Source of the DNA: Herbaspirillum seropedicae
Lineage (GTDB): Bacteria; Pseudomonadota; Gammaproteobacteria; Burkholderiales; Burkholderiaceae_D
NCBI RefSeq assembly: GCF_001040945.1
Contig: NZ_CP011930.1
Span: 4,893,021-4,957,020, forward strand
Direction of reading: 5' to 3'
Length of the DNA: 64,000 bases
Notes under the pieces: model-generated
Database searches by the model: none
The model's input: the letters and a program-made list of their open reading frames with translations, nothing else
Told to the model about the DNA's origin: nothing
Program-made: the position numbers and the translations under genes
Part shown: piece after piece, positions 1-64,000 of the stretch
Layout of the letters: each line of letters opens with the position of its first letter
Numbering within the stretch: position 1 is the stretch's first letter

Positions 1-544
1 CGAAGCGGGAATCGGGCGTGACCAGGGTTTCCTCGAAGGCCGCAATGGCCTGCGTCACTTCTTCCATGCCCAGCTTTTGGTTGCCAAAGGCTTGCTTGAA
101 CGCCGCGACGTAGCCCGGAATGGACTGCAATACCTCCACCGCCAGCGCATGCGAAAACGCCATCTCCTTGGGATTGGCGACCGGACCACCGGCCTGGGCC
201 TTCAGATCAGCAGCGCGGCCATCCCAGAACTGGGCGGCATTGAATTTTGCATTGAGCACCGTGGGCGAATTGATCGGCCCCTGCTGCCAGTTGTGGCCGA
301 TGGAGCTCCTCAGGTTGTCCGTTCCCCCCATGGAAAGGTTATGGCAGGAATTGCAGGAGATGAAACCGGATTTGGACAGGCGCGGATCGAAAAACAGCTG
401 CTTACCCAATTCCACCATGGCGGGATTACGGACCTGGGCCGGTTGGATAGGGGTAATCGGCTCGGGGCCAGCGGCACTGGCGGGCGAGGTGAACTGAGCG
501 CTGGCGGCGAACAACAGAATGCTGAGGATGGGCTTGCATGACAT
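1..544 (-). CDS. Cytochrome c peroxidase (di-haem, MauG/CcpA type), N-terminal part
   Basis: This is the first 181 codons of a periplasmic di-haem peroxidase; the gene runs off the left edge of the window. Residues 1-25 form a signal peptide ending in an ASA-type cleavage site. A c-type haem motif CNSCH lies at about residues 64-68, followed by the GGTDN stretch usual after the first haem of bacterial cytochrome c peroxidases. The family reduces hydrogen peroxide in the periplasm with electrons from small cytochromes. The second haem motif and the peroxidatic centre would lie beyond the window. The ATG at 544 is preceded by AGGAG at a normal distance. A perfect 28-bp palindrome sits just upstream of the start. 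The MauG-like versus CcpA-like subtype cannot be settled from this fragment. Confidence 0.85.
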   Translation of the reverse strand, partial: MSCKPILSILLFAASAQFTSPASAAGPEPITPIQPAQVRNPAMVELGKQLFFDPRLSKSGFISCNSCHNLSMGGTDNLRSSIGHNWQQGPINSPTVLNAKFNAAQFWDGRAADLKAQAGGPVANPKEMAFSHALAVEVLQSIPGYVAAFKQAFGNQKLGMEEVTQAIAAFEETLVTPDSRF

Positions 545-560
545 GGCGGGCTCCTGGGTG

Positions 561-588
561 GCGGACAATGAAGCGTTTCATTGTCCGC
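561..588 (-). promoter_or_regulatory. Perfect 12-bp-arm palindrome in the 5' region of the peroxidase gene
   Basis: Arms GCGGACAATGAA and TTCATTGTCCGC flank a 4-base loop, ending 17 bases before the peroxidase start codon and just ahead of its ribosome binding site. There is no T-run on either side, so a simple intrinsic terminator for phhA is unlikely. It could be an operator or a 5' leader hairpin. The function is inferred. Confidence 0.5.
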
Positions 589-694
589 AGGCCCATAGGC
601 AGCCTTCTTGACTTGCGTCACCCCTGTCGTTGGAAGTCAGCAAACTGATTGCCGATCTAGAGATTATTCGATGCAGCCGCCAGGTGGTGCGGGT

Positions 695-1582
695 TCAGAC
701 CAGGTGGTTGGCTGCGAGATTCGTTTCGCCCGCCAGCAGGGCGTTGGCGGGCAAGGGCTCCTGCTGTTTCAGGCGTTCATAGAAGGGGGTGAAGTCGGGC
801 GCCGTATCGTTGAATAGTTGCTCGAAGTCGCGGATGACGAAATAGGTCTCCTGGTAGGTATCGATCTTGTAGAGCGTGCGCATGATGCGCTCGACCTGGA
901 ACGGCACGCGGCGCGGCTTGTCGCTGGAGAGGCAATACTCCACTTCGCCGCCGGAGGACAGGATGCCCGCGCCATAGATGCGCAGGCCAGCCTCGCTCTG
1001 GATCAGGCCAAACTCGATGGTGTACCAGTACAAGCGCGCCAGGTAGGCCAGGCCGTCGAGCTTGAGGGCCTTCAGGCCGCCCTTGCCGTATTCCTGCAGG
1101 TGATTGGCGAAGACCGGATTGAACAAGAGCGGTACGTGGCCGAAGAAGTCGTGGAACAGGTCGGGCTCGACGATGTAGTCGAACTCATGCTCCTCGCGCA
1201 GCCATACGGTGACCGGGAAACGGCGGTTGGCCAGGTGTTCGAAGAAGGTCTGGTCCGGCACCAGACCCGGCACGGCGACCAGCTGCCAGCCGGTGGCCTT
1301 GTAGAGGGCGTCGGTGGTGCGGTCGAAGCGCGGGATGCCTTGCGAGACGTCGAGGGCCTTCAGGCTCTCGATGAAGACATCGCAGGCGCGCCCCGGAATC
1401 AGCCTGGCCTGGCGCTCGTACAGACGCCGCCACAGCGCGTGCTGGGCCGGCGTGTAGCCTTCCCAGTTCTGGGCCACGACGTAGTTGGCGTCGGCCTGGC
1501 TGTAGTCGCCGCGCAAGGCTCCGCTATCGGACTTGGTGGCGACGGTGGCGAAGAAATCATCGGTGTTGGGATTGGTGCTCAT
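695..1582 (-). CDS. phhA: Phenylalanine-4-hydroxylase
   Basis: This 295-residue monomeric bacterial phenylalanine hydroxylase converts phenylalanine to tyrosine using tetrahydropterin, O2 and non-haem iron in the cytosol. The iron-binding facial triad is visible: His144 and His149 in the HDFFGH motif, and Glu190 in the YWYTIEFG segment. Length is normal for bacterial PhhA, which lacks the regulatory ACT domain of animal enzymes. The ATG at 1582 has an upstream region containing a perfect 17-bp palindrome. No pterin-4a-carbinolamine dehydratase (phhB) or PhhR regulator lies next to it in this window, so the recycling enzyme must be encoded elsewhere. Confidence 0.95.
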   Translation of the reverse strand: MSTNPNTDDFFATVATKSDSGALRGDYSQADANYVVAQNWEGYTPAQHALWRRLYERQARLIPGRACDVFIESLKALDVSQGIPRFDRTTDALYKATGWQLVAVPGLVPDQTFFEHLANRRFPVTVWLREEHEFDYIVEPDLFHDFFGHVPLLFNPVFANHLQEYGKGGLKALKLDGLAYLARLYWYTIEFGLIQSEAGLRIYGAGILSSGGEVEYCLSSDKPRRVPFQVERIMRTLYKIDTYQETYFVIRDFEQLFNDTAPDFTPFYERLKQQEPLPANALLAGETNLAANHLV

Positions 1583-1604
1583 GGCATACCCGTTATCAAA
1601 GTGA

Positions 1605-1621
1605 GGCGCATATTATGCGCC
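1605..1621 (-). promoter_or_regulatory. Palindrome upstream of phhA
   Basis: The sequence GGCGCATA-T-TATGCGCC is a perfect inverted repeat 23-39 bases upstream of the phhA start codon, in the gap between phhA and the GNAT gene. Its position fits an operator or a promoter-overlapping site. It has no T-tract and is therefore not a convincing terminator. The binding protein is unknown. Confidence 0.35.
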
Positions 1622-1662
1622 CCCTCGCCCGGATGGTCATGTGCGCTTGCGCAAGAAGCGCG

Positions 1663-2388
1663 TCAGGCGGCCGGAGGCGGTGCGCCGTCGTCCTTCTTTC
1701 TGGCGCCGATGCCGGTCACGCGTGCGCCCCATTTGAGCAAGGCCTTGAAGTTGGCCTTGACGATGTAGTCCAGCATGGCGACCTGCTCTTCCAGGGCTTC
1801 CTGAAAGACCGTGGCCGAATTGGCGGGCTTGATCTTGAGGTAGGCGTCGGCCTCGCCATAGTCGCGGTGGATTTCCATGCCCGCCTTCTTGGCGATGTGC
1901 ATCATCACCTTGTTGGACGAGAGGCAGTGCATGTACAGCGTATCGACGTCGGCATTGCGACAGTGCATCGCGGCGCGCATGAACAGGCGCGTGCCTACAC
2001 CCAGTCCGCGCGCCGCCGCCGAGACCGACACGCCGAACTCGGCCACCACCGGCTTGATGGTCGCACCGCTGATGCGCGTGGCTTCCTTGGGCGCAAAGGC
2101 CAGATGTCCCACGCCCAAGAGGCGCAGGCGACGGTCGTAGACGCCAAAGACGGTATCGCGCTCGAAATTGATGCCCTCGACGTAGCGCGTGACCATGTCG
2201 TCGGAGAGCTTGGAACCGAAGCGCAGCAGACGATCCTTTTCTTCCAGCGCCAGGAAGTGGCGCAGCAGGTGGCGGCGCGAGCGTGGCGACAATTCCTTGA
2301 CGAACACGTGCGGCTTTTCCTGTCGCTCGTCCTGCTCCGTTTTGCTGCCGCGCAGGCGTTTGAGCAGCCGGGCCAGAGGATTACTCAT
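1663..2388 (-). CDS. GNAT-family N-acetyltransferase
   Basis: This protein of about 241 residues has a GNAT core. The acetyl-CoA binding motif A is visible as an R-G-L-G-V-G-T loop around residues 130-140, after beta strands with VAEFGVSV. The substrate is not recognisable. An in-frame start at 2418 exists, but the ATG at 2388 is preceded by AAGGAG at ideal spacing and was chosen. The gene follows cca by 13 bases and is the last member of the slt-NDUFA9-gst-cca operon. A basic N-terminus and a C-terminal helical extension of about 50 residues lie outside the GNAT fold. Confidence 0.8.
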   Translation of the reverse strand: MSNPLARLLKRLRGSKTEQDERQEKPHVFVKELSPRSRRHLLRHFLALEEKDRLLRFGSKLSDDMVTRYVEGINFERDTVFGVYDRRLRLLGVGHLAFAPKEATRISGATIKPVVAEFGVSVSAAARGLGVGTRLFMRAAMHCRNADVDTLYMHCLSSNKVMMHIAKKAGMEIHRDYGEADAYLKIKPANSATVFQEALEEQVAMLDYIVKANFKALLKWGARVTGIGARKKDDGAPPPAA

Positions 2389-2401
2389 CGTCGCTCCTTG
2401 C

Positions 2402-3634
2402 TCATGGCTGCTGCGCACCGTGCTGGGCGACGAAGGCCGCTACCTGCTCGGTACGTGCCGCCTGGATGGCCTCGGGAATGCGTTGCGGCTGCGACTGCGC
2501 CTGGGCGATCGCGCCAGCATCGATCTGCTGCGCCGCCTGCAGCGCGCCTTCGAGGTAGGCGGCCTGCGGGAAGGGCTGCTGCTCAAGGCCAGTGCGACCG
2601 CGATGATCGCATTCGGCCGCGCGCAGCATGTCGATGAAGCGCTGCGGCTTGCGGAAGGCGTCGCAGCGCGAGAAGAACTTGACCAGCGTATCCGGGCGCA
2701 TCTCGAAGGCGCGGCCGACGTTGCCGTGCTCGCGGGCGGTCATCAGGGCGAGATCGCGGCATTCGCCGGGCACCTTCAGGCGCGCGCAGACCTGTTCGGC
2801 CAGGCGCTCGCTGCGCGCTTCGTGGCCATGGTGACGCGGCCACATCTCGGGTGGCGTGGTCCCCTTGCCCAGATCATGCATCAAGGCGGCAAAACGGATC
2901 GGCAAGGTAAAGCCCTGCGCCGCCGCCCAGTCCACCACCAGCATCACGTGAACGCCGGTATCGATTTCCGGATGCCACTTCTCCGGCTGCGGTACGCCCC
3001 ACAGCGCATCCAGCTCAGGCAGGATGCGCTGCAGTGCGCCGCAGGCGCGCAAGACCTCGAACATGCGCGAAGGCTTCTGCTCCATCAGACCGCGCGAGAG
3101 CTCTTGCCAGACGCGCTCCGGCACCAAGGCATCGACCTCGCCTTGCTCGACCATGCGCTGCATGAGCGCATTGGTCTCGGGGGCCACCGTGAAATCGGCG
3201 AAGCGCGCCGCAAAGCGGGCCACGCGCAGGATGCGCACCGGGTCCTCGATGAAGGCGTCGGAGACATGGCGGAACACGCGCGCGGCGATATCGGCGCGTC
3301 CGTGATAGGGATCGACCAGCGTGCCATCTTCATCCTGCGCAATGGCGTTGATGGTCAAGTCGCGGCGCGCGAGGTCGTCTTCCAGGGTCACATCGGGGGC
3401 CGCATGGAAGGCGAAGCCCTTGTAGCCCGGCGCGGTCTTGCGCTCGGTACGGGCCAGGGCATATTCCTCCTGGGTGTGCGGATGGAGGAACACCGGAAAA
3501 TCCTTGCCCACCGGGCGGAAACCCAGCGCCAGCAATTGCTCCGGCGTCGCGCCCACCACCACGTGGTCGCGGTCCTTCACCGGCAGGCCCAGCAAGCCGT
3601 CGCGCACTGCGCCGCCGACGGTGTAGGTCTTCAT
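2402..3634 (-). CDS. cca: Multifunctional CCA-adding tRNA nucleotidyltransferase
   Basis: This 410-residue class II CCA enzyme adds or repairs the 3' CCA of tRNAs using CTP and ATP without a template. The N-terminal nucleotidyltransferase signature GGAVRD is followed by a catalytic D-x-D (DRD). The RRDLTINA segment and the EDPVRILR motif that selects nucleotides are also present. Around residues 225-250 an HD-type metal phosphohydrolase motif (MHDLGK, later HHGHE) appears, as in the multifunctional E. coli type that also carries phosphodiesterase and phosphatase activity. The ATG at 3634 matches the conserved N-terminus; a longer frame upstream overlaps gst and is not needed. Spacing to gst is 10 bases, so the two are translationally linked. 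Confidence 0.95.
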   Translation of the reverse strand: MKTYTVGGAVRDGLLGLPVKDRDHVVVGATPEQLLALGFRPVGKDFPVFLHPHTQEEYALARTERKTAPGYKGFAFHAAPDVTLEDDLARRDLTINAIAQDEDGTLVDPYHGRADIAARVFRHVSDAFIEDPVRILRVARFAARFADFTVAPETNALMQRMVEQGEVDALVPERVWQELSRGLMEQKPSRMFEVLRACGALQRILPELDALWGVPQPEKWHPEIDTGVHVMLVVDWAAAQGFTLPIRFAALMHDLGKGTTPPEMWPRHHGHEARSERLAEQVCARLKVPGECRDLALMTAREHGNVGRAFEMRPDTLVKFFSRCDAFRKPQRFIDMLRAAECDHRGRTGLEQQPFPQAAYLEGALQAAQQIDAGAIAQAQSQPQRIPEAIQAARTEQVAAFVAQHGAQQP

Positions 3635-3644
3635 CGGCGGCGCC

Positions 3645-4346
3645 TCACTTGTGGTCCGGAAGGATTTCCTTCTCGGCCAGCGCTTCGGCGATCCAGCGCG
3701 CCACGGCCGGGTGTTCGCGCACGCGGTCGGCATAGGCCTGCAGCGCCGGGGCCAGCGGCACCTGATAGCTGATGAAGCGCATCACCACCGGGGCGTAGAA
3801 GGCGTCGGCGATGGAGAAATCACCGAAGAGGAAATCATGGTGGCCGAATTGCGAGAGGCACTCTTCCCAGATCTCGCAGACGCGGGCGATATCGGCCTGC
3901 GCCTCGGCCGTACGGCCCTGGCCCGGGTAGCGCCCGCGGATGTCCATGCTCATGGCGCTGCGCAGGCCGGTGAAGCCGGAATGCATCTCGGCGCAGATGC
4001 TGCGCGCAATGGCGCGCGCATCGGTGCGCGCCGGCCACAGGTGGCGGTCAGGGAATTGCTCGGCCAGGTATTCACAGATGGACAGCGAATCCCAGATGGC
4101 GATGTCGCCATCGAGCAGCACCGGCACCCGGCCCGAGCCGGTGTAGCGGGCGATCTCGGCGGCGGTGTCGGCCTGGTCCAGCAACAGTCGCACTTCCTTG
4201 AAGGGAATGTCGAAGGCCACCATGGCGACCCATGGGCGCATGGACCAGGACGAGTAGTTCTTGTTGGCGATCACCAGCGTGGGCAGATGGCGGCCGGCTT
4301 TTTGCAGCGTTTCGGACAATACCGGATCAAGTTCAGTATCTTGCAT
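3645..4346 (-). CDS. Glutathione S-transferase family protein
   Basis: This 233-residue cytosolic protein has the thioredoxin-like N-terminal GST domain (NKNYSSWSMRPW, with the probable catalytic Ser or Tyr in that loop) and the GRVPVLLDGD and WDSLSICEYL elements that bind glutathione. An alpha-helical C-terminal domain follows, with the N-capping FSIADAFYAPV motif. The substrate is unknown. The N-terminus carries about 20 residues before the first beta strand. It sits in the slt-to-GNAT operon, 49 bases after the NAD-binding gene and 10 bases before cca. Confidence 0.88.
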   Translation of the reverse strand: MQDTELDPVLSETLQKAGRHLPTLVIANKNYSSWSMRPWVAMVAFDIPFKEVRLLLDQADTAAEIARYTGSGRVPVLLDGDIAIWDSLSICEYLAEQFPDRHLWPARTDARAIARSICAEMHSGFTGLRSAMSMDIRGRYPGQGRTAEAQADIARVCEIWEECLSQFGHHDFLFGDFSIADAFYAPVVMRFISYQVPLAPALQAYADRVREHPAVARWIAEALAEKEILPDHK

Positions 4347-4394
4347 GTGGGCTCGTTTCTTGAGGATCGGAAGGCGCGGCGAGGGAGATAGCCG

Positions 4395-5363
4395 TCAGCG
4401 CCGCGCGGTGCTGCGGAAGAGATCAAACTGCTGTTGCGGACTGCGCGGGCAGAGGTAGCCAGGCACCACCTCTTCCACCGACTTGGGCGTGAGCCGCAGT
4501 TCGGCGGCCAGGGGGGCGTGCAGCACATTGTCCACCTGCATGGAAGCGACGTTGTCGCGGCTCATCAGCTTGCCCGGCAGGTGTTCCAGGGCGAAGGCCT
4601 GCAGCCAGCCCAGCGCATCAGGCAGGCCGACGATGGGACGCGGATGGCCGCTGTACCAGCCGGACAGGCGCACCAGTTCGCGCAGCGTATATTGCTTGGG
4701 CCCGCCCAGTTCGAAGACCTTGCCGCCCAGGCGCGGCAGCGCCAGGGCATTGACGAAGGCCTGCGCCACATCGCCCACGTAGACCGGCTGGAAGCGCGCA
4801 TCGGGGCTGCCCAGCGGGATCACCGGGAACATGCGGTTCAGGCCGGCGAACATGTTGAGGAAATTGTCGCCCTCGCCGAACACCACCGAGGGCCGGAAGA
4901 TGGCCACGTCCAGCGATGGCGCCGACAAGGCTTCCTGCTCACCGGCCGCCTTGGAGCGCAGGTACATCGACGGTCCCTTGGCATCGGCGCACAGCGCGCT
5001 CATGTGCAGGTAACGCTTCACCCCCTGCTGCACGCAGGCGGCGACGATGCGGCGCGGCAGCAGCACATGCTGGCGCTCGAAATCCGGACCATAGGCTGCG
5101 CCGCCGCGTGCCGGGCGCGACTGCAGGATGCCGACCAGGTTGATGACCACGTCGGCTTCGGCGACCAGACGCGCCAGGGCCGCATCATCGTGGATATTGG
5201 CCTGCACCACCGTGACCACGGGCGATACCAGCAAGTGCTTGGCGCGCTCGTAGCGGCGCGTGGGGACCATCACACGGTAATCGGTGCTGCTGCCCAGCAG
5301 CTCCACCAGGCGCGTGCCGATGAAGCCGGAACCACCGATGACGAGGATCTTCTTGAATGCCAT
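4395..5363 (-). CDS. NAD(P)-binding SDR protein, complex I NDUFA9-like
   Basis: This 322-residue atypical extended short-chain dehydrogenase starts with a Rossmann motif (GGSGFIGTRL, residues 10-19). It has the ANIHDD and VINLVGIL segments of the NDUFA9/YbjT-like group. The canonical YxxxK active site appears as a Y-L-R-S-K segment after HMSALCAD. Related bacterial proteins are annotated as complex I NDUFA9-subunit-like, but a role in complex I is not established here; a nucleotide-sensing or quinone-related reductase is equally possible. The gene sits 62 bases downstream of slt and 48 upstream of gst in one operon. Confidence 0.82.
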   Translation of the reverse strand: MAFKKILVIGGSGFIGTRLVELLGSSTDYRVMVPTRRYERAKHLLVSPVVTVVQANIHDDAALARLVAEADVVINLVGILQSRPARGGAAYGPDFERQHVLLPRRIVAACVQQGVKRYLHMSALCADAKGPSMYLRSKAAGEQEALSAPSLDVAIFRPSVVFGEGDNFLNMFAGLNRMFPVIPLGSPDARFQPVYVGDVAQAFVNALALPRLGGKVFELGGPKQYTLRELVRLSGWYSGHPRPIVGLPDALGWLQAFALEHLPGKLMSRDNVASMQVDNVLHAPLAAELRLTPKSVEEVVPGYLCPRSPQQQFDLFRSTARR

Positions 5364-5425
5364 TTGTCACTCTCCGATTTCCGCCTGGTCGCCATGCGAG
5401 AGGCGCGGCCAGGCGGGCATGGGAA

Positions 5426-7426
5426 TCAGGGCAGGTCGGTGGCGACGTTGGAATTGGGCGCCACGGTCCCCATGCGTTGCTTCAGCGATTGCGGACGGTT
5501 CTCGAACATGGCCGCATAGTAAGTCGCATTGGACATCACGTTCTTGACATAGCCCCGGGTTTCATTGAAAGGAATGATCTCCGCAAAGATCGCTCCTTCC
5601 ACCGTCCTGGGCAGGGTTGCACGCCAGGTGCGCGGACGGCCGGGGCCGGCATTGTAGCCGGCGGTGGCCAGGGTCTCCGAACCTTCCAGGTTGTTCAGCA
5701 CCATGTCGAGATAGCTGGTGCCCAGCAGCAGGTTGGTGTTGATGTCGTTGACCTGGTCGGCGGTGAATTCGCTCATGCCGATCTTGCGGGCGACGAACTT
5801 GGCGGTGGCCGGCATCAACTGCATCAGCCCGGACGCGCCCACATGCGAGCGGGCCGACTTGATGAAGCGCGATTCCTGGCGGATCAGGCCATAGACCCAG
5901 GCGTTCTCCATGCCCAGCGGCTTGGTGGCGGCGTTCATCTCCGGCAGGTGCGGCGCGGGGAAGCGCTGGGTGAAATCGAACTCGCTCTTGGTGCGGTCGG
6001 AGGTGTTGACCATGCGGTCCAGCACATCATTCTGGCGGGCGTATTCGGCCGCGGCCAGCAGCTGACGGTCGGTCATGTTGCGCAGTTCCCAGTTCCATTC
6101 GCGGATGGCTTCGAAGCGCAGGTTCAATTGGTAGAACTTGAGCGAACGCTTGAAGCCGGCATTCTGCGAATACAGGGCCACTTCGCCCGCACCGGGCGGG
6201 GTCGGGCCGGGTGGAATGGTGATCTTCTGGCCCAGCTCTTCCAGCGCCAGCTGGCCATAGAAGCTGAAGTTGGGCGCGATGGATTCGAACAGGCGACGGG
6301 CGGCGTCATGCTGGCCGTCTTCCTTGAGTGCGCGGCCCAGCCAGTAGACCCAGGCGGTATCGCTGCGCAGCGGCGCGGGCATGGCTTCGATGGTCCTGCG
6401 CACGGTCTTCCAGTCGCCATCACGCAGGGCCATGCGGACCTTCCACTGCATGGCGTCTTGCGTGAGCGGCGTATCCTTGGCGCGGCGCCAGTAATCCGAG
6501 GCTTCCGGCGCCAGCTTGTAGGAAGCCGCCAGGGCGATCTGCGCCCAGGCCTGGGCGGCTTCCTGCGAGGTGAGGTTGCGCCCGGCGTCGTTGAGATAGG
6601 TGGCGGCCTGGGCCGGATTGCTCTTGGCGATGCGGCCCAGCGCGATGATGTAGAGCTGGTGGTTGGCCACGCCCTTGCCTGGCCCCTTGGCCAGCATCAG
6701 CGCCGGACGGTCCATCACCTGGGTCACGCTGACATCGCCGCTATCGACCAGCACGGCGGCGCGACGGGCTACGGTGGCGTTGCCGTTCTCGGCGGCCTGG
6801 CGGATCTGGAACCACACATCGGCCTGGCTGAACTGCCCGTTCTGCGCCAGGGTGGCGATGAGGTCGCTGCAGCCCTGGCCGTAATCCTTGGGATTGGTGA
6901 GCAGGGCGCGCGCTTCCTCGGCCACGTTCTCGCCCTTGAGGGCGCGCGAATTCAGCGCGAAGCACTTGACCTGGGTATCGTCGTTGAGCACGAACTTGGG
7001 ATATTGCTCATCGAAGACGGCCCAGTTACCGGTCTTGCCCAAGGCCAGCAGCCAGTCATTGCGCAGGCGATCGACGATGGCCTGGCCGTCCCAGCGGGCC
7101 AGGAAATCACGGATCTCCTGCTCGCTGGCGCTGTAGTCGCGCACGCGCGGCTTGAGGCGGTAGTAATCGACATAGGACGCCAGTTCATAGCCCGACAGGC
7201 GCGACGCCAGGTCTTGCGCCAGCGCTGCATTGTCGGTGGCGGCGGCCTGGCGCAAGGCCAGGAAGATGTCGTCGGGTGCGGCGTCCGCAGCCAGACGCTT
7301 CTGCGCCTGGGCAGCGGGTGCGAGGGCGAACGCGGCCACGCCTGCCAGGGCCAGGGGGAGCGCCATGGAGGCGACCAGCGCGCGCAGGCGCTGCTTGAAC
7401 GGATGATTCTTCGGACGCATACTCAT
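5426..7426 (-). CDS. slt: Soluble lytic murein transglycosylase
   Basis: This is a periplasmic enzyme of about 666 residues that cleaves the MurNAc-GlcNAc bond of peptidoglycan with formation of 1,6-anhydromuramic acid. It has a signal peptide (basic start, hydrophobic stretch, AQA cleavage site near residue 41) and a long superhelical U/L-domain of helical repeats through about residue 490. The C-terminal SLT domain carries the catalytic glutamate in LIRQES (about E518), followed by GASGLMQLMPATA and AGYNAGPGR. The ATG at 7426 was chosen because it gives a proper signal peptide. It is the first gene of a five-gene operon and starts only 34 bases from the divergent cyclo-ligase gene. Confidence 0.93.
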   Translation of the reverse strand: MSMRPKNHPFKQRLRALVASMALPLALAGVAAFALAPAAQAQKRLAADAAPDDIFLALRQAAATDNAALAQDLASRLSGYELASYVDYYRLKPRVRDYSASEQEIRDFLARWDGQAIVDRLRNDWLLALGKTGNWAVFDEQYPKFVLNDDTQVKCFALNSRALKGENVAEEARALLTNPKDYGQGCSDLIATLAQNGQFSQADVWFQIRQAAENGNATVARRAAVLVDSGDVSVTQVMDRPALMLAKGPGKGVANHQLYIIALGRIAKSNPAQAATYLNDAGRNLTSQEAAQAWAQIALAASYKLAPEASDYWRRAKDTPLTQDAMQWKVRMALRDGDWKTVRRTIEAMPAPLRSDTAWVYWLGRALKEDGQHDAARRLFESIAPNFSFYGQLALEELGQKITIPPGPTPPGAGEVALYSQNAGFKRSLKFYQLNLRFEAIREWNWELRNMTDRQLLAAAEYARQNDVLDRMVNTSDRTKSEFDFTQRFPAPHLPEMNAATKPLGMENAWVYGLIRQESRFIKSARSHVGASGLMQLMPATAKFVARKIGMSEFTADQVNDINTNLLLGTSYLDMVLNNLEGSETLATAGYNAGPGRPRTWRATLPRTVEGAIFAEIIPFNETRGYVKNVMSNATYYAAMFENRPQSLKQRMGTVAPNSNVATDLP

Positions 7427-7460
7427 GCAAGCTTCTTCATACAGATTGATGAAACAGATA

Positions 7461-8057
7461 ATGAACCCAAGCATAGCACGCGACACCCCTGCCCCGTCGT
7501 CGGAAACAGCCAGTCTTGTGCTGCACAAGCAGCAGTTGCGCACAGCGCTGCTGGCGCGCCGCAAAGCCTTGGACGTCCAGGAGCGCGAGCTTGCCGATGC
7601 CCGCATCGGCCAACGCGTGCTGGAGTGGACGATGCGGGCCGGCGTGAGCAGTCTGGCGGTCTATCAGCCGATCCGGGGCGAGCCCGACCTGGCTGCAGCC
7701 TATAACGCACTGGCCGCGCGCGGCGTGCACCTGTGCCTGCCGGTGGTGGTGGAAAAGGACGCGCCGCTGCTGTTTCGCGCCTGGCAGCCGGGCGATGCGC
7801 TGCAAAAGGATGCGCTGGGCACCTTGGCGCCCCTACCCTCGGCGCCGGAGATCCGGCCGCAGGCCCTGCTGATTCCTTGCGTGGGGTTCAATGCCGCCGG
7901 TTTCCGGCTGGGGTATGGCGGCGGCTTCTATGACCGTACCCTGGCGGGCCTACCCCGCCCCCGGGCGGTGGGTGTGTGCTACCGCTTCGGCCTGGCGGCC
8001 TTTGAGGCGCAGGCGCATGACGTGCCGATGGAGGCCATCCTGACCGATGCTGACTGA
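7461..8057 (+). CDS. fau: 5-formyltetrahydrofolate cyclo-ligase
   Basis: This protein of about 198 residues converts 5-formyl-THF to 5,10-methenyl-THF with ATP, salvaging folate. Typical features are the basic N-terminal helix (LRTALLARRKAL), the central CVGFNAAGFRLGYGGGFYDRTL phosphate-binding signature (residues about 137-158) and a final VPME segment. Possible starts are 7425, 7449 and 7461; none has a strong ribosome binding site. The ATG at 7461 avoids overlap with the divergent slt start and is my choice, but the exact N-terminus is uncertain. E. coli calls the homologue ygfA; there it lies downstream of ssrS RNA, and I do not see 6S RNA here. Confidence 0.9.
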   Translation: MNPSIARDTPAPSSETASLVLHKQQLRTALLARRKALDVQERELADARIGQRVLEWTMRAGVSSLAVYQPIRGEPDLAAAYNALAARGVHLCLPVVVEKDAPLLFRAWQPGDALQKDALGTLAPLPSAPEIRPQALLIPCVGFNAAGFRLGYGGGFYDRTLAGLPRPRAVGVCYRFGLAAFEAQAHDVPMEAILTDAD

Positions 8058-8062
8058 ACAAT

Positions 8063-8094
8063 AAAAAAAGCCGGACCACGTGTGAGTCCGGCTT
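8063..8094 (-). terminator. Intrinsic terminator after metF
   Basis: On the minus strand a 9-bp stem (AAGCCGGAC / GTCCGGCTT) with a 9-base loop is followed by a run of seven T, 27 bases beyond the metF stop codon. The T-run exists only for minus-strand transcription, so it ends the ahcY-metF operon. Confidence 0.85.
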
Positions 8095-8120
8095 CCTGGA
8101 GGCTTGCCTGCCCTGTCTCT

Positions 8121-8969
8121 TTACTTCACCAGTTGCTGCCAGATGGCCTGGGTCGGCCCGGCCTGGTTGAGTGAATAGAAATGCAAGCCCGGTGCGCCGC
8201 CGGCCAGCAGCCGTTCGCACAGCTGGGTGACCACGTCCAGGCCAAAGGCGCGGATCGATTCGGTATCGTCGCCATAGCTGGCCAGCTTCAGGCGGATCCA
8301 GCGGGGAATCTCGGTGCCGCACATGTCCGAGAAACGCATCAGCTGCGAGTAGTTGGTGATGGGCATGATGCCGGCGATCACCGGAACGGTCGCGCCCAGC
8401 CGGGCCGCCTCGTCCACGAAGCGAAAGTAGGCGTCGGCATTGTAGAAATACTGGGTGATGGCGGAGTTGGCGCCGGCCTTGACCTTGCGCGCGAAATTCT
8501 GCGCATCGTCCTGGGGCGAGCGGGCCTGCGGGTGCATTTCCGGATAGGCCGCCACTTCGATGTGGAACCAGTCGCCGGTCTCGGCGCGGACGAACTCGAC
8601 CAGCTCGTTGGCATAGCGGAATTCGCTGGAGGCCTGGTCCATCGCGCCATAGCCGCTGGGCAGGTCGCCGCGCAGCGCCACCAGGCGCTTGATGCCATTG
8701 GCGCGATAGTCTTCCAGGATGGCGCGCAGGCTGGCGCGGGAGCTGCCGATGCAGGACAGGTGCGGCGCGGCTTCATGGCCTTCGCTGACGATTTCCAGCA
8801 CGGTGTCGCGCGTGCCTTGCTGGGTGGAACCACCCGCGCCGAAGGTCACCGAGAAATACTTGGGTTGCAGCGCGGCCAGCCGGGCCCGGGTGGCGCGCAG
8901 TTTTTCCGCGCCTTCGGCGGTCTTGGGCGGGAAGAATTCGATACTGAAATTATGTGTACTTGTACTCAT
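8121..8969 (-). CDS. metF: 5,10-methylenetetrahydrofolate reductase
   Basis: This 282-residue FAD-dependent TIM-barrel enzyme reduces 5,10-methylene-THF to 5-methyl-THF, the methyl donor for methionine synthesis. Visible signatures are SIEFFPPKT at the N-terminus with the catalytic glutamate, the SVTFGAGGST segment, ALRGDLP, and AITQYFYNADAY near the FAD site. Length matches bacterial MetF. Its ATG overlaps the stop of the upstream small membrane protein in an ATGA arrangement, so translation is probably coupled. Together with ahcY behind the SAH riboswitch it forms a methionine-cycle operon. Confidence 0.96.
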   Translation of the reverse strand: MSTSTHNFSIEFFPPKTAEGAEKLRATRARLAALQPKYFSVTFGAGGSTQQGTRDTVLEIVSEGHEAAPHLSCIGSSRASLRAILEDYRANGIKRLVALRGDLPSGYGAMDQASSEFRYANELVEFVRAETGDWFHIEVAAYPEMHPQARSPQDDAQNFARKVKAGANSAITQYFYNADAYFRFVDEAARLGATVPVIAGIMPITNYSQLMRFSDMCGTEIPRWIRLKLASYGDDTESIRAFGLDVVTQLCERLLAGGAPGLHFYSLNQAGPTQAIWQQLVK

Positions 8970-9319
8970 TGATTCGGACCCGATTTCAGCAACAGCGTCG
9001 AGAGCGCCCAGGAGACGATGCTATAGAGCAGCGCGCCGCCTACAGCCGACCAGAATCCGGCCACATGGAAACCACCCACCAGTTGCGCGACCACCCAGAA
9101 CATCAGGCCATTGATGACCAGGATGAACAGGCCCAGCGTCACCACCGTCACCGGCAGGGTCAGCACGACCAGCACCGGGCGCACGATGGTATTGACGAAA
9201 CCCAGGATGAGCGCGGCCAGCAGGGCCGAGCCGAAGCTGTCGACCTGCACCGAGTGCATCAGGTAGGGAACGGCCAGCAAGGCCAGGGCATTGATGAGCC
9301 AGGTCAGCAGCAGACGCAC
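8966..9319 (-). CDS. Small membrane protein, YvlD/phage-holin-4-2 family
   Basis: This 117-residue protein has four predicted hydrophobic segments (about residues 4-20, 30-52, 58-82 and 88-108). The ILGFVNTIVRPVLVVLTLP pattern is characteristic of the PF04020 family. Despite the family name there is no link to a prophage here. It lies between ahcY and metF, overlapping metF by 4 bases; I recall this order as common in Burkholderiales. Its function is unknown; conserved co-transcription suggests a membrane role linked to the methyl cycle only by association. Confidence 0.8.
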   Translation of the reverse strand: MRLLLTWLINALALLAVPYLMHSVQVDSFGSALLAALILGFVNTIVRPVLVVLTLPVTVVTLGLFILVINGLMFWVVAQLVGGFHVAGFWSAVGGALLYSIVSWALSTLLLKSGPNQ

Positions 9320-9442
9320 GGAAAATCCTTTCGACCCCGTCGGGGAATGATGACGCCACCCGCAGAGCTTGCATCACCGGCAACGGCAATGCAAGTGCAT
9401 AAGTGCACAAGTGCACGGGCGGCGGACGATGCTGAAACTGCC

Positions 9443-9463
9443 GGGCCGGCACAGGGCCGGCCC
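9443..9463 (-). terminator. Hairpin just after ahcY
   Basis: An 8-bp stem (GGGCCGGC / GCCGGCCC) with a 5-base loop lies 10 bases downstream of the ahcY stop. No T-run follows, so it is more likely an intercistronic stem-loop that stabilises ahcY mRNA than a full terminator. Confidence 0.35.
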
Positions 9464-9472
9464 GCACAGGGA

Positions 9473-10897
9473 TCAGTAACGGTAATGCTCAGGCTTGTAG
9501 GGGCCTTCGACCTTCACGCCGATGTAGGCAGCCTGTTCTGCGGTCAGTTCGCTCAGTTGCGCGTTGAGCTTCTTGAGCTGCAGACGGGCGACCTTTTCAT
9601 CCAGATGCTTGGGCAAGGTGTAGACGCCGACCGGGTAGTCCTTGGTGTTGACGAACAGTTCGATCTGCGCAATGGTCTGGTTGGCGAAGGACGAGCTCAT
9701 CACGTAGGACGGATGGCCGGTGGCGCAACCCAGGTTGACCAGGCGGCCTTCGGCCAGCAGGATGATGCGCTTGCCATCGGGGAAGATCACGTGATCGACC
9801 TGCGGCTTGATGTTTTCCCAGGTGTACTGCTTCAGGGCGGCGACTTCGATTTCATTGTCGAAGTGGCCGATGTTGCAGACGATGGCCTGGTCCTTCATCT
9901 TCTTCATGTGCTCATGGGTGATCACATGGTAGTTGCCGGTGCAGGTGACGAAGATGTCGCCGTGTTCGGCGGCGTAATCCATGGTCACCACGCGATAGCC
10001 TTCCATGGCGGCCTGCAGGGCGCAGATCGGATCGATCTCGGTGACCCACACCTGTGCCGAGAGGGCGCGCAGGGCCTGGGCCGAACCCTTGCCGACGTCA
10101 CCGTAACCGGCCACGATGGCGACCTTGCCGGCGATCATCACGTCGGTGGCGCGCTTGATGCCATCCACCAGCGATTCGCGGCAGCCGTAGAGGTTATCGA
10201 ACTTGGACTTGGTGACCGAGTCGTTGACGTTGATGGCCGGGAAGGCCAGCTTGCCTTCCTTGTGCATCTGGTACAGGCGGTGCACGCCGGTGGTGGTCTC
10301 TTCGGTCACACCCTTGATTTCCTTCAGACGCTTGGAGTACCAGCTGGCGTCCTTGGCCAGGTAACGCTTGATGGCGTTGAAGAGGCACACGGCTTCTTCG
10401 GAGTCCGGCTTGTCCAGCACCGAGATGTCGGCCTCGGCGCGCGAACCCAGATGCAGCAGCAGGGTGGCGTCGCCGCCGTCGTCCAGGATCATGTTGGAAT
10501 AGCCACCGTCGGTCCATTCGAAGATGCGGTGAGTGTATTCCCAGTATTCATCCAGGGTTTCGCCCTTGATGGCGAAGACCGGGGTGCCGTTAGCGGCGAT
10601 GGCGGCAGCGGCGTGGTCCTGGGTCGAGTAGATGTTGCAGGACGCCCAACGCACCTGTGCGCCCAGTGCTTCCAGGGTCTGGATCAGCACGGCGGTCTGG
10701 ATGGTCATGTGCAGCGAACCGGTGATGCGCGCGCCCTTGAGCGGCTGGGATGCGGCGAATTCCTCGCGGATCGCCATCAGGCCCGGCATTTCGGTTTCGG
10801 CGATCTTGATTTCCTTGTGGCCCCAGTCGGCCAGCTTGATGTCGGCGACGATGTAGTCTTGGGTAGGATTGGTAGTCATGGCAATGGCGCTGTTCAC
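9473..10897 (-). CDS. ahcY: S-adenosylhomocysteine hydrolase
   Basis: This 474-residue NAD-dependent enzyme cleaves S-adenosylhomocysteine to adenosine and homocysteine, clearing the product inhibitor of methyltransferases. Characteristic segments are [27 protein letters not shown], the NAD Rossmann loop [11 protein letters not shown] and the C-terminal PEHYRY. The start is hard to place. A GTG at 10897 has a strong AGGAGG only 2 bases away, while the ATG at 10879 is 20 bases from it. The recalled Burkholderia N-terminus (MNAA...) resembles the GTG reading MNSA, so I chose GTG. It is preceded by an SAH riboswitch and leads the operon to metF. Confidence 0.95.
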
Positions 10898-10928
10898 GCC
10901 CTCCTTTCATGAAAAAGCCAGAAAAAAA

Positions 10929-11023
10929 GTAACGTGAGCGCGGTTGCCAGGCGACGTGCGCCTGTTCACCGCTTCAAGCCTGGCAGGGGATGTCCCTGTC
11001 GCAACGCTCCTTGCAGCGGTGAG
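10929..11023 (-). promoter_or_regulatory. SAH riboswitch controlling ahcY
   Basis: The minus-strand leader contains the conserved core of the S-adenosylhomocysteine riboswitch: GGAGCGTTGCGAC, a hairpin CAGGG/CCCTG, the invariant CCAGGCTTG, a second hairpin CAGGCG/CGCCTG, and GGCAACCGCGCTCACG. GAGCG pairs with CGCTC to close P1. TCACCGCT at the 5' side can pair with AGCGGTGA, forming the long-range helix expected in this class. A run of seven T follows at 10922-10928. In known examples SAH binding turns ahcY on. Identification is from recalled consensus, not a covariance search. Confidence 0.9.
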
Positions 11024-11191
11024 GCATTGTGAGATTCATGTACCAGACGCAACGCCAACGTCGATACGGTGCGTGGCCCTGAAGCCACGGGAACAGCATT
11101 GTAGCGCGGGATAGGCGTTAGTCAATCCTCCGAACAGGCGGGGAAATCGGGTTTCCCTCGCCCATCACCGGCCCGCGCCGGATGGCCCTGA

Positions 11192-12355
11192 TTACAGACC
11201 GGCCGAAGCGCGCAGGGCGGCGACCTTGTCGGTGCGCTCCCAGGTGAATTCCGGCTCTTCGCGGCCAAAGTGGCCGTAGGCGGCGGTCTTGGCGTAGATC
11301 GGGCGCAGCAGGTCCAGCATCTGGACGATGCCCTTGGGGCGCAGGTCGAAGTGTTCCTGCACCAGTTGGGCCAGCTTTTCATCGCTGATCTTGCCGGTGC
11401 CGAAGGTGGTCACCATGACCGAGGTCGGCTTGGCGATGCCGATGGCGTAGGACACCTGGATCTGGCAGCGCTCGGCCAGGCCGGCGGCGACGATGTTCTT
11501 GGCCACGTAACGACCGGCGTAGGCGGCCGAACGGTCGACCTTGGACGGGTCCTTGCCGGAGAAGGCGCCGCCACCGTGGGGCGCAGCGCCGCCGTAGGTG
11601 TCGACGATGATCTTGCGACCGGTCAGGCCGCAATCGCCCTGCGGGCCGCCAATGACGAAGCGGCCGGTGGGGTTGATCAGGTAGCGGGTGTTCTTGAGCC
11701 ATTCGGCCGGCAGCACCGGTTTGATGATTTCTTCGATGGCGGCTTCGTGGATGTCCTTCTGGTCCATCTCCGGGGAGTGCTGGGTCGACAGCACCACGGT
11801 ATCGATGGCCACCGGCTTGCCATCCACGTACTTCAGCGTGACCTGGGACTTGGCGTCCGGACGCAGCCAGGGCAGGCGGCCATCCTTGCGCAGTTGCGAC
11901 TGGCGCTCGACGATGCGGTGCGCGTAGTAGATCGCGGCTGGCATCAGTTCCGGGGTTTCATTGCAGGCGTAGCCGAACATCAGGCCCTGGTCGCCGGCGC
12001 CTTGTTCGAGGTCCACGCCACGGCCTTCATCCACGCCCTGGGCGATGTCGGGCGATTGCTTGTCGTAGGCCACCAGCACGGCGCAGCTCTTGTGGTCGAT
12101 GCCGAAGTCGGCATTGTCGTAACCGATGCGCTTGATGGTCTCGCGGGCCACATCGATGTAGTCGACGTTGGCGCGGGTGGTAATTTCACCGGCCAGCACC
12201 ACCAGACCGGTGTTGCACAGGGTCTCGGCGGCGACGCGGGATTGGGGGTCCTGGGTGAAGATGGCATCCAGGATGGCGTCCGAGATCTGGTCGGCAACCT
12301 TGTCGGGATGGCCTTCAGAGACGGATTCGGAGGTAAAGAGATATTCGCTGGACAT
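11192..12355 (-). CDS. metK: S-adenosylmethionine synthetase
   Basis: This 387-residue enzyme makes SAM from methionine and ATP in the cytosol. It carries the SVSEGHPDK start motif (His for catalysis, Asp for Mg), [12 protein letters not shown] for adenosine binding, and [19 protein letters not shown], the P-loop-like GGGAFSGKD segment typical of all MetK. Length is standard. With ahcY and metF immediately downstream it completes a local SAM cycle cluster, but the SAH riboswitch lies between metK and ahcY, so the two halves are separately controlled. No SAM riboswitch is evident in the gap upstream of metK. Confidence 0.97.
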
Positions 12356-12546
12356 TGCAAGCCTCTGACTGAAAACGATTTAGCAAATGTCGCGGCCCAT
12401 CGTTAGTCGTGCCTGCGACGCTTTAGCGATATTTGTACCCCGTCTCGCAAGTTGTCATTAACTCGACGGCTTGTGCTATTTTACGCCTCTTGCAATTTTC
12501 TGCAATTTGGCGGCGGACGCACCCCGCCCAACCGTTATCGGCAAGT

Positions 12547-13395
12547 ATGCTCGTTTCTTTATTCCGCCTGCTCTCTTTCCTGCCCTTGCCAGCCTTGCAT
12601 GCCATCGGCGTGGTGGTGGGCTGGCTGGTGTTCCTGCTCTCGCCCTCCTATCGACGACGCCTGCGCAGCAATATCACGCTGGCCGGGCATGGCGCCAGCC
12701 TGTACCGGGCCGTGGGCGAGGCGGGCAAGGGCATGTTCGAGCTGCCCTTCATCTGGTGTGCAAGTCCCCGCCGGGTGCTGCGTACTGCGCGCATCGTCAA
12801 TTGGGAGCTGGTCCAGCAGGCGCTGGCGACCAAGAGCGGGGTCATCTTCCTGACACCTCACCTGGGTTGCTTCGAGATCGCGGCCCAGGTCGTGGCCCGC
12901 CACACCAGCCTGAGCGTGCTCTACCGTCCGCCGCGCAAGGCCGCCCTCAAGCCCCTGATCGAAGGCGCCCGCGCGCGCGCCAACCTGCATCTGGCCCCGG
13001 CCAACCTGGCGGGCGTGCGCATCCTGTTGAAAGCCCTCAAGACCGGCCAGGCCATCGGCCTGTTGCCCGACCAGGTGCCGCAGAACGGCGAAGGCGTCTG
13101 GGCCGGCTTCTTCGGCAAGCCGGCCTACACCATGACGCTGTCGGCCAAGCTGCAGCAGATGAGCGGCGCGCCCCTCCTGCTGACCTATGCGCAACGACTG
13201 TCCTGGGGGCGCGGCTATGCCATCCACTTCGTTCCCTTCGAGGGAGCGCTGGACGGTACCCCCGAGCAACAGGCCCAGGCCATCAATGCCGCCATGGAAG
13301 CCCTGATCGCGCGCTGCCCGGCCCAGTACATCTGGAGCTACAACCGCTACAAGACCCCGCCGGGGGTCAGCCGTCCGGGGGAGGCCGCGGCATGA
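12547..13395 (+). CDS. Lipid A biosynthesis (lauroyl) acyltransferase, HtrB/LpxL family, copy 1
   Basis: This 282-residue inner-membrane acyltransferase adds secondary acyl chains to lipid A. An N-terminal hydrophobic anchor (about residues 10-32) is followed by the HX4(D/E) catalytic box in TPHLGCFE and by the second conserved block LLPDQVPQNGEGVW. The ATG at 12547 begins the conserved N-terminus. The stop overlaps the ATG of the next acyltransferase (ATGA), so the pair is co-translated. Which of the two adds which fatty acid cannot be told from sequence alone. It is divergent from metK, with about 190 bases shared between them. Confidence 0.92.
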   Translation: MLVSLFRLLSFLPLPALHAIGVVVGWLVFLLSPSYRRRLRSNITLAGHGASLYRAVGEAGKGMFELPFIWCASPRRVLRTARIVNWELVQQALATKSGVIFLTPHLGCFEIAAQVVARHTSLSVLYRPPRKAALKPLIEGARARANLHLAPANLAGVRILLKALKTGQAIGLLPDQVPQNGEGVWAGFFGKPAYTMTLSAKLQQMSGAPLLLTYAQRLSWGRGYAIHFVPFEGALDGTPEQQAQAINAAMEALIARCPAQYIWSYNRYKTPPGVSRPGEAAA

Positions 13396-14276
13396 GACTC
13401 TTGCTGGCCATCATGTGGCTGCTGCACTGGCTGCCCCTGCCCATTCTGGGCCGACTGGGAGAGGGCATCGGTTCGCTGCTCTATCTCTATATGCGGCCCC
13501 GGCGTCACATCGCGCTGACCAACCTGCGGCTGTGTTTTCCCGAGAAGACCGAAGAAGAGCGCGTAAGCATTGCCCGTGAGCACTTCCGCCTGTTCGCCCG
13601 CAGCGCCCTGGAACGCGGCATCCTCTGGTGGGCGCCGATCTCGCGCCTGCGCCGGCTCATCCAGGTCGAACCGGGCATGCCGCTGGACACCTTTGCCAAG
13701 GGCCCCACCATCCTGCTGGCCCCGCACTTTGTCTGCCTGGAAATCCCCGGAGCGACCCTGGGCGTGTTTTCGGAATATTCGGCCTGCACCATCTATACAA
13801 AGCAGCGCAACGACGTCATCGACCGCGCCCTGCTCAAAGGCCGCCTGCGTTTCCGCCCGGCAACGCTGCTGGCGCGCGAGCAAGGCGTCAAGCCCATCAT
13901 CCGCGCCATGCGCAAGGGCCTGCCTTTCCTGATGCTGCCCGACATGGACTTCGGCATCCGCGATGCCGAGTTCGTCCCCTTCTTCGGCGTGCCTGCCGCC
14001 ACCCTCACTGCCACCGCCCGCATCGCTGCGGCCACCGGCGCTGCCGTAGTGCCGGTGGTATGCACTTTCCTGCCCGACTACAAGGGCTGGAAGGCCACCT
14101 ACTACCCGGCCTGGACCGACTATCCGGGCGAGGACATCGTCGCTGCGACCCGCCGCATGAACGCTTTCATCGAAGACCGCGTGCGCGAACATCCGGCCGA
14201 ATACTTCTGGGCGCACAAGCGCTTCAAGACCCGCCCGCCCGGCGAACCCGACGTCTACGGCCGCGACGACGCCTGA
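13392..14276 (+). CDS. Lipid A biosynthesis acyltransferase, HtrB/LpxL family, copy 2
   Basis: This 294-residue paralogue of the preceding protein has a hydrophobic N-terminus (residues 3-20), the catalytic box APHFVCLE in HX4(D/E) form, and the LMLPDMDFG block. A C-terminal [10 protein letters not shown] tail is typical of the family (WxYxRFK in others). The two proteins are clearly divergent rather than a recent duplication. Coupled translation with copy 1 suggests sequential acyl transfer in the same pathway. The dapF gene starts 35 bases downstream. Confidence 0.92.
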
Positions 14277-14299
14277 GCCCGTGGGTCCGGCGCCTCTCT

Positions 14300-14305
14300 T
14301 ATAAT
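14300..14305 (+). promoter_or_regulatory. TATAAT box placed for a leaderless dapF transcript
   Basis: A perfect -10 hexamer ends 6 bases before the dapF ATG, so a normal start point would fall on the A of the start codon. No Shine-Dalgarno sequence is visible between them and no good -35 box is seen at 16-18 bases upstream. It may be a leaderless promoter or a chance match at the end of an operon. Confidence 0.35.
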
Positions 14306-14311
14306 GTGTCC

Positions 14312-15175
14312 ATGAAAATCAAATTCACCAAGATGCATGGCGCGGGCAACGACTTTGTCGTCCTCGACGCCATCAATCAATCGATCTCCCTCAGCCCGGC
14401 GCAATGGCAATTCATTGCGGATCGCCGCTTCGGCATTGGCGCCGACCAGATGCTGGTGGTGGAGAAGGCGCGTGGCGAAGGTGTCGATTTCCGTTATCGC
14501 ATCTACAACGCCGATGGCGGCGAAGTGGAACAGTGCGGCAATGGCGCACGCGCCTTCGTCAAGTTCGTCACCGACAAGGGCTTGACCAGCAAGCGCGCCA
14601 TCCGTGTGGAAACCATGTCGGGCGTGATCGAACCGCGCCTGGAAGACGATGGCCAGATCACGGTGGACATGGGCGCTCCCATCCTCACCCCGGCCGACGT
14701 CCCCTTCGACAGCCACGGCCTGCAACACCGCAACGAAGCCGAGGACACGCTGTGGCCGCTGGATGTAGCCGGCAAGACCACCTGGATCTCGGTCGTCTCG
14801 ATGGGCAACCCGCACGCAGTACAGGTGGTGGAGGACAGCGAAGCAGCCCCGGTGCTGAGCGAGGGGCCGCTGATCGAGCGTCATGAACGCTTTCCCAAGC
14901 GCGTCAATGCCGGTTTCATGCAGGTGGTGGATCGCCACCATGTGAACCTGCGGGTCTATGAACGCGGCGCCGGCGAAACCCTGGCCTGCGGCACCGGCGC
15001 CTGCGCCGCCGTGGTGGCGGGCATCCGCCGGGGCCTGCTGGATTCGCCGGTGGCCGTACAGACCCATGGGGGCGTACTGAACATCGCCTGGGCCGGCCCC
15101 GGCGAAGCGGTCATGATGACCGGCCCGGCGGTCTCGGTGTACGAAGGCGAGATCGAGCTGCCTGATCAGCTCTGA
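14312..15175 (+). CDS. dapF: Diaminopimelate epimerase
   Basis: This 287-residue PLP-independent racemase interconverts LL- and meso-diaminopimelate for lysine and peptidoglycan. The two catalytic cysteines are Cys75 in EQCGNGAR and Cys226 in LACGTGACA, each in its conserved motif. The N-terminal [11 protein letters not shown] is the family signature. Elsewhere dapF commonly sits directly before DUF484 and xerC; here those partners lie 3.4 kb further on, beyond a Sel1-repeat gene and a porin. The start lacks a ribosome binding site and has a TATAAT just upstream. Confidence 0.97.
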
Positions 15176-15198
15176 AGCGCCCTTGCAGGCGCAATAAG

Positions 15199-15238
15199 AA
15201 ACGGCTTGCTGGTCGGATGACCGAGCAAGCCGTTTTTC
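15199..15238. terminator. Bidirectional terminator between dapF and the Sel1-repeat gene
   Basis: An 11-bp stem AACGGCTTGCT / AGCAAGCCGTT encloses an inner GGTC/GACC helix and is followed on the plus strand by TTTTTCTTT. The minus strand also reads into a T-rich tail. It lies between two convergent genes. Confidence 0.85.
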
Positions 15239-15257
15239 TTTCCGGCAGCCTTCGGAC

Positions 15258-16856
15258 TCAGGCGGCCAGATCCTGCCGTTCTTCGCGCTCTTCTTCCTCG
15301 TCCGACTGCGGCAGGACCGTCTTGAGGCGATACAGGCGCTGCCGATAGTTGCCTTCGGGGCCACTGGGCCCGCAGTCCACGTCTTCGAACAGGCGGCCGA
15401 TGCGATTGAGGGCGCCACGCTGCTCGCCGTTCTCGACCATGATCAGGCGACGCTTGCTGCGTGCGTACTGGCTGCGGATATCCACCATCAGGCAATGACC
15501 GCGATCGGCCTGCTTGAGGTCGATCAGCAGAGCCTCAGGACGGGTGAGACCGAACAGCGTCGCCAGTTCGATGCGCGCGGCCAGGAAGGGATGGGCATTG
15601 ACCTGTTCACGGGTGAGCTGGGCACGCGCCAGCACCGCCCAGGCAGCCGCCTGCGGACGGTCGGCCACTTTGTCCAGCAAGGCCTGCGCCTGCTCGTCGC
15701 CCTGGCTGGCGGCCTTCTGCAACCAGTACAAGGCGCGCACATCGTTGCCGGCCTCGTCCCGGCGATTGCGCCAGGCGCCGATGCCGCATTCCAGCTGGGC
15801 GGCGACATGGCCCATCTCGGCCGCCCGTTCCAGGTAATGCTGCACATCGGCCAGGTTGCGCTGGGAAAACTCGGGCTTGAGATAGATGCGCGAGAGTACG
15901 TACCAGGCCGCCGCCATCCCCTGCTCGCCAGCCAGGGTCAGCCAGCGGATGGCCTTCTTGTAATTGGCCGAACCCAGGCCGGGGAAGCAGCGCACGCCCT
16001 GTTCGTCCACGCGTCCATACAACAGGCCCAGCGCCAGTTGCGCATCGCGGTCGCAGGCCAGCGCGGCCAGCTCCAGCAATTGCTGGGCCTGTTGCAGGTC
16101 GGCGCGCTTCTCACCCAGGTGAACCTGGGCCAGGCGGCGCAACAGGACGATATTCTGCGGCCCCAGGGCAGTGGCCAGCGCCTCGGCCGGCCCATTCAGT
16201 TGCGCCACCAGCGCTTCGTACTGGCGTAGCAGCTTGTCGGCCAGCGGCTGCGCGCGCTGCCGGAACTGGATCAGGTCGGCTTGCTGCCAGGCAGCGTCGG
16301 CCAGCGCGTGTTGCGCCTGCTCGATCCCCGCGTCAGCGGCCTTCTGCGTCCATTGCTGCAGATCCTCGGGCGGCAGGTCCGGCGCGGGCGCGGGCGCCGC
16401 CACAGCGGCACTGGCGGCGGGCTCGGCAGGCTGGCTGCCCTGGCGCGCCAGCAGCCACTGCGCATCGGGATCACCCTCGCGCGCCACTACCTGCAGCACA
16501 CGTATCGCTCGCGCCTTCAGTTCGGCGCCGGGCTCGCCTGCACTTTCCAGCACCAGGCGAGCGAACGCCAGCCCCGCCTTGGTCATGCCGCCCTCAAAAG
16601 CGCGCTCATACCATTGCGCCGCTTCCTGCGGACGGGTGAGCGTGACGACAACTTCATAGGGAATATGCTCGGCAATGAGCATCCAGGCATCCGCCAGTTC
16701 CTGGCGCGCAGCGCGCTCCAGCCAGTGGAATGCCGTGCTCAGGCTTTGCGGCAAACCATTGCCGCCAAACAGGTAACGCTTGCCCAGGGTGAGTTGCGCG
16801 GCGGCTTGTCCGGCTCGCGCGGCGCGGATGATTGCGAGGTCTTCGCGATTGGCCAT
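15258..16856 (-). CDS. Sel1-like repeat (SLR/TPR) protein
   Basis: This protein of about 532 residues consists largely of Sel1-type repeats recognisable by A-x-x-G-x-x-x-A-Q-x-x-L-G patterns, for example GQAAAQLTLGKRYLFG near the start and DRDAQLALGLLYG, MAAAWYVLSRIYL and HVAAQLECGIGAW in the C-terminal half. An Ala/Pro linker lies near residue 155. The acidic C-terminus ends in a DEEEEREER stretch. There is no signal peptide or membrane segment, so it is cytosolic. Sel1 proteins scaffold protein-protein contacts; the partner is unknown. The ATG at 16856 follows GGAGAG; longer in-frame extensions are less likely. It is divergent from the porin. Confidence 0.78.
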   Translation of the reverse strand: MANREDLAIIRAARAGQAAAQLTLGKRYLFGGNGLPQSLSTAFHWLERAARQELADAWMLIAEHIPYEVVVTLTRPQEAAQWYERAFEGGMTKAGLAFARLVLESAGEPGAELKARAIRVLQVVAREGDPDAQWLLARQGSQPAEPAASAAVAAPAPAPDLPPEDLQQWTQKAADAGIEQAQHALADAAWQQADLIQFRQRAQPLADKLLRQYEALVAQLNGPAEALATALGPQNIVLLRRLAQVHLGEKRADLQQAQQLLELAALACDRDAQLALGLLYGRVDEQGVRCFPGLGSANYKKAIRWLTLAGEQGMAAAWYVLSRIYLKPEFSQRNLADVQHYLERAAEMGHVAAQLECGIGAWRNRRDEAGNDVRALYWLQKAASQGDEQAQALLDKVADRPQAAAWAVLARAQLTREQVNAHPFLAARIELATLFGLTRPEALLIDLKQADRGHCLMVDIRSQYARSKRRLIMVENGEQRGALNRIGRLFEDVDCGPSGPEGNYRQRLYRLKTVLPQSDEEEEREERQDLAA

Positions 16857-17223
16857 CAGCTCTCCACGATCGGTCAGAAAGCCAAAATTATGCCCCACAA
16901 TCGACATTTTTTTAAAATTGTCTCGAAATCCAACGAAATGCATCGTTTTAACAACAAATGCATTGACGAGACGCGTCGGATCAAGTTTCTGCAGTTGCAG
17001 CCGATAATAAGTGACGGGTTGCAAGCCTGATTTCCCTTCAGGGACCGATGCGCCCTCGAAAACGTTTGAAAAAAACAACACTAGCTGTGCTGTTTGACGC
17101 TTTCAACCAAATTTCCCGCCTCCACGTGACCAATCTACGGCCACGCCAAATGAGAACCCTTAATGTCTCACCATCCGACCAGAAGTACGGATCCTCAAGA
17201 CTATTTTTATAGAAGGATGTCAA
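16857..17223. other. Divergent intergenic region, Sel1-repeat gene / porin
   Basis: This 367-base AT-richer stretch must hold both promoters. AGAAGG is the porin ribosome binding site (about 17211-17216). The short palindromes GACGCGTC and CTAT-TTT-ATAG are present. I cannot assign a definite -35/-10 pair or a known operator. Confidence 0.4.
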
Positions 17224-18387
17224 ATGAAAAAATCTCTGCTGGCACTGGCCGTCCTCGGCGCGTTCGCAGGTGCTGCTCAAGCACAAAGCTCCGTTACTAT
17301 CTACGGTATCGTTGATACCGGTATCGCATACTCCAGCAAGGTTGGTTACACCGATGCAAACGGTAACGCTGCTACCGGTAGCAAGTTCGGCATCAACTCT
17401 GGCGTGATCCAAGGTTCCCGTATCGGTTTCAAGGGCGTTGAAGATCTGGGCGGCGGTCTGTCCGCAGTCTTCAATCTGGAAACCGGCTTCACCAGCGATG
17501 ACGGCGGCCTGCAAGGCTCCGACGCCGTGACCTCGTCCAACCTGTTCCGCCGCAAGTCGGTGGTCGGTCTGTCCGGTGGCTTCGGTACCGTGCTGCTGGG
17601 TCGTCAAACCGACTTCGCTGACACCATCTCCGCTTACACCGCTGTTGCTGACTTCGGCGGCGTGGTTGCCAACTCCGGTTCGTCCCTGAACCGTCTGCAA
17701 GGCACCCGCACCAACAACTCCGTGAGCTACACCACCGCCAACCTGAGCGGCTTCACCGGTAACCTGATCTACGGTTTCGGCGAACAAGCTGGCAAGACCT
17801 CTGCTGGTCAAGCCTACGGCATCGGTGGTAAGTACGACAACGGTCCCCTGGGTCTGGGCATCAACTACTACCAATCCAAGGCCGGTTCGACCCCGTCCGA
17901 CACCAGCCTGATCCCGGCTGCTGGCGCTACCAACGCCAACACCGCCCTGGGCGTCGCTGGCAACACCGCTCTGAAGAGCCTGAACGTGGTGGCTTCCTAC
18001 CAGTTCGGCCCGGCCCGCGTGTACGCCAACTACTCGCGCGTCAAGCAAGACCTGAAGGGTACTCCGACCGTTGCTACCGCAACCCTGGCCAACGCTCAGA
18101 AGGCTGACACCTACGAAATCGGTACCGCTTACAGCCTGTCGCCTTCCCTGAAGCTGCTGGCTGCCGTGGATCACTCCCGTGCAACCTTCAACGGCGTGAA
18201 CACCAAGGGCAAGCTGACCCAGATCAGCCTGGGTGCTGACTACTTCCTGTCCAAGCGTACTGACCTGTACGCCTTCGTGTCGAACATGCGCGCTAGCGAC
18301 ATCCAGAACCCGGGTGTCACCGGCGGCGCAACCGGCTCCGATGCTAGCCAGACCGCTATCATCACCGGTATCCGTCACAAGTTCTAA
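17224..18387 (+). CDS. Outer-membrane porin, betaproteobacterial general type
   Basis: This 387-residue trimeric beta-barrel porin lets small hydrophilic solutes cross the outer membrane. A signal peptide (MKKSLLALAVLGAFAGAAQA, residues 1-20) is followed by SSVTIYGIVDTGI, the almost invariant first strand of Burkholderiales porins. Alternating amphipathic strands follow, with SRIGFKGVEDLGGGL and the PEFGGR-like LLGRQTDF loop-3 region. The C-terminal strand ends in phenylalanine, the Bam recognition signal. Codon use looks optimised (many GGT, GCT and CGT), suggesting high expression. Two stem-loops follow. Its placement interrupts a dapF-DUF484-xerC cluster. Confidence 0.95.
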   Translation: MKKSLLALAVLGAFAGAAQAQSSVTIYGIVDTGIAYSSKVGYTDANGNAATGSKFGINSGVIQGSRIGFKGVEDLGGGLSAVFNLETGFTSDDGGLQGSDAVTSSNLFRRKSVVGLSGGFGTVLLGRQTDFADTISAYTAVADFGGVVANSGSSLNRLQGTRTNNSVSYTTANLSGFTGNLIYGFGEQAGKTSAGQAYGIGGKYDNGPLGLGINYYQSKAGSTPSDTSLIPAAGATNANTALGVAGNTALKSLNVVASYQFGPARVYANYSRVKQDLKGTPTVATATLANAQKADTYEIGTAYSLSPSLKLLAAVDHSRATFNGVNTKGKLTQISLGADYFLSKRTDLYAFVSNMRASDIQNPGVTGGATGSDASQTAIITGIRHKF

Positions 18388-18401
18388 TTCCAGGACCTGA
18401 A

Positions 18402-18421
18402 GCCGGTATGCAAATACCGGC
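18402..18421 (+). repeat. GNRA-capped stem-loop after the porin
   Basis: The arms GCCGGTAT / ATACCGGC form a perfect 8-bp stem closed by a GCAA tetraloop, 15 bases after the porin stop. There is no T-run, so it probably protects the 3' end of the mRNA. The next hairpin downstream has the same tetraloop. Confidence 0.6.
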
Positions 18422-18443
18422 AACAACCTGAATTGAACCGATC

Positions 18444-18480
18444 CGGGCTTGCATGAGCAATCATGCAAGCCCGTTTCTCT
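18444..18480 (+). terminator. Porin terminator
   Basis: A perfect 13-bp stem CGGGCTTGCATGA / TCATGCAAGCCCG capped by GCAA is followed by a pyrimidine-rich TTTCTCTTT tail on the plus strand. Confidence 0.85.
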
Positions 18481-18597
18481 TTCCGGACTGCAACAGCGAT
18501 TGTCAGCCTGTCCGATAGCGAGGATAATCTCGCCCAACTTCCGGCCTGCCAGCCAGGCGCTGTGCCGGCCCGCACTTTTTTCCTCGACAATTTCAAG

Positions 18598-19266
18598 ATG
18601 ACCACCGAACTGGATTCCGACCTGATCGCCGAATACCTGCTGGAACACCCTCACTTCTTCGAGGAACACGCAGAACTGCTTTCGACCGTCAAGTTGACCA
18701 GCCCGGTCATGGGCCGCGCCGTCTCCCTGCAGGAACGGCAGATGGAAATCCTGCGCGAGAAGATCCGCGTACAGGAATTGCGCATGGCAGAGCTCATGCG
18801 CATCGCCCAGGAAAACGACGAAATCACCAACAAGTTCCAGGCCTGGAGCCGCGCCCTGCTGCTGACCCGCGATGCCGAAGATCTGCCGGCCGTGCTGGTG
18901 AAGCAATTGCAGGACATCTTCCACGTCCCGCAAGTGACGGTGCGCCTGTGGAACCTGGGCGCCGCCCATGCGGACAACTGGGCCGTGCAGGAAGTCACGG
19001 ACGATGCGCGCATCTTCGCCAATGGCCTGTCGGCGCCCTTCTGCGGTCCCAACAAGGATTTCGAGGCCGCTACCTGGCTGGACGACGCCGCCACCGTCAA
19101 GTCGGTGGCCATGCTGCCGCTGCGCGTGGGCGCTGCACCGGAAGCCTTCGGCCTGCTGGTGCTGGGCTCCCCCGATCCCAACCGCTTCACCTCCGACATG
19201 GGCACCGACTTCCTGACCCGCATCGGCGAAACCGGCAGCGCTGCGCTGGCCTGCCTGCTGCGCTGA
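18598..19266 (+). CDS. DUF484 family protein
   Basis: This 222-residue cytosolic protein has an N-terminal helical region (YLLEHPHFFEEHAELL, typical of DUF484), a coiled-coil stretch with LQERQMEILREKIRVQELR around residues 42-60, and a C-terminal GAF-like fold (about residues 85-222, PLRVGAAPEAFGLLVLGSPD). It is the homologue of E. coli YigA, encoded next to xerC and dapF in many proteobacteria. Its function is not known; the gene order suggests a link to chromosome-dimer resolution. xerC starts 40 bases downstream. Confidence 0.85.
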   Translation: MTTELDSDLIAEYLLEHPHFFEEHAELLSTVKLTSPVMGRAVSLQERQMEILREKIRVQELRMAELMRIAQENDEITNKFQAWSRALLLTRDAEDLPAVLVKQLQDIFHVPQVTVRLWNLGAAHADNWAVQEVTDDARIFANGLSAPFCGPNKDFEAATWLDDAATVKSVAMLPLRVGAAPEAFGLLVLGSPDPNRFTSDMGTDFLTRIGETGSAALACLLR

Positions 19267-19306
19267 AACGCAACCGGGCCTGCCCTCGTTCCGCGCGTCC
19301 CGTCTC

Positions 19307-20299
19307 ATGGAGCACAACGTGGAAAACGCGACCACAGGCCTGATCGGACAATATCTCTCCTTCCTGCGCACGCAGCGCAAGCTCTCGGACCATACCGTCG
19401 AACACTACGGGCGCGACCTGCAGGAGCTGCGCTCCCTGCTGGCCCCGGCCGGCGAGGAACATGCCGACATCGACCTGCGCAAGACGACCCAGGTACAGAT
19501 CCGCAAATGCGCCGCCCGCCTGCATGCGCGTGGCCTCAACGCCCGCTCCATTGCACGCAAGCTGTCGGCCTGGCGGGGATTTTTCGGCTGGCTGTCGATG
19601 CAGATGGACCTCGCGGCCAACCCGGTCGATGGCGTCAAGGCCCCCAAGAAAAGCAAACCCCTGCCCAAGGCCCTGGCCGCCGATGACGCTATCCGGCTGG
19701 TCTCCCAGCCCGATCCCGTGCGCGATCCCGATTCCACCCTGGCGGCCTGCAACCGGGCCATGTTCGAACTGCTGTATTCGAGTGGCCTGCGGGTCTCGGA
19801 GCTGGTGGGAATCGATGTGGCCGATGTGCGCGAGGGCGGCTACGAATCTGCCGGCTGGGTCGACCTGGAAGAAGCCGAAGTGACCGTGACCGGCAAGGGC
19901 GGCAAGAAGCGCAAGGTCCCGGTGGGCCAGGCCGCCCGCGCTGCCCTGGCCGACTGGCTGCCCTTGCGGGCCAGGCTGCGCAAGGCCGACGGCGGGCCCG
20001 ACAGCCACGCCCTGTTCCTCAATGAACGCGGCGCGCGCATCTCGCCGCGGGTGGCGCAGTTGCGGCTCAAGGCCCACGGCCGGGCGCTGGAAATGGCCAG
20101 CGACGTCCATCCCCATATGCTGCGTCACTCCTTTGCCTCGCATGTACTGCAAAGCTCGGGCGACCTGCGCGCCGTGCAGGAAATGCTGGGCCACGCTTCC
20201 ATCACCGCTACCCAGGTCTATACGGCGCTGGATTTCCAACGCCTGGCCCAGGTCTACGACCAGGCCCATCCGAGGGCGCGCAAGAACGGCGGCAAGTAG
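19307..20299 (+). CDS. xerC: Site-specific tyrosine recombinase XerC
   Basis: This 330-residue tyrosine recombinase works with XerD at dif to resolve chromosome dimers. An N-terminal SAM-like DNA-binding domain (residues 10-105) is followed by the catalytic domain. The full active-site set is visible: Arg162 (SGLRVSEL), a lysine near 197-201, His270 and Arg273 (HMLRHSF), His296 (LGHASI) and the nucleophile Tyr305 (TQVYTALDF). It is housekeeping XerC rather than a mobile integrase, judging by length, motifs and its place after DUF484. No att site or mobile element accompanies it. Confidence 0.95.
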   Translation: MEHNVENATTGLIGQYLSFLRTQRKLSDHTVEHYGRDLQELRSLLAPAGEEHADIDLRKTTQVQIRKCAARLHARGLNARSIARKLSAWRGFFGWLSMQMDLAANPVDGVKAPKKSKPLPKALAADDAIRLVSQPDPVRDPDSTLAACNRAMFELLYSSGLRVSELVGIDVADVREGGYESAGWVDLEEAEVTVTGKGGKKRKVPVGQAARAALADWLPLRARLRKADGGPDSHALFLNERGARISPRVAQLRLKAHGRALEMASDVHPHMLRHSFASHVLQSSGDLRAVQEMLGHASITATQVYTALDFQRLAQVYDQAHPRARKNGGK

Positions 20300-20397
20300 A
20301 GGGCCTGGGCAAGCGCGGCGCGAAAGCAAGGACGGCATGGGCTAAAATAGGACGTCCCGCTATCCTAGGAAGCGCAAGCCACCGCCCTTCCCCCTGA

Positions 20398-20979
20398 ATG
20401 CCCCAGCCCATGCCCACCATGAAAGCCAAAGCCACCGCCACTCCCGCCAGCAGCAATGCCCAGGCCGCCGCCATGGCCGCCCTGGCCGAGGCACAACTGC
20501 GGGAAGCCGGCGTGCGCGTGACCCAGGCGCGGGTCAATGTGCTCGGGGCCTTGCTGGAAACGCGCAGCGCGGCCTCGCACCAGGACATCCAGGACCGTTT
20601 TGCTGACATGGACCGGGTAACCCTCTACCGCGCCCTGGACTGCCTGACCGAAGCCGGACTGGCGCACAAGATTTCCAGCGACGACCGCATCTTCCGCTAC
20701 AGCGCCGGCGCTGACCATGCCGAGCATGGCCTGCATGATCACAGCCATGGCAAGCAGCACCAGCACGGCCATTTCAAATGCACCCGCTGCAACCGCGTGT
20801 TCTGCCTGGATGCCAGCGACGGCACCGACTTCCTGGCCACCGTCCTTCCCCCTGCCGAAGGCCACCACTCCACTGCCGCCCAGTTGCAATCGGCGCTGCG
20901 CAGGACGCTGGGCAAGGGTTTCCAGAGCCACGAAGTGGAACTGACCATCAAGGGCTGGTGCGCCGACTGCGCTGACTGA
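20398..20979 (+). CDS. Fur-family metalloregulator (Zur/Fur-like)
   Basis: This protein of up to 193 residues has a winged-helix DNA-binding domain (about residues 30-105; VTQARVNVLGALLE and RVTLYRALDCLTEAGL) and a dimerisation domain with structural zinc cysteines (CTRCNRVFC and CADC at the C-terminus). A His-rich insert, with several HxH pairs around residues 107-123, lies at the hinge where Fur/Zur proteins bind the regulatory metal. The Ala-rich N-terminus makes the start uncertain; ATGs at 20398, 20410 and 20419 are all possible. Sequence alone does not decide between zinc and iron sensing; the His-rich hinge and lack of operon partners lean to Zur. A TAAAAT box lies at about 20343. Confidence 0.82.
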   Translation: MPQPMPTMKAKATATPASSNAQAAAMAALAEAQLREAGVRVTQARVNVLGALLETRSAASHQDIQDRFADMDRVTLYRALDCLTEAGLAHKISSDDRIFRYSAGADHAEHGLHDHSHGKQHQHGHFKCTRCNRVFCLDASDGTDFLATVLPPAEGHHSTAAQLQSALRRTLGKGFQSHEVELTIKGWCADCAD

Positions 20980-20992
20980 GCTGACCGAGCGC

Positions 20993-21730
20993 TTACCTTA
21001 CCGCCCCGAGCGCCGCCAGCCGGCGCGGCAACTGCCGTACCGAGCGCACCTTCACATCGACGAACGCGGGCCGGCGGCTCAACACGCGCTGCCCACCGAT
21101 GTGGCCCAACAAGGCTTGGCTACCGCGCAGATATTGCGTGACCCAGGCCGTGCGCACCCCCAGCTCCCGTGCGGTCTTCAGGTTGTCCACCGTATCCTCG
21201 ACCAGGATGCAACGGCGTGGCGTGGCCTTGTGGCGCGCCAGCAGCTTGCGCAGCATCAGGCGCGAGGGCTTGGGCCGCAACTGGCGATGCACATGCATGG
21301 ATTCGATGGCGATGTGATGCGAGAAATGCCTGTGCAATCCCAGATGGCGCACCAGCTCGCGGGAGTAGCGGCGCGGTGCATTGGTCAGCAGGATCTTCTG
21401 GCCCGGCAAGCGCGCCAGCCACCGGCCGATGCCGCGCTCAGCGCGCACCATGCCGGTCAGATCGTCGAACAGGTGCGCCTCATGCAGGAACTCATCCACG
21501 CCCACGCCGTGATGGCGCACCAATCCCAGCAGGGTCGCGCCATAGAGTTTCCAGTAATGCCGCCGCATATGGTTGACCGCGGCCTCGTCGCTGGGCAGTC
21601 CATCCTTCTCCAGCACGCGCTGGATGATGCGGTTCATGTTGGCGTTGATGGCCGGAAAGATCGCGTGTGAGGCGTTGTGCAGGGTATTGTCGAGGTCGAA
21701 CAGCCAGAGCGGTGTAGTATTGGACGCCAT
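20993..21730 (-). CDS. HAD-superfamily pyrimidine 5'-nucleotidase
   Basis: This protein of about 245 residues is in the SDT1/YjjG-like HAD group that removes phosphate from pyrimidine nucleotides. The four HAD motifs are present: DLDNTLHNA (nucleophile and acid Asp), LLTNAP, the lysine in RPKPS, and LVEDTVDNL. The C-terminus is unusually basic, with about 40 residues after motif IV rich in Arg. The ATG at 21730 starts just before the fold; longer in-frame readings lack support. It is convergent with the Fur gene, only 13 bases separating the stops. Confidence 0.85.
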   Translation of the reverse strand: MASNTTPLWLFDLDNTLHNASHAIFPAINANMNRIIQRVLEKDGLPSDEAAVNHMRRHYWKLYGATLLGLVRHHGVGVDEFLHEAHLFDDLTGMVRAERGIGRWLARLPGQKILLTNAPRRYSRELVRHLGLHRHFSHHIAIESMHVHRQLRPKPSRLMLRKLLARHKATPRRCILVEDTVDNLKTARELGVRTAWVTQYLRGSQALLGHIGGQRVLSRRPAFVDVKVRSVRQLPRRLAALGAVR

Positions 21731-21797
21731 AAATCGAAGGTGCGCACAGCGATGCTGTCGCTGGGCGCATGAGCAAGCAAGGAATGAAAGGCCAGCA

Positions 21798-22721
21798 GTG
21801 ACCGGATTGATGCAACGACTGATTATAGTGAGTTTGACCTGGCTGTCCTGCCTGAACTGGCTTTCTCCGGCGCAGGCTGCCGAGACCACCACAGAGGCCC
21901 CGCCGCGCGGAGCGCTCTATGAAGTCTCCGATGGCCGCCACACGCTGCTGCTGTTCGGCACCATCCATGTGGGCGCGCCCGATTTCTATCCGCTCGAACC
22001 CCGGCTGCGCCAGGCACTGGCCGCCGCCCCGGTGCTGGCGCTGGAGCTGGATCCGCAGAATGCCGCGGCCATGCAGGAAGCGGCCCAGCGCCATGGCCTC
22101 TATCCGCCCGGCCAGCATCTGCTGGACCAGCTGGCGCCCCCGCTGCGCCAGCGCACCATGGCGACCCTGCAGCGCCTGGGTCTGCCGGAGCAAGGCGTGC
22201 AGAACTTGCGTCCGTGGATGCTGGCCCTGGCCCTGACCGTGCAGGAATATGCCCGCCACGGCTACCAGAGCGCACTGGCGGTGGACAGCCACCTGGCTGC
22301 CAGCGTGCGCGCCCATGGCGGCCAGATACTGGAACTGGAGAGTGCAGAACGCCAGATGCGCCTGTTCAGCCAGCTCAGCGACGCCCAGCAGGCGCAGTTC
22401 CTGGACGATACCTTGAAAGAGCTGCAGGACAGCCACCTGAACCGCCGCATCGATACATTGGTAGACGCCTGGCGGCATGCCGACAGCGCCGGCCTCGCCA
22501 GCGCGCTGCGTGAGCTGCAGGAAGACGACAGCTTCACCAGCCGTTTCACCCTGAAGAACCTGCTGCGGGATCGCAACCCAGGCTTGGCCACCGGCATCGC
22601 CGCCCTGCTGCGACGGCAAGACAAGGCCGTGGCTGGCATCGGCATCCTTCATCTGACGGGGCCCGACAGCGTACCGGCCTTGCTGGCCAAACAAGGCTTG
22701 CAGGTCCGGCAACTCTACTGA
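21798..22721 (+). CDS. TraB/GumN family protein
   Basis: This protein of about 307 residues has an N-terminal signal peptide ending at SPAQA and a TraB/GumN fold: LLFGTIHVG (residues about 47-56), ALELD, and the C-terminal GIGILHLTGPDS. Eukaryotic and bacterial members have been proposed as metalloproteases using the GxxH and GxxxH-type histidines; the function here is not established. A GTG at 21798 follows AAAGG at 6 bases and was chosen; an ATG at 21810 is the alternative and gives the same signal peptide. It lies between the HAD gene (divergent) and argB (convergent). Confidence 0.8.
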   Translation: MTGLMQRLIIVSLTWLSCLNWLSPAQAAETTTEAPPRGALYEVSDGRHTLLLFGTIHVGAPDFYPLEPRLRQALAAAPVLALELDPQNAAAMQEAAQRHGLYPPGQHLLDQLAPPLRQRTMATLQRLGLPEQGVQNLRPWMLALALTVQEYARHGYQSALAVDSHLAASVRAHGGQILELESAERQMRLFSQLSDAQQAQFLDDTLKELQDSHLNRRIDTLVDAWRHADSAGLASALRELQEDDSFTSRFTLKNLLRDRNPGLATGIAALLRRQDKAVAGIGILHLTGPDSVPALLAKQGLQVRQLY

Positions 22722-22761
22722 TCGGTCGCGCCAGCGCGCGCTAAGCGTGTGCTCCCCCCAT

Positions 22762-22795
22762 GCAAAAAGGGATGAGCATGCTCATCCCTTTTTGC
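22762..22795. terminator. Bidirectional terminator, TraB gene / argB
   Basis: A perfect 34-bp palindrome with arms GCAAAAAGGGATGAGCA and its complement gives a hairpin with a T5 tail in both directions, between two convergent genes. Confidence 0.9.
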
Positions 22796-22817
22796 TTGTC
22801 CTGCCGGTCTGGATGGA

Positions 22818-23711
22818 TCAGTGCGAACGGATCATGGTGCCGAAGGCCTGCTCGGTCAGCACTTCCAGCAGCAGCGAGTGCTCGATGCGGCCATCGATGA
22901 TGTGCACCGTGTTCACGCCCGACTTGGCCGCATCCAGCGCCGAGGAGATCTTGGGCAGCATGCCGCCGGAGATGGTGCCGTCGGCGAACATCTCGTCGAT
23001 CTCGCGGGCCGACAGGTCGGTCAGCAGATTGCCCGCCTTGTCTTGCACGCCGGCGATGTTGGTCATCATGATCAGCTTTTCGGCATGCAGGATCTCGGCG
23101 ATCTTGCCGGCCACCACGTCGGCATTGATGTTGTAGGCCTGGCCGTCGTCGCCAAAGCCGATGGGCGAGATGATGGGAATGAAGGCGTCGTCCTGCAGCG
23201 CCTTGACCACCGCCGGGTTGATCGCCTCGATCTCGCCCACGTAGCCGATGTCCAGGAAGGCGCCGGGATGTTCCTTGTCCGGCATCTGCATCTTGCGCGC
23301 GCGGATCAGGCCGCCATCCTTGCCGGTCAGGCCCACCGCCTGGCCGCCATAGTGATTGATCAGCATCACGATGTCCTGCTGCACTTCACCGCCCAGCACC
23401 CATTCCACCACTTCCATGGTTTCTTCATCGGTAATGCGCATGCCCTGCACGAAGGTCCCCTGCTTGCCGATCTTCTTGAGCGCGGCGTCGATCTGCGGGC
23501 CGCCACCGTGGACCACCACCGGGTTCATGCCCACCAGCTTCAACAGGATCACGTCACGGGCGAAGCCGTGCTTGAGGCTTTCCTCGGTCATCGCATTGCC
23601 ACCGTACTTGACCACGATGGTCTTGCCGTGGAATTTGCGGATATACGGCAGCGCCTCGGCCAGGATTTCGGCTTTGATCTGGGGGGCTACGTTGGTCAGG
23701 TCGGTGGTCAT
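22818..23711 (-). CDS. argB: Acetylglutamate kinase
   Basis: This 297-residue amino-acid kinase phosphorylates N-acetylglutamate in arginine synthesis. Signatures are [10 protein letters not shown] near the N-terminus, [11 protein letters not shown] for acetylglutamate binding, and [13 protein letters not shown] in the ATP site. Length and motif set fit the arginine-sensitive hexameric class found in Burkholderiales, though the N-terminal helix that carries that trait is only inferred. The ATG at 23711 is followed by [11 protein letters not shown]. It lies 119 bases downstream of the SPOR gene and may be transcribed with it or alone. Confidence 0.96.
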
Positions 23712-23830
23712 GGCAATGTCCTGTGGGTCGATGGGATGGGGATGCGTTTAGGGACGGGATTTTACATGGAAAGCCGCCCGGCTTCGCAGCGCAACATGCG
23801 GCGTGTGCGATCCAGGCAACGTCGCCGCGC

Positions 23831-24610
23831 TCAGGCGCTGCAGGCGCGGATTTCCTGATCGGGGAAGGCGCTCTTGATGTTGTCCAGGGCGGTGCGCGCT
23901 TCCGGGCTCAGGTCGCGCAGCTGGAACACCTGCTTGCCAGCGCCGGAACGCCGCGCAATGATGCGCGCGCTGCGCACCCCGCGCGAGATCAGCTGGCCCA
24001 CGTAGGCCTTGGCCGCCTCTTCGGTGCGGAAGATACCCAGCGAGATGCCCGAACGCAGCGCCGGATTGGGGAAGCTGTCAGGAAGGACATAGAAATCACC
24101 GATACCCAGCCGGCGCAGTTCGGCAATGCGCCGCTCGGCGCCCTCGCGGCCATCCTGGGGAGGGATGTAGACCATATGGCTGGTCACGTCCTGGGTCAGC
24201 TTCTGCGCCACACGGTCACCCAGATTGAGGCTGGCCAGTTGTTCCGAGAAGCGCTTGGCATCGGCGACGGTGAAATTGCCCACCTCCGTACAGGAAGGCG
24301 TGACCGCCGCCACCTGGGCGGCAGGCGGCTGGGTCGCCGGCGCGGCGGCATTGGCGGCGGCCGCCGGGTCGGCGCCAGCGGGCGCGGCAGCGGAGGCAGA
24401 GGGAGCAGCGGCGGGCGCCTGCGAGCGCGTCTGTGAGGCCAGCTTCTCGCTATTGGCCGGCAGCACGCTGAGCAGTTCCGGATGCAATTGCTCGGCCAGG
24501 CGCTGCGGTTCGCGGCGCTCGGTGGCATTGGCGCCAAAATAGCCGCGCGGCAATCCGAACAGGATCACATTACCCACCAGCAACAGCCAAAAAAGCAGTT
24601 TCAGCTTCAT
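23831..24610 (-). CDS. SPOR-domain membrane protein
   Basis: This 259-residue bitopic protein has one N-terminal membrane anchor (residues 3-22), an Ala/Pro-rich periplasmic linker (about 65-105) and a C-terminal SPOR domain (about 155-235; GDFYVLPDSFPN, SLGIFRTEEAAKAYVGQL). SPOR domains bind denuded glycan strands at the division septum. It is encoded 54 bases downstream of coaX in the birA-coaX-SPOR operon, an order I recall as frequent in Burkholderiales. A role at the septum is inferred from the domain. Confidence 0.85.
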   Translation of the reverse strand: MKLKLLFWLLLVGNVILFGLPRGYFGANATERREPQRLAEQLHPELLSVLPANSEKLASQTRSQAPAAAPSASAAAPAGADPAAAANAAAPATQPPAAQVAAVTPSCTEVGNFTVADAKRFSEQLASLNLGDRVAQKLTQDVTSHMVYIPPQDGREGAERRIAELRRLGIGDFYVLPDSFPNPALRSGISLGIFRTEEAAKAYVGQLISRGVRSARIIARRSGAGKQVFQLRDLSPEARTALDNIKSAFPDQEIRACSA

Positions 24611-24664
24611 CCGCGCCTTGTCTTTCCTTGCCTGTGTTGATTCTCTTGCATCGATGGACCTGCG

Positions 24665-25441
24665 TCAGCCCGCATGGTTCATGGCCGTATGCAAGCCGAT
24701 GAGCACCAGATTATCCACTTTTTCCAGCGGCGTTTCGCCCAGCACCAGATAGGGCGCCAGCACCAGCCCCGCGCCTCCGGCCAGCAGGCAGCGGCGCGCA
24801 GTATGGGGATGGGCGCGCTCACGCGCCGCCAGCGCATGTTCGATCGCGCCCACCTGGGCGGCGATGCAGCCCGAGACGATCGCCTCTACCGTATTGTCGG
24901 CAAAGATCCCGGCCAGCGGCGTGACCTCATCGATCTGCGGCAACTGGGCGGTATTGAGCGCCAGCGAGGTCGCCATGGTGCCAAACCCGGGCAGGATCAT
25001 CCCGCCCTCGAAGACACCCTGGGCGCTGACCACGTCGATGGTGGTGGCCGTGCCACAGGTGGCGACCAGCAGTTCCTCGTCGGGGTAGAGTGCGCGCGCG
25101 CCGATGGCGGCGGCAAAGCGGTCGCAGCCCAGCCTGGCGGGATCACGATAGCCATTGCGCAACCCGGCGCGCTCCAGGGTGGAAGCAAACCATTCGATCA
25201 CCGGGCCGCTACCGAAGACCTGCTGCAGGAGCTGCTGCAGGCTCTCCCGCAAGGCCGGCCCGGCCACATTGGAGACGCAGATGCGCTGCGGCCTGTCCAG
25301 CGCGGCCCAGGCCTGCGCCAGCGACTGCAGTTCTCCCCGCGCCACCGCCCCCTGTTGCCGCCAACGGCCCTCGCGCTGGGGATGGTCCGACGGCACAGCC
25401 CACTTGATGCGGGTGTTGCCGGCATCGATGAGCAGCATCAT
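24665..25441 (-). CDS. coaX: Type III pantothenate kinase
   Basis: This 258-residue ASKHA-fold enzyme phosphorylates pantothenate in coenzyme A synthesis and, unlike type I, is not feedback-inhibited by CoA. Diagnostic elements are DAGNTRIKW for phosphate binding, LGCDRFAAAIGA for pantothenate, and VATCGTATTIDVV. The ATG overlaps the birA stop (ATGA), so translation is coupled. No coaA-type kinase is seen in this window. Confidence 0.94.
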   Translation of the reverse strand: MMLLIDAGNTRIKWAVPSDHPQREGRWRQQGAVARGELQSLAQAWAALDRPQRICVSNVAGPALRESLQQLLQQVFGSGPVIEWFASTLERAGLRNGYRDPARLGCDRFAAAIGARALYPDEELLVATCGTATTIDVVSAQGVFEGGMILPGFGTMATSLALNTAQLPQIDEVTPLAGIFADNTVEAIVSGCIAAQVGAIEHALAARERAHPHTARRCLLAGGAGLVLAPYLVLGETPLEKVDNLVLIGLHTAMNHAG

Positions 25442-26316
25442 CCGTCCTGCAGGCGCAAGGACAGGTCGCCGACCATCACCGCGACCTGCCCGGCCTCGGT
25501 ATCGAGCAGGAAGCGGCCCATCATATCCACCCCCACCGCCCTGCCTTCATGCAAGAGACGGCCGTTGTCGACGATCTTCACCGCCTGGCCGGCATAGGCA
25601 TGGAAGGCTTCCCAGCGGCGGACGAATGCACCAAAGCCGCGCTGTTCGAATTCGGTCAACACCTCGGCCAGCGCGCTGGCGATGATGGCCAGCACGGTCT
25701 CGCGCGGCGGCTTGCGCAGTTCGGGGACAGCGGCGATGGCGCGCTGCAGCTCCTGCTCCAGCCCTTGCGGCACGCCCAGGTTCAGCCCGATCCCGATCAC
25801 GGCCCAGGTGGCATCGCCACGGCGGCCATCGGACGCCGTCTCGATCAGGATGCCGGCCAGCTTGGCGCCCTCGCGCAGCACATCGTTGGGCCATTTCAAC
25901 TGGGGCCGCACGCCGAACACTTCCAGCGCTTCGGCCAGCGCCACGCCCACTGCCAACGGCAAGCCCAGCAGGGCATGCATGGGCCGTTCGAAGCGCCAGG
26001 CCAGGGAAAACGTCAGCGAATCCTCGGGCGCAGCACGCCAGGGACGGCCAGCACGGCCACGGCCTGCGGTCTGGCGGTCGGCCACCAGCAACAGCGGACG
26101 GGTCAGCGACGTCACGCGCTGCATCAGGTCGACATTGGTGGAGCCGGTGCAGGCCACCGCCTCGACATCGATGCGTTGCTGGCCCTGGCTGTCGGAACCG
26201 GCCAGCAGCATGCCGATGCGTTCGGGACGCACCAGCGGGGTATGTTCATCGGCCATCGCGGCAAAGTCGTCCAGCGAGGGGAGCGGCCCGGTGGGCGAGG
26301 GAGAAGTCATGGTCAT
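25438..26316 (-). CDS. birA: Biotin--[acetyl-CoA-carboxylase] ligase
   Basis: This protein of about 292 residues activates biotin with ATP and attaches it to the biotin carboxyl carrier protein. The catalytic domain shows STNVDLM, ADRQTAGRGRAGRPW (the biotinyl-AMP loop), LKWPNDVL and GIGLNLG, followed by a C-terminal SH3-like cap. There is no N-terminal helix-turn-helix, so this is a class I ligase without repressor function; the first 45 residues look unstructured. Starts at 26325, 26316 and 26310 are all possible. It heads the birA-coaX-SPOR operon. Confidence 0.92.
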   Translation of the reverse strand: MTMTSPSPTGPLPSLDDFAAMADEHTPLVRPERIGMLLAGSDSQGQQRIDVEAVACTGSTNVDLMQRVTSLTRPLLLVADRQTAGRGRAGRPWRAAPEDSLTFSLAWRFERPMHALLGLPLAVGVALAEALEVFGVRPQLKWPNDVLREGAKLAGILIETASDGRRGDATWAVIGIGLNLGVPQGLEQELQRAIAAVPELRKPPRETVLAIIASALAEVLTEFEQRGFGAFVRRWEAFHAYAGQAVKIVDNGRLLHEGRAVGVDMMGRFLLDTEAGQVAVMVGDLSLRLQDG

Positions 26317-26429
26317 AGCGCGCATTGTAAGGCAGGCAGCGCGCTGCGGGCGGCCTGAGTGCGCCCTGGGTGCGCCCGATTCGCTCCGCCCACCGGCAAC
26401 CATGGGCGAAATCGGTTACCCTCTGGCCC

Positions 26430-27572
26430 ATGCCAGCCCCGCCAGACTCCCCCACCGCCGCCCCTGCCGCCGCGCCGCCCGGCGCCAGCACGGGCTCGGC
26501 CTTTGCGCGCGTGAGCCTGCTGGTCTATGCACTGCTGATCGTCTATGCCAGTTGGTATCCCTTCTCCGGCTGGCGCGACCTGGGCATCAAGCCCTTCGAC
26601 TACCTGTGGGCGCGCCTGCCCTATTACTGGACCGGTTTCGACGTCTGGACCAATGTGGCCGGCTATGCGCCGCTGGGCCTGCTGCTGGTGCTGGCCATGC
26701 ATCCGCACATCCGCCCATGGTGGGCGGTGCTGCCGGCCACGCTGGCCGGGGTGCTGCTGTCGGCCTGCATGGAGGCTGGCCAGACCTACCTGCCCACGCG
26801 CGTGCCCTCCAACCTGGACCTGCTCACCAATGCCGTCGGCGTGACGCTGGGCGCCTTGCTGGGAGCGGCCTGCAGCCGCACCTTCCTGCACGAGAGCCGC
26901 TTCCTGCTGGCGCGGCAGCGCTGGTTTCCCGCTGAAGCCAGCCGTGGCCTGGCCGTGGCCGGGCTGTGGCCGCTGGCGCTGATCTATCCGCAGAACCACC
27001 TGTTCGGGCTGGGCAACCTGGTGCCGCCGCTGTCGGGATTCTTTTCGGACCTGCTCGACACGCCCATCGACCTGGCCACGACCTGGCTCAACAATGCCCA
27101 GTTGAGCGCCGAGCAATACTGGCTGGCCGACGTCATCGTCACGGCCTGCGGCCTGACCGGCGCAGCCTTGCTGGTGCTGCAGCTCCTGCGCCGCCAGGCG
27201 CCGCGCCGGCGGCTGGTGGCGCTCTACCTGCTGGCCTGCATCGCGGCCAAGTCGCTGGCCTGTGCGCTCTTCTTCGCTCCGCAGAATGCCTTCGTCTGGA
27301 TCTCGCCCAGCGCCGTGGGCGGCATCATGCTGGGGACCATGATGATTGCCGGCCTGTCCTGGGCGCCGCCCACGGCGCAGCGGCGCGTAGCCGGGCTGGC
27401 GCTGTTCCTGAGCCTGGTGGTCACCAACGCAGTGCCGGCCAATCCCTATTACCTCTCCACGCTGGAGACCTGGGTGCAGGGCAAGTTCCTCAACTTCGAT
27501 GGCGCCGCGCAGTTCCTCTCGGTGATCTGGCCCTTCCTGGCGCTCTGGGTGCTCTACCGGAAACAAAGCTGA
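26430..27572 (+). CDS. VanZ-like family membrane protein
   Basis: This 380-residue integral membrane protein has a VanZ-like N-terminal domain: a first membrane segment at about residues 28-45 with ASWYPFSGW, then DVWTNVAGYAPLGLLLVL, and SACMEAGQTYLPTRVPSNLDLLTNAVG, the signature acidic and NLD motif. The C-terminal half adds about four more hydrophobic segments. VanZ itself gives low-level teicoplanin resistance; most bacterial homologues have no known function. It is divergent from birA and followed by the 2Fe-2S gene. Confidence 0.82.
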   Translation: MPAPPDSPTAAPAAAPPGASTGSAFARVSLLVYALLIVYASWYPFSGWRDLGIKPFDYLWARLPYYWTGFDVWTNVAGYAPLGLLLVLAMHPHIRPWWAVLPATLAGVLLSACMEAGQTYLPTRVPSNLDLLTNAVGVTLGALLGAACSRTFLHESRFLLARQRWFPAEASRGLAVAGLWPLALIYPQNHLFGLGNLVPPLSGFFSDLLDTPIDLATTWLNNAQLSAEQYWLADVIVTACGLTGAALLVLQLLRRQAPRRRLVALYLLACIAAKSLACALFFAPQNAFVWISPSAVGGIMLGTMMIAGLSWAPPTAQRRVAGLALFLSLVVTNAVPANPYYLSTLETWVQGKFLNFDGAAQFLSVIWPFLALWVLYRKQS

Positions 27573-27643
27573 CCGGGGTGTATCATTGACGCTTTGCCGG
27601 CCAGCCCCGGCCGGCGTGTCGCCAACCTCCACCGGTCATCCCC

Positions 27644-27964
27644 ATGAGCGATCAACCCTACTACGAACACCACGTCTTCTTCTGCCTGAACCAGCGCCAG
27701 CCGGGCGAACGCACCTGCTGCGCCGACAAGGGCGCACAGGCCGCCCAGGAACACGCCAAGAAACGCATCAAGCAACTGGGCCTGTCCGCGCCCGGCAAGG
27801 TCCGCATCAACAAGGCCGGCTGCCTGGAGCGCTGCGAGGAAGGCCCGGTCGTGGTCATCTACCCGCAAGGCACCTGGTACACCTACGTGGACAAGGAAGA
27901 TATCGACGAGATCATCGACAGCCACATCGTCGGTGGCAAGGTCGTGGATCGCCTCAAGATCTGA
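27644..27964 (+). CDS. (2Fe-2S) ferredoxin domain protein, thioredoxin-like fold
   Basis: This 106-residue cytosolic protein resembles the Shethna/Aquifex-type thioredoxin-like 2Fe-2S ferredoxins. Cysteines at about residues 14, 25, 26, 60 and 64 (HVFFCLN, TCCADKG, KAGCLERCEEGP) match the usual four-ligand pattern with one extra. The substrate is unknown. A short gap (43 bases) separates it from the alpha/beta hydrolase gene downstream, and the pair is probably co-transcribed. Confidence 0.85.
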   Translation: MSDQPYYEHHVFFCLNQRQPGERTCCADKGAQAAQEHAKKRIKQLGLSAPGKVRINKAGCLERCEEGPVVVIYPQGTWYTYVDKEDIDEIIDSHIVGGKVVDRLKI

Positions 27965-28007
27965 GTTTCCAGCTTCTCCCCTCTTCCCAGTACATGTTTC
28001 GCAAGCC

Positions 28008-28670
28008 ATGAATGCACACACCCAGAATTTCATGATCACCGGCGCCGTCGGCGCGCTCGAATGCGCGCTCGACCTGCCCGATCCCGAGACCTTTTCCACG
28101 CCCGTCGGCCTGGCCCTGGTGGCCCATCCGCATCCGCTCTTCGGCGGCACCATGGACAACAAGGTGGCCCAGACCCTGGCCCGCACCTTCCTGGCGCTGG
28201 GCTATGTGGCGGTACGCATGAATTTCCGCGGGGTGGGCAAGTCCGAGGGCGTGCATGATCATGGCGCCGGCGAGACCGACGACATGGCCCTGCTGCTGCA
28301 GCACATGCGCAGCCAGTATCCCGACCTGCCGCTGGCGCTGGCCGGTTTTTCCTTCGGCACCTTCGTGCAGGCCCAGCTGCAACAACGCCTGCTGCAACAG
28401 GACCCCGCCAGCGCCGCCGAACGCCTGGTGCTGGTGGGCACGGCCGCCGGCAAGTGGCCCATGCCGCCGGCCCCGGCCGATACCATCCTGATCCACGGCG
28501 AGCAGGACGACACCATTCCGCTTTCCGCCGTGCTCGACTGGGCGCGTCCGCAGGAGCTGCCGGTGGTGGTGATTCCAGGCTCGGATCACTTTTTCCATCG
28601 CAAACTGCAACATATCAAGAACGTCGTGGTCCAAAGCTGGCATCGCCGCCCGGCCCAGTTGCCAGCCTGA
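28008..28670 (+). CDS. Alpha/beta hydrolase (YfhR/CC3448-like)
   Basis: This protein of about 220 residues has the alpha/beta hydrolase fold: VAHPHPLFGGTMDNK near the oxyanion site, the nucleophile elbow GFSFG (Ser about 114), the acid in HGEQDDTIP, and the catalytic His in PGSDHFFHRKL. This belongs to a small group of prokaryotic esterase-like proteins with an HPHP motif. The substrate is not known. The ATG at 28008 was chosen since the conserved fold begins shortly after it. Confidence 0.85.
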   Translation: MNAHTQNFMITGAVGALECALDLPDPETFSTPVGLALVAHPHPLFGGTMDNKVAQTLARTFLALGYVAVRMNFRGVGKSEGVHDHGAGETDDMALLLQHMRSQYPDLPLALAGFSFGTFVQAQLQQRLLQQDPASAAERLVLVGTAAGKWPMPPAPADTILIHGEQDDTIPLSAVLDWARPQELPVVVIPGSDHFFHRKLQHIKNVVVQSWHRRPAQLPA

Positions 28671-28752
28671 ATACGGCAACCGGCAGGTGACGACGCAAAC
28701 GCCGGCATGCCGGCTTCGTGAGGGGATTTTCCTGGGGTGAAGATCCATTCAA

Positions 28753-28782
28753 TTGGGAACGAAGCCGCATGACGTTTATAAT
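28753..28782 (+). promoter_or_regulatory. Promoter of the D,D-carboxypeptidase gene
   Basis: A perfect TATAAT at 28777-28782 lies 18 bases from TTGGGA at 28753-28758, in the 247-base gap upstream of the carboxypeptidase gene. The predicted leader is about 130 bases. Confidence 0.55.
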
Positions 28783-28917
28783 TCAGGGCGAGCAGCAGCC
28801 AGGCCCCTTGCGCGCCTGCGCCACGCTGTCCTCACAGACTGACCCGCCCGGCCTCGATCTCTTTTCAAACCCACAGCAACGATGTTCCCCCGTGCTGGCA
28901 ATTTTTCTTAGGCACCG

Positions 28918-30072
28918 ATGAAAAAGCTTCTCGCGGCGCTCGCCGCAACCGTCCTTTCCATTTCCACCCTCACCGCTTCCGCCCAGAGCCTGCCGCCGCC
29001 GACCGTGGCCGCCAAGAGCTGGCTGCTGCTCGATGCCTCGGCCAACCAGGTGATCGCCTCGAGCGACCCTGACACGCGCGTGGAACCGGCCTCGCTGACC
29101 AAGCTGATGACGGCCTACCTGGCCTTCGCCGCCCTGCGCGACAAGCGCCTGAGCCTGGAGCAGGAAGTCAGCGTCTCGGTCAACGCCTGGAAGGTCGATC
29201 CGAGCAGCTCCAAGATGTTCATCGAACCCAACAAGCCGGTCTCCATCGACAACCTGCTCTACGGCCTGATCTCGGTCTCGGGCAACGATGCCGCCGTGGC
29301 CGTGGCCGAAGCCGTCTCGGGTACCGAAGACGCCTTCGTGCAGTTGATGAATCGCGAAGCGCAGCGCCAGGGCCTCACCAATACCCACTTCAGCAACCCG
29401 CACGGCCTGCCCAGCCCGGACACCTATACCACCGCGCGTGACCTGTCCATCCTGTGCCGCAACCTGATCAACGATTTCCCCGAGTACTACAAGCGTTATT
29501 ACTCGGTGAAGAAGTTCACCTACAACAACATCACCCAGCCCAACCGCAACCGCCTGCTGTGGCTGGACCCGACGGTCGATGGCATGAAGACCGGCCACAC
29601 CTCCAGCGCCGGCTACTCGCTGATCACCTCGGCCCACCGCCCGGTGCCCAACGGCGAGCGCCGCCTGATCTCGGTGGTGATCGGCACCGTGTCCGACCAG
29701 GTCCGCACGCAGGAAAGCCAGAAGCTGCTGAACTGGGGCTTCCAGAACTTCGACGCCGTCAAGCTCTACGCCAAGGGCCAGCCGGTCGATACGCCTGATG
29801 TCTGGAAGGGTTCGCAGGGCAAGATCAAGGTGGGCTTCAAGAACGACGTCTACATCACCATCCCCAAGGGCACGGCTGACAAGGTCAAGACCAAGCTGGA
29901 CCGCAATGATCCGCTGATCGCCCCGATCGCCGAAGGCGCCAAGGTCGGCACCCTGAAGGTGACCATCGACGACAAGACCGTGACCGAGCTGCCGGTAGTG
30001 GCGCTGGAGTCCGTCGGCCCGGCCGGCTTCATCGGACGCGCCTGGGATTCGCTGCGCTTGATGTTCAAGTAA
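28918..30072 (+). CDS. dacC: D-alanyl-D-alanine carboxypeptidase (PBP5/6 type)
   Basis: This 384-residue periplasmic penicillin-binding protein trims the terminal D-Ala of peptidoglycan pentapeptides. It has a signal peptide (residues 1-22). The three active-site motifs are SLTK (nucleophile Ser about 59), SGN (about 120-122) and KTGH (about 222-225). The C-terminal beta domain ends in an amphipathic helix (about residues 365-384, GRAWDSLRLMFK) that anchors PBP5-type enzymes to the membrane. The exact paralogue (dacA or dacC) cannot be told apart here. It is monocistronic with its own promoter and a strong terminator. Confidence 0.92.
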   Translation: MKKLLAALAATVLSISTLTASAQSLPPPTVAAKSWLLLDASANQVIASSDPDTRVEPASLTKLMTAYLAFAALRDKRLSLEQEVSVSVNAWKVDPSSSKMFIEPNKPVSIDNLLYGLISVSGNDAAVAVAEAVSGTEDAFVQLMNREAQRQGLTNTHFSNPHGLPSPDTYTTARDLSILCRNLINDFPEYYKRYYSVKKFTYNNITQPNRNRLLWLDPTVDGMKTGHTSSAGYSLITSAHRPVPNGERRLISVVIGTVSDQVRTQESQKLLNWGFQNFDAVKLYAKGQPVDTPDVWKGSQGKIKVGFKNDVYITIPKGTADKVKTKLDRNDPLIAPIAEGAKVGTLKVTIDDKTVTELPVVALESVGPAGFIGRAWDSLRLMFK

Positions 30073-30097
30073 GCTGCCAGCGGTACTGCTTCAAGGA

Positions 30098-30130
30098 AAC
30101 GCCATCGGGATCAACCGATGGCGTTTTTTT
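30098..30130 (+). terminator. Terminator of the D,D-carboxypeptidase gene
   Basis: An 11-bp stem AACGCCATCGG / CCGATGGCGTT with a 6-base loop is followed by seven T. Confidence 0.92.
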
Positions 30131-30182
30131 ATGCCCCGCGCTGGTCTGGCCAGCGGCAAGCGCCTCACAAGAAAAGGATATA

Positions 30183-30227
30183 AACAAAAACGCCACCGGC
30201 TGATTCAACCGGTGGCGTTTTTTGTTT
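30183..30227. terminator. Terminator after ahpF, bidirectional
   Basis: AAAAACGCCACCGG pairs with CCGGTGGCGTTTTT around a 9-base loop, with T-runs for either direction. It lies 29 bases from the ahpF stop. The stem closely resembles the dacC terminator 85 bases away. Confidence 0.88.
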
Positions 30228-30255
30228 CTTGCTACTAGTGCGGCTGGCGTATGGC

Positions 30256-31857
30256 TCAGGCGGCCACTGCTTCCTTGGCCGCAGCCGGCGCCACGTCATC
30301 AGCCGACGAGCGGATCAGGTGATCGAAGGCCGACAGCGCCGCCGTCGCACCTGCGCCCACGGCGATGACGATCTGCTTGTAAGGCACGGTGGTCACGTCG
30401 CCAGCGGCGAAGACACCCGGAATCGAGGTCTGGCCCTTGGCGTCGATCTCGATCTCGCCGTGCTTGGACAAGGCCAGCGTCCCCTTGAGCCATTCGGTGT
30501 TGGGCACCAGGCCGATCTGGACGAACACACCTTCCAGCGGTACGTGCTTGATCTCGCCGGTCTCGCGTTCCTTGTAACTGATGCCATTGACGCGCTGGCC
30601 GTCGCCAGTGATCTCGGTCGTCTGCGCCGAGGTCACGATGGTCACATTGGGCAGGCTCTTCAACTTGCGCACCAGCACCGCGTCGGCCTTCAGTTCGGCA
30701 GCGAATTCGATCAGGGTCACATGGGCGACGATGCCGGCCAGGTCGATGGCCGCTTCCACGCCCGAGTTGCCGCCACCGATCACCGACACGCGCTTGCCCT
30801 TGAACAGCGGACCATCGCAGTGCGGGCAATAGGCCACGCCCTTGTTCTTGTATTCCTGCTCACCCGGGACGTTGACATTGCGCCAGCGCGCACCGGTGGA
30901 CAGGATCACGGTCTTGCCCTTCAACACGCCGCCATTGGCCAGCTTCACTTCGATCAGCTTGTCGCCCGGCACCAGTGCTTCGGCGCGCTGCACGTTCATG
31001 ATGTCGACGTCATAGGCCTTCACGTGCTGTTCCAGCGCGGTCGCGAATTGCGGGCCTTCGGTTTCCTGCACCGAAATGAAGTTCTCGATGGCCAGGGTAT
31101 CGAGCACCTGGCCGCCGAAACGCTCAGCCACCACGCCAGTACGGATGCCCTTGCGAGCGGCGTAGATGGCGGCCGCCGCGCCGGCGGGCCCCCCGCCGAC
31201 GATCAGCACGTCATACGGCTCCTTGGCGCTCAGTTCCTCACCCTTGCGGGCAGCGGCGCCGGTATCGAGCTTGGCGAGGATCTCTTCCACGCCGGTGCGG
31301 CCCTGGCCGAACACCTCGCCATTCATGTAGACGGTCGGCACGGCCATGATCTGGCGTTGCTCGACTTCGCCCTGGAACAGCGCGCCATCGATGGTCACCG
31401 ACTGGATGCGCGGGTTGATGATGGACATCACATTGAGCGCCTGCACGACTTCCGGGCAGTTCTGGCAGGTCAGCGAGACGTAGGTCTCGAAGCGATAGTC
31501 GCCGTCCAGGTTCTTGATCTGCTCGATGACCTTGTCGTCGAGCTTGACCGGGTGCCCGCCCACTTGCAGCAGCGCCAGCACCAGGGAGGTAAATTCGTGG
31601 CCCATCGGGATCGCGGCGAATTCGACGCTGATATCGGTCCCGGGGCGGTTCAGTTTGAAGGACGGGGTACGTCCCTGGGCATCGGCGCCGCGTTGCTCGA
31701 CCAGCTTGATGCGGTCCGACAGCAGCACGATGTCTTGCAGGAGTTCCTGCATCTCCCGCGACTTGGCGCCATCATCGAGCGACGCGACGATCTCGATCGG
31801 GTGGCTGACCTTTTCCAGATAGGCCTTCAGTTGGGTCTTGAGATTGGCATCCAGCAT
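30256..31857 (-). CDS. ahpF: Alkyl hydroperoxide reductase subunit F
   Basis: This 533-residue flavoprotein disulfide reductase passes electrons from NADH to AhpC. The N-terminal domain is a double thioredoxin-like fold with the CQNC redox pair (about residues 128-131). The FAD-binding [17 protein letters not shown] follows (about 220-236), then the second redox pair CPHC in [11 protein letters not shown] (about 345) and an NAD motif [10 protein letters not shown]. Length fits the family. It is downstream of ahpC by 162 bases with an intervening hairpin, an arrangement that lets ahpC be made in excess. Confidence 0.97.
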
Positions 31858-31978
31858 GATGATTACTTCCTCGTTGAGAGATTCAAAGTCGTCCTGACCA
31901 CGGCCTAGCCCTTGTGAGGGTCGGCCGCTTGCCCGGGGGAGAGCCGGTCGGGACGGGTACTACAGGGGGATCGTTGCA

Positions 31979-32002
31979 GTCGCGCCGGGTTGCCGGCGCG
32001 AC
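31979..32002 (-). repeat. Intercistronic stem-loop between ahpC and ahpF
   Basis: A perfect 10-bp stem GTCGCGCCGG / CCGGCGCGAC with a 4-base loop lies 18 bases after the ahpC stop. It has no T-run. It probably blocks 3' exonucleases or attenuates read-through so that ahpC exceeds ahpF. Confidence 0.65.
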
Positions 32003-32019
32003 GTCTTGCTTGCTCGGGC

Positions 32020-32583
32020 TTAGATCTTGCCGACCAGGTCCAGCGACGGCTTCAGGGTGGCGGCGCCTTCTTCCCACTTGGCGGGGCAGACTTCGCCCGG
32101 GTGCGATGCGACGTACTGGGCAGCCTTGACCTTGCGCAGCAGTTCCGAAGCGTCACGGCCGATGCCGTTGTCGTGGATTTCCAGGACCTTGATCTGGCCT
32201 TCCGGATTGATCACGAAGGTACCGCGCAGGGCCAGGCCTTCTTCTTCGATCAGCACTTCGAAGTTGCGCGCCAGGGTAGCGGTCGGGTCGCCCACCAGCG
32301 GGTATTGCACCTTCTTGATGGCTTCCGAGGTGTCGTGCCATGCCTTGTGAGCGAAGTGGGTGTCGGTGGACACGCCGTAGATCTCAACGCCCAGCTTCTT
32401 GAATTCAGCGTAGTTGTCGGCCAGATCTTCCAGCTCGGTCGGGCACACGAAAGTGAAGTCGGCCGGGTAGAACACGAAGACGGACCACTTGCCCTTCAGG
32501 GTGGCTTCGGTGATGTCGACGAACTTGCCATCGTGGTAAGCGGTTGCCTTGAACGGCTTGATAGTGGTGTTGATCAGGGACAT
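32020..32583 (-). CDS. ahpC: Alkyl hydroperoxide reductase subunit C (peroxiredoxin)
   Basis: This 187-residue typical two-Cys peroxiredoxin reduces hydrogen peroxide and organic peroxides. The peroxidatic cysteine is in [10 protein letters not shown] (about Cys47) and the resolving cysteine in [10 protein letters not shown] (about Cys166). AhpF, encoded downstream, recycles it. The upstream region has a promoter and a four-block repeat with OxyR-like spacing. Length and motifs match the AhpC1 (E. coli-like) class. Confidence 0.97.
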
Positions 32584-32628
32584 TGTCGATTTCCTTTAAA
32601 AGGGGGGTTGAGTGAAGCGATGGGTTGA

Positions 32629-32657
32629 ATAGTAGAACGCCAAACAAAATAGATCAA
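32629..32657 (-). promoter_or_regulatory. ahpC promoter
   Basis: On the minus strand TTGATC (32657-32652) and TACTAT (32634-32629) are separated by exactly 17 bases, about 46 bases upstream of the ahpC start codon. It abuts the OxyR-like blocks. Confidence 0.6.
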
Positions 32658-32694
32658 TTTTATTTAATCAATGTTTTTGATTGGAATTAACTAT
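32658..32694 (-). promoter_or_regulatory. OxyR-like operator upstream of ahpC
   Basis: Read on the minus strand, four short blocks ATAG, CAAT, ATTG and AAAA are spaced by 7, 7 and 7 bases, the periodicity of OxyR tetramer sites (consensus ATAG-N7-CTAT repeated). Only the first block matches fully; the next two match partly. The position immediately upstream of the -35 box is right for activation. No oxyR gene lies in the window. Confidence 0.4.
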
Positions 32695-32939
32695 CGATCT
32701 TGAGGATCAGGCTATCGGCAGCGCCGGTGACCGCAAAACGGCGCGGTCACCCGGAGTACATGGCGTCGGCTGGCGCGGATGCAAGCACGGCGCTGGCCAA
32801 CATCTGACCGTGATCGCTTAAGATGGAACACTTCCGGCCACGCCACGGCGGGCGCGATCGGAAGTGGGAGCAATGTTACTGCAAGCAAGCCGTTCTTGTG
32901 CAGGCGCACAAGCCGATCCATCTTGACTTCGATGACCCG

Positions 32940-33392
32940 ATGAGCGAACCCCGTCCCCAACCCGGCCGTCGCGCCGATTTCCTGCATTTCCACGCCATCC
33001 CGACGCGCTGGATGGACAACGACGTCTATGGCCACGTCAACAACGTCGTCTACTACAGCTGGTTCGATACCGCCGTGAACCACTACCTGGTGCAGCAGGG
33101 CGCACTGGATATCGAACACGGGGAAGTGATCGGGCTGGTCATCGAAACGCAGTGCAACTATTTCGCCTCGGTGGCCTTCCCCGACCTGATCGAGGTCGGC
33201 GTGCGCGTGGCGCATCTGGGGCGCAGCAGCGTGCGCTACGAGCTGGGCATCTTCAAGGCCGGGGAAGAGAGCGCTGCCGCGCGGGGCCACTTCGTGCATG
33301 TGTACGTGGACCGCGCCAGCCGCCGTCCGGTGGCGCTGCCTGAAGCGCTGCGCGCGGCGCTCATGCCGCTGACCTTGCTGATGCCGGGTTGA
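32940..33392 (+). CDS. Acyl-CoA thioesterase, hotdog fold (YbgC/4HBT type)
   Basis: This protein of about 150 residues has a single hotdog domain. The family motif [23 protein letters not shown] carries the catalytic Asp (D in WMDND) of 4-hydroxybenzoyl-CoA thioesterase-like enzymes; a second block is [18 protein letters not shown]. The substrate is an acyl-CoA of unknown chain length. The ATG at 32940 starts MSEPRPQPG; an upstream in-frame ATG at 32823 would add 39 residues of low-complexity sequence. It is convergent with pckG. Confidence 0.88.
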
Positions 33393-33410
33393 GAGCTCAC
33401 CCGCAGCGCA

Positions 33411-33444
33411 AACGAAAACGCCTGCCGCATCGCTGCGGCAGGCG
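33411..33444 (-). terminator. Terminator after pckG
   Basis: An 11-bp stem CGCCTGCCGCA / TGCGGCAGGCG with a 4-base loop is followed on the minus strand by TTTTCGTTT, 27 bases past the pckG stop. Confidence 0.8.
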
Positions 33445-33470
33445 CTTCTGTCTACTCCGAACCGGTCAGC

Positions 33471-35339
33471 TTAGGCTGCCAGCTTCTTCTCCAGCTTGTC
33501 CTTCACGCCCTGCAGTTCGGCCGGCAGCTTGTGCTTGAGCTTGTCGAACAGTTCGGCATGCAGCTCCAGTTCCTTGAGCCAGGCGGCCTTGTCAATGGAG
33601 GTGATGGTGGCGAACTGGTCGGCGCTGAAATCCAGGCCTTCCCATTGCAGGTCCTCGAAACGCGGAGTGATGCCGAACAGGTGCTCGACACCGCCGCTCT
33701 TGACGCCTTGCGGGTCTTCGATGCGGTCCAGCATCCACTTCAGCACGCGCATGTTGTCGCCGAAGCCGGGCCAGACGAACTTGCCATCGGCATCGGTACG
33801 GAACCAGTTCACGCAGTAGATCTTGGGCAGCTCGGCGGGCGAGGCGGCGATCTTCTTGCCGATGTCCAGCCAGTGCTGGAAGTATTCGCTCATGTTGTAG
33901 CCGGCGAAGGGCAGCATGGCGAACGGGTCACGACGCACCACGCCCTGCTGGCCAACGGCCGCAGCGGTGGTTTCCGAACCCATGGTGGCCGCCATGTAGA
34001 CGCCTTCGACCCAGTTGCGGGCTTCGGTCACCAGCGGCACGGTGGTGGAACGGCGGCCGCCGAAGATGAAGGCCGAGATCGGCACGCCGGCCGGATCATC
34101 CCAGGCCGGGTCGATGACCGGGTTCTGGGTCGCGGCCACGGTGAAGCGGGCGTTCGGGTGCGCCGCCTTGCGGCCGGTTTCCTTGCCGATCTCCGGCGTC
34201 CAGTCCTTGCCCTGCCAGTCGATCAGGTGCGCCGGGGCTTCCTTGGTCATGCCCTCCCACCAGACGTCGCCATCATCGGTCAGCGCCACGTTGGTGAAGA
34301 TGGTGTTGGCCGAGACCGAGGCCATGCAGTTGTAGTTGCTCTTTTCGTTGGTGCCCGGGGCCACGCCGAAGTAGCCGGCTTCCGGGTTGATCGCGTACAG
34401 GCGGCCGTCGGCGCCCGGCTTGATCCAGGCGATGTCGTCGCCGATGGTGGTGACCTTCCAGCCGCCGAAGGCCTTGGGCGGGATCAGCATGGCGAAGTTG
34501 GTCTTGCCGCAGGCCGAGGGGAAGGCTGCGGCCACATAGTGCTTCTTGCCTTCGGGCGATTCCACGCCCAGGATCAGCATGTGCTCGGCCAGCCAGCCTT
34601 GGGCGCGGCCCATGGTGGAGGCGATGCGCAGGGCGAAGCACTTCTTGCCCAGCAGCGCGTTGCCGCCATAGCCGGAACCATAGGACCAGATTTCGCGGGT
34701 TTCCGGATAGTGGACGATGTACTTGGTGGCGTTGCACGGCCAGGCCACATCCTTCTGGCCAGCGGCCAGGGGTGCGCCCACGGTATGCACGCAAGGCACG
34801 AACTCGCCATCAGTGCCCAGCACGTCATAGACGGCCTTGCCCATGCGGGTCATGATGCGCATGTTGACCGCCACATAAGGCGAATCCGACAGTTCCACGC
34901 CGATGTGGGCGATGGGCGAACCCAGCGGACCCATCGAGAACGGCACCACGTACAGGGTGCGGCCGGCCATGCAGCCGTCGAAGAGACCGTTGAGGGTCTG
35001 GCGCATCTCGGCCGGATCGGTCCAGTTGTTGGTCGGGCCGGCGTCTTCCTTGTTCTGCGAGCAGATGAAGGTGCGGTCTTCCACGCGCGCCACGTCGGAC
35101 GGATCAGAGCAGGCCAGGTAGCTGTTGGGACGCTTTTCCGGGTTCAGCTTCTTCATGGTGCCAGCGGCGACCATCTCGGCGCACAGGCGATCATATTCTT
35201 CCTGGGAACCATCGCACCAGTAAATGCGAGCCGGCTTGGTCAGCGCGGCAATTTCGGCGACCCAGTTGATCAGTTTCTGGTGTTTGACGTGGGCGGGAGC
35301 ATTCACTGCGGGAATGCCTGCCATGAGGGGTTGGTTCAT
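33471..35339 (-). CDS. pckG: Phosphoenolpyruvate carboxykinase (GTP)
   Basis: This 622-residue enzyme converts oxaloacetate and GTP to phosphoenolpyruvate and CO2, the first step of gluconeogenesis from the TCA cycle. The GTP-class markers are [12 protein letters not shown] (P-loop, with the reactive cysteine), the metal-binding GDDIAW, and the [11 protein letters not shown] segment. Length fits the GTP class, not the roughly 530-residue ATP class. The N-terminus begins [19 protein letters not shown]. It is monocistronic with a 649-base AT-rich upstream gap and its own terminator. Confidence 0.96.
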
Positions 35340-35988
35340 ATGCTACCTCCAATGCCACAAGTTGATGAATTCGGTTGGCACGGCAGGATCGTCGTTGCTT
35401 GGAACCGGCGGGATAAACACGCCACCAGCCAGCAATACGGCGGTCTTGTCGATGGCGGCGACCTCGCAGAGGCCTTGCCGCCCTGCCCGTCACCGATGCT
35501 GGCGGCGGGCATTACGCACTCTTCGACAGGCGAGAGTGCAGGAAAGTGGCAGGGATTGTACCCCCATTGCCGGGAATTTACTAAAATTTGTAGCGAAAAA
35601 TACCCGACTTATGTAGTAGGTAATTACAAATCAAAAAAAATCTGTTTTTTCATTACCATGGCGCATAACAGCATTTCCAGCGAAAACCGCATCGATACTG
35701 GATCTGCGCGGCATAGCGGGGTTTTCGTCATTCACCATATGAATATCACTGACAAAAATCGAACAGAATTTTTCATCTGGCCCGCTCAGCAACAAGGGTT
35801 GTCATTCTGCTGACATCGTCTGACAGCGGACGGCGCATTCATTGCCCTCCACTCCTCCTACAGATGCGAGTGCCATGTCATTTCATGACGCCGGCGCGCC
35901 ACCCGTCCACAATCGATTTATGATGACGCCGATGCGTCGCCGACCTACCCGGACGACGCCCGGCCCCCTACCCGCCACGGAGACCCAG
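35340..35988. other. Long gap upstream of pckG and the 2-hydroxyacid dehydrogenase
   Basis: This is the longest non-coding stretch in the window (649 bases). The middle part (35575-35815) is AT-rich. On the minus strand TACAAT (35560-35555) could be the pckG -10, with only a weak -35 (TTAGTA). A short inverted repeat lies near 35755-35780 (AAAAAT / ATTTTT). A palindromic GTAATTAC appears at about 35620. Long open frames crossing the region continue antisense to pckG and look spurious. No RNA gene is recognised. Confidence 0.4.
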
Positions 35989-36975
35989 ATGAAGATCGCC
36001 ATCCTCGACGACTACCAGGACGCAGTGCGTCACCTCGATTGCTTCCGCCTGCTCGACGGCCACGACGTCAAGGTATTCAACAACACCATCCGCGGCGTCG
36101 GCCAGCTGGCGGCGCGGCTGTCGCCCTTCGACGCCGTGGTGCTGATCCGCGAACGCACTGCCCTGACCCGTCCCTTGCTGGAAAAGCTGCCGTTGCTCAA
36201 GCTGGTGTCGCAGACCGGCAAGGTCAGCGGCCATGTCGACGTGGCCGCCTGCACCGAGCGCGGCATCGCCATCGTCGAAGGCGTGGGTGACCCGACGGCG
36301 CCGGCCGAGCTGACCTGGGCGCTGATCATGGCGGCCATGCGGCGCGTGCCGCAATACTGCAGCGCCCTGCGCGCCGGCGCCTGGCAACAGGTCTCGCCCA
36401 CGCCCCACCACAACCTGATCGGCACGGCGCTCAAGGGCCGCACGCTGGGCATCTGGGGCTATGGCAAGATCGGCCGGCTGGTGGCCGGCTATGGCCGGGC
36501 CTTTGGCATGCAGGTGCTGGTCTGGGGCCGTGACTCCAGCCGCGAGCAAGCCATCAAGGATGGCTACCAGGCCGCCGCCAGCAAGGAAGAATTCTTCGCC
36601 CAGGCCGACGTGCTGAGCCTGCATCTGCGGCTCAATGACGCCACCCGCGGCATCGTCAAGGCCAGCGACCTGGCGCGGATGAAAGCGACCGCCTGCTTCG
36701 TCAACACCAGCCGCGCCGAGCTGGTCGAGCCTGACGCGCTGGAAGCCGCGCTCATCGCAGGCCGCCCCGGCCTGGCTGCGCTGGACGTCTACGAGCGCGA
36801 ACCGCTGCCGGTGGAGTCTGCGCTATTGCAGATGGATAATGTGGTGGCTGCCCCGCACCTGGGCTATGTGGAGAAGGATGGCTATGAGCTGTACTTCCGC
36901 GCCGCCTTCCAGAACATCGTGGCCTACGCGGCCGGCGCGCCCACCCATGTCCTCAATCCTGAGGCTCTGGGGTGA
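35989..36975 (+). CDS. D-isomer-specific 2-hydroxyacid dehydrogenase
   Basis: This protein of about 328 residues has the two-domain D-2-hydroxyacid dehydrogenase fold. The NAD-binding GIWGYGKIGRLVAGY is at about residues 148-162. The catalytic Arg is in NTSRAELV, the Glu in YEREPLP, and the His in APHLGY. It resembles the SerA-like branch, but lacks the C-terminal ACT domain of full-length 3-phosphoglycerate dehydrogenase, so the substrate is open. The ATG at 35989 follows GGAG; an upstream reading from 35842 is low-complexity. Its 3' end overlaps the convergent neighbour by 23 bases. Confidence 0.9.
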   Translation: MKIAILDDYQDAVRHLDCFRLLDGHDVKVFNNTIRGVGQLAARLSPFDAVVLIRERTALTRPLLEKLPLLKLVSQTGKVSGHVDVAACTERGIAIVEGVGDPTAPAELTWALIMAAMRRVPQYCSALRAGAWQQVSPTPHHNLIGTALKGRTLGIWGYGKIGRLVAGYGRAFGMQVLVWGRDSSREQAIKDGYQAAASKEEFFAQADVLSLHLRLNDATRGIVKASDLARMKATACFVNTSRAELVEPDALEAALIAGRPGLAALDVYEREPLPVESALLQMDNVVAAPHLGYVEKDGYELYFRAAFQNIVAYAAGAPTHVLNPEALG

Positions 36976-37717
36976 TGCGGTGGATGGTGCGCACAGGCGG
37001 GTTGTAGGCCTGCTGGGGCATCGGCCCCGCGCCCTTCCACAGTTGCCGCCATCCGGGCGGCCAGGGTAATGGCGGCCCGGCATAGTCAGGCACATTGCGC
37101 CGCACCGGGATCACCGGCAGGTGCTCCGGCATGGCGCCGTTGTAGTGCCAGCCCAGGCTGAAGGCATAGTCGGGCAGCAGCGTGGCGCAGACCAGCTCGA
37201 ACCAGTTGGCGTGCTCCTGGTCTTCGCCCAGCGCCTGCGCCAGTCCCTGCGGATCGAACTGCGCCAGCAGACGCGCCAGCTCCTGCGGCGACGAGGAAGG
37301 CACATCGCCCCAGCCCATGACCGGATTGAAGTTGTAGTCCGCTCCCGAGCCATACCAGCCCTCGCGCCATGGGCGCTCAATCCAGTTGCGCGGACCGCCG
37401 AAGAGATGCCAGCGCCAGTGCAGTCCGGACGGTTTGGGCCAACTGTACAGGTAAAGTTTCTGGTAACCGGCCCGGTGCAGCTCGCGCACCATCTCCATCA
37501 GGCGTGCATGCGGCATGCGATCAGGTGGCGTGCGACGGAACAGGATGGGTGTACCGTCGGCGTGCTGGACTTCATCCGAGGACAGGTTCAGGTCCAGGGT
37601 GCGCACTTCGCTGCCGAAGCGCGCAGAAATCCATCCCGTCAACAAGTTGACGAGCACGATCACGCCATAGCCGCGATGACGATGAAAGATGACGGTGCCG
37701 GGTGCCAGTGGTTTCAT
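36953..37717 (-). CDS. Unrecognised conserved protein, aromatic-rich
   Basis: This protein of about 254 residues has no signal peptide or membrane segment. I do not recognise a family. The first 50 residues (GTVIFHRHRGYGVIV, then WISARFGSEVRTLDL) look like a small beta-barrel of the SH3/CarD-N type: a GxVxFHxxxGxG turn followed by a strand ending in FG. The rest is unusually rich in Trp, Pro and Tyr (WPKPSGLHWRWHLFGGPRNW; LPWPPGWRQLWKGAG). The ATG at 37717 begins the most sensible frame. Its last 23 bases overlap the end of the dehydrogenase gene. The upstream gap leads to the Cache-CheW gene. Confidence 0.6.
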   Translation of the reverse strand: MKPLAPGTVIFHRHRGYGVIVLVNLLTGWISARFGSEVRTLDLNLSSDEVQHADGTPILFRRTPPDRMPHARLMEMVRELHRAGYQKLYLYSWPKPSGLHWRWHLFGGPRNWIERPWREGWYGSGADYNFNPVMGWGDVPSSSPQELARLLAQFDPQGLAQALGEDQEHANWFELVCATLLPDYAFSLGWHYNGAMPEHLPVIPVRRNVPDYAGPPLPWPPGWRQLWKGAGPMPQQAYNPPVRTIHRITPEPQD

Positions 37718-37937
37718 ATGCGCACCATTATAAGCGGCCCGATGAAATTGCATTTCCCGCCCCGGGAACAGCTCGTGGTATGACCAGTTACCCCACTGCA
37801 ATCGATACGCACCGAATTGTTCCCTGACTGGTCAGCCCCCCTGCCCCTCCGCCAAGCTCCCGGCACCGAAATAGTATAAAAATTTAGTCTGCCGACCACC
37901 CGACAGAGAATCATTCGCCGCAAAGGCTTGCGCACAC

Positions 37938-37953
37938 TGGCATGCAACTTGCT
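37938..37953 (+). promoter_or_regulatory. Sigma-54 (RpoN) promoter of the Cache-CheW gene
   Basis: TGGCATG-CAAC-TTGCT matches the -24/-12 consensus (TGGCAYR-N4-TTGCW) with the obligatory GG and GC exactly 10 bases apart. It is about 110 bases upstream of the start codon at 38063. Further upstream, TGACCAGT (37781) and ACTGGTCA (37827) form a spaced inverted pair that could bind an enhancer protein. The remainder of the 37718-38062 gap shows nothing else that I can name. Confidence 0.7.
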
Positions 37954-38062
37954 GATCAAAAATCGCAACAAAAAAATATAACAAACCATAACAAGCAACC
38001 GATGGCGGAAATTCCAACATCGAGCTGCGTTGAACCTGCGACAAATCAGAGGGATGCCAACC

Positions 38063-40702
38063 ATGACCACGCACAACGCCACAGACAAAGACAGAATCCT
38101 CCCCCCCGAAACCCATACCGAAACCTTCCTGCCCTACATGCGCGACGTTGCCCGCTGCGAACAGTCGCTCCAGGAGCTGAACCAGATGTGGCGCATCATC
38201 GAGGCCTCGGCCAAGATGAATTGCCCCGCCGAAGCCAAGAGCATCCTGCCGACCATGGCCGCCACCCGCTCCGGCTTCTCACGCCTGGAGCGGGAACTGG
38301 TCAGCAGTCTCGCCCACGAAAAGGTGCGCAACGTGCTGGCCGAGATCGGCACCAAGGCGCGCTACGTGATCGACATCGTGGTGCGCAACCTCTTCGAACG
38401 CACCGCCGATGTGGGCTTCCTGGCGACCGACCGGGAACTGTGCAACTTCGTGGCCGGCCTCACCGACTCGGTGGAAGCCACGCGTTATCGCCTGCGCGAG
38501 TATCGCAACAAGTACACCGTCTATGACGAGATCATCCTGCTCGATACCGAGGGCAACGTGCTGGTGCAGATCGACCCGACCACGCCCCTGGAACACAGCG
38601 CCGATCCGCTGATCCGGCAAACCCTGGAGTCCGACACGTATGTCGAGACCTTCCGCGCCACCGACCTGCGGCCGGCCAAGGAACGTGCGCTGGTGTATTC
38701 GCGCCGCATGCACCATCCCCAAACTGGTGCAGTCATTGGCGTGCTCTGCCTGTGCTTCCACTTCGAAGAGGAGATGGCCGGCATCTTCGCCGCCCACGGC
38801 GATCCGCAAGGGCGCAGCAACATGTTGCTGCTCGATGGCGAGAACCGCGTCATTGCCAGCGCCGATGCGCTATGGATCCCGCCCGGCAGCGAGGTCCCGG
38901 TCAACATCGATGGCCAGCCGCGCCTGATGATGCACAGCGGCCGCCAGTATCTGGTGCGCACCTTCGCTTCGGAAGGCTACCAGGGCTATCCCGGCCCGAC
39001 CGGCTGGCAGGGGCAGGTGATGATCCCGGTGGACGTGGCCTTCAACGACAGCGCCAGCGACACCCTTTCGCAACTCGCTCCCGAGGTCGCCGAAGGACTG
39101 CTTGCGCACGCGCACTCCTTCTGTCCGCCTCTGCACGACATCATGACCGCCGCCAAGACCATCCAGCGCATCGTCTGGAATGGCCAGGTCATGACCGCCG
39201 GCCAGCGTGGTGAAATGATCAAGCTCAAGACCATCCTCGACCAGATCAGCGAGACCGGCAATCGCAGCAACGAACTGTTCGCGCAGTCGATCCACGATCT
39301 CTACCAGACCGTACTGGTGTCGAGCATGCGCGATGCCGAGTTCACCACCAGCCTGATGGTGGACCTGCTGGATCGCAATCTCTACGAACGCTCCGATGAC
39401 TGCCGCTGGTGGGCGCTCACGCCGGAGCTGCGCAGCATGCTGGCGCAAGACCAGGTCAGCGCCGATGACAGCGCCAAGATCAGCAGCATCCTGGCCGCCA
39501 TCAACAGGCTCTATACGGTCTATACGCGCCTCTTTGTCTATGACCGCCACGGCCGCATCGTGGCCAGCACCGGCGATGCGCTGGAGAGCGTGCTTGGCAG
39601 CCACATCGATCAGACCACACTGGAGGCGGTCAGCACGCTGCGCAGCGCGCAGCAATACCATGTCAGCCCGTTCGGCCCAAGCAATTTGTATGACGGCCGT
39701 CACACCTACATCTATCACGCCGCCATCCGCGCGCTGGACCAGGATGCAGTGGTGGGCGGCATTGGCATCGTCTTCGATGCTGAACCGGAATTGCGCAACA
39801 TGCTGGTCGCGGGCCTGTCGGGCAAGCAGCGCATGAGCGCCTTCTATGTCAGCCGTGATGGGCGCATCCTGTCCAGCACCGACGCCGCCCGTCCGGTCGG
39901 GGGCACTCTGGAGATCGATGCGACCATGCTGCAACTGGACCATGGCGCGCACCGCTCCGGCGTCACCTTGCATGACGGTCAGTACGCCATCGTCGCCACC
40001 AGCGCCTCCAGCGGTTACCGCGAATTCAAGACCAGTGATGGCTATCAGGAAGACGTGATTGCCGTGGTGTTCCAATGCTTCGGTGCGATCAACGAAGGCG
40101 GTACGTCCAACAGCAGCAGCGCCTTCCAGCTGGAACAGGACGTCGCCGTGAACCGCAACGGCGAGGATCTCGAATACGCCACCTTCTTCTCCGACCACAG
40201 TCTCTTTGCCATCGCCGCAGTTCACGTGATGGAAGCGGTTCCCTATAGCGAGGTACTGCCCACCTCCATGGGCAGCCGCCCCGAACAGATCGGCATACTG
40301 GGACTGGAGCGCGAGGGCCAGCACCGCGACTTCATCTGGGTCTTCGACCTGGGCTTCCTGATCCGTGGCACCCGCTCGGCCATCACCAGCAGCAGCCAGG
40401 TCATGATCGTGCAGCATGGTGCGCACACCATCGGCCTGCTGGCCGATGAACTGCACGCCGTGCCGCAATTCGGCCAGGCCCAGATCATCCATACGCCCTT
40501 TGCACTGCAAGGGGAATCCATGCTGGTCTCGCACGTGATCAAGGCCAATGGCGGCCAGCTGCTGATCCAGGCCATTGCAGTCGATCGGCTGTTTGCCTGG
40601 GTGGTCGATGGCAGCGTGCCTCACGCCAACGCACTGGAACTGGTGCCGCAAGACACTGGGGCTGCACCGCCCCCGCAGGTGGAGGCCCTGCTGGCCGCCT
40701 GA
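38063..40702 (+). CDS. Soluble tandem Cache-like / CheW chemotaxis-type signalling protein
   Basis: This protein of about 879 residues has no membrane segment or signal peptide. Residues about 25-108 are helical. Two long similar units follow. Unit 1 (about 108-325) and unit 2 (about 438-670) each begin with NL(F/Y)ER(T/S)xD. Each then has YTVY with a Cache-like strand (ILLDTEGNVLVQ / FVYDRHGRIVAST), a second such strand (LLLDGENRVIASAD / FYVSRDGRILSSTD) and a closing GYxxY/F motif. Residues about 700-850 are a CheW domain (EYATFFSDHSLFAIAAVHV, then GLLADELHAVPQF). CheW domains dock to CheA and receptors. I infer a cytosolic sensor-scaffold. ATG 38063 follows GAGGG. Confidence 0.8.
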   Translation: MTTHNATDKDRILPPETHTETFLPYMRDVARCEQSLQELNQMWRIIEASAKMNCPAEAKSILPTMAATRSGFSRLERELVSSLAHEKVRNVLAEIGTKARYVIDIVVRNLFERTADVGFLATDRELCNFVAGLTDSVEATRYRLREYRNKYTVYDEIILLDTEGNVLVQIDPTTPLEHSADPLIRQTLESDTYVETFRATDLRPAKERALVYSRRMHHPQTGAVIGVLCLCFHFEEEMAGIFAAHGDPQGRSNMLLLDGENRVIASADALWIPPGSEVPVNIDGQPRLMMHSGRQYLVRTFASEGYQGYPGPTGWQGQVMIPVDVAFNDSASDTLSQLAPEVAEGLLAHAHSFCPPLHDIMTAAKTIQRIVWNGQVMTAGQRGEMIKLKTILDQISETGNRSNELFAQSIHDLYQTVLVSSMRDAEFTTSLMVDLLDRNLYERSDDCRWWALTPELRSMLAQDQVSADDSAKISSILAAINRLYTVYTRLFVYDRHGRIVASTGDALESVLGSHIDQTTLEAVSTLRSAQQYHVSPFGPSNLYDGRHTYIYHAAIRALDQDAVVGGIGIVFDAEPELRNMLVAGLSGKQRMSAFYVSRDGRILSSTDAARPVGGTLEIDATMLQLDHGAHRSGVTLHDGQYAIVATSASSGYREFKTSDGYQEDVIAVVFQCFGAINEGGTSNSSSAFQLEQDVAVNRNGEDLEYATFFSDHSLFAIAAVHVMEAVPYSEVLPTSMGSRPEQIGILGLEREGQHRDFIWVFDLGFLIRGTRSAITSSSQVMIVQHGAHTIGLLADELHAVPQFGQAQIIHTPFALQGESMLVSHVIKANGGQLLIQAIAVDRLFAWVVDGSVPHANALELVPQDTGAAPPPQVEALLAA

Positions 40703-40784
40703 TCCTGCCATCCTGCGCAGCAAGACCGCATGCCGTCCGTGTAAGATAGCGGACGGTATTTTTATTCCAGGAAACGGAACCACC

Positions 40785-41270
40785 ATGAGCCTGCGCATCA
40801 TCGCCACCGGCGGCACCTTCGACAAGCACTACGACGAAATCGCAGGGCAGCTTGGCTTTGGCGAAAGCCACCTGCCCGACGTCATCGCCCGCGCCCGTAT
40901 TACCGCGGAGGTATCCCTGGAAATCCTGCCCCTGCTCGATTCGCTGGAAATGCAGGACGGCGATCGCCAGCGCGTGCTCGCCGCCTGCCAGGCCTCGTCA
41001 CAGCAAGCCATCGTCATCGTCCACGGCACCGACACCATGCAGCAGACCGCCCAGGTGCTGGGCCAGGCGTTGACCGGCAAGACCGTGGTGCTGACCGGTG
41101 CGATGATCCCTTATGAAATCGCCAACTCGGATGCGCTGTTCAACTTCGGCTTCGCCTGTGGCGTGGCGCAGGTCTTGCCTGCGGGCGTCTATGTGGCGAT
41201 GAATGGACGCATCTTTGCCTGGAACAAGGTCGCCAAGAACCGCAGCGCGGGCGTGTTCGAGCCGCTCTGA
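40785..41270 (+). CDS. Half-size asparaginase-domain protein
   Basis: This 161-residue protein corresponds to the N-terminal domain of L-asparaginase. The nucleophile loop ATGGTFDK (Thr at about 9 or 11) and HGTDTM (Thr/Asp pair at about 81-84) are intact, as is the GAMIPYEIANSDALFNFG segment. Full-length asparaginases are about 330 residues; the second domain is absent and no frame continues it before the LysR gene. I recall short versions like this as established stand-alone families in betaproteobacteria, so it is probably not a truncation. Whether it hydrolyses asparagine is untested. A TAAGAT -10-like box is at 40743. Confidence 0.82.
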   Translation: MSLRIIATGGTFDKHYDEIAGQLGFGESHLPDVIARARITAEVSLEILPLLDSLEMQDGDRQRVLAACQASSQQAIVIVHGTDTMQQTAQVLGQALTGKTVVLTGAMIPYEIANSDALFNFGFACGVAQVLPAGVYVAMNGRIFAWNKVAKNRSAGVFEPL

Positions 41271-41289
41271 CGAACGCTGGAACGCCCTC

Positions 41290-42192
41290 TCAACCCGGCT
41301 GCTGGCGCTGCGCCCAGGCGCGACAGAAACCCAGCAGCGCGCCCAGGCTGGGCGAAGGGGCACGGTGGCGGCTGACCACCATGTAGAAATGCCGGCGCAG
41401 GGTCGGCAGCGGCGTATCGAGCTCGACCAGCTTGCGCGACTCGATCATGTCCTCGACCACCGCGCGCGAGAGGCAGCTGATCCCCAAGCCTTCGGCCGTG
41501 GCGCGCTTGATCGCCTCGGAATTGCCGAACTCGAAGGACGAGGGCAGATGGTGCAGATAGGGAATGAGCGCATGCTCGACCGCCTCGCGCGTGCCGGAGC
41601 CGGCCTCGCGCAGCAGCCACTCGGCTTCGCGCAGCCGCTTCAGGGTGATCTTGCGGCCCGACTTCACCAGCGGATGACGGGGTGCCGCCACGACGATCAG
41701 TTCATCCATCATCCACGGCTCCACCTCGACATCATCGGCGTGGCAAGGCCCCTCGATCAAACCCGCATCGACCTCGAAATTGACCACCGCATCGACGATG
41801 TCAGCCGTATTGGCCACCAGCGCGCGCACCCGCGCACCCGCGTGATCCTTGCGGTAGGCCGCGATCATGGCCGGCAGCATGTAGCTGCCGATGGTGGTGG
41901 AGGCGCCGATATGCAATTCACTGCCCGCCTCCGGATCACTGAACTGGCGCTCGATGGTCTGCGCGGCGTCGAGCATGTGGCGCGCCTGCGGCAACAGCTG
42001 GCGGCCGCTGTCATTGAGCACCAGGCGCTTGCCGACGCGATCGAACAACTGCACCCCCAGCAGATGCTCCAGCTCATTGAGCGCCGCACTGGCAGCCGAT
42101 TGCGACAAGGCCACCAGGTCCGCCGCCGCGGTGGTCGAGCCGGACTGCGCCACGGCCAGGAAGATCTGCAACTGCCTCAATGTGATTTTCAT
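41290..42192 (-). CDS. LysR-family transcriptional regulator
   Basis: This 300-residue regulator has an N-terminal winged helix (residues 1-60; LRQLQIFLAVAQSGSTTAAADLVALSQSAAS) and a C-terminal type II periplasmic-binding-like effector domain (about 90-295). It resembles the YeiE/CysB-like branch often encoded opposite YeiH transporters. The ATG at 42192 fits the family start. It is divergent from yeiH across 133 bases containing a perfect inverted repeat, so autoregulation and activation of yeiH are likely. The effector is unknown. Confidence 0.9.
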   Translation of the reverse strand: MKITLRQLQIFLAVAQSGSTTAAADLVALSQSAASAALNELEHLLGVQLFDRVGKRLVLNDSGRQLLPQARHMLDAAQTIERQFSDPEAGSELHIGASTTIGSYMLPAMIAAYRKDHAGARVRALVANTADIVDAVVNFEVDAGLIEGPCHADDVEVEPWMMDELIVVAAPRHPLVKSGRKITLKRLREAEWLLREAGSGTREAVEHALIPYLHHLPSSFEFGNSEAIKRATAEGLGISCLSRAVVEDMIESRKLVELDTPLPTLRRHFYMVVSRHRAPSPSLGALLGFCRAWAQRQQPG

Positions 42193-42218
42193 GTCCTGCG
42201 CTCCGGGAAGACAACACG

Positions 42219-42241
42219 ATCTACCAATTAAACAGGTAGAT
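42219..42241. promoter_or_regulatory. LysR operator between the regulator and yeiH
   Basis: ATCTACC-N9-GGTAGAT is a perfect 7-bp-arm inverted repeat containing the T-N11-A core expected for LysR boxes, in the gap between the two divergent genes. Confidence 0.6.
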
Positions 42242-42325
42242 ATTATCAAAATAACGCGTTTTTCTTTTATAGCCGCCACGCGTACAGTGCAGCCATCGAC
42301 AGCACCTCATCGCGTGGAGAGTAAG

Positions 42326-43375
42326 ATGCGCACGGCAACCCAAACATCCCCCCTGCATCCGGCCCTGGCCGGCCTGGCCCTGTCCGGCGCTCTCGCCTGG
42401 GCCGCCATGAGCCTGGGCAACATCGGCTGGCTGCAGGACCACGGCTTCTCGGCCCTGACGGTGGCCATCGTGCTGGGCATCGTCCTGGGCAATACGATCT
42501 ACCCGCGCCTGGGCGCCTCCTGCGGCGAGGGCGTGCGCTTTTCCAAGCAGACCCTGCTGCGCGCCGGCATCATCCTCTACGGTTTTCGCCTGACCTTCCA
42601 GGACATCGCCCACGTCGGCCTGGCTGGCGTGGTGATCGACGCGGCCATGCTGCTGTCGACCTTCGGGCTGGCCTGGCTGGTCGGCACCAAGGTCTTGAAG
42701 CTGGACCGCGATGCGGCCCTGCTGATCGGCGCCGGCAGCTCGATCTGCGGTGCAGCGGCGGTGATGGCCACCGAACCCGTGCTGCGTGCGCGCAGCGAGC
42801 AGGTCACCGTGGCGGTCTCCACCGTGGTCATCTTCGGTTCGCTGGCGATCTTCCTCTACCCGCTGCTGCATACGCTGCAGGCCGAACCGGCCTGGGGCCT
42901 GCGCCTGCCGGACTTTGGCGTCTATATCGGTTCCACCGTCCATGAAGTGGCCCAGGTGCTGGCGGCAGCCCGCTCCATCGACCAGCATACGGCCGACGTG
43001 GCGGTGATCACCAAGATGGTCCGCGTGATGATGCTGGCGCCCTTCCTGCTGATGCTGTCGATGAAGGCCGCGCCCACCACCTCGGGTCACCAGCACCAGC
43101 ACAACAAGCTGTCGATTCCCTGGTTCGCCTTCGCCTTCATCGGTGTGGTGGTGTTCAACTCCTTCTTCCCCCTGCCCGCTGCGCTGAACCAGCTGCTGCT
43201 GCAGGCCGACACCCTGATGCTGGCCATGGCCATGGCCGCGCTGGGCTTGTCCACCCACCTCTCGGCGCTGCGCAGCGCCGGCATCAAGCCGATGATCCTG
43301 GGCGCGGTGCTGTTTGCCTGGCTGGTGGTGGGCGGAGCGCTGGTCAATGGCGCGCTGGGGCGGCTGCTGGCCTGA
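42326..43375 (+). CDS. yeiH: YeiH/UPF0324 family putative sulfate or anion exporter
   Basis: This 349-residue inner-membrane protein has about ten membrane segments. Family signatures are SKQTLLRAGIILYGFRLTFQDI (about 70-92), GAGSSICGAAAVMATEPVLRA (about 131-151) and GSTVHEVAQVLAA (about 197-210). UPF0324 members are annotated as putative sulfate exporters; the substrate is not proven. The RBS GGAG sits 7 bases before ATG 42326. A His-rich loop (GHQHQHNK) near residue 255 is an oddity. Expression is presumably controlled by the divergent LysR regulator. Confidence 0.9.
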   Translation: MRTATQTSPLHPALAGLALSGALAWAAMSLGNIGWLQDHGFSALTVAIVLGIVLGNTIYPRLGASCGEGVRFSKQTLLRAGIILYGFRLTFQDIAHVGLAGVVIDAAMLLSTFGLAWLVGTKVLKLDRDAALLIGAGSSICGAAAVMATEPVLRARSEQVTVAVSTVVIFGSLAIFLYPLLHTLQAEPAWGLRLPDFGVYIGSTVHEVAQVLAAARSIDQHTADVAVITKMVRVMMLAPFLLMLSMKAAPTTSGHQHQHNKLSIPWFAFAFIGVVVFNSFFPLPAALNQLLLQADTLMLAMAMAALGLSTHLSALRSAGIKPMILGAVLFAWLVVGGALVNGALGRLLA

Positions 43376-43391
43376 TGTTCCCTCCATAACG

Positions 43392-43424
43392 AAAAAGCGC
43401 GGACCAGATGGCCCGCGCTTTTTT
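43392..43424. terminator. Bidirectional terminator, yeiH / DUF1857 gene
   Basis: AAAAAGCGCGG pairs with CCGCGCTTTTT around a short loop, with T-runs on both strands between convergent genes. Confidence 0.88.
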
Positions 43425-43448
43425 ACGTGAGGACAACGCCTGTCGGAC

Positions 43449-43919
43449 TCAATGCAGCTCGCCGCGCTGGGTCAGTTCGCGGATGATGCGCACCGTATCG
43501 ATATCAGCTTCCTGGTAGGCCGAGCGGCGGAAGTTGTCATAGAAGGCCTCTTCGCCAGTGACATCCTCAGGCTGCCCATCGTCGTACTCGAAGCGCACGA
43601 ACAACACCTCGGCCTGCGGCTCCTCGATGGTCATGCTCATGCGCGAGGGCGGGATCTCGCCCTGCGCCGGCACTTCGTAGAGCACCTGGATCTGCGGCAG
43701 GTAAGTCACCTTGTCGATGATGACCAGCTCGCCATAACGCAGTTCGCGGCGCACGCTGTCCAGGCTCTTCTCGGACAGGCGGCAGTCGTCCAGGTGCGGC
43801 ATGAACAGGCCCGGCGACTCGGCGCGCATGACCAGGCCGCGCCACAGTTGTTCGCGGGTCAGGGAATCGATCAGCGGGTTGAGCGGATCGTTGATCTGGA
43901 TGAGGTGATTGAATTTCAT
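43449..43919 (-). CDS. SRPBCC-fold protein, DUF1857 family
   Basis: This 156-residue cytosolic protein has the DUF1857 signature near the N-terminus: HLIQINDPLNPLIDSLTREQLWRGLV. The alternating strands that follow (GELVIIDKVTYLPQIQVLYEV, MSMTIEEPQAEVLFVRFEYDD) fit a START/Bet-v1-like ligand-binding barrel. Some fungal relatives act in polyketide pathways; no biochemical role is known for bacterial members. It is monocistronic and divergent from the Rep helicase. Confidence 0.82.
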   Translation of the reverse strand: MKFNHLIQINDPLNPLIDSLTREQLWRGLVMRAESPGLFMPHLDDCRLSEKSLDSVRRELRYGELVIIDKVTYLPQIQVLYEVPAQGEIPPSRMSMTIEEPQAEVLFVRFEYDDGQPEDVTGEEAFYDNFRRSAYQEADIDTVRIIRELTQRGELH

Positions 43920-44051
43920 GATTGCACTCGCTTAGTCCGGCCGCCCCAGGCGGCCCCATGCGCGCATTGTCCCACAGGGCCTCCGGTGGGTGGGGCCGGG
44001 CTGCTACAATGACGCCTCTTTCCTTCCCCTGCCGCCGCCGATCCCATCCGT

Positions 44052-46124
44052 ATGTCCGCCCCCTCCTTCGGCCTGAACAAGCCGCAAAGCGAAGCCGTCC
44101 ACTATATGGCCGGGCCCTGCCTGGTACTGGCCGGCGCCGGTTCGGGCAAGACCCGCGTGATCACGCAGAAGATCGCCCACCTGATCGAGAACTGCGGTTA
44201 CGAATCGCGCAACATCGCCGCGCTGACCTTCACCAACAAGGCCGCGCTGGAAATGCAGGAACGCATCGCCAAGCTGCTCAAGGACCCCAAGCAGGCCAAG
44301 CACCTCACGGTCTCGACCTTCCATTCGCTGGGCGTGAAGATATTGCGGCAGGAGTCCCAGCATCTGGGGCTGAAGGACCGCTTTTCAATCATGGACAGCG
44401 ACGATTGTTTTTCCCTCGTGCAAGAACTGGCGGTGACCACCGACAAGGCCATCATCCGGGGTGTACAGAATTCGATTTCGCTATGGAAGAACGGCCTGGT
44501 CGATCCTGACCTGGCCGAAAAGAACGCCCGCACCGAGGACGAAGCCCAGGCCGCGCGCATCTATCGCAGCTATGTGGCGACCTTGAAGGCTTACCAGGCG
44601 GTCGATTTCGATGACCTGATCCGCCTGCCGGTGGAGCTCTTCCGCAGCAACGAGGAAGTGCGCGACCGCTGGCAGCGCAAGCTGCGCTACCTGTTGATCG
44701 ACGAATACCAGGACACCAACACCTGCCAGTACGAACTGGTCAAGCTGCTGGTCACCGGCATCGGCAAGAAACCCATGTTCACCGCCGTGGGTGATGACGA
44801 CCAGGCCATCTATGCCTGGCGCGGCGCGACCATCGAGAACCTGAAACTCCTGGGGGTGGATTTCCCCAACCTGCACCTGATCAAGCTGGAACAGAACTAC
44901 CGCTCCAGCACGCGCATCCTGCAGGCGGCCAACGCGGTGATCTCCAACAATCCCAAGCTGTTCGACAAGACCCTGTGGTCCGAGCACGGCCTGGGCGATC
45001 CGATCACGGTCATGGCCATGGATGACGAAGAAGCCGAAGCCGACCAGATCGCCATCACGCTCTCGGCGCACCGCTTCGAGCGGCGCGCCAAGTTTGCCGA
45101 CTACGCCATCCTCTATCGCGGCAACCACCAGGCGCGCATCCTGGAAAAATCGCTGCGGCGCGAACGTATTCCCTACGTGATGTCGGGCGGCCAGAGCTAC
45201 TTCGACCGCGCCGAGATCAAGGACATCATTGCCTACCTGCGCCTGATCGCCAACCAGGACGACGACCCTGCCTTCATCCGCGCCGTCACCACGCCGCGCC
45301 GGGGTGTGGGCCAGGCCACGCTGGAGGTGCTGGGCACGCTGGCCGGGCAATGGCAGTGTTCGCTGTTCGAGGCGGTCTACAAGGGCGGCCTGGAAGACAA
45401 GCTGACCGACCGCCAGCTGCTGCCGCTGCGCAAGTTCTGCGATTTCATCAACGCCCTGGAGTCGCGCGCCACCCGGCCCGGCCCGTCGGGCAGCGGCGAG
45501 AACGCCGGCAAGGTGCTGGACGACATGATGGAAGCGATCAACTACGAGTTCTACCTCTACGACAGCTTCGAGGAACGCGCCGCCCAGGCGCGCTGGCAGA
45601 ACGTGGTGGACTTCATCAACTGGTTGAAGGAACGCGCCTGCGGTGGCCGCGATGGCGAAGGCGAAGAAAAGAACCTGCTGGAAATCACCCAGATGGTGGC
45701 GCTGATGAGCATGCTCGAAGGGCGCGACGAAGAGCAGGATGCGGTGCGCATGTCCACCCTGCATGCCTCCAAGGGGCTGGAGTTTCCGCATGTGTTCCTG
45801 GTGGGCGTGGAAGAAGGCATCCTCCCGCACAAGGGCGACCCCGATACGCCGCCCGAAGAAGCCGCTGCACGGGTGGAAGAAGAGCGCCGCCTGATGTACG
45901 TGGGCATCACCCGGGCGCAGCGCTCGCTGCACCTGTCCTGGTGCAAGCGCCGCAAGCGCGCCAAGGAAGTGATCGAGTGCCAGATCTCGCGCTTCGTCAA
46001 GGAGATGCGCCTGGACGAAGGCGAGGCCGTGCCGCAGGAAAGCGAGAAGATCACGCCGCAGGCGCGCCTGGCCAATCTCAAGGCGCTGCTGCAGAAACCG
46101 CGCAATACGCCGGAACAAAGTTAG
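44052..46124 (+). CDS. rep: ATP-dependent DNA helicase Rep
   Basis: This 690-residue superfamily 1A helicase moves 3' to 5' on single-stranded DNA and clears replication fork obstacles. Motif I (AGAGSGKT, about 27-34), motif II DEYQDTN, motif III GDDDQAIYAWRGA, motif IV LEQNYRSS, motif V STLHASKGLEF and motif VI VGITRAQRSL are all present. Length and motif spacing fit Rep rather than UvrD (about 720 residues). The C-terminal tail is shorter than in E. coli Rep. A TACAAT box about 45 bases upstream may be its -10. The T6SS module begins 346 bases downstream. Confidence 0.93.
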   Translation: MSAPSFGLNKPQSEAVHYMAGPCLVLAGAGSGKTRVITQKIAHLIENCGYESRNIAALTFTNKAALEMQERIAKLLKDPKQAKHLTVSTFHSLGVKILRQESQHLGLKDRFSIMDSDDCFSLVQELAVTTDKAIIRGVQNSISLWKNGLVDPDLAEKNARTEDEAQAARIYRSYVATLKAYQAVDFDDLIRLPVELFRSNEEVRDRWQRKLRYLLIDEYQDTNTCQYELVKLLVTGIGKKPMFTAVGDDDQAIYAWRGATIENLKLLGVDFPNLHLIKLEQNYRSSTRILQAANAVISNNPKLFDKTLWSEHGLGDPITVMAMDDEEAEADQIAITLSAHRFERRAKFADYAILYRGNHQARILEKSLRRERIPYVMSGGQSYFDRAEIKDIIAYLRLIANQDDDPAFIRAVTTPRRGVGQATLEVLGTLAGQWQCSLFEAVYKGGLEDKLTDRQLLPLRKFCDFINALESRATRPGPSGSGENAGKVLDDMMEAINYEFYLYDSFEERAAQARWQNVVDFINWLKERACGGRDGEGEEKNLLEITQMVALMSMLEGRDEEQDAVRMSTLHASKGLEFPHVFLVGVEEGILPHKGDPDTPPEEAAARVEEERRLMYVGITRAQRSLHLSWCKRRKRAKEVIECQISRFVKEMRLDEGEAVPQESEKITPQARLANLKALLQKPRNTPEQS

Positions 46125-46160
46125 CACCCGCCGTATCGGGGACTGACAGGGCGGCCTCCT

Positions 46161-46497
46161 TTACCCCGCTGTATCCATCCGTTTGATCGTCATTGCTTCA
46201 CAACGGGTGGGCTGCCACTCGACACTGCCAAAATAATTTGGCGGAAAAAATAGAAGTTCTTCCATTGAGAAAGCGCCTCGTGCATCGGAGACTGTCGCCT
46301 TCGTCGCCCGAGGCTTCTGCTGCACCGATGAACTCAAAGGCATTGGCCGCATCCGGGGCTTCCTCCTTCAAGCCGGGCACGCGCACTTCGCAAGAAGTCC
46401 TGCGCTTTTCTCCTGTTTGTTCACTGGCATGGTCCGGACTGCGCGAATTCTCTCTGGAAGCCGCATCGCATGCCCTCCCCCTCGCCGAATGATTCAC
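46161..46497 (-). pseudogene. Possible frameshifted remnant beside vgrG
   Basis: The 345-base gap between rep and vgrG contains two overlapping minus-strand frames that read as one protein if a single frameshift is assumed near 46340. One (from 46497) carries CEVRVPGLKEEAPDAANAFEF. The other (to 46161) carries KATVSDARGAFSMEELLFFPP and GSVEWQPTRCEAMTIKR. The second resembles the ending of a carboxypeptidase-regulatory-like domain. It is too short and broken to be functional. This is inference from reading style only. Confidence 0.25.
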
Positions 46498-49130
46498 GAC
46501 GCTCCCAAGCGCGCATCACGCAGCATCGCCGGCTGCTCCAGCTGGACTCGTCACTCGGGCCAGATATCCTGCTGCCACAACGGCTCGTCGCCACCGAGCG
46601 ACTCAATGACGGCTACGAAGTCACCATCGATCTGCTGGCCACGCACACCGGTATCGCGTTGGAGCAGTTGATTGCGCAGCCAGTCACTCTGTGGATCAGG
46701 CAGCATGACGGCGACACCCTCCCCCTGCATGGCTACGTGCATACCGCAAAGCGCCTGGGCAGTGACGGCGAGCTCGATTTCTGCCAGCTCTCGCTTTCTC
46801 CGTGGCTGCATTTCCTGCGCTTTCGCAAAGACGCGCGGATCTGGCAGGACAAGAGGACCGAGGACATTCTCGCCGACGTCTTCAACAACCATCCGCAAGC
46901 GCGTGGCCATTACCGTTTCCAGTTGGAGCGCCCTTATACGCCCCGACCCTATTGCACCCAGTACGAAACCGACTGGCATTTCGTCCAGCGCCTGATGGAA
47001 GAAGAAGGCTGGTTCGCCCATCACGAGCAGCGGGAAGATGGCAGCGGCCATGTTCTGGTCATCACCGACAATACGTGGAACCTGCCCGGCTTGCCGCAGC
47101 AAGGAATTGCCTTCCACGGTGCGGCCCCTCGCGACGAACTCGACAAGATCCTGCATTGGAGCGCAAGCCGCACGCTCTCCTCCAAAGGGTGGCGGGGCCG
47201 CAGCGACGACTACAAATCGCCCGGCATGAAGAAAGAGGCCGAAGAACAGGTGATGCCCGAATACGGCCAGCTTCCCGCACAGCTGGAGATGTATGAGTAC
47301 ACCGGCGCCTACAGTTTCAGGCTGCAGGAACAGGGCAATCGCCAGGCCGACCTGCAAGTGGAACAGTGGGAGTCTTCCATGCAGCGCTACTCTGCCGTCT
47401 CTGGCGTGCGCAATCTGGCGTGCGGGCGCTGGTTCAGGCTGGAAGAACATCCCCAGCATCGGGCAGAGCCCGACAGGGAACGCCAGTTCGTCATCCTGGC
47501 CATCGACTGGTTCGTCGAGAACAACCTTCCCCTGTCACATCAGGCGCTGGATTTTCCGGGCAGCCTGAAAGGCGCGCTGATGGCCTTCAAGGAGTCAATC
47601 CGGCGCGAACGGCAGGTTGCCGAGACGGACAACGAGCACACGGGCCATTGCTTCAATCGCTTCGAAGTACAGCGCCGCAAGCTGCCGTTTCGCCCTGCGC
47701 GGGCGCATGCCAGGCCGGTCATGCTGCCGCAGACGGCCATCGTCGTGGGGCCTGCCAGTGAAGAGGTCTATACCGATCACCTCGATCGCATCAAGGTCCA
47801 GTTCCGCTGGGACCGGATCAATCCCGGCAACGAGGCGGCGTCCTGCTGGGTGCGTGTGAGCTATCCCAATGCGGGCCAGTACTGGGGCGCCATCCAGGTG
47901 CCGCGCATCGGGCAGGAAGTCATTGTCTCCTTCCTTAATGGCGACCCGGATCGCCCGGTCGTGACAGGACGCTTGTTCAATGCGGAACAGCGTCCGCAGT
48001 GGCATACCAACGGGCGGCTCTCGGGTGTGAAGTCCAAGGAATTCGGCGGTACCGGCTTCAACCAGATGGTGATGGACGACACCCCTGAGCAGAACCGGAT
48101 TCATCTCTACAGCACCAATACCCATGCGCAATTGAATCTCGGGCATCTGGTCAGCCAGACGGGCAATGAGCGTCGCAGCTTCTTTGGCAGCGGCTTCGCG
48201 CTCAGCACCGATGCCTACGGCGCCATCGTCACACACAAGGGCTTGTACATCAGCACCTATGGAAGGCCAGGCGCACAGGGAACGCAACTCGATGCCCGCG
48301 AGGCTACCGGCCAGTTGAAGTCCGGCGCCAACCTCAGCCGGACCCTGTCGGAGACGGCAGCGAAAGCTGGTGCAGAACCCTTGGCAGGGCAGGAAGCATT
48401 GCGCGATTTCATCGATGCCACGCAGGCAGATTACGAGGATCCGTCGCAGGCGCAGGCCAATCGTTTCCAGCAGGCCATTCTGCTGGCGGCCTCGCCGGAC
48501 GGCATCGGCCTGACGACACCCAAAGGCGTGCATACGCATGCTGGTGGCGAGATTACGTTGTCATCGGGAGCGGATACCAGCATCGCTGTCGGCAAAAGCC
48601 TGCTGGCCAGCGTGGCCGAGAAGATCAGCCTGTTCGCCTTCAAGGCCGGGATCAAGCTGTTTTCCGCCAAGGGCAAGGTGGAGGTGCAGGCGCAGAGCGA
48701 CGATCTGGAACTGATTGCCGAGAAGGTGGCGCGGCTGCTGTCGGCGAGCGGGCGGGTGGAGATTCGCGCCAAAGAAGAAGTGCTCATTACGGCAGGAGGC
48801 TCCTTCATCCGGCTCAACGCATCGGGAATCACACAAGGGACATCAGGAGCATGGGAGGCCAAGGCGGGTACCCATGCAATGCCGGGCCCCACAACCTTGG
48901 CCTACGAAATGAACAAGTCGTCGGCAGCACTGCCATTCGACGAAGAGTTCGTCCTGAGGTGGCCGTATGACCAATCTCCTGTCAAGAACAGGCGCTTTGA
49001 AATCGTCCGCGGCGATGGTACCAAAGTACGCGGCGTGACCGACGCACAAGGTAAGACCGGCCTGCAGAAAAGCCTGTTCGTCGAGAACACTTCCCTGCGC
49101 ATCCTTCCAGAAGGACAACCTCCATCATGA
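46470..49130 (+). CDS. vgrG: Type VI secretion spike protein VgrG
   Basis: This 886-residue TssI spike has gp27/gp44-like N-terminal modules (residues about 20-400). The gp5-like OB-fold with FRWDRINPGNEAASCWVRVSYPNAG is at about 440-470 and the conserved GQEVIVSFLNGDPDRPVVTGRLFN at about 485-508. A beta-helix and a DUF2345 region follow (about 650-800). The last 60-70 residues form a further small domain (FEIVRGDGTKVRGVTDAQG) typical of cargo-adaptor tails. It trimerises at the tip of the T6SS tube. It is the first gene of a cargo cluster, and its stop overlaps the next ATG (ATGA). No core T6SS genes are in this window. Confidence 0.93.
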   Translation: MPSPSPNDSRRSQARITQHRRLLQLDSSLGPDILLPQRLVATERLNDGYEVTIDLLATHTGIALEQLIAQPVTLWIRQHDGDTLPLHGYVHTAKRLGSDGELDFCQLSLSPWLHFLRFRKDARIWQDKRTEDILADVFNNHPQARGHYRFQLERPYTPRPYCTQYETDWHFVQRLMEEEGWFAHHEQREDGSGHVLVITDNTWNLPGLPQQGIAFHGAAPRDELDKILHWSASRTLSSKGWRGRSDDYKSPGMKKEAEEQVMPEYGQLPAQLEMYEYTGAYSFRLQEQGNRQADLQVEQWESSMQRYSAVSGVRNLACGRWFRLEEHPQHRAEPDRERQFVILAIDWFVENNLPLSHQALDFPGSLKGALMAFKESIRRERQVAETDNEHTGHCFNRFEVQRRKLPFRPARAHARPVMLPQTAIVVGPASEEVYTDHLDRIKVQFRWDRINPGNEAASCWVRVSYPNAGQYWGAIQVPRIGQEVIVSFLNGDPDRPVVTGRLFNAEQRPQWHTNGRLSGVKSKEFGGTGFNQMVMDDTPEQNRIHLYSTNTHAQLNLGHLVSQTGNERRSFFGSGFALSTDAYGAIVTHKGLYISTYGRPGAQGTQLDAREATGQLKSGANLSRTLSETAAKAGAEPLAGQEALRDFIDATQADYEDPSQAQANRFQQAILLAASPDGIGLTTPKGVHTHAGGEITLSSGADTSIAVGKSLLASVAEKISLFAFKAGIKLFSAKGKVEVQAQSDDLELIAEKVARLLSASGRVEIRAKEEVLITAGGSFIRLNASGITQGTSGAWEAKAGTHAMPGPTTLAYEMNKSSAALPFDEEFVLRWPYDQSPVKNRRFEIVRGDGTKVRGVTDAQGKTGLQKSLFVENTSLRILPEGQPPS

Positions 49131-50731
49131 GCAAAAACAAGAGTGAACGCTTGCTGACAGCGACCTTTGACAAGAAGGGCAATCCTGAATGGAAGTCCAC
49201 GCTCAGCAGTCCTGATGACTCCTATGCGGTCTGCCACATGATTCCGGATCGTGTCATTCCGGTGATCTTTGTGCCGGGTGTGATGGGTAGTAATTTGAAG
49301 GGGATTGGAGACGCGGACGGGGTTCGGTGGCGGCTGGATAGTGAATTCTCCATGTTGATGTGGCTCACTAGAGGACCTGCCAAGCGAAAGCGATATTTGA
49401 CCCCTAAAAAGATGGTTGTTGACGACGATGGAACAAGACCTAGCGGGACAGCCCAACATGGAGAGGAACTGAAACGGCGCGGCTGGGGCGAAGTCGGGGC
49501 AATGAGCTACGGTGACTTTCTGGTCTGGCTTGAGAACGCATTGAACGATTTCACCAATACCAAAGGCGGCCATCGCGATTTGCTGATCGGTAGAACATTG
49601 GGGTCAATGAAAAGCGACGAAGCCCTGCTAAAGGCAGAGGTCGCACTCAGCTACCGTTATCGATTCCCTGTACATGCATTTGGCTACAACTGGCTGGACA
49701 GCAATGATGCATCAGCCAAGCAGTTACGTGAGCGAATCAACAGTGTAATCGCACGATACAAGAAGGAGAAAAAGCGCTGCGAGAAAGTGATTCTGGTGAC
49801 CCACTCCATGGGCGGACTTGTGGCGCGCTATTGCTCGGAAGTACTCGGCATGTCGGACAAGATCCTGGGCATCGTCCACGGTGTCATGCCCGCTATCGGT
49901 GCAGCCGCTGTCTATCGACGATTCAAATCGGGAACGGAAGGCGGATGGCTGGCGACCAAAGTATTGGGAGAAGATGCGGCGGAAATGACTGCGGTGTTAT
50001 CCAGTGCACCAGGCCCATTACAGTTGCTGCCAACACCGGAATACGGAAATGGCTGGCTCAGGATTGATGGTGGAAGCACTGTGGTCAGTTTGCCGCGCAA
50101 TAACGACCCCTACTACGAGATCTACACTGTCCGTGGGCGATGGTGGAGCATGTGCGAGGACCATCTGATCACTCCTCGCACAACGATGCTCTCAGCAAGC
50201 CAGAAGCGAGAAATTGATGCCGACTGGGCTGACTTTTCTGACGTCATCAATAGCAAAGTCAAGACATTTCATCAGGAAATCACCGGGGAGTACCACCCTA
50301 ACACTTATGCATTTTTCGGCAGTGATCGTCACTTCAAGGCTTATGGAACGGTGCAGTGGCGAACAACTTTCCAGTCACCCAGACGTCCGCCTATCCCGCG
50401 ACCGAATAAAGATGTATTCGATGCCAAACTAAACTTCTACGGTGAATTGGGAGAAACAAGGACCGCACTTTACCCTCACGGAATGAGCGCAGGACAGATA
50501 GCACCTAACGAAGTATTTCGAATCAGCGAGCCCGACGAAGACGGTGACGGCACGGTTCCTCATCGTTCTGGCATTGCGCCCAAAGAACATCCTGGCATGA
50601 AATCGCTGCTTCGCATTTCAGTTGGGCATGAGTCTGCTTATAAAGATTCAGACATCGCCAGAGAATTTACTCTTCGCGCCATCGTTCAGATCGTCCAGGC
50701 GGTTAAAGGCACAACGCTCGACTACGAATAA
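49127..50731 (+). CDS. T6SS lipase-type effector (Tle-like, alpha/beta hydrolase)
   Basis: This protein of about 534 residues has an alpha/beta hydrolase core. The oxyanion-hole motif is VPGVMGSNL (about 49-57). The nucleophile Ser227 is in THSMGG, in which the usual first Gly of GxSxG is Thr. The likely acid is in DEDGDGT (about Asp474) and the His in GHESAY (about His501). The fold resembles LCAT/PGAP1-type lipases used as phospholipase effectors. There is no signal peptide; delivery is by the VgrG upstream, with which translation is coupled. The gene is AT-rich compared with its neighbours, which suggests horizontal transfer. The target lipid is not known. Confidence 0.82.
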   Translation: MSKNKSERLLTATFDKKGNPEWKSTLSSPDDSYAVCHMIPDRVIPVIFVPGVMGSNLKGIGDADGVRWRLDSEFSMLMWLTRGPAKRKRYLTPKKMVVDDDGTRPSGTAQHGEELKRRGWGEVGAMSYGDFLVWLENALNDFTNTKGGHRDLLIGRTLGSMKSDEALLKAEVALSYRYRFPVHAFGYNWLDSNDASAKQLRERINSVIARYKKEKKRCEKVILVTHSMGGLVARYCSEVLGMSDKILGIVHGVMPAIGAAAVYRRFKSGTEGGWLATKVLGEDAAEMTAVLSSAPGPLQLLPTPEYGNGWLRIDGGSTVVSLPRNNDPYYEIYTVRGRWWSMCEDHLITPRTTMLSASQKREIDADWADFSDVINSKVKTFHQEITGEYHPNTYAFFGSDRHFKAYGTVQWRTTFQSPRRPPIPRPNKDVFDAKLNFYGELGETRTALYPHGMSAGQIAPNEVFRISEPDEDGDGTVPHRSGIAPKEHPGMKSLLRISVGHESAYKDSDIAREFTLRAIVQIVQAVKGTTLDYE

Positions 50732-50737
50732 AAATTT

Positions 50738-51841
50738 ATGAGAAATAAATATCTTGTCTCAACTGGCGTATTACTCGCTTTGATTCTATCTGCTTTTTTT
50801 TTATACCACCGTGGAACCCCAGAGCTCACCGCGAAGGAAACTCAGAAAATGAACGCGATTACCGAAAAAATGATTCCGAGATGTTTTGGACGCTATCTGA
50901 TTGACTTGCCGGAAAGCTTCGTTCTCAACACCGAGGGGGGGCAAGAAATCGACGGGGTCACCATTGATATCAAAGCGCAGTCAGAAACGGAATTCCAACG
51001 GGCGCTGGAGGCAAGAAAGAGAGTGCTTGAGTCGGAAACCCTTCTCGTCGAACCCAGGACTGCAACGCTAAAGGAAATAGTTGCACTACCCAATCGACGT
51101 GGTGTCATTTTTAATCGCGCCGAAAGCGAATTCAATAACGTCTTCCGTATCCTCGAACTCATGGATTGGCGTGATGGCTATCAGATCAAGATGAAAATTG
51201 ATGCGCGAGACAGGCATTATTCCAAGGAGAAACTTCCCGCTGGAACTGTGATAAGTACCGTCCCCGAAAGAATGGCCACCCTGCTCAAGGTCTACCACCG
51301 CACCCGCCCCCGCGGCAACGAAATCCCTTCTGGCCAAGGCATCTGCATCCTCAATGGCTTTGTCGAGGGCCCCGCTTCAAGCGCCGAAAGCATCCGGTTC
51401 TTCTATCATCTGAACGAGGTCGACGATGTGTATTTCACGCTAGCGACCTTATCCGGCCCACGCGACGCCGATACGCTGCTGGACCGGATGAAATTCCTTG
51501 CGCCCATCTGGAAGACGGACGGTGGACGCCTCATCAGAAGCGGCAGGATCTACCGCGAGCTCCCCGGACAAGAGGTGCTTTATATGGCCCCGGATGAACA
51601 TACCAAGATTCCTGCACTCGAATTCCGCTACGAAGATACACGCCGGGGAGATGGCGCCACCAATCCTTCGATCGAGGTGGGAATGAATGTAGGCACGCGC
51701 AAACCCGAACCTGATCCCGAGGATCCCGACGAACATGCTTATCCGCCGCCCATCTTCACCCCCAGCCTGAGCGAAGCCGAAGCCATCCACCTGTGGGACA
51801 AGGTCCTTCCGACGCTACGCACACGCCCCGGCGCCTTCTGA
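50738..51841 (+). CDS. T6SS immunity protein, Tli4-like
   Basis: This 367-residue protein has one N-terminal membrane segment (about residues 6-24) and a large periplasmic part, so it guards the periplasm against the adjacent lipase. The sequence FGRYLIDLPESF and the later FFYHLNEVDDVYFTLATL recall Tli4-type immunity proteins, though I assign it mainly by position. It starts 6 bases after the effector stop with no visible Shine-Dalgarno, suggesting coupling. Base composition changes inside the gene: the 5' half is AT-rich like the effector, the 3' half (from about 51250) is GC-rich like the chromosome. Confidence 0.78.
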   Translation: MRNKYLVSTGVLLALILSAFFLYHRGTPELTAKETQKMNAITEKMIPRCFGRYLIDLPESFVLNTEGGQEIDGVTIDIKAQSETEFQRALEARKRVLESETLLVEPRTATLKEIVALPNRRGVIFNRAESEFNNVFRILELMDWRDGYQIKMKIDARDRHYSKEKLPAGTVISTVPERMATLLKVYHRTRPRGNEIPSGQGICILNGFVEGPASSAESIRFFYHLNEVDDVYFTLATLSGPRDADTLLDRMKFLAPIWKTDGGRLIRSGRIYRELPGQEVLYMAPDEHTKIPALEFRYEDTRRGDGATNPSIEVGMNVGTRKPEPDPEDPDEHAYPPPIFTPSLSEAEAIHLWDKVLPTLRTRPGAF

Positions 51842-51869
51842 TCGTATCCCCTCCCAAAGAAAGCCACGC

Positions 51870-52136
51870 ATGCCACTGCCCATCATCCGTCTCGGCGACT
51901 CCACTTCCCATGGCGGCAAAGTGATCTCCGCCTCTCCTACCCACACCCTCCACGGTATCGGCATCGCCCGTGTTGGTGACCTGGTCAGTTGTCCCAGGGA
52001 AGGGCATGGCACCACTCCGATCATCGAGGGTGCGCCGACCTACCTGATCGGTGACCGCATGGTGGCCCTGCAAGGGCATCGTGCGGCCTGCGGGTGCAGC
52101 CTCATTTCCAGCCTCGCCACGGCGTCCTATGGCTGA
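51870..52136 (+). CDS. PAAR-domain T6SS tip protein
   Basis: This 88-residue PAAR protein (MPLPIIRLGDSTSHGGKV; VGDLVSCPREGH; GDRMVALQGHRAACGCSL) folds into the zinc-binding cone that sharpens VgrG. The His and Cys residues that bind zinc (H14, C41, H46 region, H70, C74) are present. It lacks extra N- or C-terminal toxin domains, so it is a stand-alone tip. It closes the vgrG-effector-immunity-PAAR module. Confidence 0.9.
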   Translation: MPLPIIRLGDSTSHGGKVISASPTHTLHGIGIARVGDLVSCPREGHGTTPIIEGAPTYLIGDRMVALQGHRAACGCSLISSLATASYG

Positions 52137-52383
52137 CAGTCAGCGCGGCTGTTCGAAACAGGGCAACATTTGCGCATATCCGTCCTGAAAATTGCACAGA
52201 CGCCACGCTTTCCACCTTTTCCTGCCCCTTTTTGACGCGCCATTGCCCGCCACCACCCCTGGACGGTTTACAATGCGGCCTGCAAAAAAATCCCCGCGTT
52301 TCACCGGAGCAATATTGGTCGCCGCACAAGCCGCGTGACCAGGCCTGTTCCGCCCAACCATTCCAGACAAGGAAATCCACAAG

Positions 52384-53199
52384 ATGATCAAGATGTTCAC
52401 CCGCCACGCCCGCGCGCTGGCGCTGACCGCCGGCTTCGTCGGCATGCTGGGCCTGGCCGCCTGCGGCAAGCAGGAAGACAAGAGCGCCACCGCTGCCGCG
52501 CCGCAGGCCGCCGCACCGGCACGCGTGTACGTGGTCGGCGTGGAGTCGGCCTATGCCCCCTTCTCTTCGGAAAACGAACAGAAGGACGTGGTCGGTTTCG
52601 ACATCGACATCATGAAGGCGCTGGCCAAGAAGATCGGTATCGAAGTCAAGTTCGTGCCGACCCCGTTCGAAGGCTTCTTCAACTTCCTGGCCCAGGGCGA
52701 CCGCGACCTGCTGATCTCGGCCATCACCATCACCGACGAGCGCAAGAAGTCGGTGGCCTTCTCCGAGCCCTACTTCGTGGCCACCCAGACCATCGCCCTG
52801 CCGGCCGCTGACACCAAGGTCAGCAAGATGGAAGACTTGAAGCCCCTGACCGTGGGCACCCAGAGCGCCACCTCCGGCGACGAACTGGTGCAGCAGGTGC
52901 TGGGCAAGAACAGCGCCAAGATCAAGCGCTTCGATTCCACCCCGCTGGCCCTGAAGGAACTGGAAAGCGGCGGCGTGGATGCCGTCGTGGCTGATGAGCC
53001 GGTGGTGAAGAACTACATCGCCAACAACCCCAACAGCAAGCTGCGCACCGTCACCGACCCCAGCTTCCCGAAGGAAGACTACGGCATCGCCGTGCGCAAG
53101 GATGATCCGGAACTGCTGGCCAAGATCAACAAGGGTCTGGCCGAGATGAAGGCCGATGGCAGCTTCGCCGCCATCAGTGCACAATACTTCGGCAAGTAA
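52384..53199 (+). CDS. Amino-acid ABC transporter substrate-binding lipoprotein
   Basis: This 271-residue periplasmic binding protein has a lipobox (LGLAAC, Cys about 23), so it is anchored by lipid to the membrane. The type II binding fold typical of the polar or basic amino acid family is visible from ESAYAPFSSEN and GFDIDIMKALAKKIG (about residues 55-81) onward. The ligand is probably glutamine or a basic amino acid but is not resolvable. The permease follows 141 bases later across an intercistronic hairpin. No ATPase gene is in the window. Confidence 0.9.
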   Translation: MIKMFTRHARALALTAGFVGMLGLAACGKQEDKSATAAAPQAAAPARVYVVGVESAYAPFSSENEQKDVVGFDIDIMKALAKKIGIEVKFVPTPFEGFFNFLAQGDRDLLISAITITDERKKSVAFSEPYFVATQTIALPAADTKVSKMEDLKPLTVGTQSATSGDELVQQVLGKNSAKIKRFDSTPLALKELESGGVDAVVADEPVVKNYIANNPNSKLRTVTDPSFPKEDYGIAVRKDDPELLAKINKGLAEMKADGSFAAISAQYFGK

Positions 53200-53263
53200 G
53201 CCGGCAGGCAAGCAGAAATAGGCAGGCACCAGGCAGGCCGGGCCACGCGCCCCGCCTGCCACC

Positions 53264-53290
53264 AGGACGGCGGCGGGATGCCGCCGTCCT
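53264..53290 (+). repeat. Intercistronic stem-loop between binding protein and permease
   Basis: An 11-bp stem AGGACGGCGGC / GCCGCCGTCCT with a 5-base loop is followed by GTCTTT. It probably lowers read-through so that the binding protein is made in excess, or acts as a weak terminator. Confidence 0.6.
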
Positions 53291-53340
53291 GTCTTTGCAG
53301 AAACTGATTTTTCCACCCACTCCCACCAATCGAGTCCGAC

Positions 53341-54084
53341 ATGGATTTCCGCTGGAGCATCATCCAAGGCTATGCGCCGTTGTTCGCCAAGGGCGTTCTC
53401 ATGACCTTGCAGGTGTCCCTGATCAGCATCCTGATCGGCACCGTGATCGGCCTGCTGGTGGGAATGCTGCGGCTGGCCGAGGTGCAGCATGGTCCCTGGA
53501 AATGGCCGCTCAAGAGCATGCGCTGGCTGGCCGGCTTCTACGTGGCCTTCTTCCGCGGCACGCCCTTGTTCGTGCAGATCATGCTGATCCACTTCGCGGT
53601 CATGCCGGTGCTGGTGCAGCAGGAACATGGCCTGCTGATCACGGGCGAACTGGCGCGCACCATCAAGCAGGACTACGGCGCCTTCCTCTCCGGCACTGTG
53701 GCGCTGTCGCTCAATGCGGGCGCGTATATCTCTGAGATCTTCCGCGCCGGCATCCAGTCCATCGAGCGCGGCCAATCCTATGCCGCCGCCAGCCTGGGCA
53801 TGAACTATGGCCTGACGATGCGCTATGTGGTGCTGCCCCAGGCCTTCCGCCGCATGCTGCCGCCGCTGGGCAATGAAGCCATCACGCTGTTGAAGGATTC
53901 CTCGCTGGTCTCGGCCATCGGCCTGGCCGAGCTGGCCTATGCCGCGCGGACCGTGGCCGGCACCTATGCGCGTTACTGGGAACCGTATATCACCATCTCC
54001 GTGCTGTATTTCTCCATGACCATCTGCCTGGCGCTGGTCGTGGCCCGGCTGGAGAGCAAGTACAGCGCGCCACACCGCCGCTGA
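53341..54084 (+). CDS. Amino-acid ABC transporter permease (HisM/GlnP type)
   Basis: This 247-residue inner-membrane permease has about five membrane segments. The EAA loop that contacts the ATPase is visible as SYAAASLGMNYGLTMRYVVLPQAFRRMLPPLGNE (about residues 140-175). The N-terminal GTPLFVQIMLIHF region is typical of polar amino-acid permeases. A homodimer is likely, since there is only one permease gene. The cognate ATP-binding protein must lie outside the window. Confidence 0.92.
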   Translation: MDFRWSIIQGYAPLFAKGVLMTLQVSLISILIGTVIGLLVGMLRLAEVQHGPWKWPLKSMRWLAGFYVAFFRGTPLFVQIMLIHFAVMPVLVQQEHGLLITGELARTIKQDYGAFLSGTVALSLNAGAYISEIFRAGIQSIERGQSYAAASLGMNYGLTMRYVVLPQAFRRMLPPLGNEAITLLKDSSLVSAIGLAELAYAARTVAGTYARYWEPYITISVLYFSMTICLALVVARLESKYSAPHRR

Positions 54085-54153
54085 TCCCATCACCTCGCCC
54101 GCCAGCGCAGCTGGCGCGTGCGCTCACCGCAGGCCGGCGGTATCATCCCGCCC

Positions 54154-55461
54154 ATGACACAAATGCAGACCCCTACTCCCTCCGCCACCGACGGCAAGCG
54201 CGTGGCCGTGATCGGCGCCGGCCCGGCCGGGCTGATGGCGGCCGAGGTGCTGGCCGCCCATGGCCTGGCCGTGGACGTCTATGACGCCATGCCCTCGGCT
54301 GGCCGCAAGTTCCTGCTGGCCGGCAAGGGCGGCATGAACATCACCCATTCCGAACCGCAACCGGATTTCCTGCCGCGCTACGGCAAGCGTCGCGAGCAGG
54401 TCGCCCCCTTCGTGCGCCGCTTCGACGCCGACCGCCTGCGCGCATGGATCCATGACCTGGGCATCGAGACCTTCGTAGGCAGCTCCGGCCGCGTCTTTCC
54501 GCGCGAGATGAAGGCTGCGCCCTTGCTGCGCGCCTGGCTGCACCGCCTGCGCGAAGCCGGCGTGCGCCTGCACATGCGCCATCGCTGGCTGGGCTGGCAG
54601 CAAGACGGGACGCTGCGCCTGGCCCATCCCGACGGTGAAACCAGCGTACGCGCCGATGCAGTCGTGCTGGCCCTGGGCGGCGCCAGCTGGCCGCGCCTGG
54701 GTTCGGATGGCAGCTGGGTGCCGCTGCTGCAGGCGCGCCAGGTCGAAGTCGCACCACTGCTGCCGGCCAACTGCGGCTTCGAGCTGGACTGGAGCGAGCA
54801 TTTCCGCGAGCGCTTTGCCGGTGCGCCGGTCAAGCCGGTGGTAGCCAGCGTGGCGCTGCCCAGTGGCGGCATGCAGAACCGGCGCGGCGAATTCATCATC
54901 ACCGCGCAGGGGATCGAAGGCGGCCTGGTCTATGCCCTCTCCTCGGCACTGCGCGAGACCATCGCCAGCGAAGGATCGGCGCGCCTGTACCTGGACCTGC
55001 TGCCAGACTGGACGCTGGAGAAGGTCAGCGCCGAACTGTCTCATCCTCGCGGGGCGCGCTCGCTCTCCAGCCATCTGCAAAGCCGCCTGCATCTCAAGGG
55101 CGTCAAGGCCGGGCTGCTGCGCGAGCTGCTGGACAAGGACACGTTCGCCGACATGGACAAGCTGGCCCGCGCCATCAAGGCGTTGCCGCTGACGGTCCTG
55201 CGTCCCCGCCCGATTGCCGAGGCCATCAGCAGCGCTGGCGGCGTGAGCTTCGAAGCCCTCGACGATGCGCTGATGCTGCGCGCCCTGCCCGGCGTATTCT
55301 GCGCCGGCGAAATGCTGGACTGGGAAGCCCCCACCGGCGGTTACCTGCTCACCGCCTGCTTCGCCACCGGACATGCCGCCGGCCACGGCGTGGTGCAATG
55401 GCTCAAGGCCGAGGGCCAACAGGCTGGCCTGAACGCCTCGCAAGAAGAAAGACAACCATGA
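54154..55461 (+). CDS. FAD-dependent oxidoreductase, HI0933/YhiN family
   Basis: This protein of about 435 residues belongs to the TIGR03862/HI0933-like flavoprotein family. The dinucleotide fold is GAGPAGLMAAEVLAAHG (about residues 21-37). It has the AGRKFLLAGKGGMNITHSE segment, the internal GGASWPRLGSDGS loop and the C-terminal FCAGEMLDWEAPTGGYLL FAD cap. The physiological substrate is unknown. The ATG at 54154 gives the best N-terminus. Its stop overlaps the slyX start by ATGA. Confidence 0.88.
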   Translation: MTQMQTPTPSATDGKRVAVIGAGPAGLMAAEVLAAHGLAVDVYDAMPSAGRKFLLAGKGGMNITHSEPQPDFLPRYGKRREQVAPFVRRFDADRLRAWIHDLGIETFVGSSGRVFPREMKAAPLLRAWLHRLREAGVRLHMRHRWLGWQQDGTLRLAHPDGETSVRADAVVLALGGASWPRLGSDGSWVPLLQARQVEVAPLLPANCGFELDWSEHFRERFAGAPVKPVVASVALPSGGMQNRRGEFIITAQGIEGGLVYALSSALRETIASEGSARLYLDLLPDWTLEKVSAELSHPRGARSLSSHLQSRLHLKGVKAGLLRELLDKDTFADMDKLARAIKALPLTVLRPRPIAEAISSAGGVSFEALDDALMLRALPGVFCAGEMLDWEAPTGGYLLTACFATGHAAGHGVVQWLKAEGQQAGLNASQEERQP

Positions 55462-55667
55462 ACCAAGAAGACCGCCTCATCGACATCGAGATGAAGATCG
55501 CCCACCAGGAAGACCTGGTGGAAGAACTGAACCGCACCGTCTATCGCCAGGAAAAGAAGATCGAGGAGCTGGAGATGCTGCTGCATGCGCTGGCCAAGCG
55601 CTTCAAGGAATTGTCCGACACCAGCCAGGACCGCGCCGCGGCCAACGAGAAGCCGCCCCACTACTAA
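55458..55667 (+). CDS. slyX: SlyX protein
   Basis: This 69-residue protein is mostly a coiled coil (EMKIAHQEDLVEELN, then a heptad helix ending LAKRFKELSD), the hallmark of SlyX. The function is unknown. It is coupled to the flavoprotein by an overlapping ATGA and followed 21 bases later by dinB. Confidence 0.88.
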   Translation: MNQEDRLIDIEMKIAHQEDLVEELNRTVYRQEKKIEELEMLLHALAKRFKELSDTSQDRAAANEKPPHY

Positions 55668-55688
55668 GTCCTCACACCCAGCAAGACC

Positions 55689-56843
55689 ATGGCCAACGAC
55701 CGCCGCATCGCCCACCTCGACATGGACGCCTTCTATGCCTCGGTGGAACTGCTGCGCTATCCCGACCTGCGCGGGCAGGCTGTGGTCATCGGCGGTGGTT
55801 CAGCCACCCGTCCGGTGGAGCTGCCCGACGGCACGCGCCAGTATTTCCGCATGCGCGACTATGCCGGGCGCGGCGTGGTCACCACCTCCACCTACGAAGC
55901 GCGCGCCCTGGGCGTCTTCTCGGCCATGGGCATCATGAAGGCGGCCCAGCTGGCGCCGGACGCCATCCTGCTGCCGACCGACTTCGAGGCCTATCGCAAA
56001 TACTCACGGCTGTTCAAGGAAGCGGTGCGCAACATTGCACCGCTGATCGAGGACCGCGGCATCGATGAGATCTACATCGATCTCTCGGCCTGGTCCGACA
56101 CCGCCCCTGAGGTGGCGCGGCAGATCAAGGACGCCGTGCATGCGGCCACCTCGCTGACCTGCTCCATCGGCGTGGCGCCCAACAAGATGCTGGCCAAGAT
56201 CTCTTCCGAGCTGGACAAGCCCAACGGCCTGACCATCCTCACCCCCGCCGACATCGAACGCCGCATCTGGCCGCTGCCGGTGCGCAAGATCAATGGCATC
56301 GGCCCCAAGGCCGCCGAAAAGCTCAGCGCGCTGGGCATCGACACCGTGGCCGACCTGGCGGGTGCAGCGCCGGACCTGCTGCGCGCCCACTTTGGCCGCA
56401 GCTATGCCGAATGGCTGGGCCGCGTGGCGCAGGGCGTCGATGACCGGCCCGTGCAGACCTATTCCGAACCCAAGTCCATCAGCCGCGAGACCACCTTCGA
56501 GCGCGACCTGCATGCGCGCGCCGACCGGGCGCAACTGTCGGAGATCTTTACCGCGCTGTGCGTGAAGCTGGCTGCCGACCTGGACCGCAAGGGCTATGTC
56601 GGACGCACCATCGGCATCAAGCTCAAGTACGCCGACTTCCGTGGCGTCACCCGTGATGTCACCCTGCCCTCGCCCACCGGCGACGCCGCCGCCATCCGCC
56701 AGGCCGCAGGCGAATGCCTCAAGCGCGTGCCACTGGACAAGAAACTGCGCCTGCTGGGCGTGCGCGTGGGTGCGCTGTCGAAGAAGGATGAGCAGGCCGC
56801 CGCAAGCCATGCTGTGCAGGCGGAACTGCCCTTTGCTTCCTGA
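55689..56843 (+). CDS. dinB: DNA polymerase IV
   Basis: This 384-residue Y-family polymerase performs translesion synthesis. The catalytic carboxylates are in AHLDMDAFYASVE (residues 8-20) and in the DEIYIDLS block; SIGVAPNKMLAKI and the helix-hairpin-helix GIGPKAAEKLSALGI follow. The little finger domain is complete. The C-terminus ends QAELPF-A-S, which fits the QxxLxF clamp-binding pattern. A SOS box upstream is not evident, and the gene looks co-transcribed with slyX. Confidence 0.95.
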   Translation: MANDRRIAHLDMDAFYASVELLRYPDLRGQAVVIGGGSATRPVELPDGTRQYFRMRDYAGRGVVTTSTYEARALGVFSAMGIMKAAQLAPDAILLPTDFEAYRKYSRLFKEAVRNIAPLIEDRGIDEIYIDLSAWSDTAPEVARQIKDAVHAATSLTCSIGVAPNKMLAKISSELDKPNGLTILTPADIERRIWPLPVRKINGIGPKAAEKLSALGIDTVADLAGAAPDLLRAHFGRSYAEWLGRVAQGVDDRPVQTYSEPKSISRETTFERDLHARADRAQLSEIFTALCVKLAADLDRKGYVGRTIGIKLKYADFRGVTRDVTLPSPTGDAAAIRQAAGECLKRVPLDKKLRLLGVRVGALSKKDEQAAASHAVQAELPFAS

Positions 56844-56959
56844 GCAAGTTGCCGTACTGCAGGAGTGGAAAATTTAAGTCCCGGCATGGACAATCCGACA
56901 TCGCTTGCACAGGAGCGGACGTGTAGAATCTCCCTTTTTGCCCCCTGCCCCGGAAGCTT

Positions 56960-57886
56960 ATGTGGTTTAAGAATCTACAGATCTATCGTCTGCCCGCACC
57001 GTGGGCCATCAGCGCCGACGAACTCGAATCCCATCTCGCACCGCAGGCCTTCACCGCCTGCTCCAGCCTGGACATGCAAAGCCAGGGCTGGGTACCGCCG
57101 CGCAACAATGAAAAGCTGGTGCACGTGGTCAACCGTCAGCTGTTGATGAAACTCGATACCGAGAAGAAACTGCTGCCCTCGACCGTCATCAACCAGGTCA
57201 CCAAGGCGCGTGCTGCCGAGCTGGAAGAACAGCAAGGCTTCCCGCCCGGTCGCAAGCAGACCAAGGAATTGAAGGAACAGGTCACCGATGAGCTGTTGCC
57301 GCGCGCCTTCTCGGTGGTGCGCAGCACCTGGGTCTGGATCGATCCGGTCAATGGCTGGCTGCTGGTCGACGCCGGCTCGCCCTCCAAGGCCGAGGAAGTG
57401 CTGAAGCTGCTGTTCAAGGCCATCCCCAAGTTCCCGCTGGAAACGCTGCGTACCGTCATGTCGCCGGCAGCGGCCATGACCGACTGGCTGGCCAGCGACG
57501 AAGCGCCCAACGGTTTTACCGTGGACCAGGATACCGAGCTGCGCTCCACCGCCGAGAGCAAGGCCACCGTGCGCTACGTGCGCCATACGCTGGAGGCCGA
57601 GGACATCCGCCGCCACATCGAAGCCGGCAAGCAATGTACGCGCCTGGCGCTGACCTGGGCCGACAAGGTCTCCTTCGTGCTGACCGAAAACCTGTCGGTC
57701 AAGCGCATCGCGCCGCTGGATGTGCTCAAGGAAGACAGCGAGATCGCCGGCAAGAACGACGATGAACGCTTCGACGGCGACTTCATGCTGATGACCGGTG
57801 AGCTGGCCAAGCTGCTGACCGCCCTGGTCGATGCACTGGGTGGCCAATTGAGGGAAAACGACGGCGCACTGGCGCAGGCTGCCTGA
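56960..57886 (+). CDS. rdgC: Recombination-associated protein RdgC
   Basis: This 308-residue DNA-binding ring protein limits RecA activity. The N-terminal [11 protein letters not shown] is the standard RdgC start. The family core includes GWVPPRNN, the lysine-rich [13 protein letters not shown] and the C-terminal [16 protein letters not shown]. RdgC forms a dimeric ring around double-stranded DNA. A TAGAAT -10-like box is at about 56924. A strong terminator follows. Confidence 0.95.
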
Positions 57887-57920
57887 GCGGCGCTGCGCAT
57901 TCCTGTTGATGCAGGATCAG

Positions 57921-57955
57921 AACGCCGCGACGGGCCGACCGTCGCGGCGTTTTTT
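57921..57955 (+). terminator. Terminator of rdgC
   Basis: A perfect 13-bp stem AACGCCGCGACGG / CCGTCGCGGCGTT with a 5-base loop and six T. On the minus strand it would also face the end of lhgO. Confidence 0.92.
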
Positions 57956-57961
57956 ATCGGC

Positions 57962-59170
57962 TCAATCGCGCCGGATCAGATTGCGCACGATATGTTCGCC
58001 GATGGCCAGCGACGACGTAGCGCCCGGTGAGGGTGCGTTGCGGATGTGGGTGACGCGGCTGCTCTGACGGATCACGAAGTCATCCACCAGGCGGCCATTG
58101 CTTTCCATGGCCTGGGCACGGATGCCGCGCACGGCCGGCGTAACGCCCACCTCGGCCAGCGCCGGCACATAGCGGGCGGCTTCCCGCACGAAGATGCGCT
58201 CGCTGACCACGGTCTTGAGTTCGCGCAAGGTCGCCGGCACGTTGCGGCTGGCGAACTTCCAGAAACCGGGATAGGACAGGTAGTCGGCAATGTCACGCAG
58301 GCTGAACCGGTCGCCGTGGTAATTCTCGCGGCCCAGCGAGATGAAGGCGTTGGGACCGATGGTCATCTGGCCGTCGATGCGTTTGGTGAAATGCACGCCC
58401 AGGAAGGGGAAGCGCGGATCAGGAACGGGATAGATCAGGCCCTTGACGTGCGACTTGTAGGCCTCGTCGATCACGTAATACTGGCCGAAGAACGGCACGA
58501 TGCGCGGGGTGGCGGCATCACCCGACTGCTGCGCCAGGCGGTCCGATTGCAGGCCGCTGCAGGCAATGGCCGAATCGAATGCCTCGGGATGCATCTCACC
58601 GCTCTGGAGTTCGATATGGACCTGGTCGCCCCGTTCGATGACCCGCCGCACCGACGCATTGAGGCGGATCGTACCACCGCGCTCCTCGATCTCCTGCGCC
58701 ATACGCTGGGCGATCTGGCCATAGCTGACGATGGCGGTGCGCGGCGAATACAGCGCGCGCAGGCCCACGCAATTGGGCTCGATCTCGCGCAGGCGCGCCG
58801 CGTCGATCATCTCCACATCCGGCACGCCATTGGCCAGCGCCTTGCGATAGATGGCCTCCAGGCGCGGCAGTTCTTCCTCACCCAACGCCACGACCACCTT
58901 GCCGCACTCGTCATAGGGCAGCGCGTTCTGCTCGCAATAGCGCTTGACCAGCTCCACGCCGCGCCGGCACAAGGTGGCTTTCAGGCCGCCAGGTTCGTAG
59001 TACAGCCCGGCATGCACCACGCCGGAATTGTGGCTGGACTGGTGCTGCGCCACCGCCTCTTCCTTTTCGAAGACGGTAACGCGCACGTCGGGATCATCCA
59101 GCAGCAGTTGACGGGCCACAGCCAGGCCATTGATGCCGCCGCCGATGACGGCGTAACGCAGAGGTTTCAT
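57962..59170 (-). CDS. lhgO: L-2-hydroxyglutarate oxidase/dehydrogenase
   Basis: This 402-residue FAD protein oxidises L-2-hydroxyglutarate to 2-oxoglutarate, passing electrons to oxygen or the quinone pool. The N-terminal GGGINGLAVARQLL is the FAD Rossmann motif. The family segments HNSGVVHAGLYYEPGGLKATLC and QYYVIDEAYKSHVKGLIYPVPDP are clear. It removes a by-product of dehydrogenases acting on 2-oxoglutarate and can feed lysine catabolism. A TetR regulator sits 78 bases upstream on the same strand and may control it. Confidence 0.93.
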   Translation of the reverse strand: MKPLRYAVIGGGINGLAVARQLLLDDPDVRVTVFEKEEAVAQHQSSHNSGVVHAGLYYEPGGLKATLCRRGVELVKRYCEQNALPYDECGKVVVALGEEELPRLEAIYRKALANGVPDVEMIDAARLREIEPNCVGLRALYSPRTAIVSYGQIAQRMAQEIEERGGTIRLNASVRRVIERGDQVHIELQSGEMHPEAFDSAIACSGLQSDRLAQQSGDAATPRIVPFFGQYYVIDEAYKSHVKGLIYPVPDPRFPFLGVHFTKRIDGQMTIGPNAFISLGRENYHGDRFSLRDIADYLSYPGFWKFASRNVPATLRELKTVVSERIFVREAARYVPALAEVGVTPAVRGIRAQAMESNGRLVDDFVIRQSSRVTHIRNAPSPGATSSLAIGEHIVRNLIRRD

Positions 59171-59248
59171 GTTGTCGGTGGAAGGCCGGAGCCAAAGTGA
59201 AAATTACCCGAATGTTGCCGCAAGGCCCAGGTTTGGTAAAGCCGGAGA

Positions 59249-59881
59249 TCAGCGTGCGCCCAGCAGCACACTCTCCAGCGGCAGCATGGCCGGCCCCAGT
59301 GTGGCGGCCAGGCGCGCACTGGAGACGCCGTCCTTTGCCCCCAGCGCCAGCCCGTTGAGAAAACTGGTGTAGAAATCCCCCAGGGCGGTGACATCGGCAT
59401 CGGCCCGGATTTCCCCTTCGCGCTGCGCCTGCAACAACCGGGCGCGGATTTCATTGCGGCGCTTGTGCCGACGTTGCGAGAGGGCGTCGCTATGCTCACT
59501 GTTCTCGGGGGCGCAGTTGATGGCTGAAATCACGACCATACACCCCTTTCCAGCCGGCAAGCCTGGCACCGTCGACTTGCCCGAATACATGCGCACGCTG
59601 GCGCGCAGCATAGCCTGCAAGTCTTCGCGGATACCCTTGCCGGCCTGCAACAGGCGCAACGGTTCTGCGCTCACGGTGCGGGCATAGACCTCCACGACTT
59701 CGCGAAAGAGCGCATCCTTGTCGCCAAAGGCGGCATAGAGGCTGGGCGCCTTCACGCCGATGGCCTCGGTCAGGTCAGCCATGGTGGTGCCTTCGTAGCC
59801 CTTGCTCCAGAACACTTGCATGGCTTGTTGCAGCGCCTGGTCGCGGTCGAAGCTGCGCGGGCGGCCGCGGGTTCTTATCAT
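59249..59881 (-). CDS. TetR/AcrR-family regulator
   Basis: This 210-residue regulator has an N-terminal helix-turn-helix (residues about 12-58; ALQQAMQVFWSKGYEGTTMADLTEAIGVKAPSLYAAFGDKDALF). A ligand-binding helical domain follows, with two cysteines (C-M-V-V-I and N-C-A-P) that could respond to thiols or metals. Two overlapping inverted repeats lie just upstream of its start and are probably its operator. It may regulate itself and lhgO; the effector is unknown. Confidence 0.88.
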   Translation of the reverse strand: MIRTRGRPRSFDRDQALQQAMQVFWSKGYEGTTMADLTEAIGVKAPSLYAAFGDKDALFREVVEVYARTVSAEPLRLLQAGKGIREDLQAMLRASVRMYSGKSTVPGLPAGKGCMVVISAINCAPENSEHSDALSQRRHKRRNEIRARLLQAQREGEIRADADVTALGDFYTSFLNGLALGAKDGVSSARLAATLGPAMLPLESVLLGAR

Positions 59882-59894
59882 CGGTTTCCTTTGC

Positions 59895-59917
59895 GGGGTA
59901 TTACCCCTGGCGGTAAT
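59895..59917. promoter_or_regulatory. Palindromic operator upstream of the TetR gene
   Basis: GGGGTA-T-TACCCC (59895-59907) overlaps ATTACC-N6-GGTAAT (59900-59917). Their position 14-36 bases from the TetR start fits autoregulation. Confidence 0.55.
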
Positions 59918-60010
59918 GGTGTCGTCATGCAGTGTAGTTTATTTTAATCAGCGTTACAAAAATAAATCGCCAGCCCTTGAATATTGACGATGACATTCCT
60001 ATTATCTAAT

Positions 60011-60073
60011 GCTCATTACATAAATAAGAATGTAATGAGCGAAATTGACACTCTGTCATCTGACCAACATATT
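60011..60073 (+). promoter_or_regulatory. fusA promoter with adjacent inverted repeat
   Basis: TTGACA (60045-60050) lies 17 bases from CATATT (60068-60073), about 59 bases before the fusA start. Immediately upstream is a perfect 11-bp inverted repeat GCTCATTACAT / ATGTAATGAGC around an 8-base spacer (60011-60040), well placed for a regulator. Confidence 0.55.
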
Positions 60074-60131
60074 GAACGCTTGACCCTGAACTGAACCAAG
60101 CATTTGACGGCACCCATCGAAAGGACATGCC

Positions 60132-62237
60132 ATGAGCCGCAAGACCCGAATAGAAAACTACCGCAACATCGGTATCAGCGCCCACATCGACGCGGGCAAG
60201 ACCACGACCACCGAGCGCATTCTTTTTTATACGGGTGTGAACCACAAGATCGGCGAAGTGCACAACGGTGCGGCCACCATGGACTGGATGGAGCAGGAGC
60301 AGGAACGCGGCATCACCATCACCTCGGCCGCCACCACGGCCTTCTGGAAGGGCATGGCCGGCAATTACCCCGAGCATCGCATCAACATCATCGACACCCC
60401 TGGCCACGTGGACTTCACCATCGAGGTGGAACGCTCCATGCGCGTGCTCGACGGTGCGGTGATGGTGTATGACTCGGTGGGCGGCGTGCAGCCGCAGTCC
60501 GAGACCGTCTGGCGCCAGGCCAACAAGTACAAGGTGCCGCGCATTGCCTTCGTCAACAAGATGGACCGCATCGGCGCGGACTTCTTCCGCGTGCAGAAGC
60601 AGATCGAGGAACGCCTGAAGGGCAAGGCTGTTCCCATCCAGATTCCGGTAGGCGCGGAAGACCATTTCTCGGGCGTGATCGACCTGGTCAAGATGAAGGC
60701 CATCATCTGGGACGAAGCCAGCCAGGGCGTGCTGTTCAAGTATGAAGACATCCCGCTGGAGCTGGAGGACACCGCACGCCACTGGCGCGACCTCATGGTC
60801 GAGCAGGCCGCCGAGGCCAATGAGGAATTGCTGGAGAAATACCTCTCCGGCAATCCCCTGACCGAGGACGACATCAAGCGCGGCCTGCGCCTGCGCACGG
60901 TGGCCAACGAGATCGTGCCGATGCTGGCCGGTTCCGCCTTCAAGAACAAGGGCGTGCAGGCGATGCTGGATGCGGTGATCGACTACCTGCCCTCACCCGT
61001 GGACGTGCCGGCCATTGCCGGGCATGGCGAGGACGACAGCGAGATCGAACGCCATCCCTCGGATGAAGAACCGTTCTCGGCGCTGGCCTTCAAGATCATG
61101 ACCGATCCCTTCGTGGGCCAGCTGACCTTCTTCCGAGTGTATTCCGGTATCGTCAATTCGGGTGACACGGTCTACAACCCGGTCAAGGGCAAGAAGGAGC
61201 GCCTGGGCCGCATCCTGCAGATGCATGCCAACGAGCGCAAGGAGATCAAGGAAGTGTTCGCCGGCGACATCGCCGCCGCCGTGGGCCTGAAGGATGTGAC
61301 CACTGGCGACACGCTGTCGGACCCGGAGCATCCCATCATCCTGGAACGCATGATCTTCCCCGAGCCGGTGATCTCGCAGGCGGTGGAACCGAAGACCAAG
61401 GCCGACCAGGAAAAGATGGGCATCGCCCTGAATCGCCTGGCGCAGGAAGATCCATCCTTCCGCGTGCATACCGACGAGGAATCGGGCCAGACCATCATGT
61501 CGGGCATGGGCGAGCTGCACCTGGAAATCCTGGTGGACCGGATGAAGCGCGAGTTCAACGTCGAGGCCACGGTGGGCAAGCCGCAGGTGGCTTATCGCGA
61601 AGCCATCCGAAAGGCCGTGGAAGATGTCGAGGGCAAGTTCGTCAAGCAGTCCGGCGGACGGGGGCAGTACGGCCACGTGGTGATCAAGCTGGAACCGCAA
61701 CCCGCCGGCAAGGGTTATGAATTCGTCGATGCCATCAAGGGTGGCGTGGTGCCGCGCGAATTCATCCCGGCGGTCGACAAGGGTATCCAGGAGTCGTTGA
61801 AAGCGGGCGTGCTGGCGGGTTACCCGGTGGTGGACGTGAAGGCCACGCTGACCTTCGGTTCGTACCACGACGTCGACTCCAACGAGAACGCCTTCCGCAT
61901 GGCCGGCTCCATGGCCTTCAAGGAAGCGATGAAGCGCGCCGGCCCCATGCTGCTGGAGCCGATGATGCAGGTCGAGGTGGAAACGCCCGAGGAATTCATG
62001 GGCAACGTGATGGGCGATCTGTCGTCACGGCGCGGGATGGTGCAGGGCATGGAAGACATGGTGGGCGGCGGCAAGCTGGTGCGTGCTGAAGTCCCGTTGT
62101 CGGAAATGTTCGGCTATTCGACCACGCTGCGCTCGCTGTCACAGGGGCGCGCGACCTACTCGATGGAGTTCAAGCACTATGCCGAGGCGCCGCGGCAGGT
62201 GGTGGAGCAGTTGTCGGGGGGTAAGGGCAAAGGGTGA
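60132..62237 (+). CDS. fusA: Elongation factor G (stand-alone copy)
   Basis: This 701-residue translational GTPase catalyses ribosomal translocation. G1 is [13 protein letters not shown] (about residues 17-29), G3 is DTPGHVDF and G4 is NKMD. Domain IV begins near [10 protein letters not shown], and the conserved [12 protein letters not shown] follows. The gene is not next to rpsL-rpsG-tuf, so it is probably a second EF-G outside the str operon, as in several Burkholderiales. No truncation or changed catalytic motif is seen. It is followed by two REP-like elements. Confidence 0.95.
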
Positions 62238-62290
62238 TTGATTGCCCTTGCTGAAAAAGGGCCGATATCTTGCTCGCCTACTCAATCGGA

Positions 62291-62331
62291 CCCCGTTCGG
62301 ACTGAGTAGGCCCTTTAGGGCCGTATCGAAG
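62291..62331 (-). repeat. REP-like element, copy 1 (minus orientation)
   Basis: On the minus strand: CTTCGATACG, a small hairpin GGCCC-TAAA-GGGCC, then TACTCAGTCCGAACGG. The same order appears in the inverted second copy 20 bases away. Confidence 0.75.
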
Positions 62332-62351
62332 ACGCGCTGACGGTATGCGCG

Positions 62352-62389
62352 CCTTCGATACGCGGCGCTGCCGCTACTCAGGACGAACG
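62352..62389 (+). repeat. REP-like element, copy 2 (plus orientation)
   Basis: CCTTCGATACG, a hairpin CGGC-GCT-GCCG, then CTACTCAGGACGAACG. With copy 1 it forms a head-to-head inverted pair, as in BIME-type REP doublets. I recall this sequence type from intergenic repeats of several proteobacteria. Confidence 0.75.
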
Positions 62390-62402
62390 CAAGCCAAAGC
62401 GC

Positions 62403-62440
62403 AAAAACAAAAACGCCCCATTCTTGCGAATGAGGCGTTT
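62403..62440 (-). terminator. Terminator downstream of tRNA-Asp
   Basis: On the minus strand AAAACGCC-T-CATTC / GAATG-G-GGCGTTTT with a GCAA loop is followed by a T-rich tail, right after the tRNA 3' end. Confidence 0.82.
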
Positions 62441-62444
62441 TATT

Positions 62445-62521
62445 TGGCGGAGCGGACGGGGCTCGAACCCGCGACCCCCGGCGTGACAGGCCGGTATTCT
62501 AACCAACTGAACTACCACTCC
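62445..62521 (-). tRNA. tRNA-Asp(GTC)
   Basis: This 77-base tRNA on the minus strand has acceptor stem GGAGTGG / CCGCTCC, D-loop AGTTCAGTTGGTTAGA, anticodon loop CTGTCAC with anticodon GTC, T-loop GGTTCGAGCCC, and an encoded 3' CCA (62445-62447). The G-discriminator fits tRNA-Asp. Confidence 0.96.
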
Positions 62522-62561
62522 TAAAACCGCTTCAGCTGTCGTTGCTTGCTGAAAGAACGCT

Positions 62562-62567
62562 ATTATA
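62562..62567 (-). promoter_or_regulatory. -10 box of tRNA-Asp
   Basis: A perfect TATAAT on the minus strand lies 41 bases upstream of the tRNA 5' end. The -35 is weak (a T-rich stretch). Confidence 0.5.
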
Positions 62568-62631
62568 GGAGAGCCTTTTTCAAAAAGCTAGGCCTTTTTT
62601 ATAAAACTGCGAAATATTTTACGGCCAGCCG

Positions 62632-63225
62632 TCACGCCTTGAATTTGCCTTCGAAGGCCAGCTTGGACAGCGGCTCGCGCGGGCTCGGTACTTCGCGGGC
62701 TTGCAGGCCTTCCGGCAGGATGGACTTGTCACCCAGCTTGCCAATGACGACCATGGCTTCCACCGAAAACTCGGCCGGCACATTCAGTTCAGTGCGCGCC
62801 TTGTCCTTGTCAAAACCGGCCATGCCGTGGGCGTGCCAGCCCGACAGCGAAGCCTGCAGGGCCAGGTAGCCCCAGGCCGAACCGGTGTCGAAGGAGTGCG
62901 TCGGCGCAGGAACGACTTCGGTCGCGCCCGGCGGCAGCATCACCGTGCGCGACAGCACGACGATCAGTACCGATGCGTTAGCGCACCAGCTGCGGTTGAA
63001 TTCGTTCAACAGGCCCAGCAGGCTGTCCCACGCCGGCGTGCCGCGACGGGCGTAGACGAAGCGCCAGGGCTGGGCATTGTAGGCCGACGGCGCCCAGCGC
63101 GCGGCTTCCAGGAAGGTCAGCACGGTTTCTTCGGAAATCTCGGCGCCATTGTAGGCGCGCGGGGACCAGCGGTTCAGGAATTGCGGATCGATGGGATAGT
63201 CGGCGTTACGCGGATTGGCGGACAT
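62632..63225 (-). CDS. Nitroreductase-family FMN oxidoreductase
   Basis: This 197-residue flavin oxidoreductase has the nitroreductase start RWSPRAYNGAEIS with the FMN-phosphate Arg/Ser. WAPSAYNAQPWRFVYARRG follows (about residues 43-61), and SAWGYLALQASLSGWHAHGMAGFD near the dimer FMN site. It would reduce nitroaromatics or quinones with NAD(P)H; the substrate is unknown. It is a single gene. Confidence 0.9.
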   Translation of the reverse strand: MSANPRNADYPIDPQFLNRWSPRAYNGAEISEETVLTFLEAARWAPSAYNAQPWRFVYARRGTPAWDSLLGLLNEFNRSWCANASVLIVVLSRTVMLPPGATEVVPAPTHSFDTGSAWGYLALQASLSGWHAHGMAGFDKDKARTELNVPAEFSVEAMVVIGKLGDKSILPEGLQAREVPSPREPLSKLAFEGKFKA

Positions 63226-63329
63226 GCTCTTTTTCCTGTGAAATAAGTGAAAGGACAGATTCAGGCAGCAGGCATATTAGCAGCGCAGCATGTTTCCTGC
63301 AGAGCAGGCCGGAGCCACGCTACCGGCAT

Positions 63330-63432
63330 AAAAAAACCCGCGCACCTTGCGGCGGCGGGTTAAATCCAATTCTCAGGGGTGATGAATTGGAGGGGGAGGA
63401 CCTTCAGAATAACCATCCCCCGCCGCCACCTC
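63330..63432 (-). ncRNA. Candidate small RNA downstream of mnmE, C-rich loops
   Basis: On the minus strand a promoter-like TTGGCA (63466-63461) and TAAAAA (63443-63438) are 17 bases apart. The sequence after it can fold into three hairpins: an outer GGAGG/CCTCC with inner GGGGA/TCCCC; a perfect CCAATTC/GAATTGG stem with loop ATCACCCCTGA; and an ACCCGC/GCGGGT stem followed by seven T at 63336-63330. The resulting RNA of about 103 bases exposes CCTCC-like motifs. It could instead be the 3' tail of mnmE. Confidence 0.4.
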
Positions 63433-63515
63433 CAAGCTTTTTACACGCTGTAACATCCGTTGCCAATTTGTCGCTTAGTGACGACTTCTTGTCAGGATGC
63501 CCCGCGAACTGACGC

Positions 63516-64000
63516 TTACTTGCCGATACAGAAGCGCGAGAAGATCACGCCCAGCAGGTCATCCGGCGTGAACTTGCCGGTGATGCTGGAGAGGCGCTCT
63601 TGTGCCAGCCGCAGCTCTTCGGCAAACAGGTCCAGCGCGTGTTCGCCGGCCTCGTTGTCCAGCGCCGCATGGGCGGCGGCGTGGGCCAGGTGTTCATCGG
63701 CCGCCTTGAGCGCCAGCAGATGGCGTTCACGCGCCAGGTAGCGCGACTCCACCGTCTGTTGCCAGCCGGCGATGCGCAGCAGTTCGGCGCGCAGCAGGTC
63801 CACGCCCTGCCCTTCGGAGGCCGACAGGTAGACGTGGGTGGCGTCGGGCATCTTGTCCACCGCCGCCTTGTGACCGGAGCGGTCGATCTTGTTCCAGATG
63901 CGGATGATGGGCACGCCGTCGGGGAAACGGGAGGTGATCTTTTCATCTTCCAGGGTCGGACCACGGTCGGCGTCGAGCATGTGCAGGATGACGTCGGCCT
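63516..64000 (-). CDS. mnmE: tRNA modification GTPase MnmE, C-terminal part
   Basis: The visible 160 residues are the end of MnmE, which with MnmG modifies the wobble uridine of several tRNAs. The fragment shows the end of the G domain (WNKIDRSG is the NKxD specificity motif; [10 protein letters not shown] is G5) and the C-terminal helical domain. It ends in FCIGK, the invariant cysteine-containing C-terminus. The gene continues past the right edge. Its stop is followed by about 80 bases and then the candidate sRNA. Confidence 0.95.

Follow-up and report, generated by a model that had tools for sequence, protein, structure and literature searches.

The window analyzed here, a 64,000-nucleotide stretch of the Herbaspirillum seropedicae genome, encodes at positions 38063..40702 an 879-residue protein (P0001) that joins two double Cache (dCache) units to a C-terminal CheW domain and belongs to a large, old family of dCache-dCache-CheW proteins. 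We put at roughly one half the probability that this protein is a cytosolic sensor-adaptor of a chemosensory array, docked on CheA through its CheW domain and sensing an intracellular ligand, by which an internal chemical signal may be fed into the control of swimming.

Domain Organization and Predicted Fold

The gene, its parts, and the two flanking genes are arranged as follows.

36953..37801, minus strand: divergent upstream neighbor, no Pfam match at E<=0.01
38063..40702, plus strand: gene of the dCache-dCache-CheW protein, 879 aa (open frame, conserved homologues)
38141..38350, plus strand: predicted helical hairpin preceding Cache unit 1, residues 27-96 (AlphaFold2 helices 27-53 and 62-121)
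38351..39028, plus strand: dCache unit 1, residues 97-322 (Pfam dCache_1 at 148-272; element order as in unit 2)
39125..39289, plus strand: predicted helical hairpin preceding Cache unit 2, residues 355-409 (AlphaFold2 helices 355-378 and 385-450)
39290..40087, plus strand: dCache unit 2, residues 410-675
40163..40609, plus strand: CheW domain, residues 701-849
40785..41270, plus strand: asparaginase-type protein of 161 aa with just the N-terminal domain, 82 bp beyond the gene (Pfam PF00710, E=6.4e-27)

The reading frame, present as a single copy in the one-contig, 5.5-Mb genome, has a third-position GC of 0.83 and is conserved at the protein level across homologues. Pfam places CheW at residues 705-844 (32.7 bits, cut-off 23.5) and detects dCache_1 in two stretches with 42.2 bits (E=9.2e-11), below the 45-bit cut-off that the relatives L195 (54.7 bits) and L111 (52.2 bits) exceed; no further Pfam domain appears at E<=1, and the absence of methyl-accepting (MCPsignal) and kinase domains claimed in an earlier note on this DNA is borne out at that threshold. 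The protein matched no NCBIfam family, and a single-sequence search of the PDB gave no match. Its two halves are alike (BLASTP E=1e-14, 23% identity), and the motifs that had been assigned to both units are all found in place: NLFER at 109 and NLYER at 439, YTVY at 151 and 484, and the closing GYQGY at 305 and GYREF at 651. Among the matches listed, [NS]L[FY]ER occurs in exactly two copies in 240 of the 241 proteins P0001-P0241.

The AlphaFold2 model (pLDDT 85.7) gives each unit a helical hairpin and a complete dCache, with the elements running in identical order in units 1 and 2, and then a CheW fold at the C-terminal end; the predicted structure has the dCache fold known from DctB, PctA, and Tlp3. 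A non-Cache fold, which the earlier note had named as one result that would overturn its claim, was not obtained, dCache topology being predicted twice, and the CheW fold that it expected near the C-terminus is retained. Pfam, the BLASTP of the halves, and AlphaFold2 thus agree with the proposed Cache-Cache-CheW layout with an internal duplication. The term "Cache-Cache" is right as to two Cache units but understates them, since each is really a double Cache preceded by a two-helix hairpin, so that there are four Cache lobes in all.

Among the extracellular sensors of bacteria, Cache domains are a major class, and an extracytoplasmic location is usual for dCache_1 domains; the 879-residue protein departs from it. 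Its hydropathy over 19 residues peaks at 1.45, inside a Cache strand, compared with 2.48 and 2.53 for two membrane proteins used as controls, and by this measure it has neither a membrane segment nor a hydrophobic N-terminus; the claimed lack of a membrane segment therefore stands, a hidden one having been sought by hydropathy and none found. Hydropathy exceeds 1.6 in 88 of 241 homologues, and the five peaks that were located all lie in Cache or CheW strands.

Family, Age, and Soluble Relatives

A protein search with P0001 returned 1876 matches at E<=1e-3 and one with a profile built from five distant members returned 5022; these are counts of all matches, whether true double-unit proteins or not (7997 candidates scored in each search, the best 120 inspected of 1876 and of 5022). 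The sources among the matches listed include Herbaspirillum, which supplies the nearest named relatives, Noviherbaspirillum, Curvibacter, Rhodoferax, Methylobacillus, Rhodocyclus, and Bosea. Within the taxonomic family of the host, 89 of 294 genomes matched, and leaving out G144, G256, and G276 as other proteins gives 86 of 294 genomes with the gene, a number that includes fragments at contig ends or copies with a stop. Internal stops are flagged in L116:6915-9527, where unit 1 and unit 2 plus CheW are split into two adjacent ORFs, in G120, and in the second copy in G292. In a sample of the phylum, the sensor region was matched in 35 of 398 genomes, with 6 two-unit, 27 single-unit, and 2 other cases as judged by frame length and match extent.

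A tree of 60 Cache sequences resolves into three groups, namely the unit 1s (support 100/99), the unit 2s (100/99), and the single units (86/78). Because the two kinds of unit form separate clades, the two-unit architecture is older than the sampled diversity, and a repeated origin is unnecessary. Conservation across the family is uneven: most of the invariant residues sit in the Cache units, and conservation is visibly lower in the CheW domain.

The closest relatives outside the double-unit family are soluble receptors of about 340-440 residues (starts called by script) with an N-terminal MCP signaling tip and one dCache. Hydropathy above 1.6 occurs in 4 of the 120 listed, with peaks in the Cache, and no membrane segment is found; MCPsignal scores above its cut-off in all five that were scanned, and the single-unit profile matches tips from CheA-CheW complexes (4jpb, 3ur1). 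Like the protein described here, these chemoreceptors (for example, P0250 of Azospirillum and P0281 of Bradyrhizobium) are soluble, carry NLYER..DVRWW, YTVY, and the closing GY, and have helices ahead of the Cache, but they have one unit, an intact MCPsignal tip, and no CheW domain. Those of the 120 listed whose source is named come from genera of the Alphaproteobacteria. Such tip-dCache mini-chemoreceptors (L177-L206, e.g., L180:7189-8235) make up a large soluble family, annotated variously as methyl-accepting chemotaxis, chemotaxis, or hypothetical proteins.

CheW Domain and Co-occurrence with CheA

In CheW, Arg62 pairs with Glu38 (PMC3828127), and Ortega et al. report that R62A CheW binds receptors and CheA with about normal affinity while chemotaxis is impaired (PMC3828127). 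With the equivalents of these E. coli residues assigned by motif (the NLRG position for Arg), we compared 83 members of the family with the other CheW-type segments that the family profile picks out in this genome (16 in number, 13 distinct). The Glu38-equivalent is retained in 75 of the 83 members, a Val two positions before it in 73, and one Gly in all 83, whereas the Arg62-equivalent is present in only 5 of 83, as against 12 of the 13 distinct other CheW-type domains. P0001 itself has no Arg at this position of the alignment and does not possess the Arg62-Glu38 pair. With the Arg62-equivalent missing in 78 of 83 members, the domain is probably no ordinary CheW; the near-normal affinity of R62A, taken together with a kept Glu38 and a lost Arg62, makes it likely that it acts as a docked but non-standard adaptor. 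The genome also holds a 519-residue frame with three CheW domains (G000:C1:1924384-1925829), and a CheA frame of 872 residues lies some 5 kb away from it.

The CheA dimerization domain is found in 261 of the 294 family genomes, including all 89 that match the protein. A strong CheA match (best E<=1e-9, a cut-off chosen after the list had been seen, and counted by hand) occurs in 84 of 86 genomes with the gene versus 162 of 208 without it (Fisher p=7e-6, uncorrected for kinship). Only G068 and G090 depart from this; both are drafts, and the sole CheA-like frame in each, of 1863-1873 residues, matches weakly. The gene has lost about 40 residues and its frame in G068 and runs past the contig end in G090, so that G068, a single case among draft genomes, gives no more than a hint of gene decay where CheA is absent. 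The CheW profile, the predicted fold, and the co-occurrence with CheA lend indirect support to docking on a CheA array.

Genomic Neighborhood and a Possible c-di-GMP Link

In 22 of 80 related loci an asparaginase-domain gene follows directly, and the divergent upstream neighbor recurs in 23 of 80; further genes nearby in the window encode a LysR regulator and a PF03601 protein. None of the 12 window ORFs scanned (30.3-51.8 kb, 10 with Pfam matches) belongs to a chemotaxis or c-di-GMP family, and the nearest genes being of other kinds, a c-di-GMP link is not visible at this locus. At 46470-51841 on the plus strand lies a Type VI secretion module; it comprises VgrG, a lipase-like protein that matches PGAP1/LCAT, and an immunity protein of the Tli4 type.

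Across the related loci, with gene calls made by script, GGDEF/EAL genes occupy 24 of the 156 immediately adjacent positions (22 of 80 loci), as compared with 12 of the 923 that lie at least three genes off (p=4e-13); the 22 loci are not independent, ten of them being Methylotenera or Methylophilaceae records. At least three types of neighbor can be told apart. One is a GAF-GGDEF-EAL gene in tandem upstream, which in L044 and L046 overlaps the dCache-dCache-CheW gene by a few bases; another is a PAS-PAS-GGDEF-EAL gene, which in Methylotenera is divergent; and the third comprises EAL-bearing ORFs. The GAF-GGDEF-EAL partner was not found in the genome studied here, the same query matching in 37 of the 294 family genomes. 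At E<=1e-50 it is present in 26 of these; 14 lack the dCache-dCache-CheW gene and 12 have it, the two genes adjoining in 8 of those 12 (positions compared by hand). A fixed operon is accordingly rejected, adjacency being limited to 8 of 12 genomes, the dCache-dCache-CheW gene being absent from 14 of 26, and the partner not having been found here. In six loci (L018:12577-13089, L077:12610-13158, and four more), mostly from Noviherbaspirillum, a small ORF has a four-base overlap with the gene's 3' end; one of the two such ORFs scanned has a weak Rrf2 match below cut-off.

Relation to Known Systems

CheV is, like the present protein, a non-canonical protein built on CheW, but it carries a receiver domain and no dCache. 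P0001 also differs from the MCPs in having no MCPsignal domain, and from the membrane sensors DctB, PctA, and Tlp3, with which it shares the dCache fold, in that theirs are extracytoplasmic parts of receptors. The nearest precedent is CheWS of Treponema denticola, a CheW fused to a CheR-like S-adenosylmethionine (SAM) sensor for which ligand and array anchoring are reported (Muok et al., PMC10653840). Both proteins join a soluble CheW domain to a soluble sensory domain for an intracellular molecule, the sensing being predicted in our case; the sensor of CheWS is C-terminal and CheR-like, whereas ours is N-terminal and consists of two dCaches. A dCache inside the cell has likewise been described in Actinobacteria, where the stand-alone dCache_1AM, termed a rare example, is of the amine type, encoded with a transcription factor, and not fused to CheW (PMC10104139). 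As for the c-di-GMP side, the place and effect of the Pch phosphodiesterase of Pseudomonas aeruginosa are reported to depend on CheA (PMC3861689).

The view that this layout has no described function therefore needs qualifying, a CheW-fused cytosolic sensor and intracellular dCaches having been published; it holds for the exact arrangement, in that no description of dCache-dCache-CheW was found in open-license PMC papers, supplements lying outside the search. Fig. S10 of PMC10653840, whose main text uses the word "Cache" 0 times, presents 30 undescribed CheW architectures, which may include this one. What is known already is the CheW-fused sensor; what is new is the two internal dCaches, the kinship to soluble mini-receptors, and the missing Arg62.

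With regard to the ligand, the motif of amino acid-binding dCaches (dCache_1AA) includes R126-x-W128-Y129 (PMC10104139). R-x-W-Y occurs in none of the matches listed, whether double-unit (0 of 241) or single-unit (0 of 120), and an amino acid-type ligand is unsupported with this part of the motif missing throughout. A cytosolic receptor for formaldehyde taxis, MtpA, is reported from Methylobacterium (PMC10613068).

Proposed Mechanism and Alternatives

In the mechanism that we propose, the C-terminal CheW domain would dock into CheA-P5/CheW rings, and the two cytoplasm-facing dCaches would bind an intracellular small molecule, the binding being relayed via the helical hairpins and the CheW domain to alter CheA output. 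With the Glu38-equivalent kept and Arg62 lost, the protein could enter the array without the ordinary coupling of receptor and kinase and thereby modulate it, and in some lineages a partnership with a neighboring c-di-GMP enzyme might tune array output and c-di-GMP jointly. Docking, ligand binding, the direction of the effect, and the c-di-GMP link are what we infer from the CheW profile and fold, the dCache folds without a membrane segment, the co-occurrence with CheA, the GGDEF/EAL adjacency, the Glu38/Arg62 pattern with the R62A affinity, the MCP tip of the single-unit relatives, and the CheWS and Pch precedents. Against the sensor-adaptor reading stand the lack of R-x-W-Y, the lower conservation of CheW, the absence of chemotaxis and c-di-GMP genes among the 12 window ORFs, the non-independence of the adjacent loci, and a GAF-GGDEF-EAL partner that was not found here and occurs without the gene in 14 of 26 genomes.

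A divergent CheW domain from which the Arg62-equivalent is mostly gone could also be a remnant or a general binding module, in which case the protein would work mainly outside arrays, regulating a c-di-GMP enzyme or another partner in a ligand-dependent manner. The repeated adjacency to at least three GGDEF/EAL types, with overlap in L044 and L046, fits such a role, but we regard it as unlikely in view of the co-occurrence with CheA, of a GGDEF/EAL neighbor in only 22 of 80 loci, and of the GAF type without the gene in 14 of 26 genomes. The structural adaptor, whose Cache domains would be past ligand binding and which would shape or cap arrays, seems to us the least probable of the alternatives: the Arg62 change and the absence of a recognized ligand motif (R-x-W-Y alone having been looked for) agree with it, whereas the concentration of invariant residues in the Cache units, such as ER..DCRWW of unit 2, suggests a kept pocket.

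Between these two in probability, and doubtful in our estimation, lies a single-chain soluble chemoreceptor, with the hairpins as diverged tips packed as a pseudo-dimer and the fused CheW replacing a separate one. The hairpin before each dCache does occupy the place of the chemoreceptor tip in the single-unit relatives, to which whole-unit profiles match with E=4e-33 (unit 1) and 2.6e-47 (unit 2). However, the profile similarity of the hairpins alone to tips has a probability of 0.1%, P0001 has no Pfam MCPsignal, and in a heptad-block shuffle test unit 1 lies about 2 sd above the shuffles, one or more of which score higher, and unit 2 about 0.7 sd above. On this profile probability, and on a shuffle test that gives unit 1 weak support and unit 2 none, the hairpins are rejected as proven MCP tips. 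The model of the single-unit P0250 has one helix at 3-127 (DSSP), a result compatible with a hairpin in that part or with none.

Significance

Under the sensor-adaptor reading, a family with two internal Caches and an array adaptor offers a clear test of how internal state might be conveyed to chemotaxis in the absence of a transmembrane receptor. Its CheW domains without Arg62 form a natural set with which to probe the proposed alignment of receptor and kinase sites by Arg62, and the family suggests that chemotaxis arrays and c-di-GMP turnover are repeatedly linked. A bolder and rather improbable extension is that the protein is an internal chemoreceptor, an ancient tip-dCache tandem turned single-chain pseudo-dimer with its own modified CheW, which as a non-activating, ligand-gated subunit of the CheA lattice would report on cytoplasmic metabolism and bring a c-di-GMP enzyme to the array; if true, internal signals would have a widespread path of their own around methylated receptors.
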